The position numbers were made by a program, and so were the translations under genes. A DNA stretch of 48,694 bases. Source: Gemmatimonadota bacterium (GTDB taxonomy: Bacteria > Gemmatimonadota > Gemmatimonadetes > Longimicrobiales > Gaopeijiaceae). Location: positions 1 to 48,694 of the forward strand of contig VYAQ01000024.1 of assembly GCA_009844885.1 (NCBI GenBank), written 5' to 3'. Shown one piece after another: positions 1 through 48,694 of this stretch. The notes beneath the pieces were generated by a model. The model made no database searches. It worked only from the letters and a program-made list of their open reading frames with translations, and was not told the origin of the DNA. Within the stretch, counting starts at the first letter, position 1; every line of letters starts with the position of its first letter.

Positions 1-55
1 ACCGGCGACCCTCAGCTTGGAAGGCTGATGCTCTAGCCAACTGAGCTACTCCCGC
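1..55 (-). tRNA. tRNA-Gly (anticodon TCC), partial at window edge
   Basis: Read on the minus strand, the gene begins GCGGGAGTAGCTC and shows a 7-base acceptor strand, a D arm closed by GCTC/GAGC, and an anticodon stem TCAGC/GCTGA around the loop CTTCCAA, which gives anticodon TCC. The variable loop and the first bases of the T stem are present. The rest of the T arm and the acceptor 3' strand lie beyond the left edge. It is the third of three tRNA genes in a row on this strand. Confidence 0.93.
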
Positions 56-97
56 AGCCATCGGAGGGATCCCGTGCCCAGCCCCGGAATGCCTCCA

Positions 98-180
98 TGG
101 TGGGGGTAGGATTCGAACCTACGTAGGCGTCTGCCAGCAGATTTACAGTCTGCCCCGTTTGGCCGCTTCGGTACCCCACC
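98..180 (-). tRNA. tRNA-Tyr (anticodon GTA)
   Basis: The acceptor strands GGTGGGG and CCCCACC pair, followed by discriminator A. The anticodon stem GCAGA/TCTGC encloses CTGTAAA (anticodon GTA). A long variable arm is present, as expected for bacterial tRNA-Tyr. The T arm is GTAGG-TTCGAAT-CCTAC. CCA is not encoded: the next bases are TGG. It lies 42 bases from the tRNA-Gly and is probably on the same transcript. Confidence 0.96.
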
Positions 181-305
181 AAAAAACACGTTCCCACCCC
201 TGCCCGCCAAGCTGGCTGTCGGCGTCCCCGGGCTCGGATGGAAACGAGCAAAGAAAGATAACTGTTCAGTGGGCGAGCATCAACTGCGAGTCTCCGCCAG
301 CGACA

Positions 306-378
306 AGCTGACGCGGGGACTCGAACCCCGGACCTGCTGATTACAAATCAGCTGCTCTACCAACTGAGCTACGTCAGC
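306..378 (-). tRNA. tRNA-Thr (anticodon TGT)
   Basis: A complete cloverleaf is visible: acceptor GCTGACG/CGTCAGC, D arm GCTC/GAGC, anticodon stem CTGAT/ATCAG around TTTGTAA (anticodon TGT), and T arm CGGGG-TTCGAGT-CCCCG. It is the first of the Thr-Tyr-Gly series. This order matches the tRNA set that precedes tuf in many bacteria, for example thrU-tyrU-glyT in Escherichia coli. CCA is not encoded. Confidence 0.96.
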
Positions 379-478
379 GCCTGCGAAAGTTGCCCCCGAT
401 CCCCGGTCGAGGGAAGTGCACGCGACGGTCCGGCCCCTGGACCCGGCCACTCCTTCCGGCAGCGAGCCGCGGCCAGCA

Positions 479-1927
479 TCAGCTGTTCGCGGAGGTGCCG
501 ACGTGCACCCGCTTCCACCGGGTACCCTCCGGCCCGTCCTCCAGTTGCACGCCCTCGGCAGCCAACTCGTCGCGGAGGCGGTCCGCGGTCTCGAAGTCGC
601 GCCGGGCGCGAGCCTGGTTGCGGGCCTCCACCGTCCGGCGGATCCGCTCCTCCGCTTCGTCGCCCACCTCGCGGCTCCCGGCGGCAAGATCCAATATGCC
701 CAGGACGCCATCCATCTCGCCGAGGACGGCAAGCACTTCGGTGCGGTCCTGGCTCGCAATCCCCCCGCCGGTTCCGTCGAGTCCCGTGTTGACGTCCCTG
801 GCCAGCGCCCACAAAGCAGCCATGGCACGGGGCGCGTTCAGGTCCTGGTCCAGCGCCCGGCCGAACGCCCCGAGATGCTCGCGCGCCGAGGCGGCCAGCG
901 TCCCTCCCTGTCCCGGTGCCGTCGGTGCTTCCCGGATGCGGTGCCGGAGGTCCAGCAGGCGCTGAACCGCGTGGGTGGCGTCTTCGAGGCCGTCTCGCGT
1001 GAAGTTCAGTTCACTGCGGTAGTGCGCCGACAGGAGCACCCAGCGGATCGCGGCGGGATCGTGGCCATCGTCGACGAGCTCCCGTACGGTGTGGAAGTTC
1101 CCGAGCGACTTGGACATCTTGCGGTCGTCGACCTTCAGGTGCTTCACGTGCATCCAGAAGCGGGCGAAGGGCCTGCCGGTGGCCACCTCGGACTGCGCGA
1201 TCTCGTTTTCGTGATGCGGGAAGAGCAGGTCCTCACCCCCAAGGTGGATGTCGATCGTGTCCCCAAGGAGCGCCTGGGCCATGACCGAGCACTCCAGATG
1301 CCACCCCGGCCTGCCCGGCCCCCATGGGGAGTCCCACACGGCCCCCACTTCGCGGTCGGCGGGCTGCGCGGCCTTCCACAGCGCGAAGTCGCGGGCGTCG
1401 CCCTTTTCGTACTCGTCCGAGGTGATGCGCGCGCGCGCCGTCTCCGTCTCCGTTCCCTTCCCGGAGAGACAGCCGTAGTCGCAGAAGGAAGAGACGTCAT
1501 AGTACACGGAGCCGTCGGCCGCGTGATAGGCGTTGCCACCCTGAACCAGCCGCTCGACGAAGTCCAGCATGGCGGGTATGTGCCCGGTGGCGCGCGGGTG
1601 CTGCGAGAACGGAAGGAATCCGAGCGTCCGCGCGTCTTCCAGGAACGCGTCGACGAAGGGCGCCGTGTGCTCGGCCAGCCGCTGTCCCGCCGCGTGTGCT
1701 CCGGCGATGGTCTTGTCGTCCACGTCGGTGAAGTTCACGACGAAATCCACCTCGTAACCCCGCCACTTGAGATGACGGTGCAGCAGATCGTATGCCATGA
1801 AGGCGCGGAAGTTGCCGATGTGGGCGAAGTCGTACACCGTCGGTCCGCAGCCGTAAACGGTGACGCGTCCCGGGTTCAGCGGCACGAAGCCATGGGTGCC
1901 GCGGCGCAGCGAGTCGTAGAGTTTCAT
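479..1927 (-). CDS. cysS: Cysteine--tRNA ligase
   Basis: Class I aminoacyl-tRNA synthetase that charges tRNA-Cys with cysteine in the cytoplasm. The 482-residue product has the usual length. The zinc-binding cysteine precedes the nucleotide-binding motif in YGCGPTVYDFAHIGN (HIGN, residues 36-39), and KMSKS lies at residues 270-274. The conserved GWHLECSVM segment, which holds zinc ligands, is also present. The ATG at 1927 was chosen because MKLYDS is the family's normal beginning; the open frame continues upstream through pyrF in another reading but has no support there. The gene follows pyrF by 35 bases and is the last protein gene of the row before the tRNAs. Confidence 0.97.
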   Translation of the reverse strand: MKLYDSLRRGTHGFVPLNPGRVTVYGCGPTVYDFAHIGNFRAFMAYDLLHRHLKWRGYEVDFVVNFTDVDDKTIAGAHAAGQRLAEHTAPFVDAFLEDARTLGFLPFSQHPRATGHIPAMLDFVERLVQGGNAYHAADGSVYYDVSSFCDYGCLSGKGTETETARARITSDEYEKGDARDFALWKAAQPADREVGAVWDSPWGPGRPGWHLECSVMAQALLGDTIDIHLGGEDLLFPHHENEIAQSEVATGRPFARFWMHVKHLKVDDRKMSKSLGNFHTVRELVDDGHDPAAIRWVLLSAHYRSELNFTRDGLEDATHAVQRLLDLRHRIREAPTAPGQGGTLAASAREHLGAFGRALDQDLNAPRAMAALWALARDVNTGLDGTGGGIASQDRTEVLAVLGEMDGVLGILDLAAGSREVGDEAEERIRRTVEARNQARARRDFETADRLRDELAAEGVQLEDGPEGTRWKRVHVGTSANS

Positions 1928-1962
1928 GCGGTGGAATATAGGCGCACGCGTGGTGCCACGTA

Positions 1963-2658
1963 TCAGCGTCCGCCCTCGGCGTCCGCGACGATGCGCGCGT
2001 AGGCCGCCGCCGGATCGGAGGCGCCGGTGACCGGGCGGCCGACGACGATGTGGGTTGCGCCGTCGCGAAAGGCCTCGCCGGCCGTGCGCACGCGCCGCTG
2101 GTCGTGGACCGCGTCGCCGGGGAGCCGGATCCCCGGGGTGACGATGGCGGAGCCGGGACCCAGTCCGGCCCGCAGCCGTGCCGCCTCGGCCGCCGAACAC
2201 ACTACCCCCGCAAGCCCCGCGTCGCGCACCATGGCCGCGAGGCGATCCGCTTCGCGGCCCACGTCCGGGATCCTGCGTCCGAACACGGCTCCCAGCCCCT
2301 CTTCGTCCAGCGACGTCAACACGGTCACTCCGAGAAGCCCGACCGACCCCCCCGCCGCGGCGGCCGCGGCGCCCAGCATGTCGCGTCCCCCCATCGCATG
2401 CACGGTGAGGAAGGTCACGCCGAGTTCGGCCGCCCGGGCCGTCGCGCCCGCCACCTGGTTCGGGATGTCGTGCAGCTTGAGGTCGAGAAAGACCTGGTGG
2501 CCCCGTTCGCGCAACGCACGCACCACCGCGGATCCGGCCGCGGTGTAGAGTTCGAGCCCCACCTTGTAGAAACGGCACTGCGGCCCGATGCGGTCGACCA
2601 GGCGCAGCGCGTGCTCCGCGCTCGAGGCGTCCAGAGCGACGATCACCCGGTCGTTCAT
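1963..2658 (-). CDS. pyrF: Orotidine 5'-phosphate decarboxylase
   Basis: Catalyses the last step of UMP synthesis, decarboxylation of orotidine monophosphate. The product has 231 residues, normal for the short bacterial type. The start MNDRVIVALD and the signature FLDLKLHDIPN carry the Asp-Lys-x-x-Asp catalytic group, and TPGIRLPG and VVGRPVT form the phosphate-binding end. ATG at 2658 begins 17 bases after the pyrD stop, so pyrD and pyrF are almost certainly cotranscribed and supply consecutive late steps of the same pathway. Confidence 0.96.
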   Translation of the reverse strand: MNDRVIVALDASSAEHALRLVDRIGPQCRFYKVGLELYTAAGSAVVRALRERGHQVFLDLKLHDIPNQVAGATARAAELGVTFLTVHAMGGRDMLGAAAAAAGGSVGLLGVTVLTSLDEEGLGAVFGRRIPDVGREADRLAAMVRDAGLAGVVCSAAEAARLRAGLGPGSAIVTPGIRLPGDAVHDQRRVRTAGEAFRDGATHIVVGRPVTGASDPAAAYARIVADAEGGR

Positions 2659-2675
2659 GGGATCCGGCCCCCTGT

Positions 2676-3548
2676 TCACGCGCCCCAGTTCCGCACCGCG
2701 AGTTGGCGCGCCACCCTGCCCGCGCACCGTGGATCCGCGAAAGATCCGGTACCGACCTGCACGAGCGACGCGCCCGCCGCAAGATAGGTCGCCGCGTCGC
2801 CACCCGTGAGAATGCCGCCCACGCCCACCACCGGCACATCCACGGCCTCGGCGACCTGCCGCACCGCTGCCAGGCCGGCCGGAAGGAGCGCGGGGCCGCT
2901 CATGCCGCCCTGGCCGGCTCCCAGCCGAGGCTTTCCGCCGGCATCGCTGAGCAGTCCCGGGAGCGTATTGATGGCCGTGATGCCGTCGGCACCGCACGCT
3001 ACGGCCAGGGCCGCGGTCGCTCCGATGTCGGGATCGTTGGGCGCGAGCTTGACCAGCAGCGGACGCGCGGTCTGCGGCCGCACGCGATCGAGCACGGCGC
3101 GCATCGCATCGGCATCGAGACAGAACGGCGTCCCGTGCAGATGCGCGTCGTTCGGGCAGGAGAGGTTGAGTTCGAATCCGCAGAACCCCTCCTCCTCCTC
3201 CAATCCCCCTACGACCGCCTCGTATTCGTCCGCGGTCGCTCCCGCAACCGAAACCAGGACGGGAAGATCCCCGAGATGGCGCCGCATCCAGGGCAGCTTC
3301 CGGTCGCGGACACCCTTCAGTCCGGGGTTCGCGAGGCCCACGGAATTGAGCATTCCGCCAGGGTACTCGGTCACGCGAGGCGCTGCGTTTCCCCGACGGG
3401 GCGCGAGCGTGACCGACTTCGTCACGAGCCCCCCTACCTCGCCGGGGGTCATGACGTCGACCAGCGGCTCGCCGAAGCCGCAGGTGCCGGCGGCCATGAG
3501 CACGGGGTTGGCGAAGCGGGTGCCGAACACTTCGCGCGCCGTGCTCAC
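2676..3548 (-). CDS. pyrD: Dihydroorotate dehydrogenase, class 1B catalytic subunit
   Basis: Oxidises dihydroorotate to orotate using FMN. The catalytic base is the cysteine of NLSCPN, which marks class 1; the overall resemblance (TKSVTLAPRRGN, GGMLNSVGLANPG) fits class 1B, which normally works with an iron-sulfur/FAD partner PyrK. No pyrK lies in this window, so the partner must be elsewhere or another electron acceptor is used. The start is GTG at 3548, overlapping the smpB stop by four bases (GTGA), a sign of translational coupling. The 290-residue length is slightly short of the common 300-310. Confidence 0.94.
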   Translation of the reverse strand: MSTAREVFGTRFANPVLMAAGTCGFGEPLVDVMTPGEVGGLVTKSVTLAPRRGNAAPRVTEYPGGMLNSVGLANPGLKGVRDRKLPWMRRHLGDLPVLVSVAGATADEYEAVVGGLEEEEGFCGFELNLSCPNDAHLHGTPFCLDADAMRAVLDRVRPQTARPLLVKLAPNDPDIGATAALAVACGADGITAINTLPGLLSDAGGKPRLGAGQGGMSGPALLPAGLAAVRQVAEAVDVPVVGVGGILTGGDAATYLAAGASLVQVGTGSFADPRCAGRVARQLAVRNWGA

Positions 3549-4033
3549 CCGGTCCGGTCCTTCATCGCTCTCTCCGCCTCACGCTCCATGGTCCTGCGCC
3601 TGAGCACCTCCCGCCGGTCCCGGTGCTTTCTGCCGCGGCAAAGCGCCAGCGTGACCTTGGCTCTGCCCTTGCGGAAATAGATGTCCAGGGGAACGATCGC
3701 GAGCCCCTTTTCCTCGGCCCGCGCGGTGATCCGCCGGATCTCGTTGCGATGAAGCAGCAACTTGCGCGGCCGCGTCTCCTCGTGATTCCACCGATTCCCG
3801 GCCTCGTACGGCGCCACGTGAAGGCTGTGCAGCCACATCTCGCCTGCTTCGGTCCGGGCGTGCGCGTCCTGAAACGCCACCTTGCCCGCGCGGATGGACT
3901 TCACCTCCGTTCCCCACAACACCAACCCGGCTTCCCAGGTGTCCAGGACCTCGTATTGGTGCCGGGCCTTCCTGTTGCGGGCAACGACGCGCCGCGAGCC
4001 ACCAGCAGCCGATGAATGATCCCGCGCGACCAT
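3545..4033 (-). CDS. smpB: SsrA-binding protein SmpB
   Basis: Binds tmRNA and carries it to stalled ribosomes for trans-translation. After an unusual 15-residue leader, the sequence VVARNRKARHQYEVLDTW is the standard SmpB beginning, followed by GTEVKSIRAGK, the LHSLHVAPYEAGN block and a basic C-terminal tail (GRKHRDRREVLRRRT). The product has 162 residues. The only usable start is ATG at 4033, which lies inside a copy of a 48-bp repeat, so about the first ten residues (MVARDHSSAA) are repeat-derived. The gene begins 22 bases after the transaldolase stop and overlaps pyrD by four bases. Confidence 0.95.
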   Translation of the reverse strand: MVARDHSSAAGGSRRVVARNRKARHQYEVLDTWEAGLVLWGTEVKSIRAGKVAFQDAHARTEAGEMWLHSLHVAPYEAGNRWNHEETRPRKLLLHRNEIRRITARAEEKGLAIVPLDIYFRKGRAKVTLALCRGRKHRDRREVLRRRTMEREAERAMKDRTG

Positions 4034-4051
4034 CGAGAGCGGTGAGGCGCC
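4004..4051 (-). repeat. Copy 3 of a 48-bp dispersed junction repeat
   Basis: On the plus strand the unit starts AGCAGCC and ends GGTGAGGCGCC. By direct comparison it matches the copy at 7470-7517 at 37 of 48 positions and the copy at 13528-13575 at 36 of 48, without gaps. It fills the junction between the transaldolase stop and smpB and contains the smpB start codon. It is the most diverged copy. A short hairpin core (CCGC...GCGG) is kept. Its orientation relative to the downstream gene is opposite to that of the other two. Confidence 0.6.
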
Positions 4052-4055
4052 GCGA

Positions 4056-4736
4056 TCAGACCCCTGCCCCCGCCGTCACCGCCATGGCCGCCTCCCTGGC
4101 CTTCCAGTCGGCGAGGAAGCTTGCCATCCCGCGGTCGGTGAGGGGGTGCTTCATGCCCTGCCGGAGGACCTTGAACGGGCAGGTGGCGATATGGGCGCCT
4201 GCCAGCGCGGACTCGATCACGTGACGGGGATGACGGATCGACGCGGCAAGGATCCGGGTGTGGATATCCGGGTCCTGCTCGAAGATGGTGGCAATCTCGC
4301 GGATCAGCTCCATCCCGTCCTCGGACATGTCGTCGACCCGCCCGATGAACGGTGAGACCACAAAAGCCCCCGCCAACGCGGCCATCAGGGCCTGGTTGGC
4401 ATTGAAGATCAGGGTCACGTTGCAACGGATGCCCTCCTGCCCGAGCCGGTAAACCGCCTGCAGCCCCGCCGGAGTGCTCGGCACCTTGATGATGACGTTG
4501 GGGTGCCAGGCCGCGTACTCCCTGCCTTCGGCAACCATGCCGTCGGCGTCTTCCGAGACCGTCTCTGCGCTGATGGGGCCGTCGACCAGGCTGGCGATGG
4601 TCCGGATCGTGTCCTCGAAGTCGGCTCCGGTTTCCTTCGCCATGAGGCTGGGATTGGTCGTTACGCCGCTCAGAATCCCCCAACTCGCGGCTTCGCGGAT
4701 CTCATCCAGGTTGGCGGTGTCCAGGTAGATCTTCAC
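4056..4736 (-). CDS. Transaldolase / fructose-6-phosphate aldolase family protein
   Basis: Class I aldolase of the small transaldolase (TalC/FSA) group. It either transfers the dihydroxyacetone unit between sugar phosphates in the pentose phosphate pathway or cleaves fructose 6-phosphate. The 226-residue product begins [16 protein letters not shown] and has [10 protein letters not shown]; the Schiff-base lysine lies in VIIKVPST, and FVVSPFIGR and the C-terminal [15 protein letters not shown] are typical. The two activities cannot be told apart by eye; bacterial members of this length are usually transaldolases. Translation starts at GTG 4736, with GGAGGAG about ten bases upstream. The pgi and pyk genes upstream in the same row support a role in central sugar metabolism. 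Confidence 0.93.
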
Positions 4737-4769
4737 GTGGGTGGGCTCCTCCGAATGCGCATTGTGTCG

Positions 4770-5177
4770 TCAGGCGTCCCCCTCTGACGCTTGCGGGCTC
4801 TCGCCGTCCGCAAGCTGGCGTCGCGACTCCGCGCGGGCCGCCTCGATGCCCGCGCGGTACGCGGCCTTGGACCGCTCCAGCTTGTCTTCCAGTTCGCCGC
4901 GGGCCTCCGCCGCCATATTCCGTCCCTGGGCCACCACGCCCTTCGCCGAATCCATGCGTGTGCCGATGTCTTCGCGCAGCCCCCGGACCCGCTCCTCGGT
5001 GAGGTCCTTCAGCTTCCTGGCCTGCTCCCGGATCCGCCGCTGGGTTTCGGCGCCCGACCCCGGAGCGAAGAGCAGCGCGAGGCCCGCTCCGACGAGCGCC
5101 CCGACAAGGAACGCTCCGATTTCGGGACCGCGGTCCTTTTCGATAATGACCGTGTGTTGATCTTCTCCAGAACTCAT
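4770..5177 (-). CDS. YtxH-like small membrane-anchored protein
   Basis: A 135-residue protein with one hydrophobic, glycine/alanine-rich segment at about residues 20-42 (GAFLVGALVGAGLALLFAPG), then a long charged helix rich in Arg, Glu and Lys likely to form a coiled coil. This layout matches the YtxH/gas-vesicle-like family, whose function is poorly known and sometimes linked to envelope stress. The start at 5177 is supported by a good GGAGG five bases upstream. It sits between pgi and the transaldolase gene with gaps of about 35 bases, so it may be carried along in the operon rather than share its metabolism. Confidence 0.8.
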   Translation of the reverse strand: MSSGEDQHTVIIEKDRGPEIGAFLVGALVGAGLALLFAPGSGAETQRRIREQARKLKDLTEERVRGLREDIGTRMDSAKGVVAQGRNMAAEARGELEDKLERSKAAYRAGIEAARAESRRQLADGESPQASEGDA

Positions 5178-5213
5178 CCTCGCCTCCTGGCGGATTAAGC
5201 TAAAAGCACCGCG

Positions 5214-6605
5214 TCAGACACGCCAACGCGAATCGGACCGGGGTGCCTCGGGCCGGGGATATCCGTCCCGTCCCATCAACCCGAACGTCAGCTTCTTCCC
5301 CAGCTCGACCCCCGGCTGGTCCAGGGGATTCACGCCGTATAGCTCACCCGCATATACGACCGCGATCTGGAAGAGCATCAACAGGCTCCCCACGGCGTGC
5401 GCGTCCAGTCGCTCCGTCATCACGGTGAGGTTCGGGCGTCCTTCCCTCCTCATTGCCTCGGCGGTTGCGCGGCGCTCCGCGTCCAGGAGGTCGAACAGCG
5501 TGTGGCCGCCCAGACACGCCAGTGCCGGTTCCTCCGCGAAACGCTCCGGGATCCCCACGTCCCGTTCCGGCACCTCCCTGCCCAGGAAGACGACGATCTT
5601 GTCTCGTGGCCCCTCCATGAGCAGTTGCAGGACCGAATGCTGGTCGGCGGCACCGAAGGACGGCAGGGGCGTGGGTCCGCTCTCGACGGGCCGTCCCTCG
5701 CGGTCGACCGCCTTCCCCAGCGACTCGGCCCAGAGCTGCTGGATCCAGTAGGCCAGTCCCCGCAATCGGTCGGCGTACGGCATGAAGACGTGCACCGGAC
5801 AGCCCATCTCGGTGTCCGCGACGTGCAGCAGCGTCGCCAGGACGCCCGCAGAGTTCCGCAGCAGCTCCGGGGTGGAGCATCGCGCGGCCGCCTCGGCAGC
5901 GCCGGCCAGCACGGCGCCGGTATCGATTCCCGTTACAGCCGCCGGAAACAGGGCGGCGGGCGAAAGCACCGAGAAGCGGCCCCCCACGGCGTCCGGCACG
6001 TCCAGCGCGAGAAGACCGTGGTCCTCGGCGAGTTTCCGCAAGGGACCCCGTCCGGGCGAGGTCGTCACGACGAAGCGCTCCCGCGGACCGCCCGGGCCCA
6101 GCGAGGATTCGACCCAGGTCCACGCCACCAGGAGATGGGCCATGGTCTCGGCCGTCGATCCGGACTTGCTGACCACGTTGAAGCAGGTGCGTGCGGGGTT
6201 CAGCCGGCCGAGCAGCGCGGCGACGGAATCGGGATCGGGGTTGTCCATGAGGTGGAGCCGCGGACGGCCGCCGCGCGAGGCCGCGTCCAGCTCGTTCCAG
6301 GCAGGGGGCAACAGGGCGTCCCTCAGCGCGGCCGTGCCGAGCGCGGATCCGCCGATCCCGATCACGACCAGCGACTCGAAGCGCGGGGCGACCGTCGCGG
6401 CGACAGCCCCGGTGCGTACGGTGAGATCGCGGTCGGCGGGGAGAGCGAAGAACCCCATCTCGCCGGCGCGCCTGCGCGCCGTCACCGCCGCGTGGGCATC
6501 CCGGAACCGCGCGGCCAGGTCGCCGTGCAGGCGGTCCGGGTCGATGCCCGTCCCCGGCACGACGCCCGCGACCGCGTTGGCAAAGTCGATCGTCGGCGAG
6601 GACAT
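5214..6605 (-). CDS. pgi: Glucose-6-phosphate isomerase
   Basis: Interconverts glucose 6-phosphate and fructose 6-phosphate. Sugar-isomerase (SIS) phosphate-binding motifs are clear: GIGGSALGTAAL near the N-terminus and VVSKSGSTAETMAHL in the middle. The C-terminal GVNPLDQPGVELGKKL carries the catalytic lysine region. At about 463 residues it is the shorter form found outside the long proteobacterial type. ATG at 6605 (MSSPTIDFAN) is preferred; an in-frame GTG at 6629 would add eight residues and come close to the upstream stop. It begins 30 bases after the hydrolase gene and feeds the same sugar phosphate pool as the transaldolase and pyk products. Confidence 0.95.
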   Translation of the reverse strand: MSSPTIDFANAVAGVVPGTGIDPDRLHGDLAARFRDAHAAVTARRRAGEMGFFALPADRDLTVRTGAVAATVAPRFESLVVIGIGGSALGTAALRDALLPPAWNELDAASRGGRPRLHLMDNPDPDSVAALLGRLNPARTCFNVVSKSGSTAETMAHLLVAWTWVESSLGPGGPRERFVVTTSPGRGPLRKLAEDHGLLALDVPDAVGGRFSVLSPAALFPAAVTGIDTGAVLAGAAEAAARCSTPELLRNSAGVLATLLHVADTEMGCPVHVFMPYADRLRGLAYWIQQLWAESLGKAVDREGRPVESGPTPLPSFGAADQHSVLQLLMEGPRDKIVVFLGREVPERDVGIPERFAEEPALACLGGHTLFDLLDAERRATAEAMRREGRPNLTVMTERLDAHAVGSLLMLFQIAVVYAGELYGVNPLDQPGVELGKKLTFGLMGRDGYPRPEAPRSDSRWRV

Positions 6606-6635
6606 GCTAGCCGGGGGGATTCTGTCCACGGGATG

Positions 6636-7430
6636 CTACTGCGCGGGGGGGGCGGCCAGATCCACGACGAGACCGTCGTACGCGGGCTCGATCCCGGGTG
6701 GCAGGGCCGCCGCCAGTTCGCGGTACCCGACAAAGTGGGTGAGGTGCGTGAGGAAGGTCCGGCGGGCCCCGATGCCCCGCGCAGCCTCCACGGCCTCCTC
6801 GATGTTGAAATGCGTGGGGTGCGGGCGGCCCCACCAGAGTGCGTTCAGCACGAGCGTCTCGACTCCGGCCAGGATGCTTCGGGCCGCTGCCGGGAGGCGC
6901 TTTGCGTCGGTTACGTATCCAAGCGAGCCCACACGGAAGCCGAACGCGTCGACAGGACCGTGGGGAACCCTGAACGGCGTGATCTCGCTACCGAGCACAC
7001 TCACCGCCACGTTCTCCACGTACGTCGCAAGTTCCAGCTTAGGCTTGCTGGTCCCCCGGGCGACCGCGACCCGGTCGTCGAAGATGTACGAGAATCGCGA
7101 CTCCATTTCCGGCCGTGATTCCTCGGGCAGGTAGGTCGGAACCGGGCCACGGCCCCGCGACGAGAAGATGCGGACATCGTCGATCCCGTGCACGTGGTCG
7201 GCGTGGAGGTGCGTGTACCAGACCGCGTGGACCCGGTCGACGCCCGCGGCGAGCAGCTGGAGCCGGAGTTCGGGCGGAGTGTCGATCAGGAGGTTGCCGC
7301 CGTCCAGCGTCAGCAACGCTCCGTGACGCGTTCTTCTGTCGCGCGGGTCCGGCGAAGTGCAGTTCGCGCAAGTGCACCCGATCACGGGAACGCCAAAGGA
7401 GGTGCCGGTCCCAAGAAAGGTCAAGCGCAA
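6636..7430 (-). CDS. PhnP-like metallo-beta-lactamase-fold hydrolase
   Basis: Metal-dependent phosphodiesterase-type hydrolase. The 264-residue product starts MRLTFLGTGTSFGVP, followed by the structural zinc cysteines of the PhnP group (GCTCANC, then DPRDRRTRHGALL). The dinuclear metal motif THLHADH, a second-half RVPHG and the YVTDAK aspartate are all present. PhnP acts on cyclic ribose phosphates, but no phn genes lie nearby, so the substrate here is unknown. The start is TTG at 7430, where homology begins. It follows pyk by 85 bases holding a repeat copy, and precedes pgi. Confidence 0.88.
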   Translation of the reverse strand: MRLTFLGTGTSFGVPVIGCTCANCTSPDPRDRRTRHGALLTLDGGNLLIDTPPELRLQLLAAGVDRVHAVWYTHLHADHVHGIDDVRIFSSRGRGPVPTYLPEESRPEMESRFSYIFDDRVAVARGTSKPKLELATYVENVAVSVLGSEITPFRVPHGPVDAFGFRVGSLGYVTDAKRLPAAARSILAGVETLVLNALWWGRPHPTHFNIEEAVEAARGIGARRTFLTHLTHFVGYRELAAALPPGIEPAYDGLVVDLAAPPAQ

Positions 7431-7469
7431 TTCAGGTGGTCTCTCGGTGCCGCTGGATGAACTCGTGCC

Positions 7470-7517
7470 GGCGCCTCGCCGGTCTCGGTGCTCGCGCGGC
7501 TCTATCCATGGACTGCT
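7470..7517 (+). repeat. Copy 1 of a 48-bp dispersed junction repeat
   Basis: On the plus strand the unit starts GGCGCCTCGCCG and ends CCATGGACTGCT. It matches the copy at 13528-13575 (opposite strand) at 44 of 48 positions without gaps. It overlaps the last two bases of pyk and fills most of the space before the next gene. Read in the direction of those genes it has a GC-rich short hairpin around CGAGCACCGAGA and ends with the palindrome GGCGCC. Confidence 0.75.
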
Positions 7518-8934
7518 ACAGCTGCTCGATACGCATGGTATTGGTCGAGCCGGGCGAGTGAAACGGCAGGCCCGACGTCACGATCACCGGATCGCCGGTC
7601 TGACCCATGCCGGAACCGAGCACAACGCGCTTGCCGAAGTCGGTCAGGTTCTGGTAGGTGATCTCACCGCGCTCCGCCAATACCGGCCGCACGCCCCACA
7701 CCCCGGAGAGCTGCCGCTGTACCTTGCGGTCGGTGCAGACCGAGAAGACCGGGATGGGAGGACGGTAGGACGCAACGAGCCTGGCCGAGAAGCCGCTGCG
7801 GGTGATCACGATGATCGCGGGGGCATTCAGGTCCCGCGCCGCGCGCACCGACGAAGCCGCAACCGCGTGCTCTCGCGGAGAGGCGCCGCGCCGCCGGATG
7901 GGCCCCATCTGGTCCAGGTAGTGGGGTCCCTTCTCGAGCACCCCGCTCCGTTCGATCTCGCGCGCGATGCCGACCATGACCTCCACGGTCTTCACGGGGA
8001 ACTTGCCCACAGCGGTCTCGCCCGAGAGCATGACCGCGTCGGTTCCGTCGATGATCGCGTTGGCCACATCCGAGGTCTCCGCCCGCGTCGGGCGCGGGTA
8101 CATGGTCATCGACTCGAGCATTTGCGTTGCCGTAATAACCGGGCAGCCGTGTCCGTTCGCCGCCTGAATGATCCGCTTCTGCGCAAGGGGAACGGATGCG
8201 AAGGGCAGCTCCACCCCGAGGTCGCCCCGGGCCACCATGACGGCGTCGCTGAACGACATGATTCCGTCGAGTTCCTCGAGCGCCTGGGCCTTTTCGATCT
8301 TGCTGACGAGCCACGCGCGGCCCTTGATCCGGTCCTTCAATCCAAGCACATCGTTGACGTTGCGAACAAACGAAAGTCCGATGAGCTCGACGTCCATCTC
8401 GAGGGCGAAGTCCAGATCCCGGCTGTCCTTGTCGGTCACCGCCGGCGTATTCACCGCGACACCCGGCAGGTTGATGCCCTTGCGCGAGCGGAGGATGCCG
8501 CCACGAACCACCTTGAAGACCGCTCGCTGCCCGTCGGTCCTGATGCATTCCAGCTCCAGCTGGCCATCGTCGAGAAGCACCTGCGTGCCGCGCGTGACCT
8601 CGTCGGCGAGCTGGGTGTAGGCGGTCGGAATCTCGCCCGGCTCCTGCTGGCCGGCCGGCGCGATCGTGACCACGTCGCCGTCGCTCAGCGTGATGGGTTC
8701 CTCGAGGCTGCCCACGCGGAGCTTGGGTCCCTGCAGATCGGCCAGGACGGCAACGGGCCGGCCGACCTTTCGCGAGGCCTCCCTCACCAGCTGAATGCCG
8801 CGCCGGTGATGCTCGTGGTTGCCGTGGGACATGTTGATCCGTGCTACGTCCATCCCGGCACGGACGAGATCGGTGACGACTTCCGGCGTGGAGCTCGCCG
8901 GCCCCATCGTCGCGACGATTTTCGTTCTCAGCAT
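7516..8934 (-). CDS. pyk: Pyruvate kinase
   Basis: Transfers phosphate from phosphoenolpyruvate to ADP, the last step of glycolysis. The 472-residue product begins MLRTKIVATMGPASS with the conserved RINMSHGNHEHH. The active-site block MVARGDLGVELPFASVPLAQK and ATQMLESM follow, and the C-terminal allosteric-type domain ends with the TSGLPF region. ATG at 8934 matches the family start. It is the first gene of the long minus-strand row; a 156-base divergent spacer separates it from RNase D. Confidence 0.97.
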   Translation of the reverse strand: MLRTKIVATMGPASSTPEVVTDLVRAGMDVARINMSHGNHEHHRRGIQLVREASRKVGRPVAVLADLQGPKLRVGSLEEPITLSDGDVVTIAPAGQQEPGEIPTAYTQLADEVTRGTQVLLDDGQLELECIRTDGQRAVFKVVRGGILRSRKGINLPGVAVNTPAVTDKDSRDLDFALEMDVELIGLSFVRNVNDVLGLKDRIKGRAWLVSKIEKAQALEELDGIMSFSDAVMVARGDLGVELPFASVPLAQKRIIQAANGHGCPVITATQMLESMTMYPRPTRAETSDVANAIIDGTDAVMLSGETAVGKFPVKTVEVMVGIAREIERSGVLEKGPHYLDQMGPIRRRGASPREHAVAASSVRAARDLNAPAIIVITRSGFSARLVASYRPPIPVFSVCTDRKVQRQLSGVWGVRPVLAERGEITYQNLTDFGKRVVLGSGMGQTGDPVIVTSGLPFHSPGSTNTMRIEQL

Positions 8935-9090
8935 CTGCTAGGGCGCACTCCCTTCGGTTGACGAGTGACGTGGCATACCGCAGCCGTGACTACCATCCTC
9001 AAGCATCATGGAACGCTGGGAGGGAAGCTAGGTTAGTTTGTTGCGGCCGACCACTTTGCGACGCTTTCACCCAAACCAACACACGGCATC
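8935..9090. promoter_or_regulatory. Divergent intergenic region between pyk and rnd
   Basis: This 156-base spacer separates two outward-facing genes and must hold promoters for both. It contains TTGACG near 8960 and a T/A-richer stretch near 9031-9042. No convincing paired -35/-10 boxes or operator could be fixed by eye. Confidence 0.35.
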
Positions 9091-10230
9091 TTGCAAAGAG
9101 CTACGTCCTATGTGGACACACCCGAGCGGGCACGGGAAGCGGGGCTTGCCATCGCTACGGCCGACACCATCGCCGTCGACTGCGAAGCCGCCGGCTACCA
9201 CCGCTACTCGGACCGGCTCTGCCTGGTGCAGCTTTCCACGCCGTCGCGGACGTTTGTGCTGGACCCTCTCGCGGTTGATCTCAAGCCGCAACTGAAGGAA
9301 CTGGAGGACCCGCGGCGCAGGGTATTGATGCACGGCGCGGCCTACGATCTCCGTCTGCTGCGCCGTGATCTGGACATTCGCGTGGCCCACCTGGTCGACA
9401 CCCAGGTGCAGGCCGGTCTGCTCGGGGAGCCCGCTGTGGGCCTGCAGGCACTCCTCGAAAGACACCTGGGCATTCGGGTCTCGAAGAAATTCCAGAAGGC
9501 GGACTGGGCTCGGCGACCGCTGTCGGCGGAGATGGTCGAGTATGCCGCGGGCGACACGCGCCACCTTCATCGCCTGGCGACAATCCTCGGGGAGCGGCTG
9601 CGAGAGGTGGGCCGCGCGTCCTGGGTGGAGGAGGAATGCGCCTGGCTCGTGCGCAGCGCGTCGTCACCCGTAACACCGGGCCCGCCCGCCGATCCGGTGA
9701 CCCGTTTCAGGGGGGCGCGGCGATTGTCCCCGCGAGCCGTGACAGCCCTCCGTGCGGTCATCGGCTGGCGGGACGCCGTCGCACGCGACCTCGACCGTGC
9801 TCCGTTCAGGGTGGCTTCCGACGCTGCGCTGCTCGAGGTGGTCGTCAGGTCACCCGCCTCCCTTCACCAGCTCGCACGCGTGAACGGCTTTCCGGCTCGG
9901 CTCGCGCGCACCAGGGGAAGATCGCTCCTGCGCGTGCTGGAGGACGTTGAGTGTCTCTCCGCGGCCGAGCTGTCACCGTACCCCATGCCGGCAAGGAAGC
10001 GGTCGCGCCCGACCCCCGAAGAGGAAGCCACCTTCGAGCGCCTCAAGGCCGCACGCAACCGGGTGGCCGATGAACTGGCACTGGATCGCGGGCGCGTCAT
10101 GGCCAACAACGTGCTGCGGGCCGTGGCCGCCGCGAACCCGGGAAGTCTGCGGGAGCTGGTCGCGGTCGCCGACGTGCGGCAGTGGCAGGCGGAGGTCCTG
10201 GGCGCGAGACTCCTGGCGGCGATGACGTGA
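9091..10230 (+). CDS. rnd: Ribonuclease D-like 3'-5' exoribonuclease with HRDC domain
   Basis: DEDD-type exonuclease expected to trim the 3' ends of tRNA and other small RNAs. The acidic residues are visible in order: VDCEA (Exo I), HGAAYDLRLL (Exo II), VDTQVQAGLL, and YAAGDTRHLH (Exo III, Tyr type). Residues of about 215-290 and 300-375 resemble two HRDC-like helical domains. The 379-residue length agrees with bacterial RNase D. The start is uncertain: TTG at 9091 gives the longest form, GTG at 9112 (VDTPERA) is close to the usual family beginning, and neither has a good ribosome-binding site. It converges on the DksA-like gene with a 12-base gap. Confidence 0.9.
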   Translation: MQRATSYVDTPERAREAGLAIATADTIAVDCEAAGYHRYSDRLCLVQLSTPSRTFVLDPLAVDLKPQLKELEDPRRRVLMHGAAYDLRLLRRDLDIRVAHLVDTQVQAGLLGEPAVGLQALLERHLGIRVSKKFQKADWARRPLSAEMVEYAAGDTRHLHRLATILGERLREVGRASWVEEECAWLVRSASSPVTPGPPADPVTRFRGARRLSPRAVTALRAVIGWRDAVARDLDRAPFRVASDAALLEVVVRSPASLHQLARVNGFPARLARTRGRSLLRVLEDVECLSAAELSPYPMPARKRSRPTPEEEATFERLKAARNRVADELALDRGRVMANNVLRAVAAANPGSLRELVAVADVRQWQAEVLGARLLAAMT

Positions 10231-10242
10231 TGCCAGGCCGGT

Positions 10243-10680
10243 TCAGCCCCCCTGCTTCTCCAGTTCCAGCTTGTGCTCGATGCAGTAGCGGGCGTGAGGA
10301 AGCGCGTCCAGGCGCTCGAAGCTGATGGGCTTCCCGGTGGCGTGGCAGCGTCCGAAGTTGTCCGGATCACGGTAGAGCCGGCGAAGGGCCTCCTGAAGCC
10401 TGTAGAGGTAGCGCCCCTCCTTGGTCGCGAAGAGCGCGGCCTTCTCACGCTCCATCGCCTCGGTCCCCTGATCCGCCATGTGATCGGTGTACGCCGCCAG
10501 ATCCGAATCCACGGCCCCGCGGTCCTCCTTGGACGCCTGGTTGAAAACGCCCAGTCCGCGGAGCGCCTTGCTCCGCTCTTCCAGCAGCCTGTTCTCCAGG
10601 TGCGCCAGCTGCTCCTTGTTGAACAGGGGGCCCTCGCCGTTTGCCGCGAACATCGCCTCGGGCGTTTTCGCTGAAGACAT
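10243..10680 (-). CDS. TraR/DksA-like RNA polymerase-binding protein with a reduced zinc finger
   Basis: A 145-residue protein of the DksA/TraR family, which inserts a coiled coil into the RNA polymerase secondary channel. Residues of about 20-95 form a charged helical hairpin with acidic residues at its turn (DSDLAAYTDHMAD). The C-terminal finger FGRCHATGKPISFERLDALPHA...CIEH keeps only two of the usual four cysteines, plus a final His; the CxxC pairs read CxxT and CxxH. DksA relatives in Bacteroidetes have similar losses. ATG at 10680 has GGAGG six bases upstream. The gene has its own 5' region and no close operon partner. Confidence 0.83.
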   Translation of the reverse strand: MSSAKTPEAMFAANGEGPLFNKEQLAHLENRLLEERSKALRGLGVFNQASKEDRGAVDSDLAAYTDHMADQGTEAMEREKAALFATKEGRYLYRLQEALRRLYRDPDNFGRCHATGKPISFERLDALPHARYCIEHKLELEKQGG

Positions 10681-10828
10681 GATGTACCTCCGTTGCCTGC
10701 GTTCGACGCATGGAAGCAATCTAAACGCGAGGGAACCAGCGTCCAGATGCAACGGTCCGCCCGGCGCCTCGTCCAGGGAGAGCGCGGCCGCGCTCCGGGG
10801 ACCGCTGTGGCGATGTTATCTTGTCGGC

Positions 10829-11119
10829 GTGAATACCATCAACTGCCGCCGCCACCCGGGAAAATCGTGCCCGGCACTGCCTCGCCCGCCGTTTCGGTCC
10901 GATTTTTTTGATAGGTTGAAGAGCGAGATCGTCACACACGGGGGGAAGGACTGGCTTCAGCACCAGACCCTGCTGATCAACCACTACGGGCTCGACCCGC
11001 GCAAGGCGGAATCACGCGAGTTCCTCTACGGGCAGATCGCCGCGGTGCTGTTCGGCGAGGGCGAGGCGGCAGAAATCGACACCTCCAGAAAGGGCACGAT
11101 CACCGCACCGGGCGGTTGA
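10829..11119 (+). CDS. Small hypothetical protein
   Basis: I do not recognise this gene. From GTG 10829 it gives 96 residues; a start at TTG 10916, just after a T-rich run and GATAGG, would give 67. From 10916 on, the codons show strong G/C at third positions and a normal composition (KDWLQHQTLLINHYGLDP, EFLYGQIAAVLFGEGEAAE), so this part is probably coding. The segment before it, with several Cys and Pro, is less convincing. It is soluble, without a signal or membrane segment, and lies alone between two minus-strand genes. Confidence 0.5.
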   Translation: MNTINCRRHPGKSCPALPRPPFRSDFFDRLKSEIVTHGGKDWLQHQTLLINHYGLDPRKAESREFLYGQIAAVLFGEGEAAEIDTSRKGTITAPGG

Positions 11120-11148
11120 CCCGTGGGAGGGCGGTCGACCGGCGGCGG

Positions 11149-11187
11149 GGGCTGACTTAGCTAAGTCTAGTTAGCTAAACTAAGCCC
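11149..11187. terminator. Imperfect AT-rich hairpin between convergent genes (bidirectional terminator or operator)
   Basis: Outer arms GGGCT/AGCCC surround two copies of the self-complementary octamer TTAGCTAA (11157-11164 and 11171-11178), which can pair with each other around a six-base loop. The first octamer lies inside a perfect 14-bp palindrome, GACTTAGCTAAGTC (11154-11167). The position, three bases before the rocD stop and 29 after the small gene, suits a two-way terminator. There is no long T tract, and the paired palindromes could instead bind a dimeric regulator. Confidence 0.55.
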
Positions 11188-11190
11188 GAA

Positions 11191-12419
11191 TCACCTCAGA
11201 ACGGCCTCGATTTCGGCCAGCGCGGCCTCCAGGTCGTCCTGCGCCACCGTGAGGGGCGGCGCGAACCTGACGATCTGGTGATGGGTCTCCTTCGCGAGGA
11301 TGCCGCGTTCCTGCAGCGCCTCGCAGAACGGCCTCGCGGGCCCGGAGGACTCCCTGATCACCACCCCGATGAGCAGTCCCTTGCCACGCACCTCTTCGAC
11401 GTGGGGCGAGGCGATCCGGCGCAGCCGCTCCATGAACCAGGATCCCAGTTCGTCCGAGCGCCGTGACAGGTCTTCGTCGAGGATCACTCGCAGCGAGGCC
11501 CTCCCCACCGCCGCGCCCAGCGGGTTGCCGCCGAAGGTCGAGCCGTGGTCGCCAGGCCGGAAGACATCCATGAACCCGGCATCCGCAATCACCGCCGACA
11601 CGGGGTATACTCCACCGCCCAGCGCCTTGCCCACGACGAGCACGTCCGGACGCACGCCCTCCCAGTCACAGCAGAAGAGTCGGCCCGTTCGCCCCAACCC
11701 CGTCTGGATCTCGTCAGCCACGAAGGCCACGCCGTTGTCGCGGCAGAGCGCCGCGGTCTCGCGCAGGTAGCCGTCGGGCGGGACGACCACCCCCGCTTCG
11801 CCCTGGATGGGCTCGACCATGAAGGCGACCGTGTTGGGCCCTATCGCCCGCCTGAGCGCCTCCACGTCTCCGTACGGCACCAGCTTGAATCCGGGAGTGA
11901 AGGGGCCGAATCCTTCCCGATACTGCGCTTCGGACGAGAATCCGACGATCGTCGTCGTGCGCCCGTGGAAGTTGTCCTCGCACACGATGATCTCGGCTTG
12001 GCCATCCGGGACGCCACGGACCTGGTACCCCCACTTGCGCACCATCTTGATCGCGGTTTCCACGGCCTCGGCACCCGTGTTCATCGGCAGCGCCGCATCG
12101 AACCCCGACGCCTCGCAGAGCTCCCTCAGAAACGGGCCCATCTGGTCGTTGTGGAAGGCGCGCGAGGTGAGCGTCAGCCGGTCCAGCTGCTCGCGTGCCG
12201 CCTCCAGAATCGCCGGATGGCGGTGTCCCTGGTTCAGCGCGGAGTAGGAGCTCAGCATGTCCAGGTAGCGATTGCCGTCCACGTCCCAGACCCACGAGCC
12301 CTCGCCACGGTCCAGCACCACCGGCAGCGGGTGATAGTTGTGGGCGGAGAAGCGCTCGGCCTCGTCCAGGTAGCGGTCGGTCACGGACGATGTAGGGCTG
12401 GCGGTGGCTGTAGTCATGT
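11191..12419 (-). CDS. rocD: Ornithine aminotransferase
   Basis: PLP-dependent class III aminotransferase that converts ornithine and 2-oxoglutarate to glutamate semialdehyde and glutamate. The protein has about 409 residues. YLDMLSSYSALNQGHRHP, NTGAEAVETAIKMVRKWGY, FHGRTTTIVGFS and VADEIQTGLGRTG are present; the PLP lysine is in VVGKALGGGVYPVSA, and DHGSTFGGNPL follows. The full set of ornithine-specific blocks favours RocD over acetylornithine aminotransferase. ATG at 12419 is preferred because AAGGA lies eight bases before it; a second ATG at 12426 would add two residues. It could process ornithine from arginine breakdown; an agmatinase-type gene lies at 29.5-30.5 kb. Confidence 0.93.
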
Positions 12420-12426
12420 CGAGCAT

Positions 12427-12470
12427 CCTTGGGGTATGAAAGATATTTCGTCTTTATGGAATAATTATTC
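12427..12470 (-). promoter_or_regulatory. AT-rich palindromic region upstream of rocD
   Basis: The 44 bases between the nitrilase stop and rocD are unusually AT-rich. They hold the perfect 12-bp palindrome GAATAATTATTC (12459-12470), which ends in the nitrilase stop codon, and AAATATCTT as a possible -10 region. Such a site just ahead of an amino-acid catabolic gene fits an Lrp/AsnC-type or similar operator; that assignment is inference. Confidence 0.45.
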
Positions 12471-13432
12471 TAACGATTCCGGTGCGAAATGCCCACCGCA
12501 GTCAGGGGTTCCTCGCGGACGCGGAAATCGAAGACGTCCGGACGCGCGTAGTGGCCCACGACATCGAAATCGAACTTGCTGCGCGGAATATCGTCGAGGT
12601 CGAGGTCGGCGTGGAGCACGCCCGCCTCGCCGACCAGCGGGCCGGCCAGGAGTTCGCCCAGGGGGCTGTAGATGGCGCTGCCGCCCCGGGAGAGCGTGTG
12701 GGGCCAGTCCTCGAGCTCGGCGAGGATCTCGAGGTCCGGGGGGTAGTGGTCTCTGGTGACGAACTGGTTGCAGCCAATCACGAAGCAGCGGCCCTCCAGC
12801 GCAATGTGACGCAGCGTGGCCTGCCAGCGGTCGCGCGAATCCGCGGTGGGCGCCAGGTAGACCTCCACGCCCTTGCCGTACATGGCCATGCGCGCCAGGG
12901 GCATGTAGTTCTCCCAGCAGATCAGCCCCCCGACCCGGGCGAACGGGGTATCAAGTACGGGCAGCGTGCTCCCGTCGCCCTCTCCCCATATGAGGCGCTC
13001 CGCGGCCGTGGGTTTGAGCTTGCGGTGCAAACCCGCGACAGTCCCGTCGGGCGCGACGTAAAGGAGGGTGCAGAAGAGCGTATCGGGCGAATGCACGGCG
13101 CCCTTCTCGATCACGCCCACGGCCAGGTGGACACCGGCCTCTTTCGCAGCGCGGCCCATCTTCTCCGTCTCGGGGCCCGGGATCGCGACTGCTCCGTCGT
13201 GGTAGCGCGCGAAGGTCCGGCGGCCGGCCGGCTTGCGCCCACCGACCGATGTCCCGAACGCGAGGCCCCACGGGTAGCCACCGACAAAGGCCTCGGGGAA
13301 GAGCACCAGTTCGGCGCCCCTGGCCGCGGCGGCGGCGGTCGCAGCGCACACATCCTCGACGGCAGCCGCCGTGTCGAATGGGTAGCCGCGCGGTTGCACG
13401 GCGGCGACGCGGACGCGATCTCTCCGGGGCAT
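12470..13432 (-). CDS. Nitrilase
   Basis: Carbon-nitrogen hydrolase that converts nitriles to carboxylic acids and ammonia. The catalytic triad is visible as Glu47 (LFPEAFVGGYPWG), Lys138 (HRKLKPT) and Cys172 (GGLICWENYMPLAR). CWENYMPLAR and the following RMAMYGKGVEVYLAPT are typical of true nitrilases and cyanide-degrading enzymes rather than amidases. The product has 320 residues and no signal peptide. ATG at 13432 is the natural start. It is upstream of rocD on the same strand, separated by the AT-rich element, so the two may be independently controlled. The natural substrate is unknown. Confidence 0.9.
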   Translation of the reverse strand: MPRRDRVRVAAVQPRGYPFDTAAAVEDVCAATAAAAARGAELVLFPEAFVGGYPWGLAFGTSVGGRKPAGRRTFARYHDGAVAIPGPETEKMGRAAKEAGVHLAVGVIEKGAVHSPDTLFCTLLYVAPDGTVAGLHRKLKPTAAERLIWGEGDGSTLPVLDTPFARVGGLICWENYMPLARMAMYGKGVEVYLAPTADSRDRWQATLRHIALEGRCFVIGCNQFVTRDHYPPDLEILAELEDWPHTLSRGGSAIYSPLGELLAGPLVGEAGVLHADLDLDDIPRSKFDFDVVGHYARPDVFDFRVREEPLTAVGISHRNR

Positions 13433-13527
13433 GCGTTCTCCTGTGTGGCCTCGTCTCCGGGTGGGGCACGCGGAAAATCGTGATTCCGGTGCGTCGTGTA
13501 CACCCTCCAGGGCGCAATCGACGCCAG

Positions 13528-13575
13528 AGCAGTCCGTGGATAGCGCCGCCCGAGCACCGAGAGCGGCGAGGCGCC
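13528..13575 (-). repeat. Copy 2 of a 48-bp dispersed junction repeat
   Basis: On the plus strand the unit starts AGCAGTCCGTGG and ends GGCGAGGCGCC. It is the inverted counterpart of 7470-7517, with 44 of 48 bases shared. It contains the best hairpin of the three copies: CGCCGC (13544-13549) pairs with GCGGCG (13563-13568) around a 13-base loop. It lies in the 196-base divergent spacer between the nitrilase and amidohydrolase genes, in the same orientation toward the downstream gene as copy 1. Confidence 0.75.
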
Positions 13576-13628
13576 GTGCGGCTTATGTTCCATTCCAGGC
13601 ATTGTCCCACCCACGACCGGAGGCACCC

Positions 13629-15083
13629 ATGAGCATGCGTTTCACGACCGCCCTGCTGTCGGCCACCGTTCTTGCCCTCCCTGCTCACGCGGCCGCCCAG
13701 AGCGGCCCCGGCCACGAGTCCGTGATCGCCCACGTAGAGGCCCACTCGGACACCTACGGCACGGTCGCCCAACAGATCTGGAGCCTCGCGGAGGTCGGCT
13801 ACCAGGAGACCGAGAGCTCGGCCCTGCTGCAGGAGCAGCTCGCCCAGGCCGGATTCGAGATCGAGGCCGGGGTCGCGGGCATGCCGACCGCGTTCGTGGC
13901 GAGCTGGGGCGAAGGGACGCCGGTGATCGGGATCCTGGCCGAGTTCGACGCGCTGCCCGGGATCACCCAGTCGCGCAGCCCCTACCCCGATCCTGTCTTC
14001 TCGATGCGGGCCGGGCACGCGTGCGGGCACCACCTCTTCGGCGCCGGGTCGGTGGCGGCCGCGCTTGCGGTCAAGGATTGGCTGGCCTCATCCCGGACGC
14101 CGGGCACGATCCGGCTCTACGGCACACCCGCCGAGGAGGGTGGCGCGGGCAAGGTCTACATGGTGCGGGGCGGCCTCTTCGCCGATGTGGACGCGGTGCT
14201 GCACTGGCACCCGTCCAGCGCGAACGACGCCAGTCCATCCACGTCGCTGGCCAACAAGTCGGCCAAGTTCCGCTTCCGGGGCATCTCGGCGCACGCGGCG
14301 GGCGCTCCCGAACAGGGCCGCTCGGCGCTGGACGGGGTGGAGGCGATGAACCACATGGTCAACCTGATGCGCGAGCACGTTCCGCAGGAGACACGCATCC
14401 ATTACGTGATCACCGCCGGCGGATCGGCGCCGAACGTCGTTCCGAACTTCGCCGAGGTGTACTACTACGTGCGAAACCCGGACGTCGAGGCGGCGCGCTC
14501 GATCTTCGACCGGGTGGTGCTGGCGGCCGAGGGTGCGGCCCTGGGTACCGGCACCGAGATGGAGTTCGAGGTGATCCACGGCCTGTACGCGATGCTCGTC
14601 AACGACGCCCTGCAGCGCAGGGCTCAGACCAACCTGGAAGAGGTGGGCGGGGTGACCTACGACGACGAGGAGCGCGCGTTCGCGGAACAGATCCAGGCGA
14701 CCCTGAACAATCGGCCGCCGATCGAGAGCGCGGCCGGGGTACTGCCCTACGCGCCGCGCCAGGGCGGCGGCTCGACCGACGTCGCCGACGTGAGCTGGGT
14801 CGTGCCCACGGTAGGGATCGGCACGGCGACCTGGGTGCCCGGCACGCCCGCGCACTCCTGGCAGGCCATCGCGGCGGGCGGCACCTCGATCGGGAACAAG
14901 GGGATGATCGTCGCGGCCAAGACACTCGCCATGACCGCAGTGGACCTCTTCACCGATGCGGAACTGCTGAAGGCGGCCAAGGCCGAATACCGGGAACGGG
15001 TGGGGCCCGACTTCCGCTACGTATCGCTCGTCGGAGACCGCGACCCGCCGCTCGACTACCGGAACCCCGCCGGAGGTAGCTGA
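13629..15083 (+). CDS. Secreted M20-family amidohydrolase (AbgB-like)
   Basis: Zinc-dependent amidohydrolase/peptidase of the M20D group, related to p-aminobenzoyl-glutamate hydrolase subunit B. The 484-residue product has a signal peptide (residues about 1-22, ending AHAAAQ), so it acts outside the cytoplasm. Metal-binding blocks are AGHACGHHLFGAG, TPAEEGGAGK and LHWHP; the dimerisation domain follows, and GTPAHSWQ is the final metal block. ATG at 13629 has GGAGG six bases upstream. The gene ends four bases from the convergent nrdJ stop. The substrate is not evident; acyl-amino acids or dipeptides are typical. Confidence 0.9.
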   Translation: MSMRFTTALLSATVLALPAHAAAQSGPGHESVIAHVEAHSDTYGTVAQQIWSLAEVGYQETESSALLQEQLAQAGFEIEAGVAGMPTAFVASWGEGTPVIGILAEFDALPGITQSRSPYPDPVFSMRAGHACGHHLFGAGSVAAALAVKDWLASSRTPGTIRLYGTPAEEGGAGKVYMVRGGLFADVDAVLHWHPSSANDASPSTSLANKSAKFRFRGISAHAAGAPEQGRSALDGVEAMNHMVNLMREHVPQETRIHYVITAGGSAPNVVPNFAEVYYYVRNPDVEAARSIFDRVVLAAEGAALGTGTEMEFEVIHGLYAMLVNDALQRRAQTNLEEVGGVTYDDEERAFAEQIQATLNNRPPIESAAGVLPYAPRQGGGSTDVADVSWVVPTVGIGTATWVPGTPAHSWQAIAAGGTSIGNKGMIVAAKTLAMTAVDLFTDAELLKAAKAEYRERVGPDFRYVSLVGDRDPPLDYRNPAGGS

Positions 15084-15086
15084 CCC

Positions 15087-17615
15087 CTACCCGCACTCCG
15101 ACCAGCCGCACACGTAGCAACGCTTGCACCCCTCTTCGAACGCAAGCTGCCCCGCTCCGCACTCCGGACACGCCCCCAGCGTGGTCGCGGTGTGGTCCAC
15201 GAACGGGCTATGTTCCGGCTGCACCGCCGACCCCCCCGTGCCCGCTGCAGTCGCAACCGGCACGTCCATGGGCAATTCCGCCTGGACGCCCTGCTTCTCG
15301 GACATGTACCGCTCCAGAGCCTGGGCGATCGCATCGGGAGCCGACAGGACCTTCTGGGGACCCACGCCCACCGCACGATCGCAGGAAATCCCCCGCAACT
15401 GGTCACGCACTGCCGTAAGCGGTATTCCGGACCGGAGTGAAAGCGATATCAGCCGTCCGATGGCCTCCGAGTCCGCCATCGCCGCTCCGCCGGCCTTGCC
15501 CAGCGTGCAGAAGACTTCGAACGGCTTGCCGTTGTCGTCCTCGTTGACGGTGACGTAGAGATCGCCCAGCGGGGAATCCATCTTCATCGTGCGTCCCGTC
15601 AACATTGACGGCCGCTTCCGCTTGTGACGCGAGGCCGCGGCATTCCGGTCGTGCTCCTCCAGCTCCATGCGGATCCGGTCCAGTTCGCCTTCGAGTTCGT
15701 GCGTCCTGGCCCTCGAATCCGCTAGCTGTCCCCGCAGCCCCTCCAGGTCGACCGAGGCGCCGGCATCCTCTTCCTGGCCGGTCTTGCCGGTGGAAAGGAC
15801 TTGCATCGGTCGGGACCCGTCACGGTACACGGTCACGCCCTTGCACCCCATCTCGAACGCCATCTCGTAGATCTTGCGGACGTCGTCACGGTTGGCTTCG
15901 AAGGGGAAGTTCGTCGTCTTCGAGATCGCCGAATCCACATGGGCCTGGAAGGCGGCCTGCATGCGCACGTGCCACTCGGGCGTGATGTCGTGGGCGGTGC
16001 GGAAGACCTGCTGGACCTCCTCCGGGACCTCGTCGAAATGGATGTGCCCATGCTCGGCGATTTTCTCCATGAGCTCGGGCGTGTACCAGCCCTCCGCCCT
16101 GGCGCGCGCGACGAAGTCGTCGTTGACATCGGGCATCATCACCCCCGCCTGGTTGCGCATGAAAGCCACCGCGAACAGGGGTTCGATGCCCCCGCTGCAC
16201 CCCGCGATGATGGATATGGTCCCCGTGGGAGCCACCGTCGTCAGGTTGCAGTTCCGCAGCTTCCGATGCGGGCGAATGCGGTTGCCGGCGGCGTCTCGCG
16301 CGCAGGCTTCGTCCGGACCCCAGATCGAGTCCTCCCAGGCCGGGAAGGCCCCGCGGGTTTCGGCGAGGCGCTCCGATGCGGCCCTCGTCTCCTCCTCGAT
16401 GAAGGCCATGACGGTGCGCGCCAGCGCGACGCCCTCGTCCGAGTCGTACCTGACGCCCAGACGAACGAGCAGGTCGGCCCAGCCCATGATCCCCAGGCCG
16501 ATGCGCCGGATCTGGTGGGCGAGGTCCGTGATGTCCTGGAGCGGGTAGCGATTCGCGTCGATCACGTTGTCGAGGAAATGGACGGACAGGTGTACCACGC
16601 GGCGGAACGCATCCCAGTCGATACCGTCCTCCGGGCGTTCGAAGTCCCCCTCGCGGACGAAGCAGCCGACGTTGATGCTGCCCAGATTGCAGACGTCGTA
16701 CGGAAGAAGCGGCTGTTCCCCACAGGGATTGGTAGCCTCGTAGCAGCCCAGCCTCGGCACCGGATTGTGCTCGTTGGCGCGGTCGATGAAGAAGACGCCC
16801 GGCTCGCCGGTCTTCCACGCACCCTCGACGATCATGTCGAAGATGTCGCGGGCCTTTTCGCGCCCAACCACATCGCCGGACCGGGGACTCAAGAGGTCGT
16901 ATTCCGCGTCGTCAGCGACCGCCTGCATGAAGGCATCGGTGATCGCGACGGAGATGTTGAAGTTGGTGATCTGCGACGTGTCGTTCTTGCAGCGGATGAA
17001 TTCGCGGATATCGGGATGGTCCACGCGGAGGATCCCCATGTTCGCGCCGCGGCGGGTCCCGCCCTGCTTCACGACCTCGGTCGATGCGTCGTACAGGCGC
17101 ATGAAGGACACCGGACCCGACGCCACCCCCATCGTGGAGCGCACGGTGTCGCCCTCGGGACGCAGCCGCGAGAACGAGAAGCCCGTGCCGCCGCCGGACT
17201 GGTGCACCAGCGCCATCGCGCGCAGCGTATCGTAGATCCCGCTGCGGTCGTTCGACAGGGCATCCTCCACCGGCAGCACGAAGCACGCGGAGAGCTGGCC
17301 GAGCGGACGTCCCGCATTCATGAGCGTTGGTGAATTGGGCTCGAACTTCCCGCTGGTCATCAACTCGTAGAAGGAGCGCGCGACCTCCTCCACGGCGGCA
17401 TCCGAGACCCCGTGCTTCCTGTCCTCGTCCGCAATGACCCGGGCAATGCGCCAGAACATGGTCTCCGGCTCCTCGGTGGGACGGGCGGCCTCGTCCTTCT
17501 TCAGGTACCGGCGCGCGAGGACGATTCGAGCGTTCTCGGAAAGGCTGGCGGGAGCGAGGTCATCGGGAACCTGATCGTCGAACAGACGCGCGGGAGCCGG
17601 AGATGGCGGAGTCAT
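15087..17615 (-). CDS. nrdJ: Vitamin B12-dependent ribonucleotide reductase (class II)
   Basis: Reduces ribonucleotides to deoxyribonucleotides with adenosylcobalamin as radical source. The 842-residue product contains LGQLSACFVLP (redox Cys), GGTRRGANM, NPCGEQPLLPYDVCNLGSIN with the thiyl Cys and Glu, and the NLTTVAPTGTISIIAG phosphate-binding region. After the catalytic barrel comes an Arg/Glu-rich coiled-coil-like stretch at residues 623-665, then a TSCPD domain (FEVFCTLGKAGG), then a C-terminal zinc ribbon (CPECG ... CKRCYVCGWSEC). ATG at 17615 is the family-like start. A candidate NrdR box pair lies about 50-97 bases upstream. No cobalamin riboswitch was found. Confidence 0.96.
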   Translation of the reverse strand: MTPPSPAPARLFDDQVPDDLAPASLSENARIVLARRYLKKDEAARPTEEPETMFWRIARVIADEDRKHGVSDAAVEEVARSFYELMTSGKFEPNSPTLMNAGRPLGQLSACFVLPVEDALSNDRSGIYDTLRAMALVHQSGGGTGFSFSRLRPEGDTVRSTMGVASGPVSFMRLYDASTEVVKQGGTRRGANMGILRVDHPDIREFIRCKNDTSQITNFNISVAITDAFMQAVADDAEYDLLSPRSGDVVGREKARDIFDMIVEGAWKTGEPGVFFIDRANEHNPVPRLGCYEATNPCGEQPLLPYDVCNLGSINVGCFVREGDFERPEDGIDWDAFRRVVHLSVHFLDNVIDANRYPLQDITDLAHQIRRIGLGIMGWADLLVRLGVRYDSDEGVALARTVMAFIEEETRAASERLAETRGAFPAWEDSIWGPDEACARDAAGNRIRPHRKLRNCNLTTVAPTGTISIIAGCSGGIEPLFAVAFMRNQAGVMMPDVNDDFVARARAEGWYTPELMEKIAEHGHIHFDEVPEEVQQVFRTAHDITPEWHVRMQAAFQAHVDSAISKTTNFPFEANRDDVRKIYEMAFEMGCKGVTVYRDGSRPMQVLSTGKTGQEEDAGASVDLEGLRGQLADSRARTHELEGELDRIRMELEEHDRNAAASRHKRKRPSMLTGRTMKMDSPLGDLYVTVNEDDNGKPFEVFCTLGKAGGAAMADSEAIGRLISLSLRSGIPLTAVRDQLRGISCDRAVGVGPQKVLSAPDAIAQALERYMSEKQGVQAELPMDVPVATAAGTGGSAVQPEHSPFVDHTATTLGACPECGAGQLAFEEGCKRCYVCGWSECG

Positions 17616-17664
17616 CGGGGCGCCAATCCTTTCTTGGAGTGTCAGGCGGGCAGCGTGAGAAGAT

Positions 17665-17712
17665 ACACCAGATGTTGTGGGGCCTGTAACTTAAGACCCC
17701 AACCCCTTGTGG
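17665..17712 (-). promoter_or_regulatory. Candidate NrdR box pair upstream of nrdJ
   Basis: The minus strand reads CCACAACATCTGGTGT at 17680-17665, which agrees with the known NrdR box acaCwAtATaTwGtgt at 12 of 16 positions. A second, weaker element shares its TTGTGG end (plus strand 17707-17712) exactly 32 bases from the same block of the first box (17675-17680). Paired NrdR boxes about three helical turns apart are the rule for ribonucleotide reductase promoters. No nrdR gene lies in the window. Confidence 0.5.
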
Positions 17713-17723
17713 TCAAGTGCCAT

Positions 17724-17767
17724 TTGTCCGAGAAAGGCGTTGCCCGGAGAAAGGCGTTCGCGGACAA
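17724..17767. terminator. Hairpin with internal direct repeats downstream of the peptidase-barrel gene
   Basis: TTGTCCG (17724-17730) and CGGACAA (17761-17767) are perfect inverted arms. Between them the 12-mer GAGAAAGGCGTT occurs twice (17730-17741 and 17747-17758), 17 bases apart. It lies 24 bases past the stop of the large upstream gene, so it may end that transcript, though the loop is large and there is no T run. The direct repeats may instead be tandem protein sites ahead of nrdJ. Confidence 0.4.
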
Positions 17768-17790
17768 GCGGTGAGAAGAACGGCGCCAAA

Positions 17791-20700
17791 CTAGAACGAA
17801 TTGCCCACGCGCACATGGAAGACGGGATCGTCTTCGAACCTGAGCGGCAGACCGACTCCGGCGCGGATCGTCGTTCCCGGCAGGTACAGGGCCCCCACGA
17901 TCACCGACAATTCCGCACCCACGCTTGCCAGCATCGCCCGACGCGGATTGTCGTAGCCGGTCCGGTCCAGGGTCGGCCCCCAGGCGTTCCCCGCGTCCGC
18001 GAAGACCGCACCGTGCATACGGTCGAAGAAGAGCGGAAACAGGCCGAGCCCCCGGTCGATCACGGCAAGCGGAAAGCGGTATTCCACGCTCCCCGTCCAG
18101 GCGATCCGCCCGGACCGGTAGTTGCTGCGGTAGCCGCGGACCGGGAACAGCCGCGGCGATCCGCCGAAGAGCCCCAGGCCGGTCACGGATTCCACCGTCC
18201 CCTCCGCCCCGCCCGCGTCGAAATGGAACTGGTTGGCCCCGGGTCCCGCAGCCGCACCGGCCGAGAAGCGCAACCCGAGGACGTGATTCGCGAACCCGAG
18301 ACGTCCCAGCGCCTTGTACGCGGACAACTCGCCGCTGATTTCACCGTAGCCGCGGTCCGCGCCGATGACGCCGCGATCCACCGCATCCACACCGCGCTGC
18401 CGGCGCATCCTGGCGGTGACGAAGCCCCGCAGCCCGTCTTCGCGCGAGAAGGACATCGCGCGGCGCTGCGTGTTCGCCGCCGAGAGCGTAGCGCTCAGTT
18501 CCGTGTAGCTCGTACGGGGCGCCGGACTGCTCAGGGTCGGCCCCTCATTCCCATTGGGGTCCTGCAGCGACAACTCTTCGCGGACGACGCCACCTCTGAC
18601 GTACAGGGCGGTGCTTGTACGGTAGCGTCGCCGCAGGAAAGAGGTGGAAAGGAAGGCCCGCCGTTCCCTCTCGATCAGGAAGAACTCACGCGTGGAGTCG
18701 TCCGGAAACCGGACGGAGAGCGTTCTCGAGGAAGCGTCGTGGCTCTGCGACACGGAAAGGCCAAGCGTCGGGTTTCCGAAGCCGTTGTAGTTGTAGGAGA
18801 ACCCGCCGCCGAACCGCCTGTCGTTCAGGCCGACACGCCCGGCGATCGAGTAGCTGTGCCTCCCGACCAGGTCTCGACCCACCAGCCGCATTCCGACCGT
18901 CTGGTCGAACACCTCGCGCCGGACGCCGTCCTGGTCGGTCCCCTCCTCGGCACGCGTGTAGAGGGGAAGCCAGTAGCGCGGCAACAGCGTGGAGCCGGCC
19001 CGGTAGCTCCGCTCGCCGGCGGGACGGCCGGTGCCCTCGTCCAGCCCATATGCCGGCGTCGACGCCTCGGCCTCGGTGGGCCCGGGCGTCGTGGGTTCGA
19101 ACGCACCGTCGAAGCGGATCGGCCGCCCGGCGAAACGCGGGCTGGTCGCCTGCGGCTCGAACCAGTCCCCGGGCGCGTAGGGGATCCGCTCGATATGCCA
19201 GCCGTCGGCGTGGTACGAGGAGTAGTGGATCCACCGGGAGGCCGGGTCCACCGACGGGTGCGAAGCGCCGCCGAGGACATTGGTGACCTGGCGGATCGTG
19301 GCGGAGGAGTCCGCATGCAGCGTGGCGGCGAAGAGGTTCGGAATCCCGGTGCGGTCCGAGGACCAGATGACGGAAGAGCCGTCGGGAGTCCAGAACGGTG
19401 TCGTGTCGACGGCGCGGTCATGCGTCAACTCGACGGTCACCGAACCGCTCTCGTCCAGGACGACGATGTCCATGAACGCCGGCGCGACCCAGCGCACCGC
19501 GACAATCCGGCCGCCGGCCGGCGACCAGCGCGGGTAGGCCCAGTGACGGTCGGCTTGTGGATCCATCAGGGGTGTGACCTCACCGGTGGCCAGGTCCACG
19601 ATGACCAGGTTGTTGGTGCCTCCGCCTTCCTGTACGGCTACGGCCCGCGATCCGTCGGGCGACACGTCCGCGTAGGTCACGCGCTGGCCCCGCGTGAGCC
19701 GGCTTACGGTGCCGTCCGGGGCCGCGCGATAGAGATCGCTGGTCAGCCGGTAGGGATCGGTGAAGTCCAGCTGGCTGAACAGCACTCCGCCGTCGGGCAT
19801 CCACGAAAGAGTGCCTCCCACCCCGTTCACGCGCGTCAGCCGCCGGGCATTCGATCCGTCGGGCGAGGAGACGCGGATCTGGGTCGCGTCCACGCCGTCC
19901 GAGCGGACGAAGGCCAGCCGTTCGCCGTCGGGCGAAACCATGGCCTGCTCCGCCAGCCTCCCGGAACCCTCCACGGTCTCCCCCTCCGTGATCGGGGCCA
20001 CGGCCGCAAGGGCCTCGGCCTCCGCTGCGTACACTGCAGCCATGTGGTTCTGCCACACCTCCCAGCTGTCGGAGACCGTAGTGCCGAAGGCGTCGCGCGC
20101 CGCCGAGTTGAGCCGGAAGGGAACCCACAAGCCCGCCACCGCCCGCGCGTAGTCCCCCATGGACTGCTCGCCGTAGGCCTCCGCCATGTGCGCCAGATAC
20201 CGTGCGCCGTACACGTAGGGACGGTGGCCTGCGGGCCAGACGGGCGAGTGTCCCGATACCTGGTCAAGCGTACCCGGCGATCCCTCCAGGGCGTTCGTCC
20301 TCATCACCATCTCCTGCCAGGTGCCCTTGACCCGGCCGGCACCGGTGAGATGCGACTCGAAGTACGTGGCGAGCCCCTCCGTCAACCAGGTGGGCGTCGC
20401 ACCCGACGGGAATACAGGCCAGACGGCGGGCACCCGCCCGAACACCTTGCGGACCACGTTGCCGAGTGCGCCCGTCATGTCCAGATGGAACGTGTGGACG
20501 AGTTCATGGGTGATGACCAGCTCGAGCCAGTCGTCGAAGTAGGAGATGCTCCCGCCATCCGTGGGCGGGCGGGCAAAGATCGTGATCCGGTTGTACGGGT
20601 TGGGGGACGCGAAGCCGTTGGCGATGTCCGCGTGATCGGTCAGCAGCAGCTGGACCGGGACCGCCGGGGTGTCGACGAAACGCTCCGCCAGCACGGTGTA

Positions 20701-20910
20701 CGCCCGCTCCGCCAGGGCTGCCGCCCGTGTGGCCAGATCACCCAGCCGAGCCGGGTATGTGACGACGAAATGGTCGGTCGGGAATTCGCGCCATTCCTCG
20801 TTGGGTGGCGTGGTCTGCGCCTGCAGCGGCAGGGCGGAAACGAGACAGATGGCGGCGAGCGCCACGACGGTTGGCTGAAGGAAGCGCCCGTGGCCGGTTT
20901 GTCTGTTCAT
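17791..20910 (-). CDS. Zinc peptidase / TolB-like propeller / Omp85-like barrel fusion protein
   Basis: A 1039-residue envelope protein with three parts. Residues 1-32 are a signal peptide (VVALAAICLVSALPLQAQ). Residues of about 40-290 resemble gluzincin peptidases (peptidase MA-like): HELVH at 135-139 and the third ligand Glu178 in WLTEGLATYFES. Residues of about 295-620 hold TolB/PD40 propeller repeats (VSPDGERLAFV, VSPDGSRAVAV, WTPDGSSVIWSSD). From about 690 to the end, alternating strands form a barrel with VRGY at 924-927, EYRFPL, and a terminal aromatic residue (VGNSF), as in Omp85/BamA-type proteins. No POTRA domain was recognised. It lies 22 bases after the glycosyltransferase gene. 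Catalysis and substrate are unproven. Confidence 0.85.
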   Translation of the reverse strand: MNRQTGHGRFLQPTVVALAAICLVSALPLQAQTTPPNEEWREFPTDHFVVTYPARLGDLATRAAALAERAYTVLAERFVDTPAVPVQLLLTDHADIANGFASPNPYNRITIFARPPTDGGSISYFDDWLELVITHELVHTFHLDMTGALGNVVRKVFGRVPAVWPVFPSGATPTWLTEGLATYFESHLTGAGRVKGTWQEMVMRTNALEGSPGTLDQVSGHSPVWPAGHRPYVYGARYLAHMAEAYGEQSMGDYARAVAGLWVPFRLNSAARDAFGTTVSDSWEVWQNHMAAVYAAEAEALAAVAPITEGETVEGSGRLAEQAMVSPDGERLAFVRSDGVDATQIRVSSPDGSNARRLTRVNGVGGTLSWMPDGGVLFSQLDFTDPYRLTSDLYRAAPDGTVSRLTRGQRVTYADVSPDGSRAVAVQEGGGTNNLVIVDLATGEVTPLMDPQADRHWAYPRWSPAGGRIVAVRWVAPAFMDIVVLDESGSVTVELTHDRAVDTTPFWTPDGSSVIWSSDRTGIPNLFAATLHADSSATIRQVTNVLGGASHPSVDPASRWIHYSSYHADGWHIERIPYAPGDWFEPQATSPRFAGRPIRFDGAFEPTTPGPTEAEASTPAYGLDEGTGRPAGERSYRAGSTLLPRYWLPLYTRAEEGTDQDGVRREVFDQTVGMRLVGRDLVGRHSYSIAGRVGLNDRRFGGGFSYNYNGFGNPTLGLSVSQSHDASSRTLSVRFPDDSTREFFLIERERRAFLSTSFLRRRYRTSTALYVRGGVVREELSLQDPNGNEGPTLSSPAPRTSYTELSATLSAANTQRRAMSFSREDGLRGFVTARMRRQRGVDAVDRGVIGADRGYGEISGELSAYKALGRLGFANHVLGLRFSAGAAAGPGANQFHFDAGGAEGTVESVTGLGLFGGSPRLFPVRGYRSNYRSGRIAWTGSVEYRFPLAVIDRGLGLFPLFFDRMHGAVFADAGNAWGPTLDRTGYDNPRRAMLASVGAELSVIVGALYLPGTTIRAGVGLPLRFEDDPVFHVRVGNSF

Positions 20911-20932
20911 CTTGACGTGGTATGTCGCGGGT

Positions 20933-22615
20933 TCATTGATCGAGGATCGGCACCGTCATCGAGGCGATTTCGGCCGCGGACGGCAAGGTATGGTCCACGG
21001 CGTCGGGGCACGGCAACACGGCGTACGCCGTTTCGTCGGGGACCGTGACATCATCGGACACCGGCGGCATGATCGCCAGCATGGATACCGGAGACTCACG
21101 GTCGTAGCCGAGCTGGGCCACGACGCAGAATCGGTTCGGACTGGCGCTCAGCACCGGATCGACGTAGAGGCGGCCGGTTGTGTCCCAGTTGCCGCGCACG
21201 AGGTATCGGACGTCCATGGAGTCGGCCTCCGTGAGCAGGCTTCGGCCATCGGTCGTGAAGGGATACGTGACCGACGGCAGCCCGCTGAAGACGTGGAAGA
21301 GACGGGGCTTGCGGCTGAAGACGACCGAACCCTCGGGCAGGTTTCTGCCCGCCCACAGCGCCATCGCGTGAAGCTCGCCGACGGTCCCCGGGTAGCACCC
21401 CATCGGCCCCACGGTCTCCACCACGGCCCGGCACTGCGCGGCCCGCTCGGCCCGCTGGTACCACGTCTTGCCGGCAGGGATCAGAAACACCGCACCCGCC
21501 GCAACCACCGCGGCGCCGCCAAGCCACGGCAACCACGCGGCTTCCGCATCGCCTGCCCGCAACCTCCGGAACATCAGCGCGGCCGACTCGCCGGCATAGA
21601 GCAGCAGCAAGGGAAGGATGGGCAGAGCGAAGCGGTCCCCCGACCATGCCGCCGGCCAGGCCACGATCAGCCCCACATAGAGGAAGAAGAAGATCTCGCT
21701 GACCTGCGGACCCGCACGCATGCGGCGTACCCACCCCGCGAGCGCCAACGCGGCCAACAGCATACCGATGGTGCCGGCGGGCAGGCCATCCAGACCGGTG
21801 AGACCGGCCGGGACATATTCGGTGGTATAGGTCCACAGGTTCTCCGCCACCCTTCCAACGAGTTCCATCGGGCCCGCGCGACCCAGATCGGGAGCGTAGG
21901 GATTGACGAGCCAGAACTCGGAGACGTAGTCCGCACCGGCGCGCAACTGCCACAGGAGACCCGGGACCGCGAACAGCCCGGCAAACGCCGCCAGCGGCCT
22001 CCAGCGCCTTTGCAGCGCCAGCCAGACGACAACGGCAATGAGCAGCGGAAGTCCAGCCGACCGGGTGAAGTACGCTGCCGTCGCGGCAACCAGACCGAGG
22101 ACCAGCGAGCGCGTCGACACGTCCGGGTCCGGGGTCAGCAGCCACAGGCACGCCAGGGTAAGCACCATGAAGAGCGGGTCCGCCAGTATCCATTGGGCGG
22201 AGAACAACACGGCCGGGGCTACGGCAAAGAGGGCGGATACGGCCACGGCGGCTCGGGGGCCGCGAGCCTTCCGAACCATCAGGAAACAGGCAGCTACCGC
22301 GAGTCCAGTGAACATCATCGACGCCACCTTGAAGGCTCCCCAGGTCTTGGCGCCCAACAGCATCATCAGCGCCAGCACGGCAGGATACAGCGGCGGGTAC
22401 TTGGTGTGCGGTGGAGCCCCGGGGTGCCATGACTCGACATAGCGGCCTTCCGAGGCAAGCGAGTTGGCCAGGGACACGTAAGCCGCGTTGTCTCCGCCCG
22501 TGTGTATTGAGGGCGAGGCCGACAGAAACGCCAGCACGAGGTGGACCAGAACCAGAGTCGCGGGGACGAGCCAGCGTTCCGCCGAGGGAAAGCGCCTCTC
22601 GGCCATGGCGGTCAC
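20933..22615 (-). CDS. GT39/ArnT-like integral membrane glycosyltransferase
   Basis: A 560-residue polytopic protein with about ten hydrophobic segments between residues 15 and 400, and a C-terminal periplasmic part of about 160 residues. The first external loop carries the acidic motif GGDNAAYVSLANSL, followed by HTKYPPLYP, as in GT39/GT83 enzymes. These transfer sugars from polyprenyl-phosphate carriers to proteins or lipids on the outer side of the inner membrane. The acceptor is unknown. GTG at 22615 overlaps the murQ stop by four bases (GTGA); ATG at 22606 is an alternative start. It is followed by the peptidase-barrel gene, so a link to glycosylation of envelope material is possible. 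Confidence 0.85.
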   Translation of the reverse strand: MTAMAERRFPSAERWLVPATLVLVHLVLAFLSASPSIHTGGDNAAYVSLANSLASEGRYVESWHPGAPPHTKYPPLYPAVLALMMLLGAKTWGAFKVASMMFTGLAVAACFLMVRKARGPRAAVAVSALFAVAPAVLFSAQWILADPLFMVLTLACLWLLTPDPDVSTRSLVLGLVAATAAYFTRSAGLPLLIAVVVWLALQRRWRPLAAFAGLFAVPGLLWQLRAGADYVSEFWLVNPYAPDLGRAGPMELVGRVAENLWTYTTEYVPAGLTGLDGLPAGTIGMLLAALALAGWVRRMRAGPQVSEIFFFLYVGLIVAWPAAWSGDRFALPILPLLLLYAGESAALMFRRLRAGDAEAAWLPWLGGAAVVAAGAVFLIPAGKTWYQRAERAAQCRAVVETVGPMGCYPGTVGELHAMALWAGRNLPEGSVVFSRKPRLFHVFSGLPSVTYPFTTDGRSLLTEADSMDVRYLVRGNWDTTGRLYVDPVLSASPNRFCVVAQLGYDRESPVSMLAIMPPVSDDVTVPDETAYAVLPCPDAVDHTLPSAAEIASMTVPILDQ

Positions 22616-23508
22616 CGGTCGGGGCCCAGCGCGGCGACCACGCCTTGCACCCGATCGAGTGCTTCCTTCGCCTCGTCACGCTCCAGGCCCAACCGATGCA
22701 TGACGAGCGCGGTCTTGACGTGTCCCCCGGCCCGGCTCAGCAGTCCGGTAGCGCTCTCGCGGCCGAGCCCGAGCGTCGCCATCAGGATGCGTTCGCCCCG
22801 GTCCCGAAGCTTCTCGCAGGTCACCTGAAGGTCCACCATCAGATTGCCGTCCACCTTGCCGAGGCGGATCATCGCGGCCGTGGTGAGCGTGTTGAGCACC
22901 ATCTTGGTAGCGGTGCCGGCCTTCATGCGGGTCGACCCCGTGACGACCTCGGGGCCCGTGAGCGGGGCGATCACGACATCGTGGGCCGTCCGCAAGGCGC
23001 GGTCCGGAGGCGTGCACAGGAGGAAGCCGGTGCGCGCTCCCCGCTCCCGCGCCCGTGCCAGGGCGCCGTGCACGTACGGCGTCGTTCCGGAAGTCGCGAT
23101 TCCCATCACGAAGTCGCGAGGACCGACCTCCCTTTCGTCCATGGCCGCCGCGCCGTCCGCGGGATGGTCTTCGGCCCCCTCCTGCGACCGCACCAGCGCC
23201 TCGAGGCCGCCGGCGATCACACCCTGTACCATCTCGGGGTCGGTGCCGTACGTGGGTGGCATCTCCGTCGCGTCCAGAACACCGAGTCGGCCCGATGTTC
23301 CCGCACCCACATAGATGAGCCGCCCGCCGCGGCGGAACGAGGCGACGGCCAGGTCGACGGCCTCGGCAATGGCTGCGGCTTCGCTGCGCACCGCCTGGGC
23401 CACCCAATGGTCCTCTTCGTTGATGATCCGGACGACCTCGAGCGACGAACGGCGATCGATGGCCTCGCTGCGAGGGTTCCGTTGCTCCGTCAGGCGGTCG
23501 TCCAGCAT
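22612..23508 (-). CDS. murQ: N-acetylmuramic acid 6-phosphate etherase
   Basis: Cytoplasmic SIS-domain enzyme that removes the lactyl ether from MurNAc 6-phosphate during peptidoglycan recycling. The 298-residue product begins TEQRNPRSEAIDRRS and contains YVGAGTSGRLGVLDATE, GIATSGTTPYVHGAL, and TGSTRMKAGTATKMVLNTL with the catalytic acidic residues of the family. ATG at 23508 is the natural start; the gene faces away from the gamma-glutamyltransferase gene across 75 bases. No MurNAc kinase or PTS gene is next to it. It leads an operon with the glycosyltransferase and the peptidase-barrel protein. Confidence 0.95.
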   Translation of the reverse strand: MLDDRLTEQRNPRSEAIDRRSSLEVVRIINEEDHWVAQAVRSEAAAIAEAVDLAVASFRRGGRLIYVGAGTSGRLGVLDATEMPPTYGTDPEMVQGVIAGGLEALVRSQEGAEDHPADGAAAMDEREVGPRDFVMGIATSGTTPYVHGALARARERGARTGFLLCTPPDRALRTAHDVVIAPLTGPEVVTGSTRMKAGTATKMVLNTLTTAAMIRLGKVDGNLMVDLQVTCEKLRDRGERILMATLGLGRESATGLLSRAGGHVKTALVMHRLGLERDEAKEALDRVQGVVAALGPDR

Positions 23509-23551
23509 CTTTCATCGCCCCCGTGGGTGAATGCCCCTGTCAACTTAACGG

Positions 23552-23582
23552 AAGCCGACCCGATCCAAGAAAGCCGACCCGA
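23552..23582 (+). repeat. Short direct repeat in the leader of the gamma-glutamyltransferase gene
   Basis: AAGCCGACCCGA occurs at 23552-23563 and AAGCCGACCCGA again at 23571-23582, 19 bases apart, ending just before the ATG at 23584. It occupies the ribosome-binding region, where no standard Shine-Dalgarno sequence is seen. It could be a tandem duplication or a regulator site. Confidence 0.45.
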
Positions 23583-23583
23583 C

Positions 23584-25470
23584 ATGATGAGTATCGACTC
23601 CAGGCCCTCTGGGCCGCACCAAAGCCGACGGCTCTCTCCCACTCTTTCCGTAGCGATCCGTCGTCCACCCCGTTCGCTGCCCTGGTTCGCGTCACTGGTC
23701 GCGCTCTTTGCGATCGTTGCCGGATGTCAGCCGCCGGACGCTCAACCGGCCGCCCCGAGCGCTTTCGTCGAGACCGGAGGAGCTTTTCCGGACGACTGGC
23801 CGTTCCCCGCCGACGGCGATCCCGTCACGGCAACCGGCGGGATGGTCGCCACAACCGACGAGTACGCATCGAGGGTCGGGGCCGACATCCTGGCCAGGGG
23901 AGGCAACGCGGTCGACGCCGCGATCGCAACCGGGCTGGCCCTGGCGGTCGTCAACCCGGAGGCCGGCAACCTCGGCGGCGGCGGATTCCTGATGGTGCGC
24001 CTCGCCGACGGCAGGGTCCACGCACTCGACCACCGCGAAAAGGCGCCGATCGCGGCGACTCGCGACATGTATCTGGACCAGGACGGCAACGTCACCGACA
24101 GGTCGGTAGTCGGCCATCTGGCCGCCGGCGTGCCCGGGACGGTCGCAGGGTTGTGGGAGGCTCACCAGCGCTTCGGGTCGCTGGAGTGGGCCGAACTCGT
24201 CGAACCGTCCATCCGCCTCGCCAATGGATTCGAGGTCACCACGCGCCTCGTCTCCACCCTGGACGCCGCCCAGAACGGCATTCGGGCCTTCGCCGCGAGC
24301 GCCCGCGTCTTCCTGCCCGGCAACGAGGTTCCCCGGGTCGGCGACACCTTTTCGCAACCCGACCTGGCTGCCGTGCTCAGGCGCCTGCGCGATCAGGGAC
24401 CCGACGACTTCTACCGGGGTGAAACCGCGGCGCTCATCGCCGCAGAGATGGAACGGGGCGGGGGCATCATCACCCTGGATGACCTCGCCCGCTACGAGGC
24501 CGTCTGGCGCGATCCGGTCTCGTTCGACTACCGCGGCCACACCGTATACTCGATGCCGCCACCCTCGTCCGGCGGCGTAACCATGGCCGCCATCGCCAAC
24601 CAGGTCGAACGCTGGGATCTCGCCGCGCTGGGGTGGAACGGCACCGACGCGATCCACGTCATGGCCGAGGCCTTCAGACGCGCCTACGCCGACCGCAACG
24701 AATACCTCGCCGATCCGGACTTCGTGCAGATGCCCCTGGCCGAACTCACCTCCCGGGAGTACGCCGAGACGCGCGCCGCGACGATCTCCATGGAGCGGGC
24801 CACGCCGTCCGCCCAGGTCGGTCCAGGGGTGGACGAGTTCCTGGACGAGAGTCACACCACGCACTACTCGGTGGTCGACGCCGAGGGCAACGCGGTCGCG
24901 GTAACGACGAGCGTCAATTCGTGGTACGGGGGCAAGGTGGTGGTCGAGGGCGCGGGGTTCTTCCTGAACAACACCATGGACGACTTCTCCGCGAAGCCGG
25001 GCACCCCCAACCAGTTCGGCCTCGTTCAGGGTGAGCGCAACGCGGTGGCCTCCGAGAAGCGGATGCTGTCGGCGATGAGCCCCACCATCGTTGAGGACAC
25101 CGAGGGCGCGCTCCTTCTCGTCAGCGGCACTCCCGGAGGCGCGACCATCATCACGACGGTCCTGCAAACCATCTTCAACGTCGTCGATCACGGGATGAAC
25201 GTGGTCCAGGCCGTGCATGCCCCGCGCGTTCACCACCAGCACCTGCCGGACGCGATCATGTTCGAGCACGGCGGGCTGCCGGAAAGCACCGTCCGGGCGC
25301 TGGAAGCCCGCGGTCACACGGTGCGCGAACGGGACCCCGGGCCGCCCGACGCCTACTTCACGGGCGGGATGTCCGGCGACGTGCAGTTGATCATGGTGAT
25401 GCCCGACGGCACGCTGTCGGGCTGGTCGGACCCCCGCAGGGGCGGACTCGCGGTCGGCTACCCCGAATAG
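23584..25470 (+). CDS. ggt: Gamma-glutamyltransferase, predicted lipoprotein
   Basis: N-terminal nucleophile hydrolase that cleaves gamma-glutamyl bonds of glutathione and related peptides and transfers the glutamyl group. The 628-residue precursor has a 40-residue N-terminal region ending in a lipobox (ALFAIVAGC), so it is probably anchored at the membrane facing the periplasm. VNPEAGNLGGGGFLMVR and DHREKAPIAATRDMY are typical. Self-cleavage is expected before Thr425 in HTTHYSVVD, where the small subunit begins. GTPGGATIITTVLQ and the substrate-site region follow. ATG at 23584 is chosen from homology and the lipobox. The 3' end overlaps the convergent gene by 13 bases. Confidence 0.94.
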   Translation: MMSIDSRPSGPHQSRRLSPTLSVAIRRPPRSLPWFASLVALFAIVAGCQPPDAQPAAPSAFVETGGAFPDDWPFPADGDPVTATGGMVATTDEYASRVGADILARGGNAVDAAIATGLALAVVNPEAGNLGGGGFLMVRLADGRVHALDHREKAPIAATRDMYLDQDGNVTDRSVVGHLAAGVPGTVAGLWEAHQRFGSLEWAELVEPSIRLANGFEVTTRLVSTLDAAQNGIRAFAASARVFLPGNEVPRVGDTFSQPDLAAVLRRLRDQGPDDFYRGETAALIAAEMERGGGIITLDDLARYEAVWRDPVSFDYRGHTVYSMPPPSSGGVTMAAIANQVERWDLAALGWNGTDAIHVMAEAFRRAYADRNEYLADPDFVQMPLAELTSREYAETRAATISMERATPSAQVGPGVDEFLDESHTTHYSVVDAEGNAVAVTTSVNSWYGGKVVVEGAGFFLNNTMDDFSAKPGTPNQFGLVQGERNAVASEKRMLSAMSPTIVEDTEGALLLVSGTPGGATIITTVLQTIFNVVDHGMNVVQAVHAPRVHHQHLPDAIMFEHGGLPESTVRALEARGHTVRERDPGPPDAYFTGGMSGDVQLIMVMPDGTLSGWSDPRRGGLAVGYPE

Positions 25471-26300
25471 AGCGCAGCCGTGTCTGCGGGCAGCGCCACG
25501 GTGTCGCCCCGCATCACCGAATCCGGCAGCACGACGGCCGGAGGCACAAGGACCGGCGCGCGCAGTTCGACGACGATCAGGCTGCCGGCCATGATCTTCG
25601 CTGGCACCATCGTCACGGCCGCCCGCCGCCCCTCCGCCCGCCGGCGCTCGAAGTCCCCCGCAGGATCCAGCACCACGAGCGCCTCCGCCACGGTGCCCTC
25701 CACCGGCCGCTCCCAGGTCCACGAAGACAGGGTCTCGAACGCGATCTCCAGGACCGGAGCCTCGCCCGCGCCTCCCGATCCGACCGACGCCAGGACGCGC
25801 CCCAGCATTCTGGTGCCGGCAGGAATGAGGATCGCCCCGTCCACGCCCGCTACATCTTCCCACACGGTCGCGATAACGGGGTCGTCCACCGAATAGTCGG
25901 CGGTAGAGATGTCCTCGTCACTGAGGACGCTGATCCGGGTCCCGGCCGGGATAAGAACATCGGGCGGCGGCATGGCAACCGAGTCCGAGGCCCCCGGTGC
26001 ATCGCCAGCCAGCGAATCGGTATCCGCCGACACCGGAACCGTGTCCAGCGCCGGTTCGCTTGGCGGATCCTCCGTGTCAGCCGGAGGCGGCACGATCTCC
26101 GACTCCAATTCGTCCCCTGCCGCCCCTCCGGGCGCAGACACGCTTTCCGCATCCCCAACACCAGTCTCCCCATCACTCTCCCCCCCAGAGTCCCCGGCAG
26201 ACCCGCATGCCATGCAAAGCGGCAGCCACGCCGTCAACAACAGTCGCGCGAATCCCGCCAGGCTCATCGCCATTCTCGTGTCCGGGGTGTCTTCGGCCAT
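25458..26300 (-). CDS. Putative lipoprotein with TrbI/VirB10-like segment
   Basis: A 280-residue exported protein. Residues 10-35 are hydrophobic and end LCMAC, a poor but usable lipobox. Residues of about 35-115 are an acidic, Pro/Ser/Thr/Glu-rich disordered linker. From about 118 on, IPAGTRISVLSDEDIST ... ILIPAGTRMLGRV has the paired IPAGT pattern of the TrbI/VirB10 periplasmic beta domain. There are no conjugation genes nearby, so a secretion role is unlikely to follow from this likeness. The start is ATG at 26300, or ATG at 26273 (MAMSLAGF), which would put the signal at the very N-terminus. It is a single gene convergent with ggt. Confidence 0.72.
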   Translation of the reverse strand: MAEDTPDTRMAMSLAGFARLLLTAWLPLCMACGSAGDSGGESDGETGVGDAESVSAPGGAAGDELESEIVPPPADTEDPPSEPALDTVPVSADTDSLAGDAPGASDSVAMPPPDVLIPAGTRISVLSDEDISTADYSVDDPVIATVWEDVAGVDGAILIPAGTRMLGRVLASVGSGGAGEAPVLEIAFETLSSWTWERPVEGTVAEALVVLDPAGDFERRRAEGRRAAVTMVPAKIMAGSLIVVELRAPVLVPPAVVLPDSVMRGDTVALPADTAALYSG

Positions 26301-26381
26301 TCGGTCACCACTCGCTCTCGCGTGCTCTTCGTGCGCTAATATTAACCCGGATTCCCCGGAGCAGGCGGCCCCAGACCCGAC
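26301..26381. promoter_or_regulatory. Divergent promoter region between the lipoprotein and ABC transporter genes
   Basis: This 81-base spacer contains an AT-rich core, GCTAATATTAAC, with TAATAT at 26337-26342 as a possible -10 element for the plus-strand gene and its complement for the other side. Distances to both starts (about 40 bases) are suitable. No operator was recognised. Confidence 0.4.
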
Positions 26382-28160
26382 ATGAAGCAACTCAAGACCA
26401 TCCTCCCGTACTTCCGGCCCTACCACTGGCCGATGTTCTGGGGCCTGATCCTGGTGATACTCGCCAACGGCTTCGCGCTGGCCAACCCCTACCTGCTCAA
26501 GCTGCCGATCGACGCGTTGACGGCGGACGCCGGCATCGACCCCGACGCCACCCGGCGAACCATTGTACACTACGCGCTTCTGATCGTGGGAGTGGCGTTG
26601 GTGGGCAATGCTGCCAGGTACGGGATGCGCGAAATCCTGAACGGACTGAGCCGTCGGGTCGAAGTCGATCTGCGTAACGACTTCCTGCGGCATCTCCTCC
26701 GCCTGGACGCGGGCTTCTACGGCGGCACCCGCACCGGCGATCTGATGAGCCTGGCCACCAACGACACGCTGGCCGTGCGGCAGGCCGTGGGGCCGGCCGT
26801 CATGTACACGGCGAACACCGTGGTCAATTTCGTTTTCGGGCTCGCTCTGATGATCTGGATCAGCCCCATGCTCACTCTTGTGTCCCTCGTGCCGATGGTG
26901 GTCCTGCCGCCGGTCGTGGCCTGGTTCGGGAAGACGATCCACAACCGCTTCGAGCGAATCCAGGAGCAGTTCGCGGCGCTGTCCACGATGGTACAGGAGA
27001 ACCTGTCCGGCGTGCGCATCGTGCGCGCCTACGGGCAGGAGGAGCCTCAGGCACGCGAATTCGACGGCTTCAATCGTGACTATCTGCGCCGGAACATGCA
27101 CCTGGCGTACGTGTCCGGCGCCTTCCATCCAATCATGGGACTGCTTACCGGCGCGGCGATGGTGGTCGTGCTCTGGTACGGGGGCGGCCAGGTGATGGCC
27201 GGCGTGATCACCACGGGGGACTTCGTCGCCTTCTCCTTCTACCTCGTGCTGCTCTCCTGGCCGATGATCGCGCTGGGATGGGTGGTCAACCTCTACCAGC
27301 GCGGCGCGGCGTCGATGGGCCGGATCAACCGCATCATGGCGATCGAGCCCTCCATCTCGGCCCCTGCCGTCCCCACCGCGCCGCCCTCGGGACCGGCGCC
27401 CATCGAGTTCCGGGACGTGTCGTTCCGCTATCCTGGAACCGAACGCCTCGTCCTGCAGGACCTCACCTTCACCGCCGAGCCCGGCCAGACCATCGCCATC
27501 GTCGGCCCGACCGCGTCGGGGAAGAGCACCCTCGTCTCGCTGATCGCCCGCACCTACGACCCCACCGCGGGAGCGGTCCTGCTCGACGGCGCGCCGCTGC
27601 CGGAGTACGACCCCGCCGACATCCGTGCTCGCGTCGGCTTCGCACCTCAGGACAGTTTCCTCTTCTCGGCTCGGCTGGGGCGGAACATCGCGCTGGGAAT
27701 CCCCCCGTCCAGGCCGACGGACGAGATCATTCGGCGCGTCCGCAGCGCCTCCGTGGCGGCCCACCTCCACGAGGCCGTGACGGGATTCCCCAGCGGGTAC
27801 CAGACCCGGCTCGGAGAGCGCGGCATCAACCTGTCGGGTGGCCAGAAGCAGCGCGCCACGCTGGCTCGGGCGCTCGCCATCGACCCGCCGGTCCTCGTGC
27901 TCGACGACGTGCTCAGCGCGGTGGACACGCAGACCGAGTCACGCATCCTGCGCGGGCTGCGGGGCGAGCTGGAAGGCCGAACCGCGTTCATCATCTCCCA
28001 CCGCGTGACCGCGGTAAAGGACGCCGACCTGATCCTGGTCCTGGACGACGGCCGCATCGTGGAGCGCGGCCGGCACCGGCAACTGCTGGCGGCGGGAGGA
28101 ACCTACGCGACCCTGCTCAGACGGCAGTTGCTCGAGCAGGCTGTGGCGGGGGCGGCGTAG
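26382..28160 (+). CDS. ABC exporter half-transporter, MdlA/YheI-like
   Basis: A 592-residue fused membrane and ATPase protein. Residues of about 1-310 contain six membrane segments; residues of about 340-580 are the nucleotide-binding domain with Walker A GPTASGKST, Q loop FAPQDSFLF, signature LSGGQKQR, Walker B LVLDD and switch His in ISHRVTAV. The Walker B acid that normally is Glu is Asp (LVLDDVLSAVD), as in the degenerate MdlA half of heterodimeric exporters; a partner MdlB-like subunit is expected but not seen here. The substrate is unknown (lipid, peptide or drug). No clear ribosome-binding site precedes the ATG. Confidence 0.92.
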   Translation: MKQLKTILPYFRPYHWPMFWGLILVILANGFALANPYLLKLPIDALTADAGIDPDATRRTIVHYALLIVGVALVGNAARYGMREILNGLSRRVEVDLRNDFLRHLLRLDAGFYGGTRTGDLMSLATNDTLAVRQAVGPAVMYTANTVVNFVFGLALMIWISPMLTLVSLVPMVVLPPVVAWFGKTIHNRFERIQEQFAALSTMVQENLSGVRIVRAYGQEEPQAREFDGFNRDYLRRNMHLAYVSGAFHPIMGLLTGAAMVVVLWYGGGQVMAGVITTGDFVAFSFYLVLLSWPMIALGWVVNLYQRGAASMGRINRIMAIEPSISAPAVPTAPPSGPAPIEFRDVSFRYPGTERLVLQDLTFTAEPGQTIAIVGPTASGKSTLVSLIARTYDPTAGAVLLDGAPLPEYDPADIRARVGFAPQDSFLFSARLGRNIALGIPPSRPTDEIIRRVRSASVAAHLHEAVTGFPSGYQTRLGERGINLSGGQKQRATLARALAIDPPVLVLDDVLSAVDTQTESRILRGLRGELEGRTAFIISHRVTAVKDADLILVLDDGRIVERGRHRQLLAAGGTYATLLRRQLLEQAVAGAA

Positions 28161-28185
28161 CCGTCAGCCTGACCAGCCCGGACCG

Positions 28186-28767
28186 CTACCCGTACCAGGC
28201 CGGTTCATTGCCGGCCTTCCACTTGATGTTGCACCCGACGCTCGGCACCTGGTCCCCGGCAGGGTCGCGGCCCGCCAACACGGCGTCGATGGCCGCGCAC
28301 AGGTCCTCCCCGGACACCGTCACCCCCGACGAGGGCCGGCTGGAGTCGAACTGTCCCCGGTACACCAGGCGGCGGTCCGCATCGAAGAGGAAGAAGTCGG
28401 GCGTGCACGCCGCCCGGTAGGCCTTCGCAACTTCCTGCGTTTCGTCGAAGAGGTAGGGGAACGTGTACCCCCGCCGCCGCACCTCGTCCTTCATCCGTTC
28501 CGGGCTGTCGTCCGGATAGTTCGCGACATCGTTGGCATTGATTCCCACGACTGCGACGCCCTGCGGTTCGTAGTGCGCGGCCACGGCGGCAAAGCGATCC
28601 GCGATGTGCTTGACGAAGGGACAGTGGTTCGAGAGGAACGCGACGAGAAGGGCCTGCGAGCCTTCGAAGTCCGCGAGTCCTGCGGAACGGCCGGTGGCCG
28701 GCTCGGGAAGCGAGAAGTCGGCGGCCCGGCTGCCGAGCTCGAGCATCGTGGAAGGGACCAGCGCCAT
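28186..28767 (-). CDS. Thioredoxin-fold (AhpC/TSA-like) redox protein
   Basis: A 193-residue cytoplasmic-looking protein of the AhpC/TSA-thioredoxin fold. LGSRAADFSLPEPATG is the usual beginning, FLSNHCPFVKHIADRF carries the reactive Cys, and AACTPDFFLFDADRRLVYRGQFD is the cis-Pro region. There is a single Cys in the first motif, so it is nearer to peroxiredoxin-like proteins than to CxxC thioredoxins. It has no signal peptide despite lying next to ccdA, so it may be a cytosolic electron donor or an independent peroxidase. It is the last gene of the eight-gene operon, 33 bases after ccdA. Confidence 0.85.
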   Translation of the reverse strand: MALVPSTMLELGSRAADFSLPEPATGRSAGLADFEGSQALLVAFLSNHCPFVKHIADRFAAVAAHYEPQGVAVVGINANDVANYPDDSPERMKDEVRRRGYTFPYLFDETQEVAKAYRAACTPDFFLFDADRRLVYRGQFDSSRPSSGVTVSGEDLCAAIDAVLAGRDPAGDQVPSVGCNIKWKAGNEPAWYG

Positions 28768-28800
28768 GGAAGGATCTCCTGGGGGGTTGCCCGCGGGCCG

Positions 28801-29529
28801 CTATATGCGCTCCAGCAGGAACTCGGGTGCAAAGCGATTCAGCCAGGCCGCGAGCACGGTGAACGAGCCCGTCACCAGCAGAATGCCGAGCAGCACCAGG
28901 AGCGCCCCGGCCGCGGTTTGAACGGCGGGCAGGAAGCGGCGGAAGCGGGAGAACGCGGACAGAAAGCGCTCCAGTGCGAGCGCCGCGACGATGAAGGGAA
29001 TCGCAAGCCCCATCGAGTACACGAAGAGGAGCATCGTGCCCTGTCCCAGTTGCTCCTGCGATGCCGCCATCGTCAGCACGGCACCGAGTACGGGACCGAT
29101 GCACGGGGTCCACCCCGCCCCGAACGCGAACCCCACGGCCAGCGTCCCCAGATACCCCGTGGGCTTGTCGGCGACATGGACGCGCTTCTCGCGCATCAGT
29201 GGCGTCAGCTTGAGGATGCCCATCAGGTGGAGTCCGAGGATGATGATGATGATCCCGCCGATCCGGGCGATCCAGTCGCTGTAGTAGTTGAGGAAACGCC
29301 CCATGAAGGAAGCTGAGGCGCCCAGCAACACGAAGATCAGGGTGAAGCCGGTCACGAACAGGGCCGAGTGCACCAGGACCCGGCGCCGGTCGACGCCCTG
29401 CTGCAGATCCTCGAGCGACATCCCGGTTACGAACGACAGGTAGCTCGGCACGAGCGGAAGCACGCAGGGCGACAAGAACGACAGGATTCCCGCGAGGAAG
29501 ACGATGCCGATTCCGATGGATTCATTCAT
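28801..29529 (-). CDS. ccdA: Cytochrome c biogenesis protein CcdA (DsbD-like thiol transporter)
   Basis: A 242-residue membrane protein with six predicted helices that carries reducing equivalents from cytoplasmic thioredoxin to the periplasm. The two conserved cysteines are in SFLSPCVLPLVPSY and GAGWTPCIGPVLG. ATG at 29529 is chosen; it overlaps the agmatinase stop by four bases (ATGA), and AAAGG precedes it. A TTG at 29538 is possible but weaker. The next gene is a thioredoxin-fold protein, consistent with a thiol relay. Confidence 0.94.
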   Translation of the reverse strand: MNESIGIGIVFLAGILSFLSPCVLPLVPSYLSFVTGMSLEDLQQGVDRRRVLVHSALFVTGFTLIFVLLGASASFMGRFLNYYSDWIARIGGIIIIILGLHLMGILKLTPLMREKRVHVADKPTGYLGTLAVGFAFGAGWTPCIGPVLGAVLTMAASQEQLGQGTMLLFVYSMGLAIPFIVAALALERFLSAFSRFRRFLPAVQTAAGALLVLLGILLVTGSFTVLAAWLNRFAPEFLLERI

Positions 29530-30509
29530 GAAGACCAACCTTTGCTCCAGTACCCGATCATCCTATAGACGAGTTTCGCCACGAGGAAGTCCGGGGCCGT
29601 GAACCCGGGAATCGGCGCGTGCTCCACGACGTCGATCCCGACGACGCGGCGTTCACCGAAAACCCTGCGGAGGAAAGCCATCGTCGGGTGCCAGCGTCCG
29701 CCTCCCGGTTCGGGTGTGCCCGTCGAGGGTACGAGCGACGGATCGAAGAAGTCCACGTCGAAGGTGATGTAGACGGGATCGTGCAACACCTCCAGCGCGC
29801 GGTCCATCCAGTCGTGGTTTTCCCCAGCCGCGTCCGCCATCTCCCCGGCGGTAATGACGTGCACGTTTTCGCTGGCCTGTGCAAACCGCCACTCCTCGGC
29901 GCTGATCCCTCGGGCGCCCACCGTGACCAGATCCACTTCGCCGATCACCCGCTTCATGGCGCAGGCGTGCGAAAGTGCGCTCCCGTCAAAGCGCTCGCGC
30001 AGATCGAGATGAGCATCGAACTGCAGCACCGAGAGGCGTTCCCGCGACCGGCGCGCGTGGGCGCGGATGGCGGGTGCGGAGACGGCGTGCTCGCCGCCGA
30101 TCATGAGCACCCGGCGGCCGGCGGCCGCGTCGAGCACTCGGCCGCACGCGTCTTCGAGCTCCGCCACGGCACGGGCCGCGTCGCCGCGGGTGAGCTCCAG
30201 CGCCGGGAAGGTGTACACCCCTTCGCGCGAAGGGTCATGGTCGAGCTGGTGGTCGAAGAGTTCGACATGGCGCGAGGCGTCGATGATTGCCCGGGGGCCG
30301 TCCCGCGTCCCGGAGGCCCAGCTGGTGGTGGCCTCATAGGGCACGGGCAGAATCCAGGTGCGCGCGCGCCGCGGCGTGGCGCCTTCCCCGTCCAGCCCAA
30401 GGAACACGCGGGGAAGCTCCCACGGCAGGCCGTCGAGACCCTCGGGCAGGTCGTGTATCGTCCGTGCGCCCGCGCGGGCGGCAGCCTCCGGGTCCCTGCG
30501 GTTGGGCAT
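29526..30509 (-). CDS. speB: Agmatinase (arginase/ureohydrolase family)
   Basis: Binuclear manganese enzyme expected to split agmatine into putrescine and urea. The 327-residue product has the metal-ligand motifs MIGGEHAVSAP, LQFDAHLDLR, SALSHACAMKR and ITFDVDFFDPSLVPSTGTP. PVPYEATTSWASGTRDGPRAI matches agmatinases better than arginases. A role in arginine or polyamine metabolism fits with rocD elsewhere in the window. The gene lies between fur and ccdA with 13-base and minus-4-base spacings, an odd functional setting. Confidence 0.9.
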   Translation of the reverse strand: MPNRRDPEAAARAGARTIHDLPEGLDGLPWELPRVFLGLDGEGATPRRARTWILPVPYEATTSWASGTRDGPRAIIDASRHVELFDHQLDHDPSREGVYTFPALELTRGDAARAVAELEDACGRVLDAAAGRRVLMIGGEHAVSAPAIRAHARRSRERLSVLQFDAHLDLRERFDGSALSHACAMKRVIGEVDLVTVGARGISAEEWRFAQASENVHVITAGEMADAAGENHDWMDRALEVLHDPVYITFDVDFFDPSLVPSTGTPEPGGGRWHPTMAFLRRVFGERRVVGIDVVEHAPIPGFTAPDFLVAKLVYRMIGYWSKGWSS

Positions 30510-30522
30510 TGCCGGCTCGGGG

Positions 30523-31026
30523 TCAGGTCGTCTCGATGGGACAGGTGATGCCGCGGTACGGAACGTCGGCCCCCGATTCCTGGCTGGTCCGGCTCAGCCC
30601 GAAGATCACAAGCTTGTGATGGGTCGGCCGAAACCCGTGGCGCGCCGCCGTCTCCTCGACGATTCGCCTGATCTCCTCGCTGCGGAACTCGATGACTTCG
30701 CCGCTCTCGGTGCAAACCAGGTGGTGGTGGACGGGGTCCCGCGACAGCCGGTGTTCGTAGCGCTTGAAGCCCTCTCCGAAGTCGTGCTCCTCCACCAGCT
30801 CGCTGCGGATCAGCAGGTCGAGTGTGCGGTAGATCGTCGCTTTGCCGAAACGCAGGTCATTGGACCGCAAAACCGCATCCAGGTCGTCCACCGACTGGTG
30901 CTGTGAAGAGCCGAACACCACGTTGGCGATCGCCAGGCGCTGCTGCGTCACGGGCAGGCCCTGCTCCCGAAGGTACCTCGCGAAGATGCGCAGGTACGGC
31001 TCGACGTTTCTTGGACCCGCCTTCAT
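30523..31026 (-). CDS. Fur-family metal-dependent repressor
   Basis: A 167-residue regulator with an N-terminal winged helix (GLPVTQQRLAIANVVFGSSQHQSVDDLDAVL ... KATIYRTLDLL, split across residues of about 24-72) and a C-terminal metal-binding dimerisation domain (DPVHHHLVCTESGEVIEF). The structural CxxC pair of classical Fur is reduced to CTES; the His cluster is retained. It could be an iron, zinc, manganese or peroxide sensor; the metal cannot be read from sequence alone. It sits in the middle of an operon, with gaps of 4 and 13 bases to its neighbours, so it may help control agmatinase, ccdA and the redox protein. Confidence 0.88.
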   Translation of the reverse strand: MKAGPRNVEPYLRIFARYLREQGLPVTQQRLAIANVVFGSSQHQSVDDLDAVLRSNDLRFGKATIYRTLDLLIRSELVEEHDFGEGFKRYEHRLSRDPVHHHLVCTESGEVIEFRSEEIRRIVEETAARHGFRPTHHKLVIFGLSRTSQESGADVPYRGITCPIETT

Positions 31027-31030
31027 CGCG

Positions 31031-31501
31031 TCATCCGGCGGCCCGCGGCCCCGCCACCGCCTCCTCGAAAAGGTCTCCGTCGAAACCCGCCATCAGGGCA
31101 TCGAAAGCCTCCGTCCCCCCGGCCACCTCCACAACGCGTGGACTGCCGAGCGGCCTCGGACCGCGTTTGACCACGCCCTCCATCACACGGGGCAGGCGCT
31201 CGGCCGGTGCCACGCCTTCGTCCAGCAGCCGCGAGTCCAGATACAGGCCTCTGCCGGTTCGCTGGGCGGAGTAGCACGCCGTGATGAGCCGTCGCGCCTG
31301 GTTGCCGTCGAAACAGCTCGCGGCCACCAGCCCCCATTCGCGTCGTCCCCGCACCATGGGCGGAAAGATCCACAGCCGATCGATCGCGGCCGGCCCCAGC
31401 CGGCGGCCCACTTCGCGGAGGGTTCGCGGGAGCGCCTCCGGGACACCGGGTCCGGCGTCCTCTGCATCTCCCCGGACGTTGCTGTAGGGTGTTGTGGCCA
31501 T
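31031..31501 (-). CDS. Hypothetical protein upstream of fur
   Basis: I do not recognise this 156-residue soluble protein. It has no signal or membrane segment. The middle part (RLWIFPPMVRGRREWGLV, SCFDGNQARRLITACYSA) looks like a mixed alpha/beta domain. Strong third-position G/C and tight packing (4 bases before fur, 12 after nrnA) argue that it is a real gene. ATG at 31501 is the start. Its place suggests a link with the metal or redox genes, but no function can be claimed. Confidence 0.75.
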   Translation of the reverse strand: MATTPYSNVRGDAEDAGPGVPEALPRTLREVGRRLGPAAIDRLWIFPPMVRGRREWGLVAASCFDGNQARRLITACYSAQRTGRGLYLDSRLLDEGVAPAERLPRVMEGVVKRGPRPLGSPRVVEVAGGTEAFDALMAGFDGDLFEEAVAGPRAAG

Positions 31502-31513
31502 GATCCCATGAAT

Positions 31514-32566
31514 CTAGAGGATTGACACGCCCCCTGCCGGCCCCTGCTCGTCTACGAGCCGCTCCACCCGGCGAAGGACACGCGCGATTACCTCACCCAG
31601 CGGCCCCGTCACGACGGCCGCCGCCGCCCTCGCATGCCCACCACCGCCGAACCCGGTCGCCACCGCCCCCACATCGATCGGCGGCACCGACCGGAGCGAG
31701 ACCTTGATCCTGCCGTCGGCCGTAGTTCGAAAGAGCATCGCCACCTGGACTCCGTCGACGTCGCGCGGCACGTCCACGAAACCCTCCAGGTCCTCGACGG
31801 TCGCTCCCACGCGGTCGTACGCGTCCTTCGGAACCGTCATCCAGGCGATCCGGCCGTCCGCGTGCACCGTAAGCGTTGCCAGTGCCTCCCGCAGCAGTTC
31901 AAAGCGCCGCACGCGGAAGCGGCCATAGACGGCCCGGAAGAGGGCCTCCGGGACGGCACCGAGCTCCACCAGCCGCGACGCCACGCGGAAGCAGTCTCGG
32001 TCCGTGTTCGAGAAGCGGAATCCGCCCGTGTCGGTCATAACGGCCACGTACAGCGCACGCGCGACCGACGGCGGCCATGGACCGCCGGCCCGGTCGATGA
32101 GTTCGAAGACCAGGGCGCCGGTCGCGCACGCGGCGGTATCGCATATGACGAGGCCGTCGATCGGCCGATCCGAGGGGGGATGATGGTCGATCACGACCTT
32201 GGGAAGGTGCCGGATCAGTGACTTGACCCTGCCGATGCGCGGGAAACGGGCCGTGTCGAGCACTACTGCCAGGTCGGCCTCACTACAGTGTCGGGCCTCC
32301 AGGCCGCTCTTCGGCGGCAGAACCCACCCGGGGTCCGGGAGCAGGAAGCCGAAGCTCTCGGGGAAAGGGGTCGGATTCACGAGCCACGCCTCGGCCCCAC
32401 GCTCCCTCAGGAACGCGGCGAGCGCCACCTGCGATCCGGCACCGTCGCCATCCGCGTTCGCGTGCGTCGTGATCACGACTGAGGAGGCCCGGTCCAGACG
32501 CTCGAGCACTTCGTCGAACCGGCTGCCGCGATCGGTCCGCGCGCGGCCTCCCCGGGGCTCCGTCAT
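31514..32566 (-). CDS. nrnA: DHH-family phosphoesterase, NrnA-like
   Basis: Expected to degrade nano-RNA oligonucleotides and to dephosphorylate 3'-phosphoadenosine 5'-phosphate. The 350-residue product has the DHH metal motifs THANADGDGAGS (residues about 34-45), VVLDTA and VIDHHPPSD, and the DHHA1 C-terminal domain with the GGGHARAA substrate motif. ATG at 32566 overlaps the coaE stop by four bases (ATGA). The protein is slightly longer than the typical 310-330 residues through an N-terminal, Arg-rich stretch. Confidence 0.92.
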   Translation of the reverse strand: MTEPRGGRARTDRGSRFDEVLERLDRASSVVITTHANADGDGAGSQVALAAFLRERGAEAWLVNPTPFPESFGFLLPDPGWVLPPKSGLEARHCSEADLAVVLDTARFPRIGRVKSLIRHLPKVVIDHHPPSDRPIDGLVICDTAACATGALVFELIDRAGGPWPPSVARALYVAVMTDTGGFRFSNTDRDCFRVASRLVELGAVPEALFRAVYGRFRVRRFELLREALATLTVHADGRIAWMTVPKDAYDRVGATVEDLEGFVDVPRDVDGVQVAMLFRTTADGRIKVSLRSVPPIDVGAVATGFGGGGHARAAAAVVTGPLGEVIARVLRRVERLVDEQGPAGGVSIL

Positions 32567-33171
32567 CGTCGCGCACTCCGCGACCGCAGTCCCTGCAGAA
32601 CCTGGGCAGCGGCAGCAACCAACGCCGCGCGGCCATCTCCGTTGTTCAGCACGATGTCGGCCCTGGACCGCTTCGTTTCAGCAGACTGTTGCGCGGCCAT
32701 CACGGCGTCCGCCTCCTCCTGCGTCATGTCCCTGGTCTCGACGATGCGCCGGCGCCGCACGCCCTCCGGTGCGTCCACGACGATCACGACGTCCACCTCG
32801 GTCTCCATCCCCGTCTCGAACAGCAGCGGAATCTCCCATACCACGAGGGGTGCGCCTTCCGCCCGCCGATCTTCTGTCCACTGGTCCCTGAGGCGCCTGA
32901 CCTCGGGATGAACGATGGCCTCCAGACTGCGGAGCGCCTCTTCGTCGCGGAACACGCGCCGGCGCACGGCCGCGCGGTCCAGCGAGCCGTCCTCGTTGAG
33001 CACGCCGGTCCCGAAGAGGTCCACGATCTCGGCAAGCGCGGCGCTCCCCGGCTCCACCGCCGTCCGCGCCAACCGATCGGCCGATGCCACCGGAACCCCG
33101 GCGTCGCGCCACAGCTCCGCGACGGTCGACTTCCCCGCCGCCACGTTCCCCGTCAGGCCGACGATCACCAT
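32563..33171 (-). CDS. coaE: Dephospho-CoA kinase
   Basis: Phosphorylates dephospho-CoA in the last step of coenzyme A synthesis. The 202-residue product has the P-loop GLTGNVAAGKST (residues 5-16) and the family motifs ASADRLART and HPEVRRLR; VVWEIPLLFETGME precedes the C-terminal lid with RDMTQEEADAVMAAQ. ATG at 33171 is chosen; GTG at 33177, which makes a GTGA overlap with the upstream stop, would add two residues and might be the true coupled start. Confidence 0.95.
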   Translation of the reverse strand: MVIVGLTGNVAAGKSTVAELWRDAGVPVASADRLARTAVEPGSAALAEIVDLFGTGVLNEDGSLDRAAVRRRVFRDEEALRSLEAIVHPEVRRLRDQWTEDRRAEGAPLVVWEIPLLFETGMETEVDVVIVVDAPEGVRRRRIVETRDMTQEEADAVMAAQQSAETKRSRADIVLNNGDGRAALVAAAAQVLQGLRSRSARR

Positions 33172-33173
33172 GG

Positions 33174-33977
33174 TCACCCACCCGGCCCGACGGCCCAGGA
33201 CACCCCGAACGCGACCATCGTGCTGAATACGACGTTCCCGCACAACACCGCGGTCATGACCCCGATCAGCGAGTACCGCATGAAGGCCAGGGGAATCACG
33301 AGCAGCTCGTTCGAGAACGGCACGAAGGCCGCGTAAAGGAACATGAGGCCCAACGGCAGGAACCGATGACGGGCGTGCAGCGCTTCGGCGCGCGCCCGGA
33401 GGCCAGCCAGTCGATCATGCGCCAGCTCGCGGGTGGCATCGCCGATCAGGTATCCCAGCAGGTCGCCCAGGGTCATGCCCAACGCGATCGTCGCCAGCGT
33501 GGGGACGGGCGCGAACCCGGATTCCATGAGGAGTGGATAGAAGAACGCGACGGGTATCGCGACCAGGCTGAAGCCGCTGACTATTGAAACCCCAAGCAGC
33601 CCCCAGTAGCCCGCGGCGGCCACAGCCTCGCGCAACCCCGCCAGCTCACCCGCGCGGAGGTTGACCCACGCAACCACGCCCACCAGCGCCGCGATCAGGA
33701 GAATCTTGACCCAGATCGGCACCGGGCCGGGCGGGCGCATGCGCCGCCGCATTTCCGCGGACCACGTGACGAAGCGTTCGATCTCGTCGGTCGGCGGCAC
33801 CGCATCCGGGTCTCCGTACGCGGTCTCCAGCCGCCAGCGCATGTACGGCTTCGACGGAAGCGGCAGGAAGGGCGCCTTGCGATACCAGCCCCTGGAGCGA
33901 AACGCCCACGCGGCGGAGACCAGCGCGGGCCACAGCCGCGGGCGCCTGAGCGCGAGGAGAATGAAGGGGCGGATCAT
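33174..33977 (-). CDS. VTT/DedA-like membrane protein
   Basis: A 267-residue protein. The first 90 residues are basic and soluble ([21 protein letters not shown]), followed by about five hydrophobic segments from residue 90. The block [20 protein letters not shown] and [21 protein letters not shown] resembles the VTT (SNARE-associated/DedA) fold, some members of which move lipid carriers across membranes. The full VTT signature is not perfect, so the family call is tentative. It is the first gene of the eight-gene minus-strand operon and faces away from the DUF255 gene. Confidence 0.7.
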
Positions 33978-34082
33978 TTGCGTGAAAAGCTCTCACCGAC
34001 GCTGCCATGGCACAACCAACGCCCCGGCTCGGCCCCGGCGGCCACTCGCCCCGGCGGCGCCGTCCGGCTAGCTTCGTCCCTC

Positions 34083-36143
34083 ATGACCAACCGCCTCAGC
34101 CTCGAGACGAGTCCCTACCTTCTCCAGCACGCTCACAACCCCGTGGACTGGTATCCATGGGGCGATGAGGCGCTTGCCCTTGCCCGCGAGCACGACCAAC
34201 CGATCCTCCTGTCAATCGGCTATTCGGCCTGCCACTGGTGTCACGTCATGGAGCGCGAGTCGTTCGAGGATGCCGAGACCGCCCGGCTCATGAACCGGCA
34301 CTTCGTCAACATCAAGGTGGACCGTGAGGAGCGCCCGGATGTGGACTCGATCTATATGCGGGCGGTTCAGGCCATGACGGGTCAGGGCGGCTGGCCATTG
34401 ACCGCCTTCCTCACGCCCGAAGGCGTTCCGTTCTACGGCGGCACCTACTTCCCTCCCGCTCCCCGGCACGGAATGCCCTCCTTTCGCCAGGTGCTGCGCG
34501 CTGCCGCGGACGCCTACACCTCGCGGCGTGCCGAAGTCACCGCGCGCGGGGACCACCTGACCGAGATCCTGGCCCGCGGTGCGACCGAAGCGCAGCCGGC
34601 GTCCGGCCACTTCGACGCTCCCGACGGCAGGCTCTTCGTTCACGCGGTCTCTGCCGCGGGCAGGACGTTCGATCCCTCCAACGGCGGCTTCGGGAACGCG
34701 CCAAAGTTCCCACAGCCGGTGTTCCTCGACTTCCTGCTGCGCACCGGCGGCCCACGCTCCCACGGGGTCTCCATGGCCACCCACACGCTCTCGCGGATGG
34801 CGGCCGGCGGCATTCGCGACCACGCCGGCGGGGGCTTCCACCGCTACTCGGTCGACGCGCGCTGGCTGGTCCCCCACTTCGAGAAGATGCTGTACGACAA
34901 CGCGCTCATCGCCCGTGCGCTGACCCGCGCTCATCTGCTGGGCGCCGAAGGGATGGGGCCGGTCGCCGAGGAGACGCTCGACTATGTACTCGAAGATCTG
35001 ACGTCGCCCGAGGGCGCCTTCTATTCCGCACGCGACGCGGACTCGGAAGGGGAGGAAGGCGTCTTCTACCTGTGGACCCCCTCCCAGATCCGCAGCGCGC
35101 TCGAGCCCGATGCGGCGCGCCTGGTGTCGCGCGTCTACGACATCAGCGAGGCCGGAAACTTCGAGGGACGCAACATCCTGCACCTGCCCCACGACCTCGA
35201 GGCCATCTCGCGGCAGGAGGGGATCCGGCCCCCCGAACTGAACAGCCTGCTCCGGGAGTCACTCAACCTGCTCAAGGCACGCCGGAGCACGCGGCCCGAG
35301 CCCCTGCGCGACGAGAAGGTGATCACATCCTGGAACGGCTTCACCATCCGCGCGCTGGCCGAAGCCGGGCCCGCGCTGGGGCGCGCCGACTACACCCACG
35401 CGGCAGAGCGGGCGGCCGGATTCCTGCTCGAGACCGTGCGCCGCGGCGACCGCCTGCAGCGCATCTTCGCGGCGGGCCGGGTGCACATCGACGGCTTCCT
35501 GGAAGACTACGGCTCGCTTGGAAACGCCTGCCTGTCCCTCTACGAAGCGACGCTCGACCCGCGCTGGCTGGCCGACGCGGACTGGATCGCGGCCACCATG
35601 GTCACGCGCTTCTGGTCCGACGCCGAGGGCATCTTCTACGACGCGCCGGTGGACGAGGACGGACTGCTGGTGCGGCCCCGCGACATCATGGACAACGCCA
35701 CCCCGTCCGGCAATTCGCTGGCGACCGAGTTGCTGGCCCGCTCGGCCGCGATCACCGGCAACACGGAGCACGCCGGACTGGCCGAGACGGTCCTGGCACG
35801 CGAACGCGGCATGATGGAACGCTATCCCCCCGCGGCGGGGCGTCTTCTCTCCACGGCCGTCATGTGCGAGACTCCACGGTTGGAAATCGCGCTGGTGGGA
35901 CCTTTCGAGCGCGTCGCCGGCATGCATGGCCGGGCCCACGGGGATCCCCATCCGAACCGGGTCATCGTCGGCGGCGACCCGTCGGACCCGGCAGTGGCGC
36001 GGCTGCCCGCCATGGAGGGGCGTGCCGACCGGGTGGGCGAGGCCTTCGTCTGCGTCGGAAACACCTGCCAGGAGCCGGCGGCCTCCACAGGGGCACTGGA
36101 CACCGCGCTGAAACAGGCCCAGTCTGTCAGCGCGGGCGGTTGA
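34083..36143 (+). CDS. DUF255 thioredoxin-domain protein (YyaL/SSP411 family)
   Basis: A 686-residue protein with two parts. The N-terminal thioredoxin-like domain (DUF255) has [20 protein letters not shown] and the CxxC motif [16 protein letters not shown]; the alpha-toroid part from about residue 190 resembles N-acylglucosamine epimerase/cellobiose-epimerase proteins ([30 protein letters not shown]). The molecular activity of this widespread family is not established. ATG at 34083 matches the usual family start, [13 protein letters not shown]. The next gene starts 27 bases after its stop. Confidence 0.93.
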
Positions 36144-36170
36144 ACTGCCAACCACTACATTCGGGAGGAC

Positions 36171-38303
36171 ATGGCCACACTGGAGCATGAACTCGGCTCG
36201 GACGTCGAATCCGACCTTCCCGGTCCGAATACGCTGTTGCGCTGGTACCGGACGATGGTCACGGCGCGCAACATCGACGACCGCGAGGCCATGCTCTACA
36301 AGCAGGGCAAGGTCTTCTTTCTGATTGCGGGCGCGGGCCACGAGGCAATTCAGGTGGCTCTCGCCGACTTCCTGCGACCCGGGTCGGACTGGTTCTGTCT
36401 CTACTACCGGGACCGGGCTCTCGCACTGGCGCTCGGCGTGCCCCCGATGGAACAGCTGCTGCAGGGGATGGGAGCCGAGGCGGATCCGGCCAGCGGGGGC
36501 CGCCAGATGCCGGCCCACTTCTCGGACGAGCGCCTCAACATCGTGTCGGCATCTTCACCCACGGGAACGCAGTTCCTGCACGCGGCGGGGTGCGCGGAAG
36601 CGGGGCTCCGGGCGAGCCGCCTGCCGGAATTGCGGAACCATGTCGGGTCCTTCGCGGACGACGAGATCGTGCTCTGCACCGCGGGCGACGGCACCACCTC
36701 GCAGGGCGAGTTCTGGGAGACGCTCAACACGGCATGCAACCTCAAGCTGCCCATCCTGTTCCTCGTCGAGGACAACGAGTACGCGATCTCGGTCCCGGTG
36801 GAGGTTCAGACCGCCGGCGGCAACGTGTCGCGGCTGGTCACCGGCTTCCCGGATTTGAAAATCCTCGAGTGCGACGGAACCGATCTGCTCGAGAGCCATC
36901 GGGCCGCCCGTGAAGCCGTGGCCTGGTGCAGGGAAGGCCGGGGTCCGGCGCTGCTGCACGCCCACACGACCCGTCCGTATTCGCATTCCGGATCGGACGA
37001 CGAGACGGCCTACCGGACCCCTGCCGAGCGGGAGGCGCAGGACCGCCGTGATCCGTTGCCGAAGGCACGCCGCCTGCTGATTGAAACGGGCGCGGCAACC
37101 CCGGAGGAACTGGACCGAATGGAGGCCGATGTCGGGGCTGCCGTGGCCGCGGCCGCGGACCAGGCCCTGGAGCATCCGCAGCCTCCCGTGGACACGGCCA
37201 CCAAGTGGCTGTACTCCGAAACGGTCGATCCGACCGGCCGCGACTTCGACACCGAGGATCGCCCGGTCTTCGCCGACGACCGTCCGCTGACCATGGTCGA
37301 CCTCCTGAACCGCTGCCTCCGCTCCGAGATGGAGCGCGACCCGAGGATCATCGTCTTTGGCCAGGACGTCGCCGACGCCTCACGCGAGCGGGCCCTCGGC
37401 GAGGTGAAGGGCAAGGGCGGCGTCTTCAAGGTCACCCATGGATTGCAGTCGCGCTTCGGCAGCGACCGCGTCTACAACGCTCCACTTGCCGAGGCGAACA
37501 TCATCGGCCGGGCCATCGGCATGGCTGCCCGTGGGCTCAAACCGGTCGCCGAGATCCAGTTCGTGGACTACATCTGGCCCGCGTTCATGCAGATCCGCAA
37601 CGAACTGGCCACGATGCGCTACCGGTCGGCCGGCAAGTGGGCGGCGCCGGTCGTCGTGCGCACCACCTACGGCGGCTACATCAAGGGAGGCATATACCAC
37701 TCCCAGACCGCGCCGTCGCTGTTTGCGCACACGCACGGACTCCGCGTCGTCCTGCCGTCGAACGCGCTCGACGCCAACGGCCTGCTGCGGACCGCGATCC
37801 GTTGCGACGACCCCGTCATGTTCCTCGAACACAAGCACCTCTACCGCCAGGTTCACAACAAGGGCGCCGATCCCGGCCCGGACTACATGATTCCGTTCGG
37901 AAAGGCCAAGGTAGTGCGGCGCGGCCGGGACCTGACGGTCGTCACCTGCGGCGCCCTCGTGAAGCGCACCATGGACGCGGCCCGCGTCGCCGAGCAGCGG
38001 CACGGCGTGAGCACGGAGGTGATCGATCTGCGCTCCCTGTCGCCGCTTGACATGGAGACGATCGGCGACAGCGTGCGCCGGACCAACAAAGTCATGGTCG
38101 CCTACGAGGACGCCCTGTCGTGGGGGATCGGATCGGAAATCGCCGCGCTGATCGCCGACGAACTGTTTCCCTGGCTGGACGGTCCGGTGCGCCGGGTGGC
38201 GGCGCTGGACACCTGGGTGGCGTTCTCGCCCCAGCTGGAAAAGGCCATCCTGCCCCAGGCGGACGACGTACTGGAGGGGATTCTGGGGCTGGCGGGATAC
38301 TAG
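36171..38303 (+). CDS. 2-oxoacid dehydrogenase E1, fused alpha and beta subunits
   Basis: A 710-residue thiamine-diphosphate enzyme in which the E1 alpha and beta chains, usually separate, are joined. Residues of about 1-345 are alpha-like, with [19 protein letters not shown] and [11 protein letters not shown] for cofactor binding. Residues of about 375-710 are beta-like, with [33 protein letters not shown] and [12 protein letters not shown]. It resembles branched-chain 2-oxoacid or acetoin/pyruvate-type E1 and needs E2 and E3, neither of which is in the window. ATG at 36171 has GGAGG immediately before. The preceding DUF255 gene is probably cotranscribed. Confidence 0.94.
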
Positions 38304-38380
38304 GGGCGCCGAGCCCGCCGGGGTGCTCCTCTGGGGGAGCGGACATCACCGGCCTGGCGAACGCAGCCCTGGATCGACGC

Positions 38381-39508
38381 TCAGAAGCGGGCGTTCAGCA
38401 GCGGAATCTTCCAGGCCAGGCCCGATTGTCCATGCGCTCTCGCGGCGAGATCCCATGTCGGCGTGGGCAACGGCGTCGACAGCGACAGCGCGCCCCCCGA
38501 CCAGTTGACGAGAGCGCCCTGGCCCAGGCCCGAAGCGCCCGTTTCGTAGGGGTCTGCCTCCAGGTCCTCCCCGCGGGTCAGCACACCGCCCGCGATCAGT
38601 CCCGCGATGCTCCCCACGAGCGGCAAGGCGATCGCACTCTGCTCGTCGTCGACCTCCGCGATCAGGGCCGTGCCCAGGCCCGCAAAGCCACCAATCACGC
38701 CGGCCAGGCTGATCAGGCGGGTGCGTCCGCGACTGAGAGGCAAGCGGCTCCCGGCGAGTGCGCCGGCCACCAGCCCCGCGTTCCCTGTCAGCATGGACGC
38801 CGCAACCGTCGGATCCTCGCCGGCGTCCGCCAGGACCGAGGCCGCCACGCCGAACCACAGGCCCCAGAGGCTGCCCGCAGTCGCGGCGGTTGCCGTGCCG
38901 GGCGTGATTTCACTCCTTGAGGCCAGAACCCCCCCGAACGTGCCAATCGCCCCTCCCGCGATCATCGACCAGATCCTGTCCTCGATCCTGTCGTCTTCGA
39001 GGTCCAGGACGAGGGCCCAACCCGCTCCCTGAATGGCGCCCCAGGTGCCGCCCCAGCTGATCGCGCGGGCCTGCCCCGGTGAGACCGGCCGCGAACGCAC
39101 GAACTGGTGGGCAGCCAGGTAGCCGGCCGGTCCTCCCAGAAGCAGCCCGGCCCCGTATGCTTCGGGTTCCTCGGATTCCAGCGCCAGCGGGATCGCCACA
39201 CCCATCCAGAGCCCATAGGTGGTCGCCCAGACCCTGAGTTCGGTCTCTCCGCCCGCGGTTACCCGTCCGTCCAGGCGTGCCAGGGCCGACTCGGCGGCGG
39301 GCGTTCCCGGGAACTGCTGGACAATGTGACGGTAGAGCGCCTCGGCGACGTCTCTCTCTCCCTCGGCCTCGAATGCCGCAGCGGTCGCGAGCAGCACTGC
39401 CGCCGAGTCCGCTGGGGTGACCTGTGCCGAGAGCGGCGAGGGTGGGCCGGCGAACGCGACGAGGACGAAGGCGAAAAGGAGCAGCCGTACGAAAGTGTGT
39501 ATTCGCAT
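38381..39508 (-). CDS. Secreted TPR/glycine-rich protein of unknown function
   Basis: A 375-residue exported protein. Residues 1-29 form a signal peptide (LLLFAFVLVAFAG ... LSAQ). Residues of about 35-85 look like one or two tetratricopeptide-type helices (ALYRHIVQQFPGTPAAESALARLDG). The rest is alanine/glycine-rich with repeated hydrophobic stretches separated by charged turns, such as YGLWMGVAIPLALESEEPEA and LWGLWFGVAASVLADAGED, perhaps an internally repeated membrane or barrel domain; it ends with a terminal Phe (LLNARF), as outer-membrane proteins often do. I do not recognise a family. ATG at 39508 is chosen for the signal peptide. Confidence 0.72.
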   Translation of the reverse strand: MRIHTFVRLLLFAFVLVAFAGPPSPLSAQVTPADSAAVLLATAAAFEAEGERDVAEALYRHIVQQFPGTPAAESALARLDGRVTAGGETELRVWATTYGLWMGVAIPLALESEEPEAYGAGLLLGGPAGYLAAHQFVRSRPVSPGQARAISWGGTWGAIQGAGWALVLDLEDDRIEDRIWSMIAGGAIGTFGGVLASRSEITPGTATAATAGSLWGLWFGVAASVLADAGEDPTVAASMLTGNAGLVAGALAGSRLPLSRGRTRLISLAGVIGGFAGLGTALIAEVDDEQSAIALPLVGSIAGLIAGGVLTRGEDLEADPYETGASGLGQGALVNWSGGALSLSTPLPTPTWDLAARAHGQSGLAWKIPLLNARF

Positions 39509-39566
39509 GATGGAAGATACACCCGAGCTGCCGGATGTTGCCCTGGCCACGGGCGATGTGAACGCC

Positions 39567-40709
39567 CTACCCCAACACACCCACAATCCCCCCCTCCAGG
39601 TTCAGCACGTCCTCGTAGCCCTCGGCGACGAGCGCTTCGGCCACCTTCAGGCTCCGCACGCCCGTGTGGCAGTACACAACCACAGGTCGGTCCCGCGGAA
39701 CCTCCTCCAGCCGCTCGCCGACCTCGCCCATCGGCACGAGCACCGCTCCCAGCTCCGCCAGGTTCATCATCTGCCACTCCATGGGCTCGCGGACATCCAG
39801 GAGGAACGGGCGCGGATCGCCGGCCATCACCCCGGCCAGCTCGTCCGCCTCCACCCGGCCCACTGCGGACTCGTCCACCGCCGCCTCCGGCGCAACCCCG
39901 CAGAACACCTCGTAGTCGATCAGACCCGTCTGGGTGGGCTGGTCGCCGCACACCGGGCAGTCGGGATCGCGGCGAATCTCCAGCTCGCGCCAGCTGTAGG
40001 CGAGCGCGTCGAAGATCTGCAGGCGCCCCACGAGAGGCTCGCCGACCCCGAGCAGGAGCTTGACGGCCTCCATGGCCTGCGCCGCTCCGATGACCCCGGG
40101 CAGCGCCCCGAAGACCCCGGCTTCGGCACAGTTCGGGATCAGGCCCGGCGGCGGGGGCTCGCGGAAGAGGCACCGGTAGCAGGGTCCACCGTCGGTCGCA
40201 AAGACCGACAGCTGGCCTTCCCACCGGTACACCGAACCGTAGACGTTCGGCTTGCCCGTCAGCACGCAGGCGTCGTTGACCAGGTAGCGGGTGGGGAAGT
40301 TGTCGCTGCCGTCGACGACCACATCGAAACCCGCGACGATATCCAGCGCGTTGGCGGACGACAGCCGCAGCGCCCCCGTCTCCACCCTGACGTGCGGATT
40401 CACATCCGTGAGCCGCTGGCGGGCCGAGTCCACCTTCGGGGCGCCCAGCCCGCTGGTTCCGTGGAGGATCTGCCGCTGCAGGTTGGTCACGTCGACCACG
40501 TCCGGGTCTACGATGCCCAGCGTCCCCACCCCCGCCGCGGCCAGGTACAGCGCCGCCGGCGAACCCAGTCCGCCGGCCCCGACCAGGAGCACACGCGCGT
40601 GCTTGAGACGCTCCTGACCGGCTTTTCCGACCTCCGGAAGGACGAGATGGCGAGCGTAGCGGGCCAGCTCCTCGCGGGTCAGGGAAGGACCGGGATCACC
40701 ACCCTCCAC
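39567..40709 (-). CDS. moeB: MoeB/ThiF-type adenylyltransferase with C-terminal rhodanese domain
   Basis: Activates the C-terminal glycine of a small sulfur-carrier protein (MoaD or ThiS type) by adenylation, with a sulfurtransferase domain to supply sulfur. LTREELARYARHLVLPEVG, the GAGGLGSPAALYLAAAGVG nucleotide site, VDVTNLQRQILH and DGSDNFPTRYLVND are clear. Zinc cysteines are in GPCYRCLF and CPVCG. The rhodanese domain has the active-site loop YCHTGVRS. GTG at 40709 is chosen because the conserved sequence starts just after it; TTG at 40745 is possible but would extend the overlap with the upstream gene to 50 bases. No other moa/thi genes are near. Confidence 0.92.
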   Translation of the reverse strand: MEGGDPGPSLTREELARYARHLVLPEVGKAGQERLKHARVLLVGAGGLGSPAALYLAAAGVGTLGIVDPDVVDVTNLQRQILHGTSGLGAPKVDSARQRLTDVNPHVRVETGALRLSSANALDIVAGFDVVVDGSDNFPTRYLVNDACVLTGKPNVYGSVYRWEGQLSVFATDGGPCYRCLFREPPPPGLIPNCAEAGVFGALPGVIGAAQAMEAVKLLLGVGEPLVGRLQIFDALAYSWRELEIRRDPDCPVCGDQPTQTGLIDYEVFCGVAPEAAVDESAVGRVEADELAGVMAGDPRPFLLDVREPMEWQMMNLAELGAVLVPMGEVGERLEEVPRDRPVVVYCHTGVRSLKVAEALVAEGYEDVLNLEGGIVGVLG

Positions 40710-41418
40710 GACGCCCCCGTCCACCGACCGCGAACTGCAGTCCAAGGTTCAGGATCGGCCAATAGTTCTTCAGGTCGCCGGCGTCTTCCAGCGCACTTCG
40801 TTCTTCGGCCCGCAGATCCTCGCGGAATCTCTGGGTGTCGAGCACCGCGCGGTCGCCGGTGGCGCTCATCTCGAAATCCGACGAGTCGAGAAACGCGACA
40901 CCCACGTCCAGGAAGATCCCCACGCCCCGCGTCGCATGCTGTCCGAAACCGAGCAGCACATACGGAGCCCACGGTTCGGACACCAGGGTCGTCGTCAGCC
41001 GGGTGATTTCGGGCTCCGTGTAGGTGTTGGCGCCAATGTCGATCTCCGCACCGCTCCCGAGCGTGATCGCGTACGTCGGGTCGTGCTTCTTGTACAGCAT
41101 CCCGCCGCCGATCCGGAAGTTCCCGACCGCGATGTCGGCCCCGAAGGTGTACACCGACTTCGGTACCCCGAGCGTGCCGGTGCGGTTGTCCTCCAGCCCG
41201 GACACGGACGTGATATCCGCATCGAATCCGAGCAGGCTGGCGCCGCCCCGCAGGGAAACCCAGTCGTTGGCGATGAGGACCACCTCGGCACCGAGCCCCA
41301 GGGTGCCGGCGCGTCCGGCGATTGCAAGGTCCTGCATCGCCGACAGCGGACGAGGGGAGATGCCGCCAGCCACCATGACGACCCCCAGGGAAGCCGAAAG
41401 GATCGCGCGTCCGTTCAT
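40696..41418 (-). CDS. Predicted outer-membrane beta-barrel protein
   Basis: A 240-residue exported protein: signal peptide MNGRAILSASLGVVMVAGG to about residue 27, then many short amphipathic strands alternating with glycine and charged turns (VYTFGADIAVGNFRIGGGML, WAPYVLLGFGQHATRG, GIFLDVGVAFLDSS). This pattern suggests an 8- to 10-stranded barrel. Near the end, YWPILNLGLQFAVGG resembles a terminal strand, but extra basic residues follow. ATG at 41418 has a perfect GGAGG seven bases upstream. The family is not recognised. Confidence 0.75.
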   Translation of the reverse strand: MNGRAILSASLGVVMVAGGISPRPLSAMQDLAIAGRAGTLGLGAEVVLIANDWVSLRGGASLLGFDADITSVSGLEDNRTGTLGVPKSVYTFGADIAVGNFRIGGGMLYKKHDPTYAITLGSGAEIDIGANTYTEPEITRLTTTLVSEPWAPYVLLGFGQHATRGVGIFLDVGVAFLDSSDFEMSATGDRAVLDTQRFREDLRAEERSALEDAGDLKNYWPILNLGLQFAVGGRGRRGGW

Positions 41419-41711
41419 TCGGGAACCTCCACTTCGGTCGCCAGCTACGCCGCGTCGGCGGGTGAGCAACAGCGCCTGGGCGCAATGCGGCGTGCCGTGC
41501 CACCGCACATTGGGTTTCTTGTGACCTCCTCTACAGAGTGCAACGGAAGCCAGGTTGCCGCCACCCTCGTACGGTGTAAACGGGTTCAGCATGATCCCTG
41601 TCCCAGTGATGGGCGCGCCCGGTCCAGGGATTCTTGAACGCAACCGTTGTCCGCTTGGGAGTTGTCATCCGGATCGAGGATGGCAAAGTTTGTCATTCAC
41701 GGGGAGTCGCA
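41419..41711. promoter_or_regulatory. Divergent intergenic region (293 bases)
   Basis: This spacer separates the outer-membrane protein gene (-) from the first propeller gene (+) and should carry promoters for both. A GGAGGT for the minus-strand gene and GGGGAGTC for the plus-strand gene lie at the two ends. Several GC-rich stretches are present, but no tRNA, repeat, terminator or clear -35/-10 pair could be seen. Confidence 0.35.
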
Positions 41712-42842
41712 ATGATGCAGCGTCTTAAGACTGGTCCATTCCTCGCCGCCGCCGCCCTGTCCGCCGCGTGTTCCGCCGACACCGGACAGCCGGAAGCGGG
41801 CGGCGACCCCGCCATGCCGCGTCCCTGGGCCACGGGCATCGCGGGCACCGCCACCCTCGAGGCCACGTCCGCCAATGACGTCTTCCTCTCCTACGTGTGG
41901 GACGCGGCAACGGATTCTCAGGGCAACGTGTACGTGGTCGACGGGGGTGAGGCCGCGATCTTCGCGCTCAATCCCGACCTGACCCAGAACCGCCAGATCG
42001 GGAGGGAGGGCGAAGGTCCCGGGGAATTCGGCAGACCGGCCCAGGTCCAGGTCCTCCCCGGAGACAGCGTCCTTGTCTGGGATTCGCAGTTGCAGCGCAT
42101 CACGGTGTTCCCTCCGGCGGGCGACGAACCCGCGTACATCCAGCCTTTGGGCACGCAGGATCGGGGGTTCAACGTGTGGAAGCTCACCGAAGCCGCCGGA
42201 TACATCGCCCGCTCCTCCACCACCTACATGGCCGACGGGTCCGACGAGGGATCCACCAGGACCGAGGTCCTGCGGCACGTTCGCGACGCCGACGGCCGCG
42301 TGGCAGATGAAGTCCTCTTCGAATACCCCGCCGCCGAAGCGCTGGTGCAACGGGGCGAGGGATTCGTGAGCATGGCCGGCCACCCGTTCGCGCGGAATTC
42401 GTTTGTCGGCCTCCTCGGGGGAGCCCGCGTCGTCCACGCCTCTTCCGACGCCCTGGAAGTGCGAATCGTAGCGCTCGGCGGGCTGGTCGAGACCGCGTTC
42501 TCGTACGAGACGACGCCGATTCCCGTGACGCGGGGCGAGCTGGACACGGCCGCGGACGGGCTCAGCGACGCGTTCGGCCAGTTGCTGCGGGACGGCGCGC
42601 CCTATGTGTGGCCCGCTCTCACGGGGCTGATCGTGGACGACCGGGACCGCATCTGGGTGGGCATTCGCAAGGCCGACCGGTCGACGACCGAATGGGCGGC
42701 GTTCGAGGCGGACGGTACCCACCAGGTGTCGGTCGATCTCCCCGTCGAAGTCGAATTGTATGCGATCCGCGGAGACCGCATGGTGGGCGTCGCCCGCGAC
42801 GAGCTGGATGTGGCCAGGGTCAGGGTGTACCGGCTGCCGTGA
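41712..42842 (+). CDS. Six-bladed beta-propeller lipoprotein (copy 1)
   Basis: A 376-residue predicted lipoprotein: signal FLAAAALSAAC with the lipid Cys at about residue 20, then NHL-type propeller blades (DAATDSQGNVYVVDGGEAAIFAL, split in the protein as one blade). The motif GREGEGPGEFGRPAQVQ marks a family of propeller lipoproteins shared with the next gene and with the gene at the right edge. A role in binding or sensing extracellular ligands is typical but unproven. The ATG at 41712 has GGGGAG upstream. It is coupled to the following paralogue by a four-base GTGA overlap. Confidence 0.85.
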   Translation: MMQRLKTGPFLAAAALSAACSADTGQPEAGGDPAMPRPWATGIAGTATLEATSANDVFLSYVWDAATDSQGNVYVVDGGEAAIFALNPDLTQNRQIGREGEGPGEFGRPAQVQVLPGDSVLVWDSQLQRITVFPPAGDEPAYIQPLGTQDRGFNVWKLTEAAGYIARSSTTYMADGSDEGSTRTEVLRHVRDADGRVADEVLFEYPAAEALVQRGEGFVSMAGHPFARNSFVGLLGGARVVHASSDALEVRIVALGGLVETAFSYETTPIPVTRGELDTAADGLSDAFGQLLRDGAPYVWPALTGLIVDDRDRIWVGIRKADRSTTEWAAFEADGTHQVSVDLPVEVELYAIRGDRMVGVARDELDVARVRVYRLP

Positions 42843-44107
42843 CTGCGTGCAGGGGTTTCCTGGTCGCCGCGGCAACCGCCGGCCTCGCCGCCTGTGGCAC
42901 CGACACGGGATCCGGGACCCCCGGCCCCGATGTGGTAGTCGAGACCCATGGCGACACAACCATCATTCGCACCGTCTCGGGGAGTGTTTGGGGAGCGGGG
43001 GCCACACTGGTCCCCGAGGTATCAATCGGTGAGTTGGACGGTCCGGAAGAGTACCTCTTCGGCAGCATCTACTCGATCGCCGTGGACGACGAGGGGCGAG
43101 TGTACGTCCTGGACGGCCAGGCCAGGAACATCCGCGTCTTCGACTCCGACGGAGCATACATCGAGACGGCGGCGAGGCGCGGCGAGGGCCCGGGAGAACT
43201 GAGCAACGCCTTCTCGGTCGCAGTGCTTCCCGACGGTCGCGTCATCGCTCACGAACCGGCGGACATGCGCGTCAAGGTACTGGGACCGGAACCCCGAAAC
43301 CGCGTGCAATGGACGTACCCTCCGGGGGCTGTCGTCCTCCCGGTCAAGCCGCTGCGGATCGACCGGAATGGCCATGTGCTCGTGGCAGCGGCAGGCAGCT
43401 CCCCGGCCAGGGGAGTCAGCCAATACGTCCTGGTCATGGATTCGGACGGACAGCTTCTGGACTCGCTGGCGCCTCCCGGCGGCGGTTTTGAGCCGCCGTC
43501 CCTAGAGTTTCGCCTTCCCTTCCCGATCAGAGGCCGGTCCACCACCTCGGTCGCCGTTCCCCTGACGGCTCGACACCACTGGACCATGAACTCGAACGGC
43601 GAATTCCTGACCGGCGTCTCCACCGACTACCGCATCGACCTGTGGCGCGACGACGGCGTCCTGCGCATCGAGCGCGATCACGAGCCTGTCCCCACGTCGG
43701 AGGCTGAACGAAACTACCATCGGGAACGCACAATGCGGAGCATTCGGCGCACGCAACCCGACTGGAACTGGACCGGACCACCAGTCCCCGACACCAAGCC
43801 TCCATTCACCGGTCTTGTCGCCGGCCGGGACGCGCGCATCTGGGTGCAGCTGTCCACGGAGGCACAACCCGTCGCGAACGATGCGCACGATCCAGACAAC
43901 CCGCGTTCCGAACCGGTGACGTGGGAATCGCCGGTGCGCTACGACGCTTTCGAGCCCGACGGCACCTACCTGGGGACACTGGGCACACCGCGAGGATTCC
44001 TGGTCAGCCCGGCGGAGCCCATCTTCGACGGCGACCATGTGTGGTCGGTAACGCGGGACGACCTGGGGGTCCAGAGAGTGGTTCGTTATCGCATCGCCGT
44101 GGGTTGA
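42839..44107 (+). CDS. Six-bladed beta-propeller lipoprotein (copy 2)
   Basis: A 422-residue paralogue of the preceding gene. The signal is GFLVAAATAGLAACGTDT with lipid Cys near residue 19; blades include AVDDEGRVYVLDGQARNIRVF and RRGEGPGELSNAFSVAVLPDGR. It is longer than copy 1, with an inserted segment around residues 270-330 (RTQPDWNWTGPPVPDTKPP). GTG at 42839 overlaps the upstream stop by four bases and places the lipobox correctly. The 3' end overlaps the convergent DUF418 gene by 22 bases. Confidence 0.85.
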   Translation: MTACRGFLVAAATAGLAACGTDTGSGTPGPDVVVETHGDTTIIRTVSGSVWGAGATLVPEVSIGELDGPEEYLFGSIYSIAVDDEGRVYVLDGQARNIRVFDSDGAYIETAARRGEGPGELSNAFSVAVLPDGRVIAHEPADMRVKVLGPEPRNRVQWTYPPGAVVLPVKPLRIDRNGHVLVAAAGSSPARGVSQYVLVMDSDGQLLDSLAPPGGGFEPPSLEFRLPFPIRGRSTTSVAVPLTARHHWTMNSNGEFLTGVSTDYRIDLWRDDGVLRIERDHEPVPTSEAERNYHRERTMRSIRRTQPDWNWTGPPVPDTKPPFTGLVAGRDARIWVQLSTEAQPVANDAHDPDNPRSEPVTWESPVRYDAFEPDGTYLGTLGTPRGFLVSPAEPIFDGDHVWSVTRDDLGVQRVVRYRIAVG

Positions 44108-45309
44108 CGCTTCATGTACGACAGCGAGCGCCACGCCCACTCGAGCGGCCCGAAGCGGTAGCGAGCGAGCCACCAGGGCGACCACAGCAGCTGCAGCACC
44201 CAGATGCCCACCACGATCCCGAGCCTCGCCGGGGCGCCGACGCGTTCGAACAGGCCCAGGCCGTGCCCATAGAAGATCAGCGTACAGATCACGCTCTGGG
44301 CGATGTAGTTCGTGAGTGCCATCCGTCCCGTGGCGGCCAGCCGCCGCTGCAGACCCGCGAGCCAGCCGGCCTGCACCGCCAGCATGACCAGCGCGAGATA
44401 CCCGAGGCAGACGCCCACCGAGCCGACGTAGTTGAATAGCGTGCCCTGGAACATCGTCCATTCGAAGGCAAAGCCGTGGTGCAGCTTGTAGGCGACCCCT
44501 GCGGCGGCGAGGGGCAGTCCGGCGGCCAGGCCGATGACCGCCATGCGGCGGTAGAAAGCGGGCGACCGCGACGCAGCCAGCACGCCCAGTCGATAAAGGG
44601 CCATCCCCACCAGCATGAGTCCGCCGGCCCGCCACAGAAAGAAGCCCAGGAAAGCGGTCGTCTGAAGCGTCAGCGCGATCGGTGCGCGAGCCTGGACCTG
44701 GCCGGCCCACGGGCCGCGGAAGGCCGCGATTTCCGCGTCCAGGGTCTCCTGCGGCGGGCTCCACTCCGCGGCCGCCAGCGCCAGGTCCTCCGGCGGCCAG
44801 TACGCTATCGACATGCCGAACAGGCCCCAGAGCGGCACCACGAACGCCACCGCGAATCCCCCGATACACAGCAGCCGCCGCGGCCCGAGGTTGCGCAGCG
44901 GGTAGAGGAGGAAGCCGCAGAGCGCGTACGCCACGAGGATGTCGCCGTGCCAGATCAGGTAGGCGTGCACCAGTCCGATCAGCAGCAGCCAGAACTGGCG
45001 GCGGTAGTGCAGTCCGGTACCCGAGGCCCCCCGCGCGGCCATCCGATCGCTCATCATCGCCATGCCCGCGCCGAAGAGCATCGAGAAGATCGATATGAAC
45101 TTGGTGTCGGCGAAGAGGTAGACGAAGGACCACAGCCACACCTCGGCGCCTTCGAATCCGCCGGCTGAGACGGGATTCACGTAGGCTGTGGAGATCCTCG
45201 CGAACCCCTGCATGTTCACGATCAGGATACCGAGGACCGCGAAGCCGCGCAGCACGTCGATCGAGGGGATGCGCTCGGCGGTGGGGCGGGCGGTGGCGGT
45301 TGAACTCAT
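44086..45309 (-). CDS. DUF418 domain-containing membrane protein
   Basis: A 407-residue polytopic membrane protein with about ten hydrophobic segments. RIPSIDVLRGFAVLGILIVN at the N-terminus and the C-terminal NYIAQSVICTLIFYGHGLGL ... WSPWWLARYRFGPLEWAWRS segment define the DUF418 (YeiB-like) family; the function of this family is not established, though it is related to acyltransferase-3-type membrane proteins. ATG at 45309 has GGAG six bases upstream. GTG at 45315 is an alternative. Confidence 0.9.
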   Translation of the reverse strand: MSSTATARPTAERIPSIDVLRGFAVLGILIVNMQGFARISTAYVNPVSAGGFEGAEVWLWSFVYLFADTKFISIFSMLFGAGMAMMSDRMAARGASGTGLHYRRQFWLLLIGLVHAYLIWHGDILVAYALCGFLLYPLRNLGPRRLLCIGGFAVAFVVPLWGLFGMSIAYWPPEDLALAAAEWSPPQETLDAEIAAFRGPWAGQVQARAPIALTLQTTAFLGFFLWRAGGLMLVGMALYRLGVLAASRSPAFYRRMAVIGLAAGLPLAAAGVAYKLHHGFAFEWTMFQGTLFNYVGSVGVCLGYLALVMLAVQAGWLAGLQRRLAATGRMALTNYIAQSVICTLIFYGHGLGLFERVGAPARLGIVVGIWVLQLLWSPWWLARYRFGPLEWAWRSLSYMKRQPTAMR

Positions 45310-45348
45310 CGTCACTCCTGGTCGTCGCGCCTGGTCGGGGTCGTCACG

Positions 45349-45357
45349 TATTATGAT
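45349..45357 (+). promoter_or_regulatory. Candidate -10 region for the amidohydrolase gene
   Basis: TATTATGAT stands out in an otherwise GC-rich 111-base divergent spacer and contains two overlapping -10-like hexamers (TATTAT, TATGAT). It lies about 65 bases ahead of the ATG at 45421. A clear -35 partner is not obvious. Confidence 0.4.
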
Positions 45358-45420
45358 GAGAGATCAGGGGTCGTGCGCATTCCTCGCAAGTGCCGGCGGA
45401 ACCGCAACAGGGGGACTGGT

Positions 45421-46785
45421 ATGAAGACGTTGCAGATATTGGCTCTGGCGGGGGCGGGTGCGCTGTCGGCCTGCGAGGCCCAGGTGGTTACCGTGTTCAC
45501 GGACGTGACCGTCCTCCCGATGACCTCGGACGCCGTGGTCACGGCTCAGACGGTGGTGGTCGAGGACGGCGTGATCACGGCGGTCGGGCCCGCCGGCGAA
45601 GTGGATGTGCCCCGCGGGGCGACCGAGATCGACGGGACCGGTCGCTTCCTGATGCCGGGGCTCGCGGAAATGCACGCGCACGTCCCGCCAGGCGACGATC
45701 CTCCGCGCGAGGAGGTCGAGGACATCCTCTTCCTGTACGTCGCCAACGGGATCACGTCGATCCGGGGCATGCTCGGGTCGGCGTACCAGATCCCGCTGGC
45801 CGACGAAATCGAACGCGGCGAGGTGCTCGGGCCGAACTTCTACGTCGGCGCACCGTCGATCAACGGCGGCTCCGCGCCCACCCCGGCCGATGCGGAGGCG
45901 CTGGTCCGCGCCCATGTGGAGGCCGGGTACGATCTGCAGAAGATCCATCCGGGCGTGTCGCGGGAGACGTGGGACCAAATGGTAGCAGTTGCGCAGCCGA
46001 TGGGATTCACCTACAGCGGGCACGTCCCGGCCGACGTCGGACTGGTGCACGCGATCGAGACCGGGATGTCGACCGTCGATCACCTCGACGGCTACATCCA
46101 GGCCATCGCATCCGACGACGTGCAGGCGCAGGTAAACGCGGGCGTGATCAGCCTCGGCGGGCTGGCCCGGGGGGTGGACGAGGCCAAGCTCGACGAGATC
46201 GTCCGCATGACGATCGAGCATGACGTCTATGTGGTGCCGACCCAGTACCTGTGGCGGAATCTCTACGGCGCGACCAACGCCGACGAGATGTTGCAGCAGC
46301 CGGAGATGCGCTACGTGTCGTCCGAGACCCGGGAGGGATGGCGCCGGCGAGCGAGTGCGGGCCGCGGGCCGCCGGAGGAGGTCGCGGTCTACCTGGACCT
46401 TCGCGACCGGATTCTGAAGGCGCTGTCCGACGCCGGAGCCCGAATCCTGATGGGAACCGACTCGCCCCAGCTGTTCAACGTGCCGGGGTTCGCGCTCCAC
46501 CGGGAGCTGCAGGTGATGGCCGAGACCGGGATGTCGAACTACGAGATCCTGAAGAGCGGCACGGCCACGGTGGGCGAATACGTCGCTTCGCACCTGGGGC
46601 TCGACGGCAACTTCGGGACTGTCGCGCCGGGACAGCGCGCCGACCTGGTGCTGCTGGGTTCGAACCCGCTCGACGACCTGGCGAACCTGTTCGATCGCGC
46701 CGGGGTGATGGTGCGCGGGCGGTGGGTGTCGGGTGAAGAGATCGACGCGGGGCTGGAGGCGCTGGCCGCGAAGCACGCGAGCTGA
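45421..46785 (+). CDS. Lipoprotein amidohydrolase
   Basis: A 454-residue metal-dependent hydrolase of the amidohydrolase superfamily, probably envelope-anchored: signal LQILALAGAGALSAC with lipobox LSAC. The catalytic fold has the HxH motif AEMHAHV, the SGHV and TVDHLDG histidines, and the final Asp in ILMGTDSP. PGQRADLVLLGSNPLDD is the usual C-terminal sandwich domain. The lysine that bridges two metals may be QKIHPG. Imidazolonepropionase-like or prolidase-like peptidases are the closest types by eye; the substrate is unknown. ATG at 45421 has a GGGGGA ribosome-binding site. Confidence 0.9.
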   Translation: MKTLQILALAGAGALSACEAQVVTVFTDVTVLPMTSDAVVTAQTVVVEDGVITAVGPAGEVDVPRGATEIDGTGRFLMPGLAEMHAHVPPGDDPPREEVEDILFLYVANGITSIRGMLGSAYQIPLADEIERGEVLGPNFYVGAPSINGGSAPTPADAEALVRAHVEAGYDLQKIHPGVSRETWDQMVAVAQPMGFTYSGHVPADVGLVHAIETGMSTVDHLDGYIQAIASDDVQAQVNAGVISLGGLARGVDEAKLDEIVRMTIEHDVYVVPTQYLWRNLYGATNADEMLQQPEMRYVSSETREGWRRRASAGRGPPEEVAVYLDLRDRILKALSDAGARILMGTDSPQLFNVPGFALHRELQVMAETGMSNYEILKSGTATVGEYVASHLGLDGNFGTVAPGQRADLVLLGSNPLDDLANLFDRAGVMVRGRWVSGEEIDAGLEALAAKHAS

Positions 46786-46840
46786 ACGGGACCTGACCTG
46801 GGTCGGGTCGTCGGGCGGCAGGGCCCCGCGGTCGGTCCGG

Positions 46841-47455
46841 CTAGGCTTCCCGCTCCGGGAACGGCACCGGCGGCAGGTCCATGTTGAATGCGCCGGGGAA
46901 GTCCTGGGGCACTTCCTTCTGCTTGCCGCTCCATGCTTCGACGTCGATTCGGTAGACGGCCGTCCGCTTGAGTTCATCGTCGGTGGTCGCCCGGTAGTCC
47001 ACGCCCGGCCGGAGATGCGGCGCGTACTTGTCGAGGAGCATCTGCAGGGCCGTGCGGGCCTCGTCCTCGTCCTCCACCACCCGCCCCGTCCCGAAGGCCA
47101 CGACGCCCGCGTATTCCACCGAGAATTCCAGCGCCTCCGGGGCCGGCAAAAGACGGCCCATGGCGACCGTGCTGAACGCGACCTTCTCGGCCGACTCCAG
47201 GTTGTCGCGCGTGCGGCCGGTTCTATGCGTGTGAATGTAGATGCGCCGGTCTCCGTCGGTGTCGTCGAATACGAAGAGATTCGAGTTGAGGAAAGGCTGC
47301 CCCTCGTTCCCCACAGTGGCGAGGAAGCCGTAGGCAGCCCGCTTCATGAAGGCGGCAACCCACGTGTCGTCCTTGCCGCGGTCGCGGCGGCGCAGCAGGC
47401 TGCGCGAGTCGTCCCTGCCGGCGTTGGTGGCACCGACCTTGTTCTGTCGTGTCAT
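46841..47455 (-). CDS. Pyridoxamine 5'-phosphate oxidase-like flavoprotein
   Basis: A 204-residue PPOX-type FMN/F420-binding split-barrel protein. MKRAAYGFLATVGNEGQPFL is the family's first strand pair, followed by IYIHTHRTGRTRDNLES and EYAGVVAFGTGRVVED. Some related proteins bind FMN or F420, and others remove reactive species; the true PdxH residues are not evident, so a role in vitamin B6 synthesis is not claimed. ATG at 47455 is the most plausible start. It is convergent with the amidohydrolase and is separated from the next propeller gene by 147 bases. Confidence 0.85.
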   Translation of the reverse strand: MTRQNKVGATNAGRDDSRSLLRRRDRGKDDTWVAAFMKRAAYGFLATVGNEGQPFLNSNLFVFDDTDGDRRIYIHTHRTGRTRDNLESAEKVAFSTVAMGRLLPAPEALEFSVEYAGVVAFGTGRVVEDEDEARTALQMLLDKYAPHLRPGVDYRATTDDELKRTAVYRIDVEAWSGKQKEVPQDFPGAFNMDLPPVPFPEREA

Positions 47456-47602
47456 AGAGGGCTTTTCCGGACACTCCGTTGACGTCGCCCGCCGCCGCCA
47501 ACGAGGTGTCCCCTGACACACCCGACGGCAACCCGGGATCGGCTTCAATGTATCATACCTGTGTACGAAGGTTTTCGTCACACCGTATCAGGAGCCGGTT
47601 CG

Positions 47603-48694
47603 ATGGCCATCAACCCCTCCCACGCCGCAGCCATGGCGTCGGTCGGCCTCGGCGTGCTTGCGTTGGCCGGAACACCGTCGCCCAGTCTCCTGGCCCAACC
47701 CGCGGTGGAGGCTCGCGACTCGATCGTGCTGGAGGGGTCGGCGGACGAATACCTGGTGTATCCCGGGGCGCTGGTCCCGGACGGTGCCGGAGGCTACCTG
47801 GTCACCGACTTCCGCCAGCCCCGCGTGTTTCAATACTCTGCAGAGGGACGCCTGGTCATGCGGTACGGCGCAGGAGGCGAGGGGCCCGGCGAATGGGAGG
47901 AGGCCCAGATCGCACTGCCCCACGGCGCCGATCACATACTGGTGCTTTCATGGAAGCCCTTCGCGGCTCAGCGCTTCGAACGGAACGGCGGCCGGTTTGT
48001 GGAGCGATTCCCCCTGCGGGGATTTGTCGAGTCGGCGGCCGTCGACGCCGACGGTCTCTGGATCACCGGTGCCCACTACTCACCCCGCAGCGCCGTCCGC
48101 CGGCTGACGCTGGGTGAGGACGAGGCCGAACCCGTTGTGGACCTGCCCGAACCGTACCGCGAAGGAGGACCGGTCGGTGGCATGTTCAATTCCCTGCCCT
48201 TCACGAAGTGGGCCGACACGCTGCTCGTGGCGTTCATGCCGCTTCCGTACCTGGTCATGGCTCACGAGTCCGGCCGCGAGCTCGACCGCTTCGAGGTGCC
48301 TGCGGTCGGCCGGCGCGAGACCCCCTCCGATCCCGAGCCCGTGATCATGAACCAACGGCAAACCGGCACCTACTTCAGCATCTTCGGCCTGTTTCCGTCG
48401 ACCATTGGCCTCCACCGCCGTCCGGATGGCTCCTTTCTGCTCGTGCACGCCGATCTGGCGGGAGAGGACCCCCCACTGCACACCGAGACGCTGTGGGTGT
48501 CGGTCATCGACGCGGACCGCAGGCGGGCGTGTCCGGACGGACGCGTGCCACTGGGACCGGAGTCCAATCCGGTCGTCGGGTTCGAGGGTGACAGGCTGCT
48601 GATTCTCGAACAGGTGTTGGGCGGAGGCGACGCCGTGACCGTCCTTCGGCGCATCGCCGTCGACACCGACGGCTGCGACTGGATCCCACTGCGT
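47603..48694 (+). CDS. Six-bladed beta-propeller protein (copy 3), open at the right edge
   Basis: The open frame runs without a stop from ATG 47603 to the last base, giving 364 residues so far. The N-terminus looks like a signal peptide (ASVGLGVLALAGTPSPSLLAQ) without a lipobox Cys. Blades such as VPDGAGGYLVTDFRQPRVFQY and MRYGAGGEGPGEWEEAQIA share the GEGPGE family motif with the two upstream paralogues. The start has GGAG eight bases before it. The last visible residues (DTDGCDWIPLR) look close to a natural C-terminus; the end lies beyond the window. Confidence 0.8.
   Translation, partial: MAINPSHAAAMASVGLGVLALAGTPSPSLLAQPAVEARDSIVLEGSADEYLVYPGALVPDGAGGYLVTDFRQPRVFQYSAEGRLVMRYGAGGEGPGEWEEAQIALPHGADHILVLSWKPFAAQRFERNGGRFVERFPLRGFVESAAVDADGLWITGAHYSPRSAVRRLTLGEDEAEPVVDLPEPYREGGPVGGMFNSLPFTKWADTLLVAFMPLPYLVMAHESGRELDRFEVPAVGRRETPSDPEPVIMNQRQTGTYFSIFGLFPSTIGLHRRPDGSFLLVHADLAGEDPPLHTETLWVSVIDADRRRACPDGRVPLGPESNPVVGFEGDRLLILEQVLGGGDAVTVLRRIAVDTDGCDWIPLR

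Follow-up and report, generated by a model that had tools for sequence, protein, structure and literature searches.

A predicted zinc peptidase, a TolB-like propeller and an Omp85-type barrel joined in one protein of Gemmatimonadota and encoded beside peptidoglycan recycling genes

Our analysis of a 48,694-nucleotide stretch of DNA from a Gemmatimonadota bacterium (here referred to as the window) revealed a gene whose product almost certainly unites three parts in a single chain: a peptidase, a TolB-like propeller and an Omp85 barrel without POTRA domains. Apart from PlpD, the characterized Omp85 proteins assemble or translocate proteins, and subfamilies bearing enzymes or propellers are recognized and unexplained; the metalloprotease and WD40 Omp85 subfamilies were still listed as poorly characterized in 2024 (PMC11116518). 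We tentatively propose, at slightly less than even odds, that the window protein is a zinc metalloprotease anchored in the outer membrane, facing the periplasm and serving envelope maintenance linked to peptidoglycan turnover. The architecture, with its conserved gluzincin site and its ties by gene order to cell-wall recycling, yields a testable hypothesis of a membrane-anchored protease at the interface between the outer membrane and peptidoglycan. The features of the gene and its neighbors are collected in Table 1.

Table 1. Features of the peptidase-propeller-barrel gene and of adjoining genes in the window
Feature	Position	Strand	Basis or remark
Whole gene, peptidase-propeller-Omp85 barrel protein	17791..20910	(-)	1039 aa + stop, ATG start, single frame
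Putative Sec signal peptide, residues 1-32	20815..20910	(-)	Hydrophobic core, then ...LQAQ; pLDDT <50 at 1-31
Predicted gluzincin-fold zinc-peptidase domain, residues 33-308	19987..20814	(-)	Domain-only AlphaFold2 model, Foldseek, weak family-wide Pfam matches
HELVH zinc motif, residues 135-139	20494..20508	(-)	H135, E136, H139 58/58
Glu178, predicted third zinc ligand, in WLTEGLATYFE motif	20377..20379	(-)	58/58
Glu185, second invariant acidic residue, on helix shared with Glu178	20356..20358	(-)	58/58
Six-bladed TolB-like beta propeller, residues ~311-577	19180..19980	(-)	PD40; TolB E 7.5e-28; AlphaFold2 strands; Foldseek 2ojh
Variable linker, residues 578-640, no POTRA	18991..19179	(-)	Low pLDDT 598-627; median identity 22%
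16-stranded Omp85-type beta barrel, residues ~641-1039	17794..18990	(-)	PF01103; AlphaFold2; Foldseek BamA 8xnb
VRGY, residues 924-927, loop between barrel strands 11/12 (L6 position)	18130..18141	(-)	AlphaFold2; R925, G926 58/58
EYRFPL, residues 943-948	18067..18084	(-)	E943 57/58; R945, P947 58/58
FADAG, residues 970-974 (Omp85 FxDxG motif)	17989..18003	(-)	F970 58/58, D972 57/58
Upstream gene, 560 aa, PMT_2-like membrane glycosyltransferase	20933..22615	(-)	PF13231 sub-threshold; 22 bp ahead of peptidase gene
murQ-like gene (MurNAc-6-phosphate etherase / SIS domain)	22612..23508	(-)	4-bp overlap with glycosyltransferase gene
Downstream gene, ribonucleotide reductase large subunit with TSCPD domain	15087..17615	(-)	Neighbor of the family in relatives too

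Domain architecture

The open reading frame marked by the initial annotation proved genuine. In Pfam, the Omp85 profile PF01103 matched residues 688-1027 (E value of 7e-10; 39.3 bits against a cut-off of 24), the PD40 profile PF07676 also exceeded its cut-off, and a sub-threshold match to DUF1570 spanned the E178 region; the window protein gave no match to Peptidase_MA_2. In NCBIfam, the propeller resembled TolB with an E value of 7.5e-28, although its 97.6 bits did not reach the TIGR02800 equivalog cut-off of 343. Neither Pfam nor NCBIfam returned a POTRA match in the window protein and the POTRA fold was likewise absent from the structural model, in line with the POTRA-less layout noted at the outset.

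A full-length AlphaFold2 model, computed from an alignment of 60 homologues, reached a mean pLDDT of 88.8 and a pTM of 0.88. The predicted structure comprised a mostly helical N-terminal domain, approximately 24 propeller strands (residues 311-577) and 16 barrel strands within residues 664-1035, and the VRGY motif was located in a 47-residue loop between barrel strands 11 and 12, the position of L6 in BamA. The 16 barrel strands for which the initial annotation had advised looking were thus recovered. Where BamA and TamA carry their POTRA domains, the model has only a low-confidence stretch of linker (pLDDT <50, residues 598-627) that is probably disordered. When the full model was compared with the PDB by Foldseek, it matched BamA (8xnb, TM 0.63) and TolB-type propellers (2ojh, TM 0.65), both scores being by target, and a viral structure library yielded generic propeller and barrel matches only. 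Inspection of the sequence of the putative signal peptide (residues 1-32) revealed no lipobox. Ahead of the barrel, a segment of the form YxxxxTLxPxYWxP (residues 636-649; window positions 18964-19005, minus strand) is nearly invariant, with P644 and P649 present in 60/60 sequences and Y636 and W647 in 59/60; it is possibly a plug or seal.

The peptidase domain was also folded alone, and the resulting model (pLDDT 78.5) is less certain than that of the whole protein. Its Foldseek matches were M1 aminopeptidases, the tricorn factor F3, clostridial collagenases (M9) and M61 peptidases, with TMq values of 0.44-0.58 and a probability of 1.00, at a sequence identity of only 9-18%. The peptidase domains of M1 aminopeptidases, tricorn factor F3 and clostridial collagenases share with the window protein the gluzincin fold and the HExxH...E site. 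Across the peptidase domains of the family, weak matches to Peptidase_MA_2, BSP and DUF1570 were scattered; those to Peptidase_MA_2 (PF13485) occurred at E values of ≤0.01 in 8/45 members, the best being 6.4e-6. The M48 profile PF01435 matched weakly (E value of 0.007) in one of the 45 domains, and it did not match the window protein.

The propeller shares with TolB its six blades and PD40 repeats, while the N-terminal domain of TolB is absent from the window protein. The label 'Metallo' carried by one Omp85 subfamily may be misleading, and PF00149 presumably represents a calcineurin-like phosphoesterase, not a protease. According to the 2014 survey by Heinz and Lithgow, it is PF00149 that defines this 'Metallo' subfamily (PMC4104836). 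That article also names a WD40-Omp85 subfamily, consisting of an N-terminal TolB-like propeller and an Omp85 barrel without POTRA, and its text mentions no peptidase domain there (PMC4104836). Compared with the subfamily as described there, the window protein falls within the definition and adds a peptidase, and on this description its family is a peptidase-bearing version of a propeller-Omp85 class that was already known (PMC4104836). The initial annotation was right that no function had been described for the arrangement, although a class of propeller-Omp85 proteins had been reported in 2014. Literature searches on Gemmatimonadota with PD40 or murein recycling retrieved nothing specific to the window protein.

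Conservation of the predicted active site and of the barrel motifs

Relatives found by scanning genome contigs had been selected by a pattern containing HExxH, which makes the conservation of this motif in that set circular. Conservation was therefore remeasured on 58 homologues gathered by a whole-protein search without any motif filter. All of them retained H135, E136, H139, E178, E185, R925, G926, R945, P947 and F970, and 57 of the 58 retained E943, D972 and F1039. The peptidase motif consists of HExxH and a downstream Glu, E178, located 43 residues beyond H135, a spacing that sets it apart from M1 aminopeptidases, tricorn factor F3 and clostridial collagenases. Given its invariance in this unfiltered set, Glu178 very likely binds zinc in the manner of gluzincins, which bears out the reading of HELVH and Glu178 as a gluzincin-like site. 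The Omp85 hallmarks that had been noticed in the C-terminal third, namely VRGY, EYRFPL and the terminal Phe, thus contain nearly or fully invariant residues as well (R925 and G926; E943, R945 and P947; F1039). When domains were compared by median identity, the peptidase was the most conserved (49%), followed by the propeller (47%), the barrel (38%) and the linker (22%).

Gene neighborhood

From head to tail, the order in the window is murQ, the glycosyltransferase gene, the peptidase gene and then the ribonucleotide reductase gene. Upstream sequence of at least 5.5 kb was available for 49 Gemmatimonadota loci, and 48 of these contained at least one co-directional murQ, anmK, nagZ, ampG or Amidase_3 gene upstream (murQ 43, anmK 25, Amidase_3 9, nagZ 4 and ampG 3); neighbor identities were checked by Pfam on examples, and because gene order is inherited, these 48 loci are not independent events. 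The upstream recycling genes hold in relatives down to 31% identity and their set varies: murQ with a glycosyltransferase gene, murQ and anmK with a glycosyltransferase gene and, in distant relatives, murQ-anmK-nagZ-ampG-amidase or murQ-anmK-SSF-amidase. In several relatives, the amidase gene abuts or overlaps the peptidase gene.

The copies of Latescibacterota and Acidobacteriota had peptidoglycan genes nearby in 0/8 loci and, in a quick tree, nested within Longimicrobiales, which together suggests that the gene alone may have been transferred to other phyla. Furthermore, some Gemmatimonadota genomes without the peptidase gene still have the amidase, and the window genome itself (G000, 94% complete) yielded no anmK match and retained murQ, while its relatives have anmK directly after murQ. 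Judging by these patterns of gene content, the recycling pathway does not strictly require the window protein, nor is the protein bound to it. In one genome without the peptidase gene (G047; L216, ~650-5057), the amidase is directly followed by the ribonucleotide reductase and the slot of the peptidase is empty. In other such genomes, long proteins with weak TPR matches are encoded near the amidase (L211 2478-4886, L215 2550-4883 and L212 672-3182).

Alternatively, the neighborhood could be an old gene order that has persisted inertly, in which case the protein would be a periplasmic protease of general function, unconnected with peptidoglycan. The unrelated ribonucleotide reductase gene belongs to the block and is likewise conserved, so the synteny may be partly inert, and the cluster is missing around the copies that were apparently transferred. 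However, the upstream set changes and yet stays within one pathway, and such shifting membership at a constant pathway is not predicted by plain inertia. We consider this explanation unlikely.

We are similarly doubtful that the protein performs quality control of outer membrane protein assembly, an envelope role of the kind that the initial annotation had considered, as a one-chain analogue of BepA, BamB and BamA whose barrel would sit at BAM or on assembly intermediates and whose peptidase would cut the stalled ones. Its parts do match in type the periplasmic gluzincin BepA, the propeller BamB and the barrel BamA, and the Omp85 motifs are conserved, R925 and D972 among them. BepA is moreover known to act at BAM (PMC8423444; PMC13067283), and as a gluzincin that operates in the periplasm on an Omp85 barrel (PMC8423444), it is, by analogy, the closest functional counterpart of the window protein. 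BepA, however, is a separate soluble M48 protein, whereas the window protein is predicted to be one membrane-anchored chain with a gluzincin of another lineage, and the sole weak M48 match in the family speaks against this reading. The model also lacks a POTRA domain, no bam, sur or lpt genes were seen linked to the gene in the neighborhoods examined, and the genes that are linked belong to peptidoglycan turnover.

Orientation and proposed role

Outer membrane barrels generally keep their C-terminus in the periplasm, and with an even number of strands, here 16, the N-terminal domains would then stay in the periplasm too. In the single predicted model, the loops opposite the N-terminus average 15 residues versus 5.4 on the N-terminal side, and the far-side loops are also more variable (entropy of 2.34 versus 1.55). 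A periplasmic orientation of both the peptidase and the propeller is therefore predicted by the model and appears likely.

The initial annotation had drawn an analogy with type Vd secretion. On such a reading, the barrel would export the peptidase and the propeller to the cell surface or beyond, for nutrition or defense. Omp85 barrels such as FhaC are able to translocate protein, and both the combination of enzyme and barrel and the variable linker fit such a role. On the other hand, the loop asymmetry and the even strand count set the N-terminus inside, the model has no POTRA, two folded domains of ~550 residues would need to cross, and the peptidoglycan recycling neighbors point inward. The type Vd archetype PlpD resembles the window protein in having an N-terminal enzyme on an Omp85 barrel but differs in carrying a patatin lipase and one POTRA, whereas the window protein has a gluzincin and a propeller, no POTRA and no patatin. 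Since the enzyme domain of PlpD was shown to be periplasmic (PMC11116518), the comparison itself argues against secretion, and passage of the passenger across the outer membrane is disputed even for PlpD. Self-secretion was accordingly set aside as the main reading on the grounds of topology and the PlpD data, and we hold it to be quite improbable. Still less credence is due to an uptake device, whose barrel would admit peptides or muropeptides and whose peptidase would trim them for import by neighboring AmpG or SSF carriers: ampG, nagZ or sodium-symporter genes share the block in some relatives, but carriers occur in a minority of loci only (ampG 3/49, nagZ 4/49), the copies outside the phylum lack them, and Omp85 barrels are normally closed by L6.

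The reading that we favor, a periplasm-facing protease anchored in the outer membrane, draws its orientation from the topology of the model and from the periplasmic enzyme domain of PlpD. The barrel would be inserted by BAM and would mainly anchor the enzyme, while the propeller, joined to the barrel by a flexible linker, would screen substrates, either unfolded proteins or peptides, or hand them on to the zinc site. Propellers gate substrates in tricorn-type and S9 peptidases, and by analogy the propeller may be a substrate gate or a docking surface. Envelope maintenance might involve, for example, the processing of proteins or peptides that are freed or exposed during wall remodeling by the amidase and the recycling enzymes. 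Such a tie to peptidoglycan turnover is plausible, if not quite an even bet, and peptidoglycan recycling has been linked to outer membrane integrity in Acinetobacter (PMC9239154).

Distribution and a paralogous family

Family matches were found in 211/298 Gemmatimonadota genomes (E value of ≤1e-20) and in 28/64 Latescibacterota and 17/297 Acidobacteriota genomes (E value of ≤1e-30). In addition, a paralog with the identical three-domain order, here called family B, is present in 198/200 Gemmatimonadota genomes, including that of the window (L058 1786-4992; L180 7863-11021). These counts show that the three-part arrangement is a large family, near-universal in Gemmatimonadota when the paralog is included, and the view of it as a singular oddity is ruled out by its spread over three phyla and by the paralog. 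Several metagenome-assembled genomes titled or ranked as Gammaproteobacteria/Pseudomonadota (L091, L092, L093, L118, L123 and L124) have the gene block of Gemmatimonadota and cluster with that phylum; they are probably mislabeled.

Family B shares ~21% identity with the window protein and ends in GW instead of F, and a profile-profile comparison of the two families indicated full-length homology (probability of 100, E value of 1e-43, 820 columns). While the window-type gene adjoins murQ, family B adjoins mlaD and mlaF, which belong to an outer membrane lipid system. These two genes lay beside family B in 20/20 tested loci of one family (L160-L179) and were not beside it in two distant loci (L188 and L189). 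In the window genome, the family B gene is accompanied by convergent mlaD, mlaF and mlaE (L180 7863-14156; G000:C146). More speculatively, and in our judgment rather unlikely, the protein could represent a phylum-wide class of envelope machine, in which a single chain would couple peptidoglycan turnover (amidase and muropeptide recycling) with proteolysis on the inner side of the outer membrane, and the sister paralog would be tied to outer membrane lipid transport. If true, this would give the Omp85 proteins a role outside both assembly and secretion.

A search of plasmids gave propeller-level matches and one peptidase-propeller protein without a barrel. The latter, WP_118831798.1 of a Salinibacter ruber plasmid (L201 2581-4482), resembles the window protein in combining a peptidase, annotated as basic secretory protein-like, with a propeller, but its 633 aa leave no room for a barrel; it is possibly a soluble relative. 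In the window genome, a TolB-like protein (C35) is encoded separately and Omp85 matches occur in two further proteins, so a replacement of TolB or BamA by the window protein was rejected. The same genome contains about 50 TolB-like propeller matches at an E value of ≤1e-10, a large expansion of PD40 proteins.
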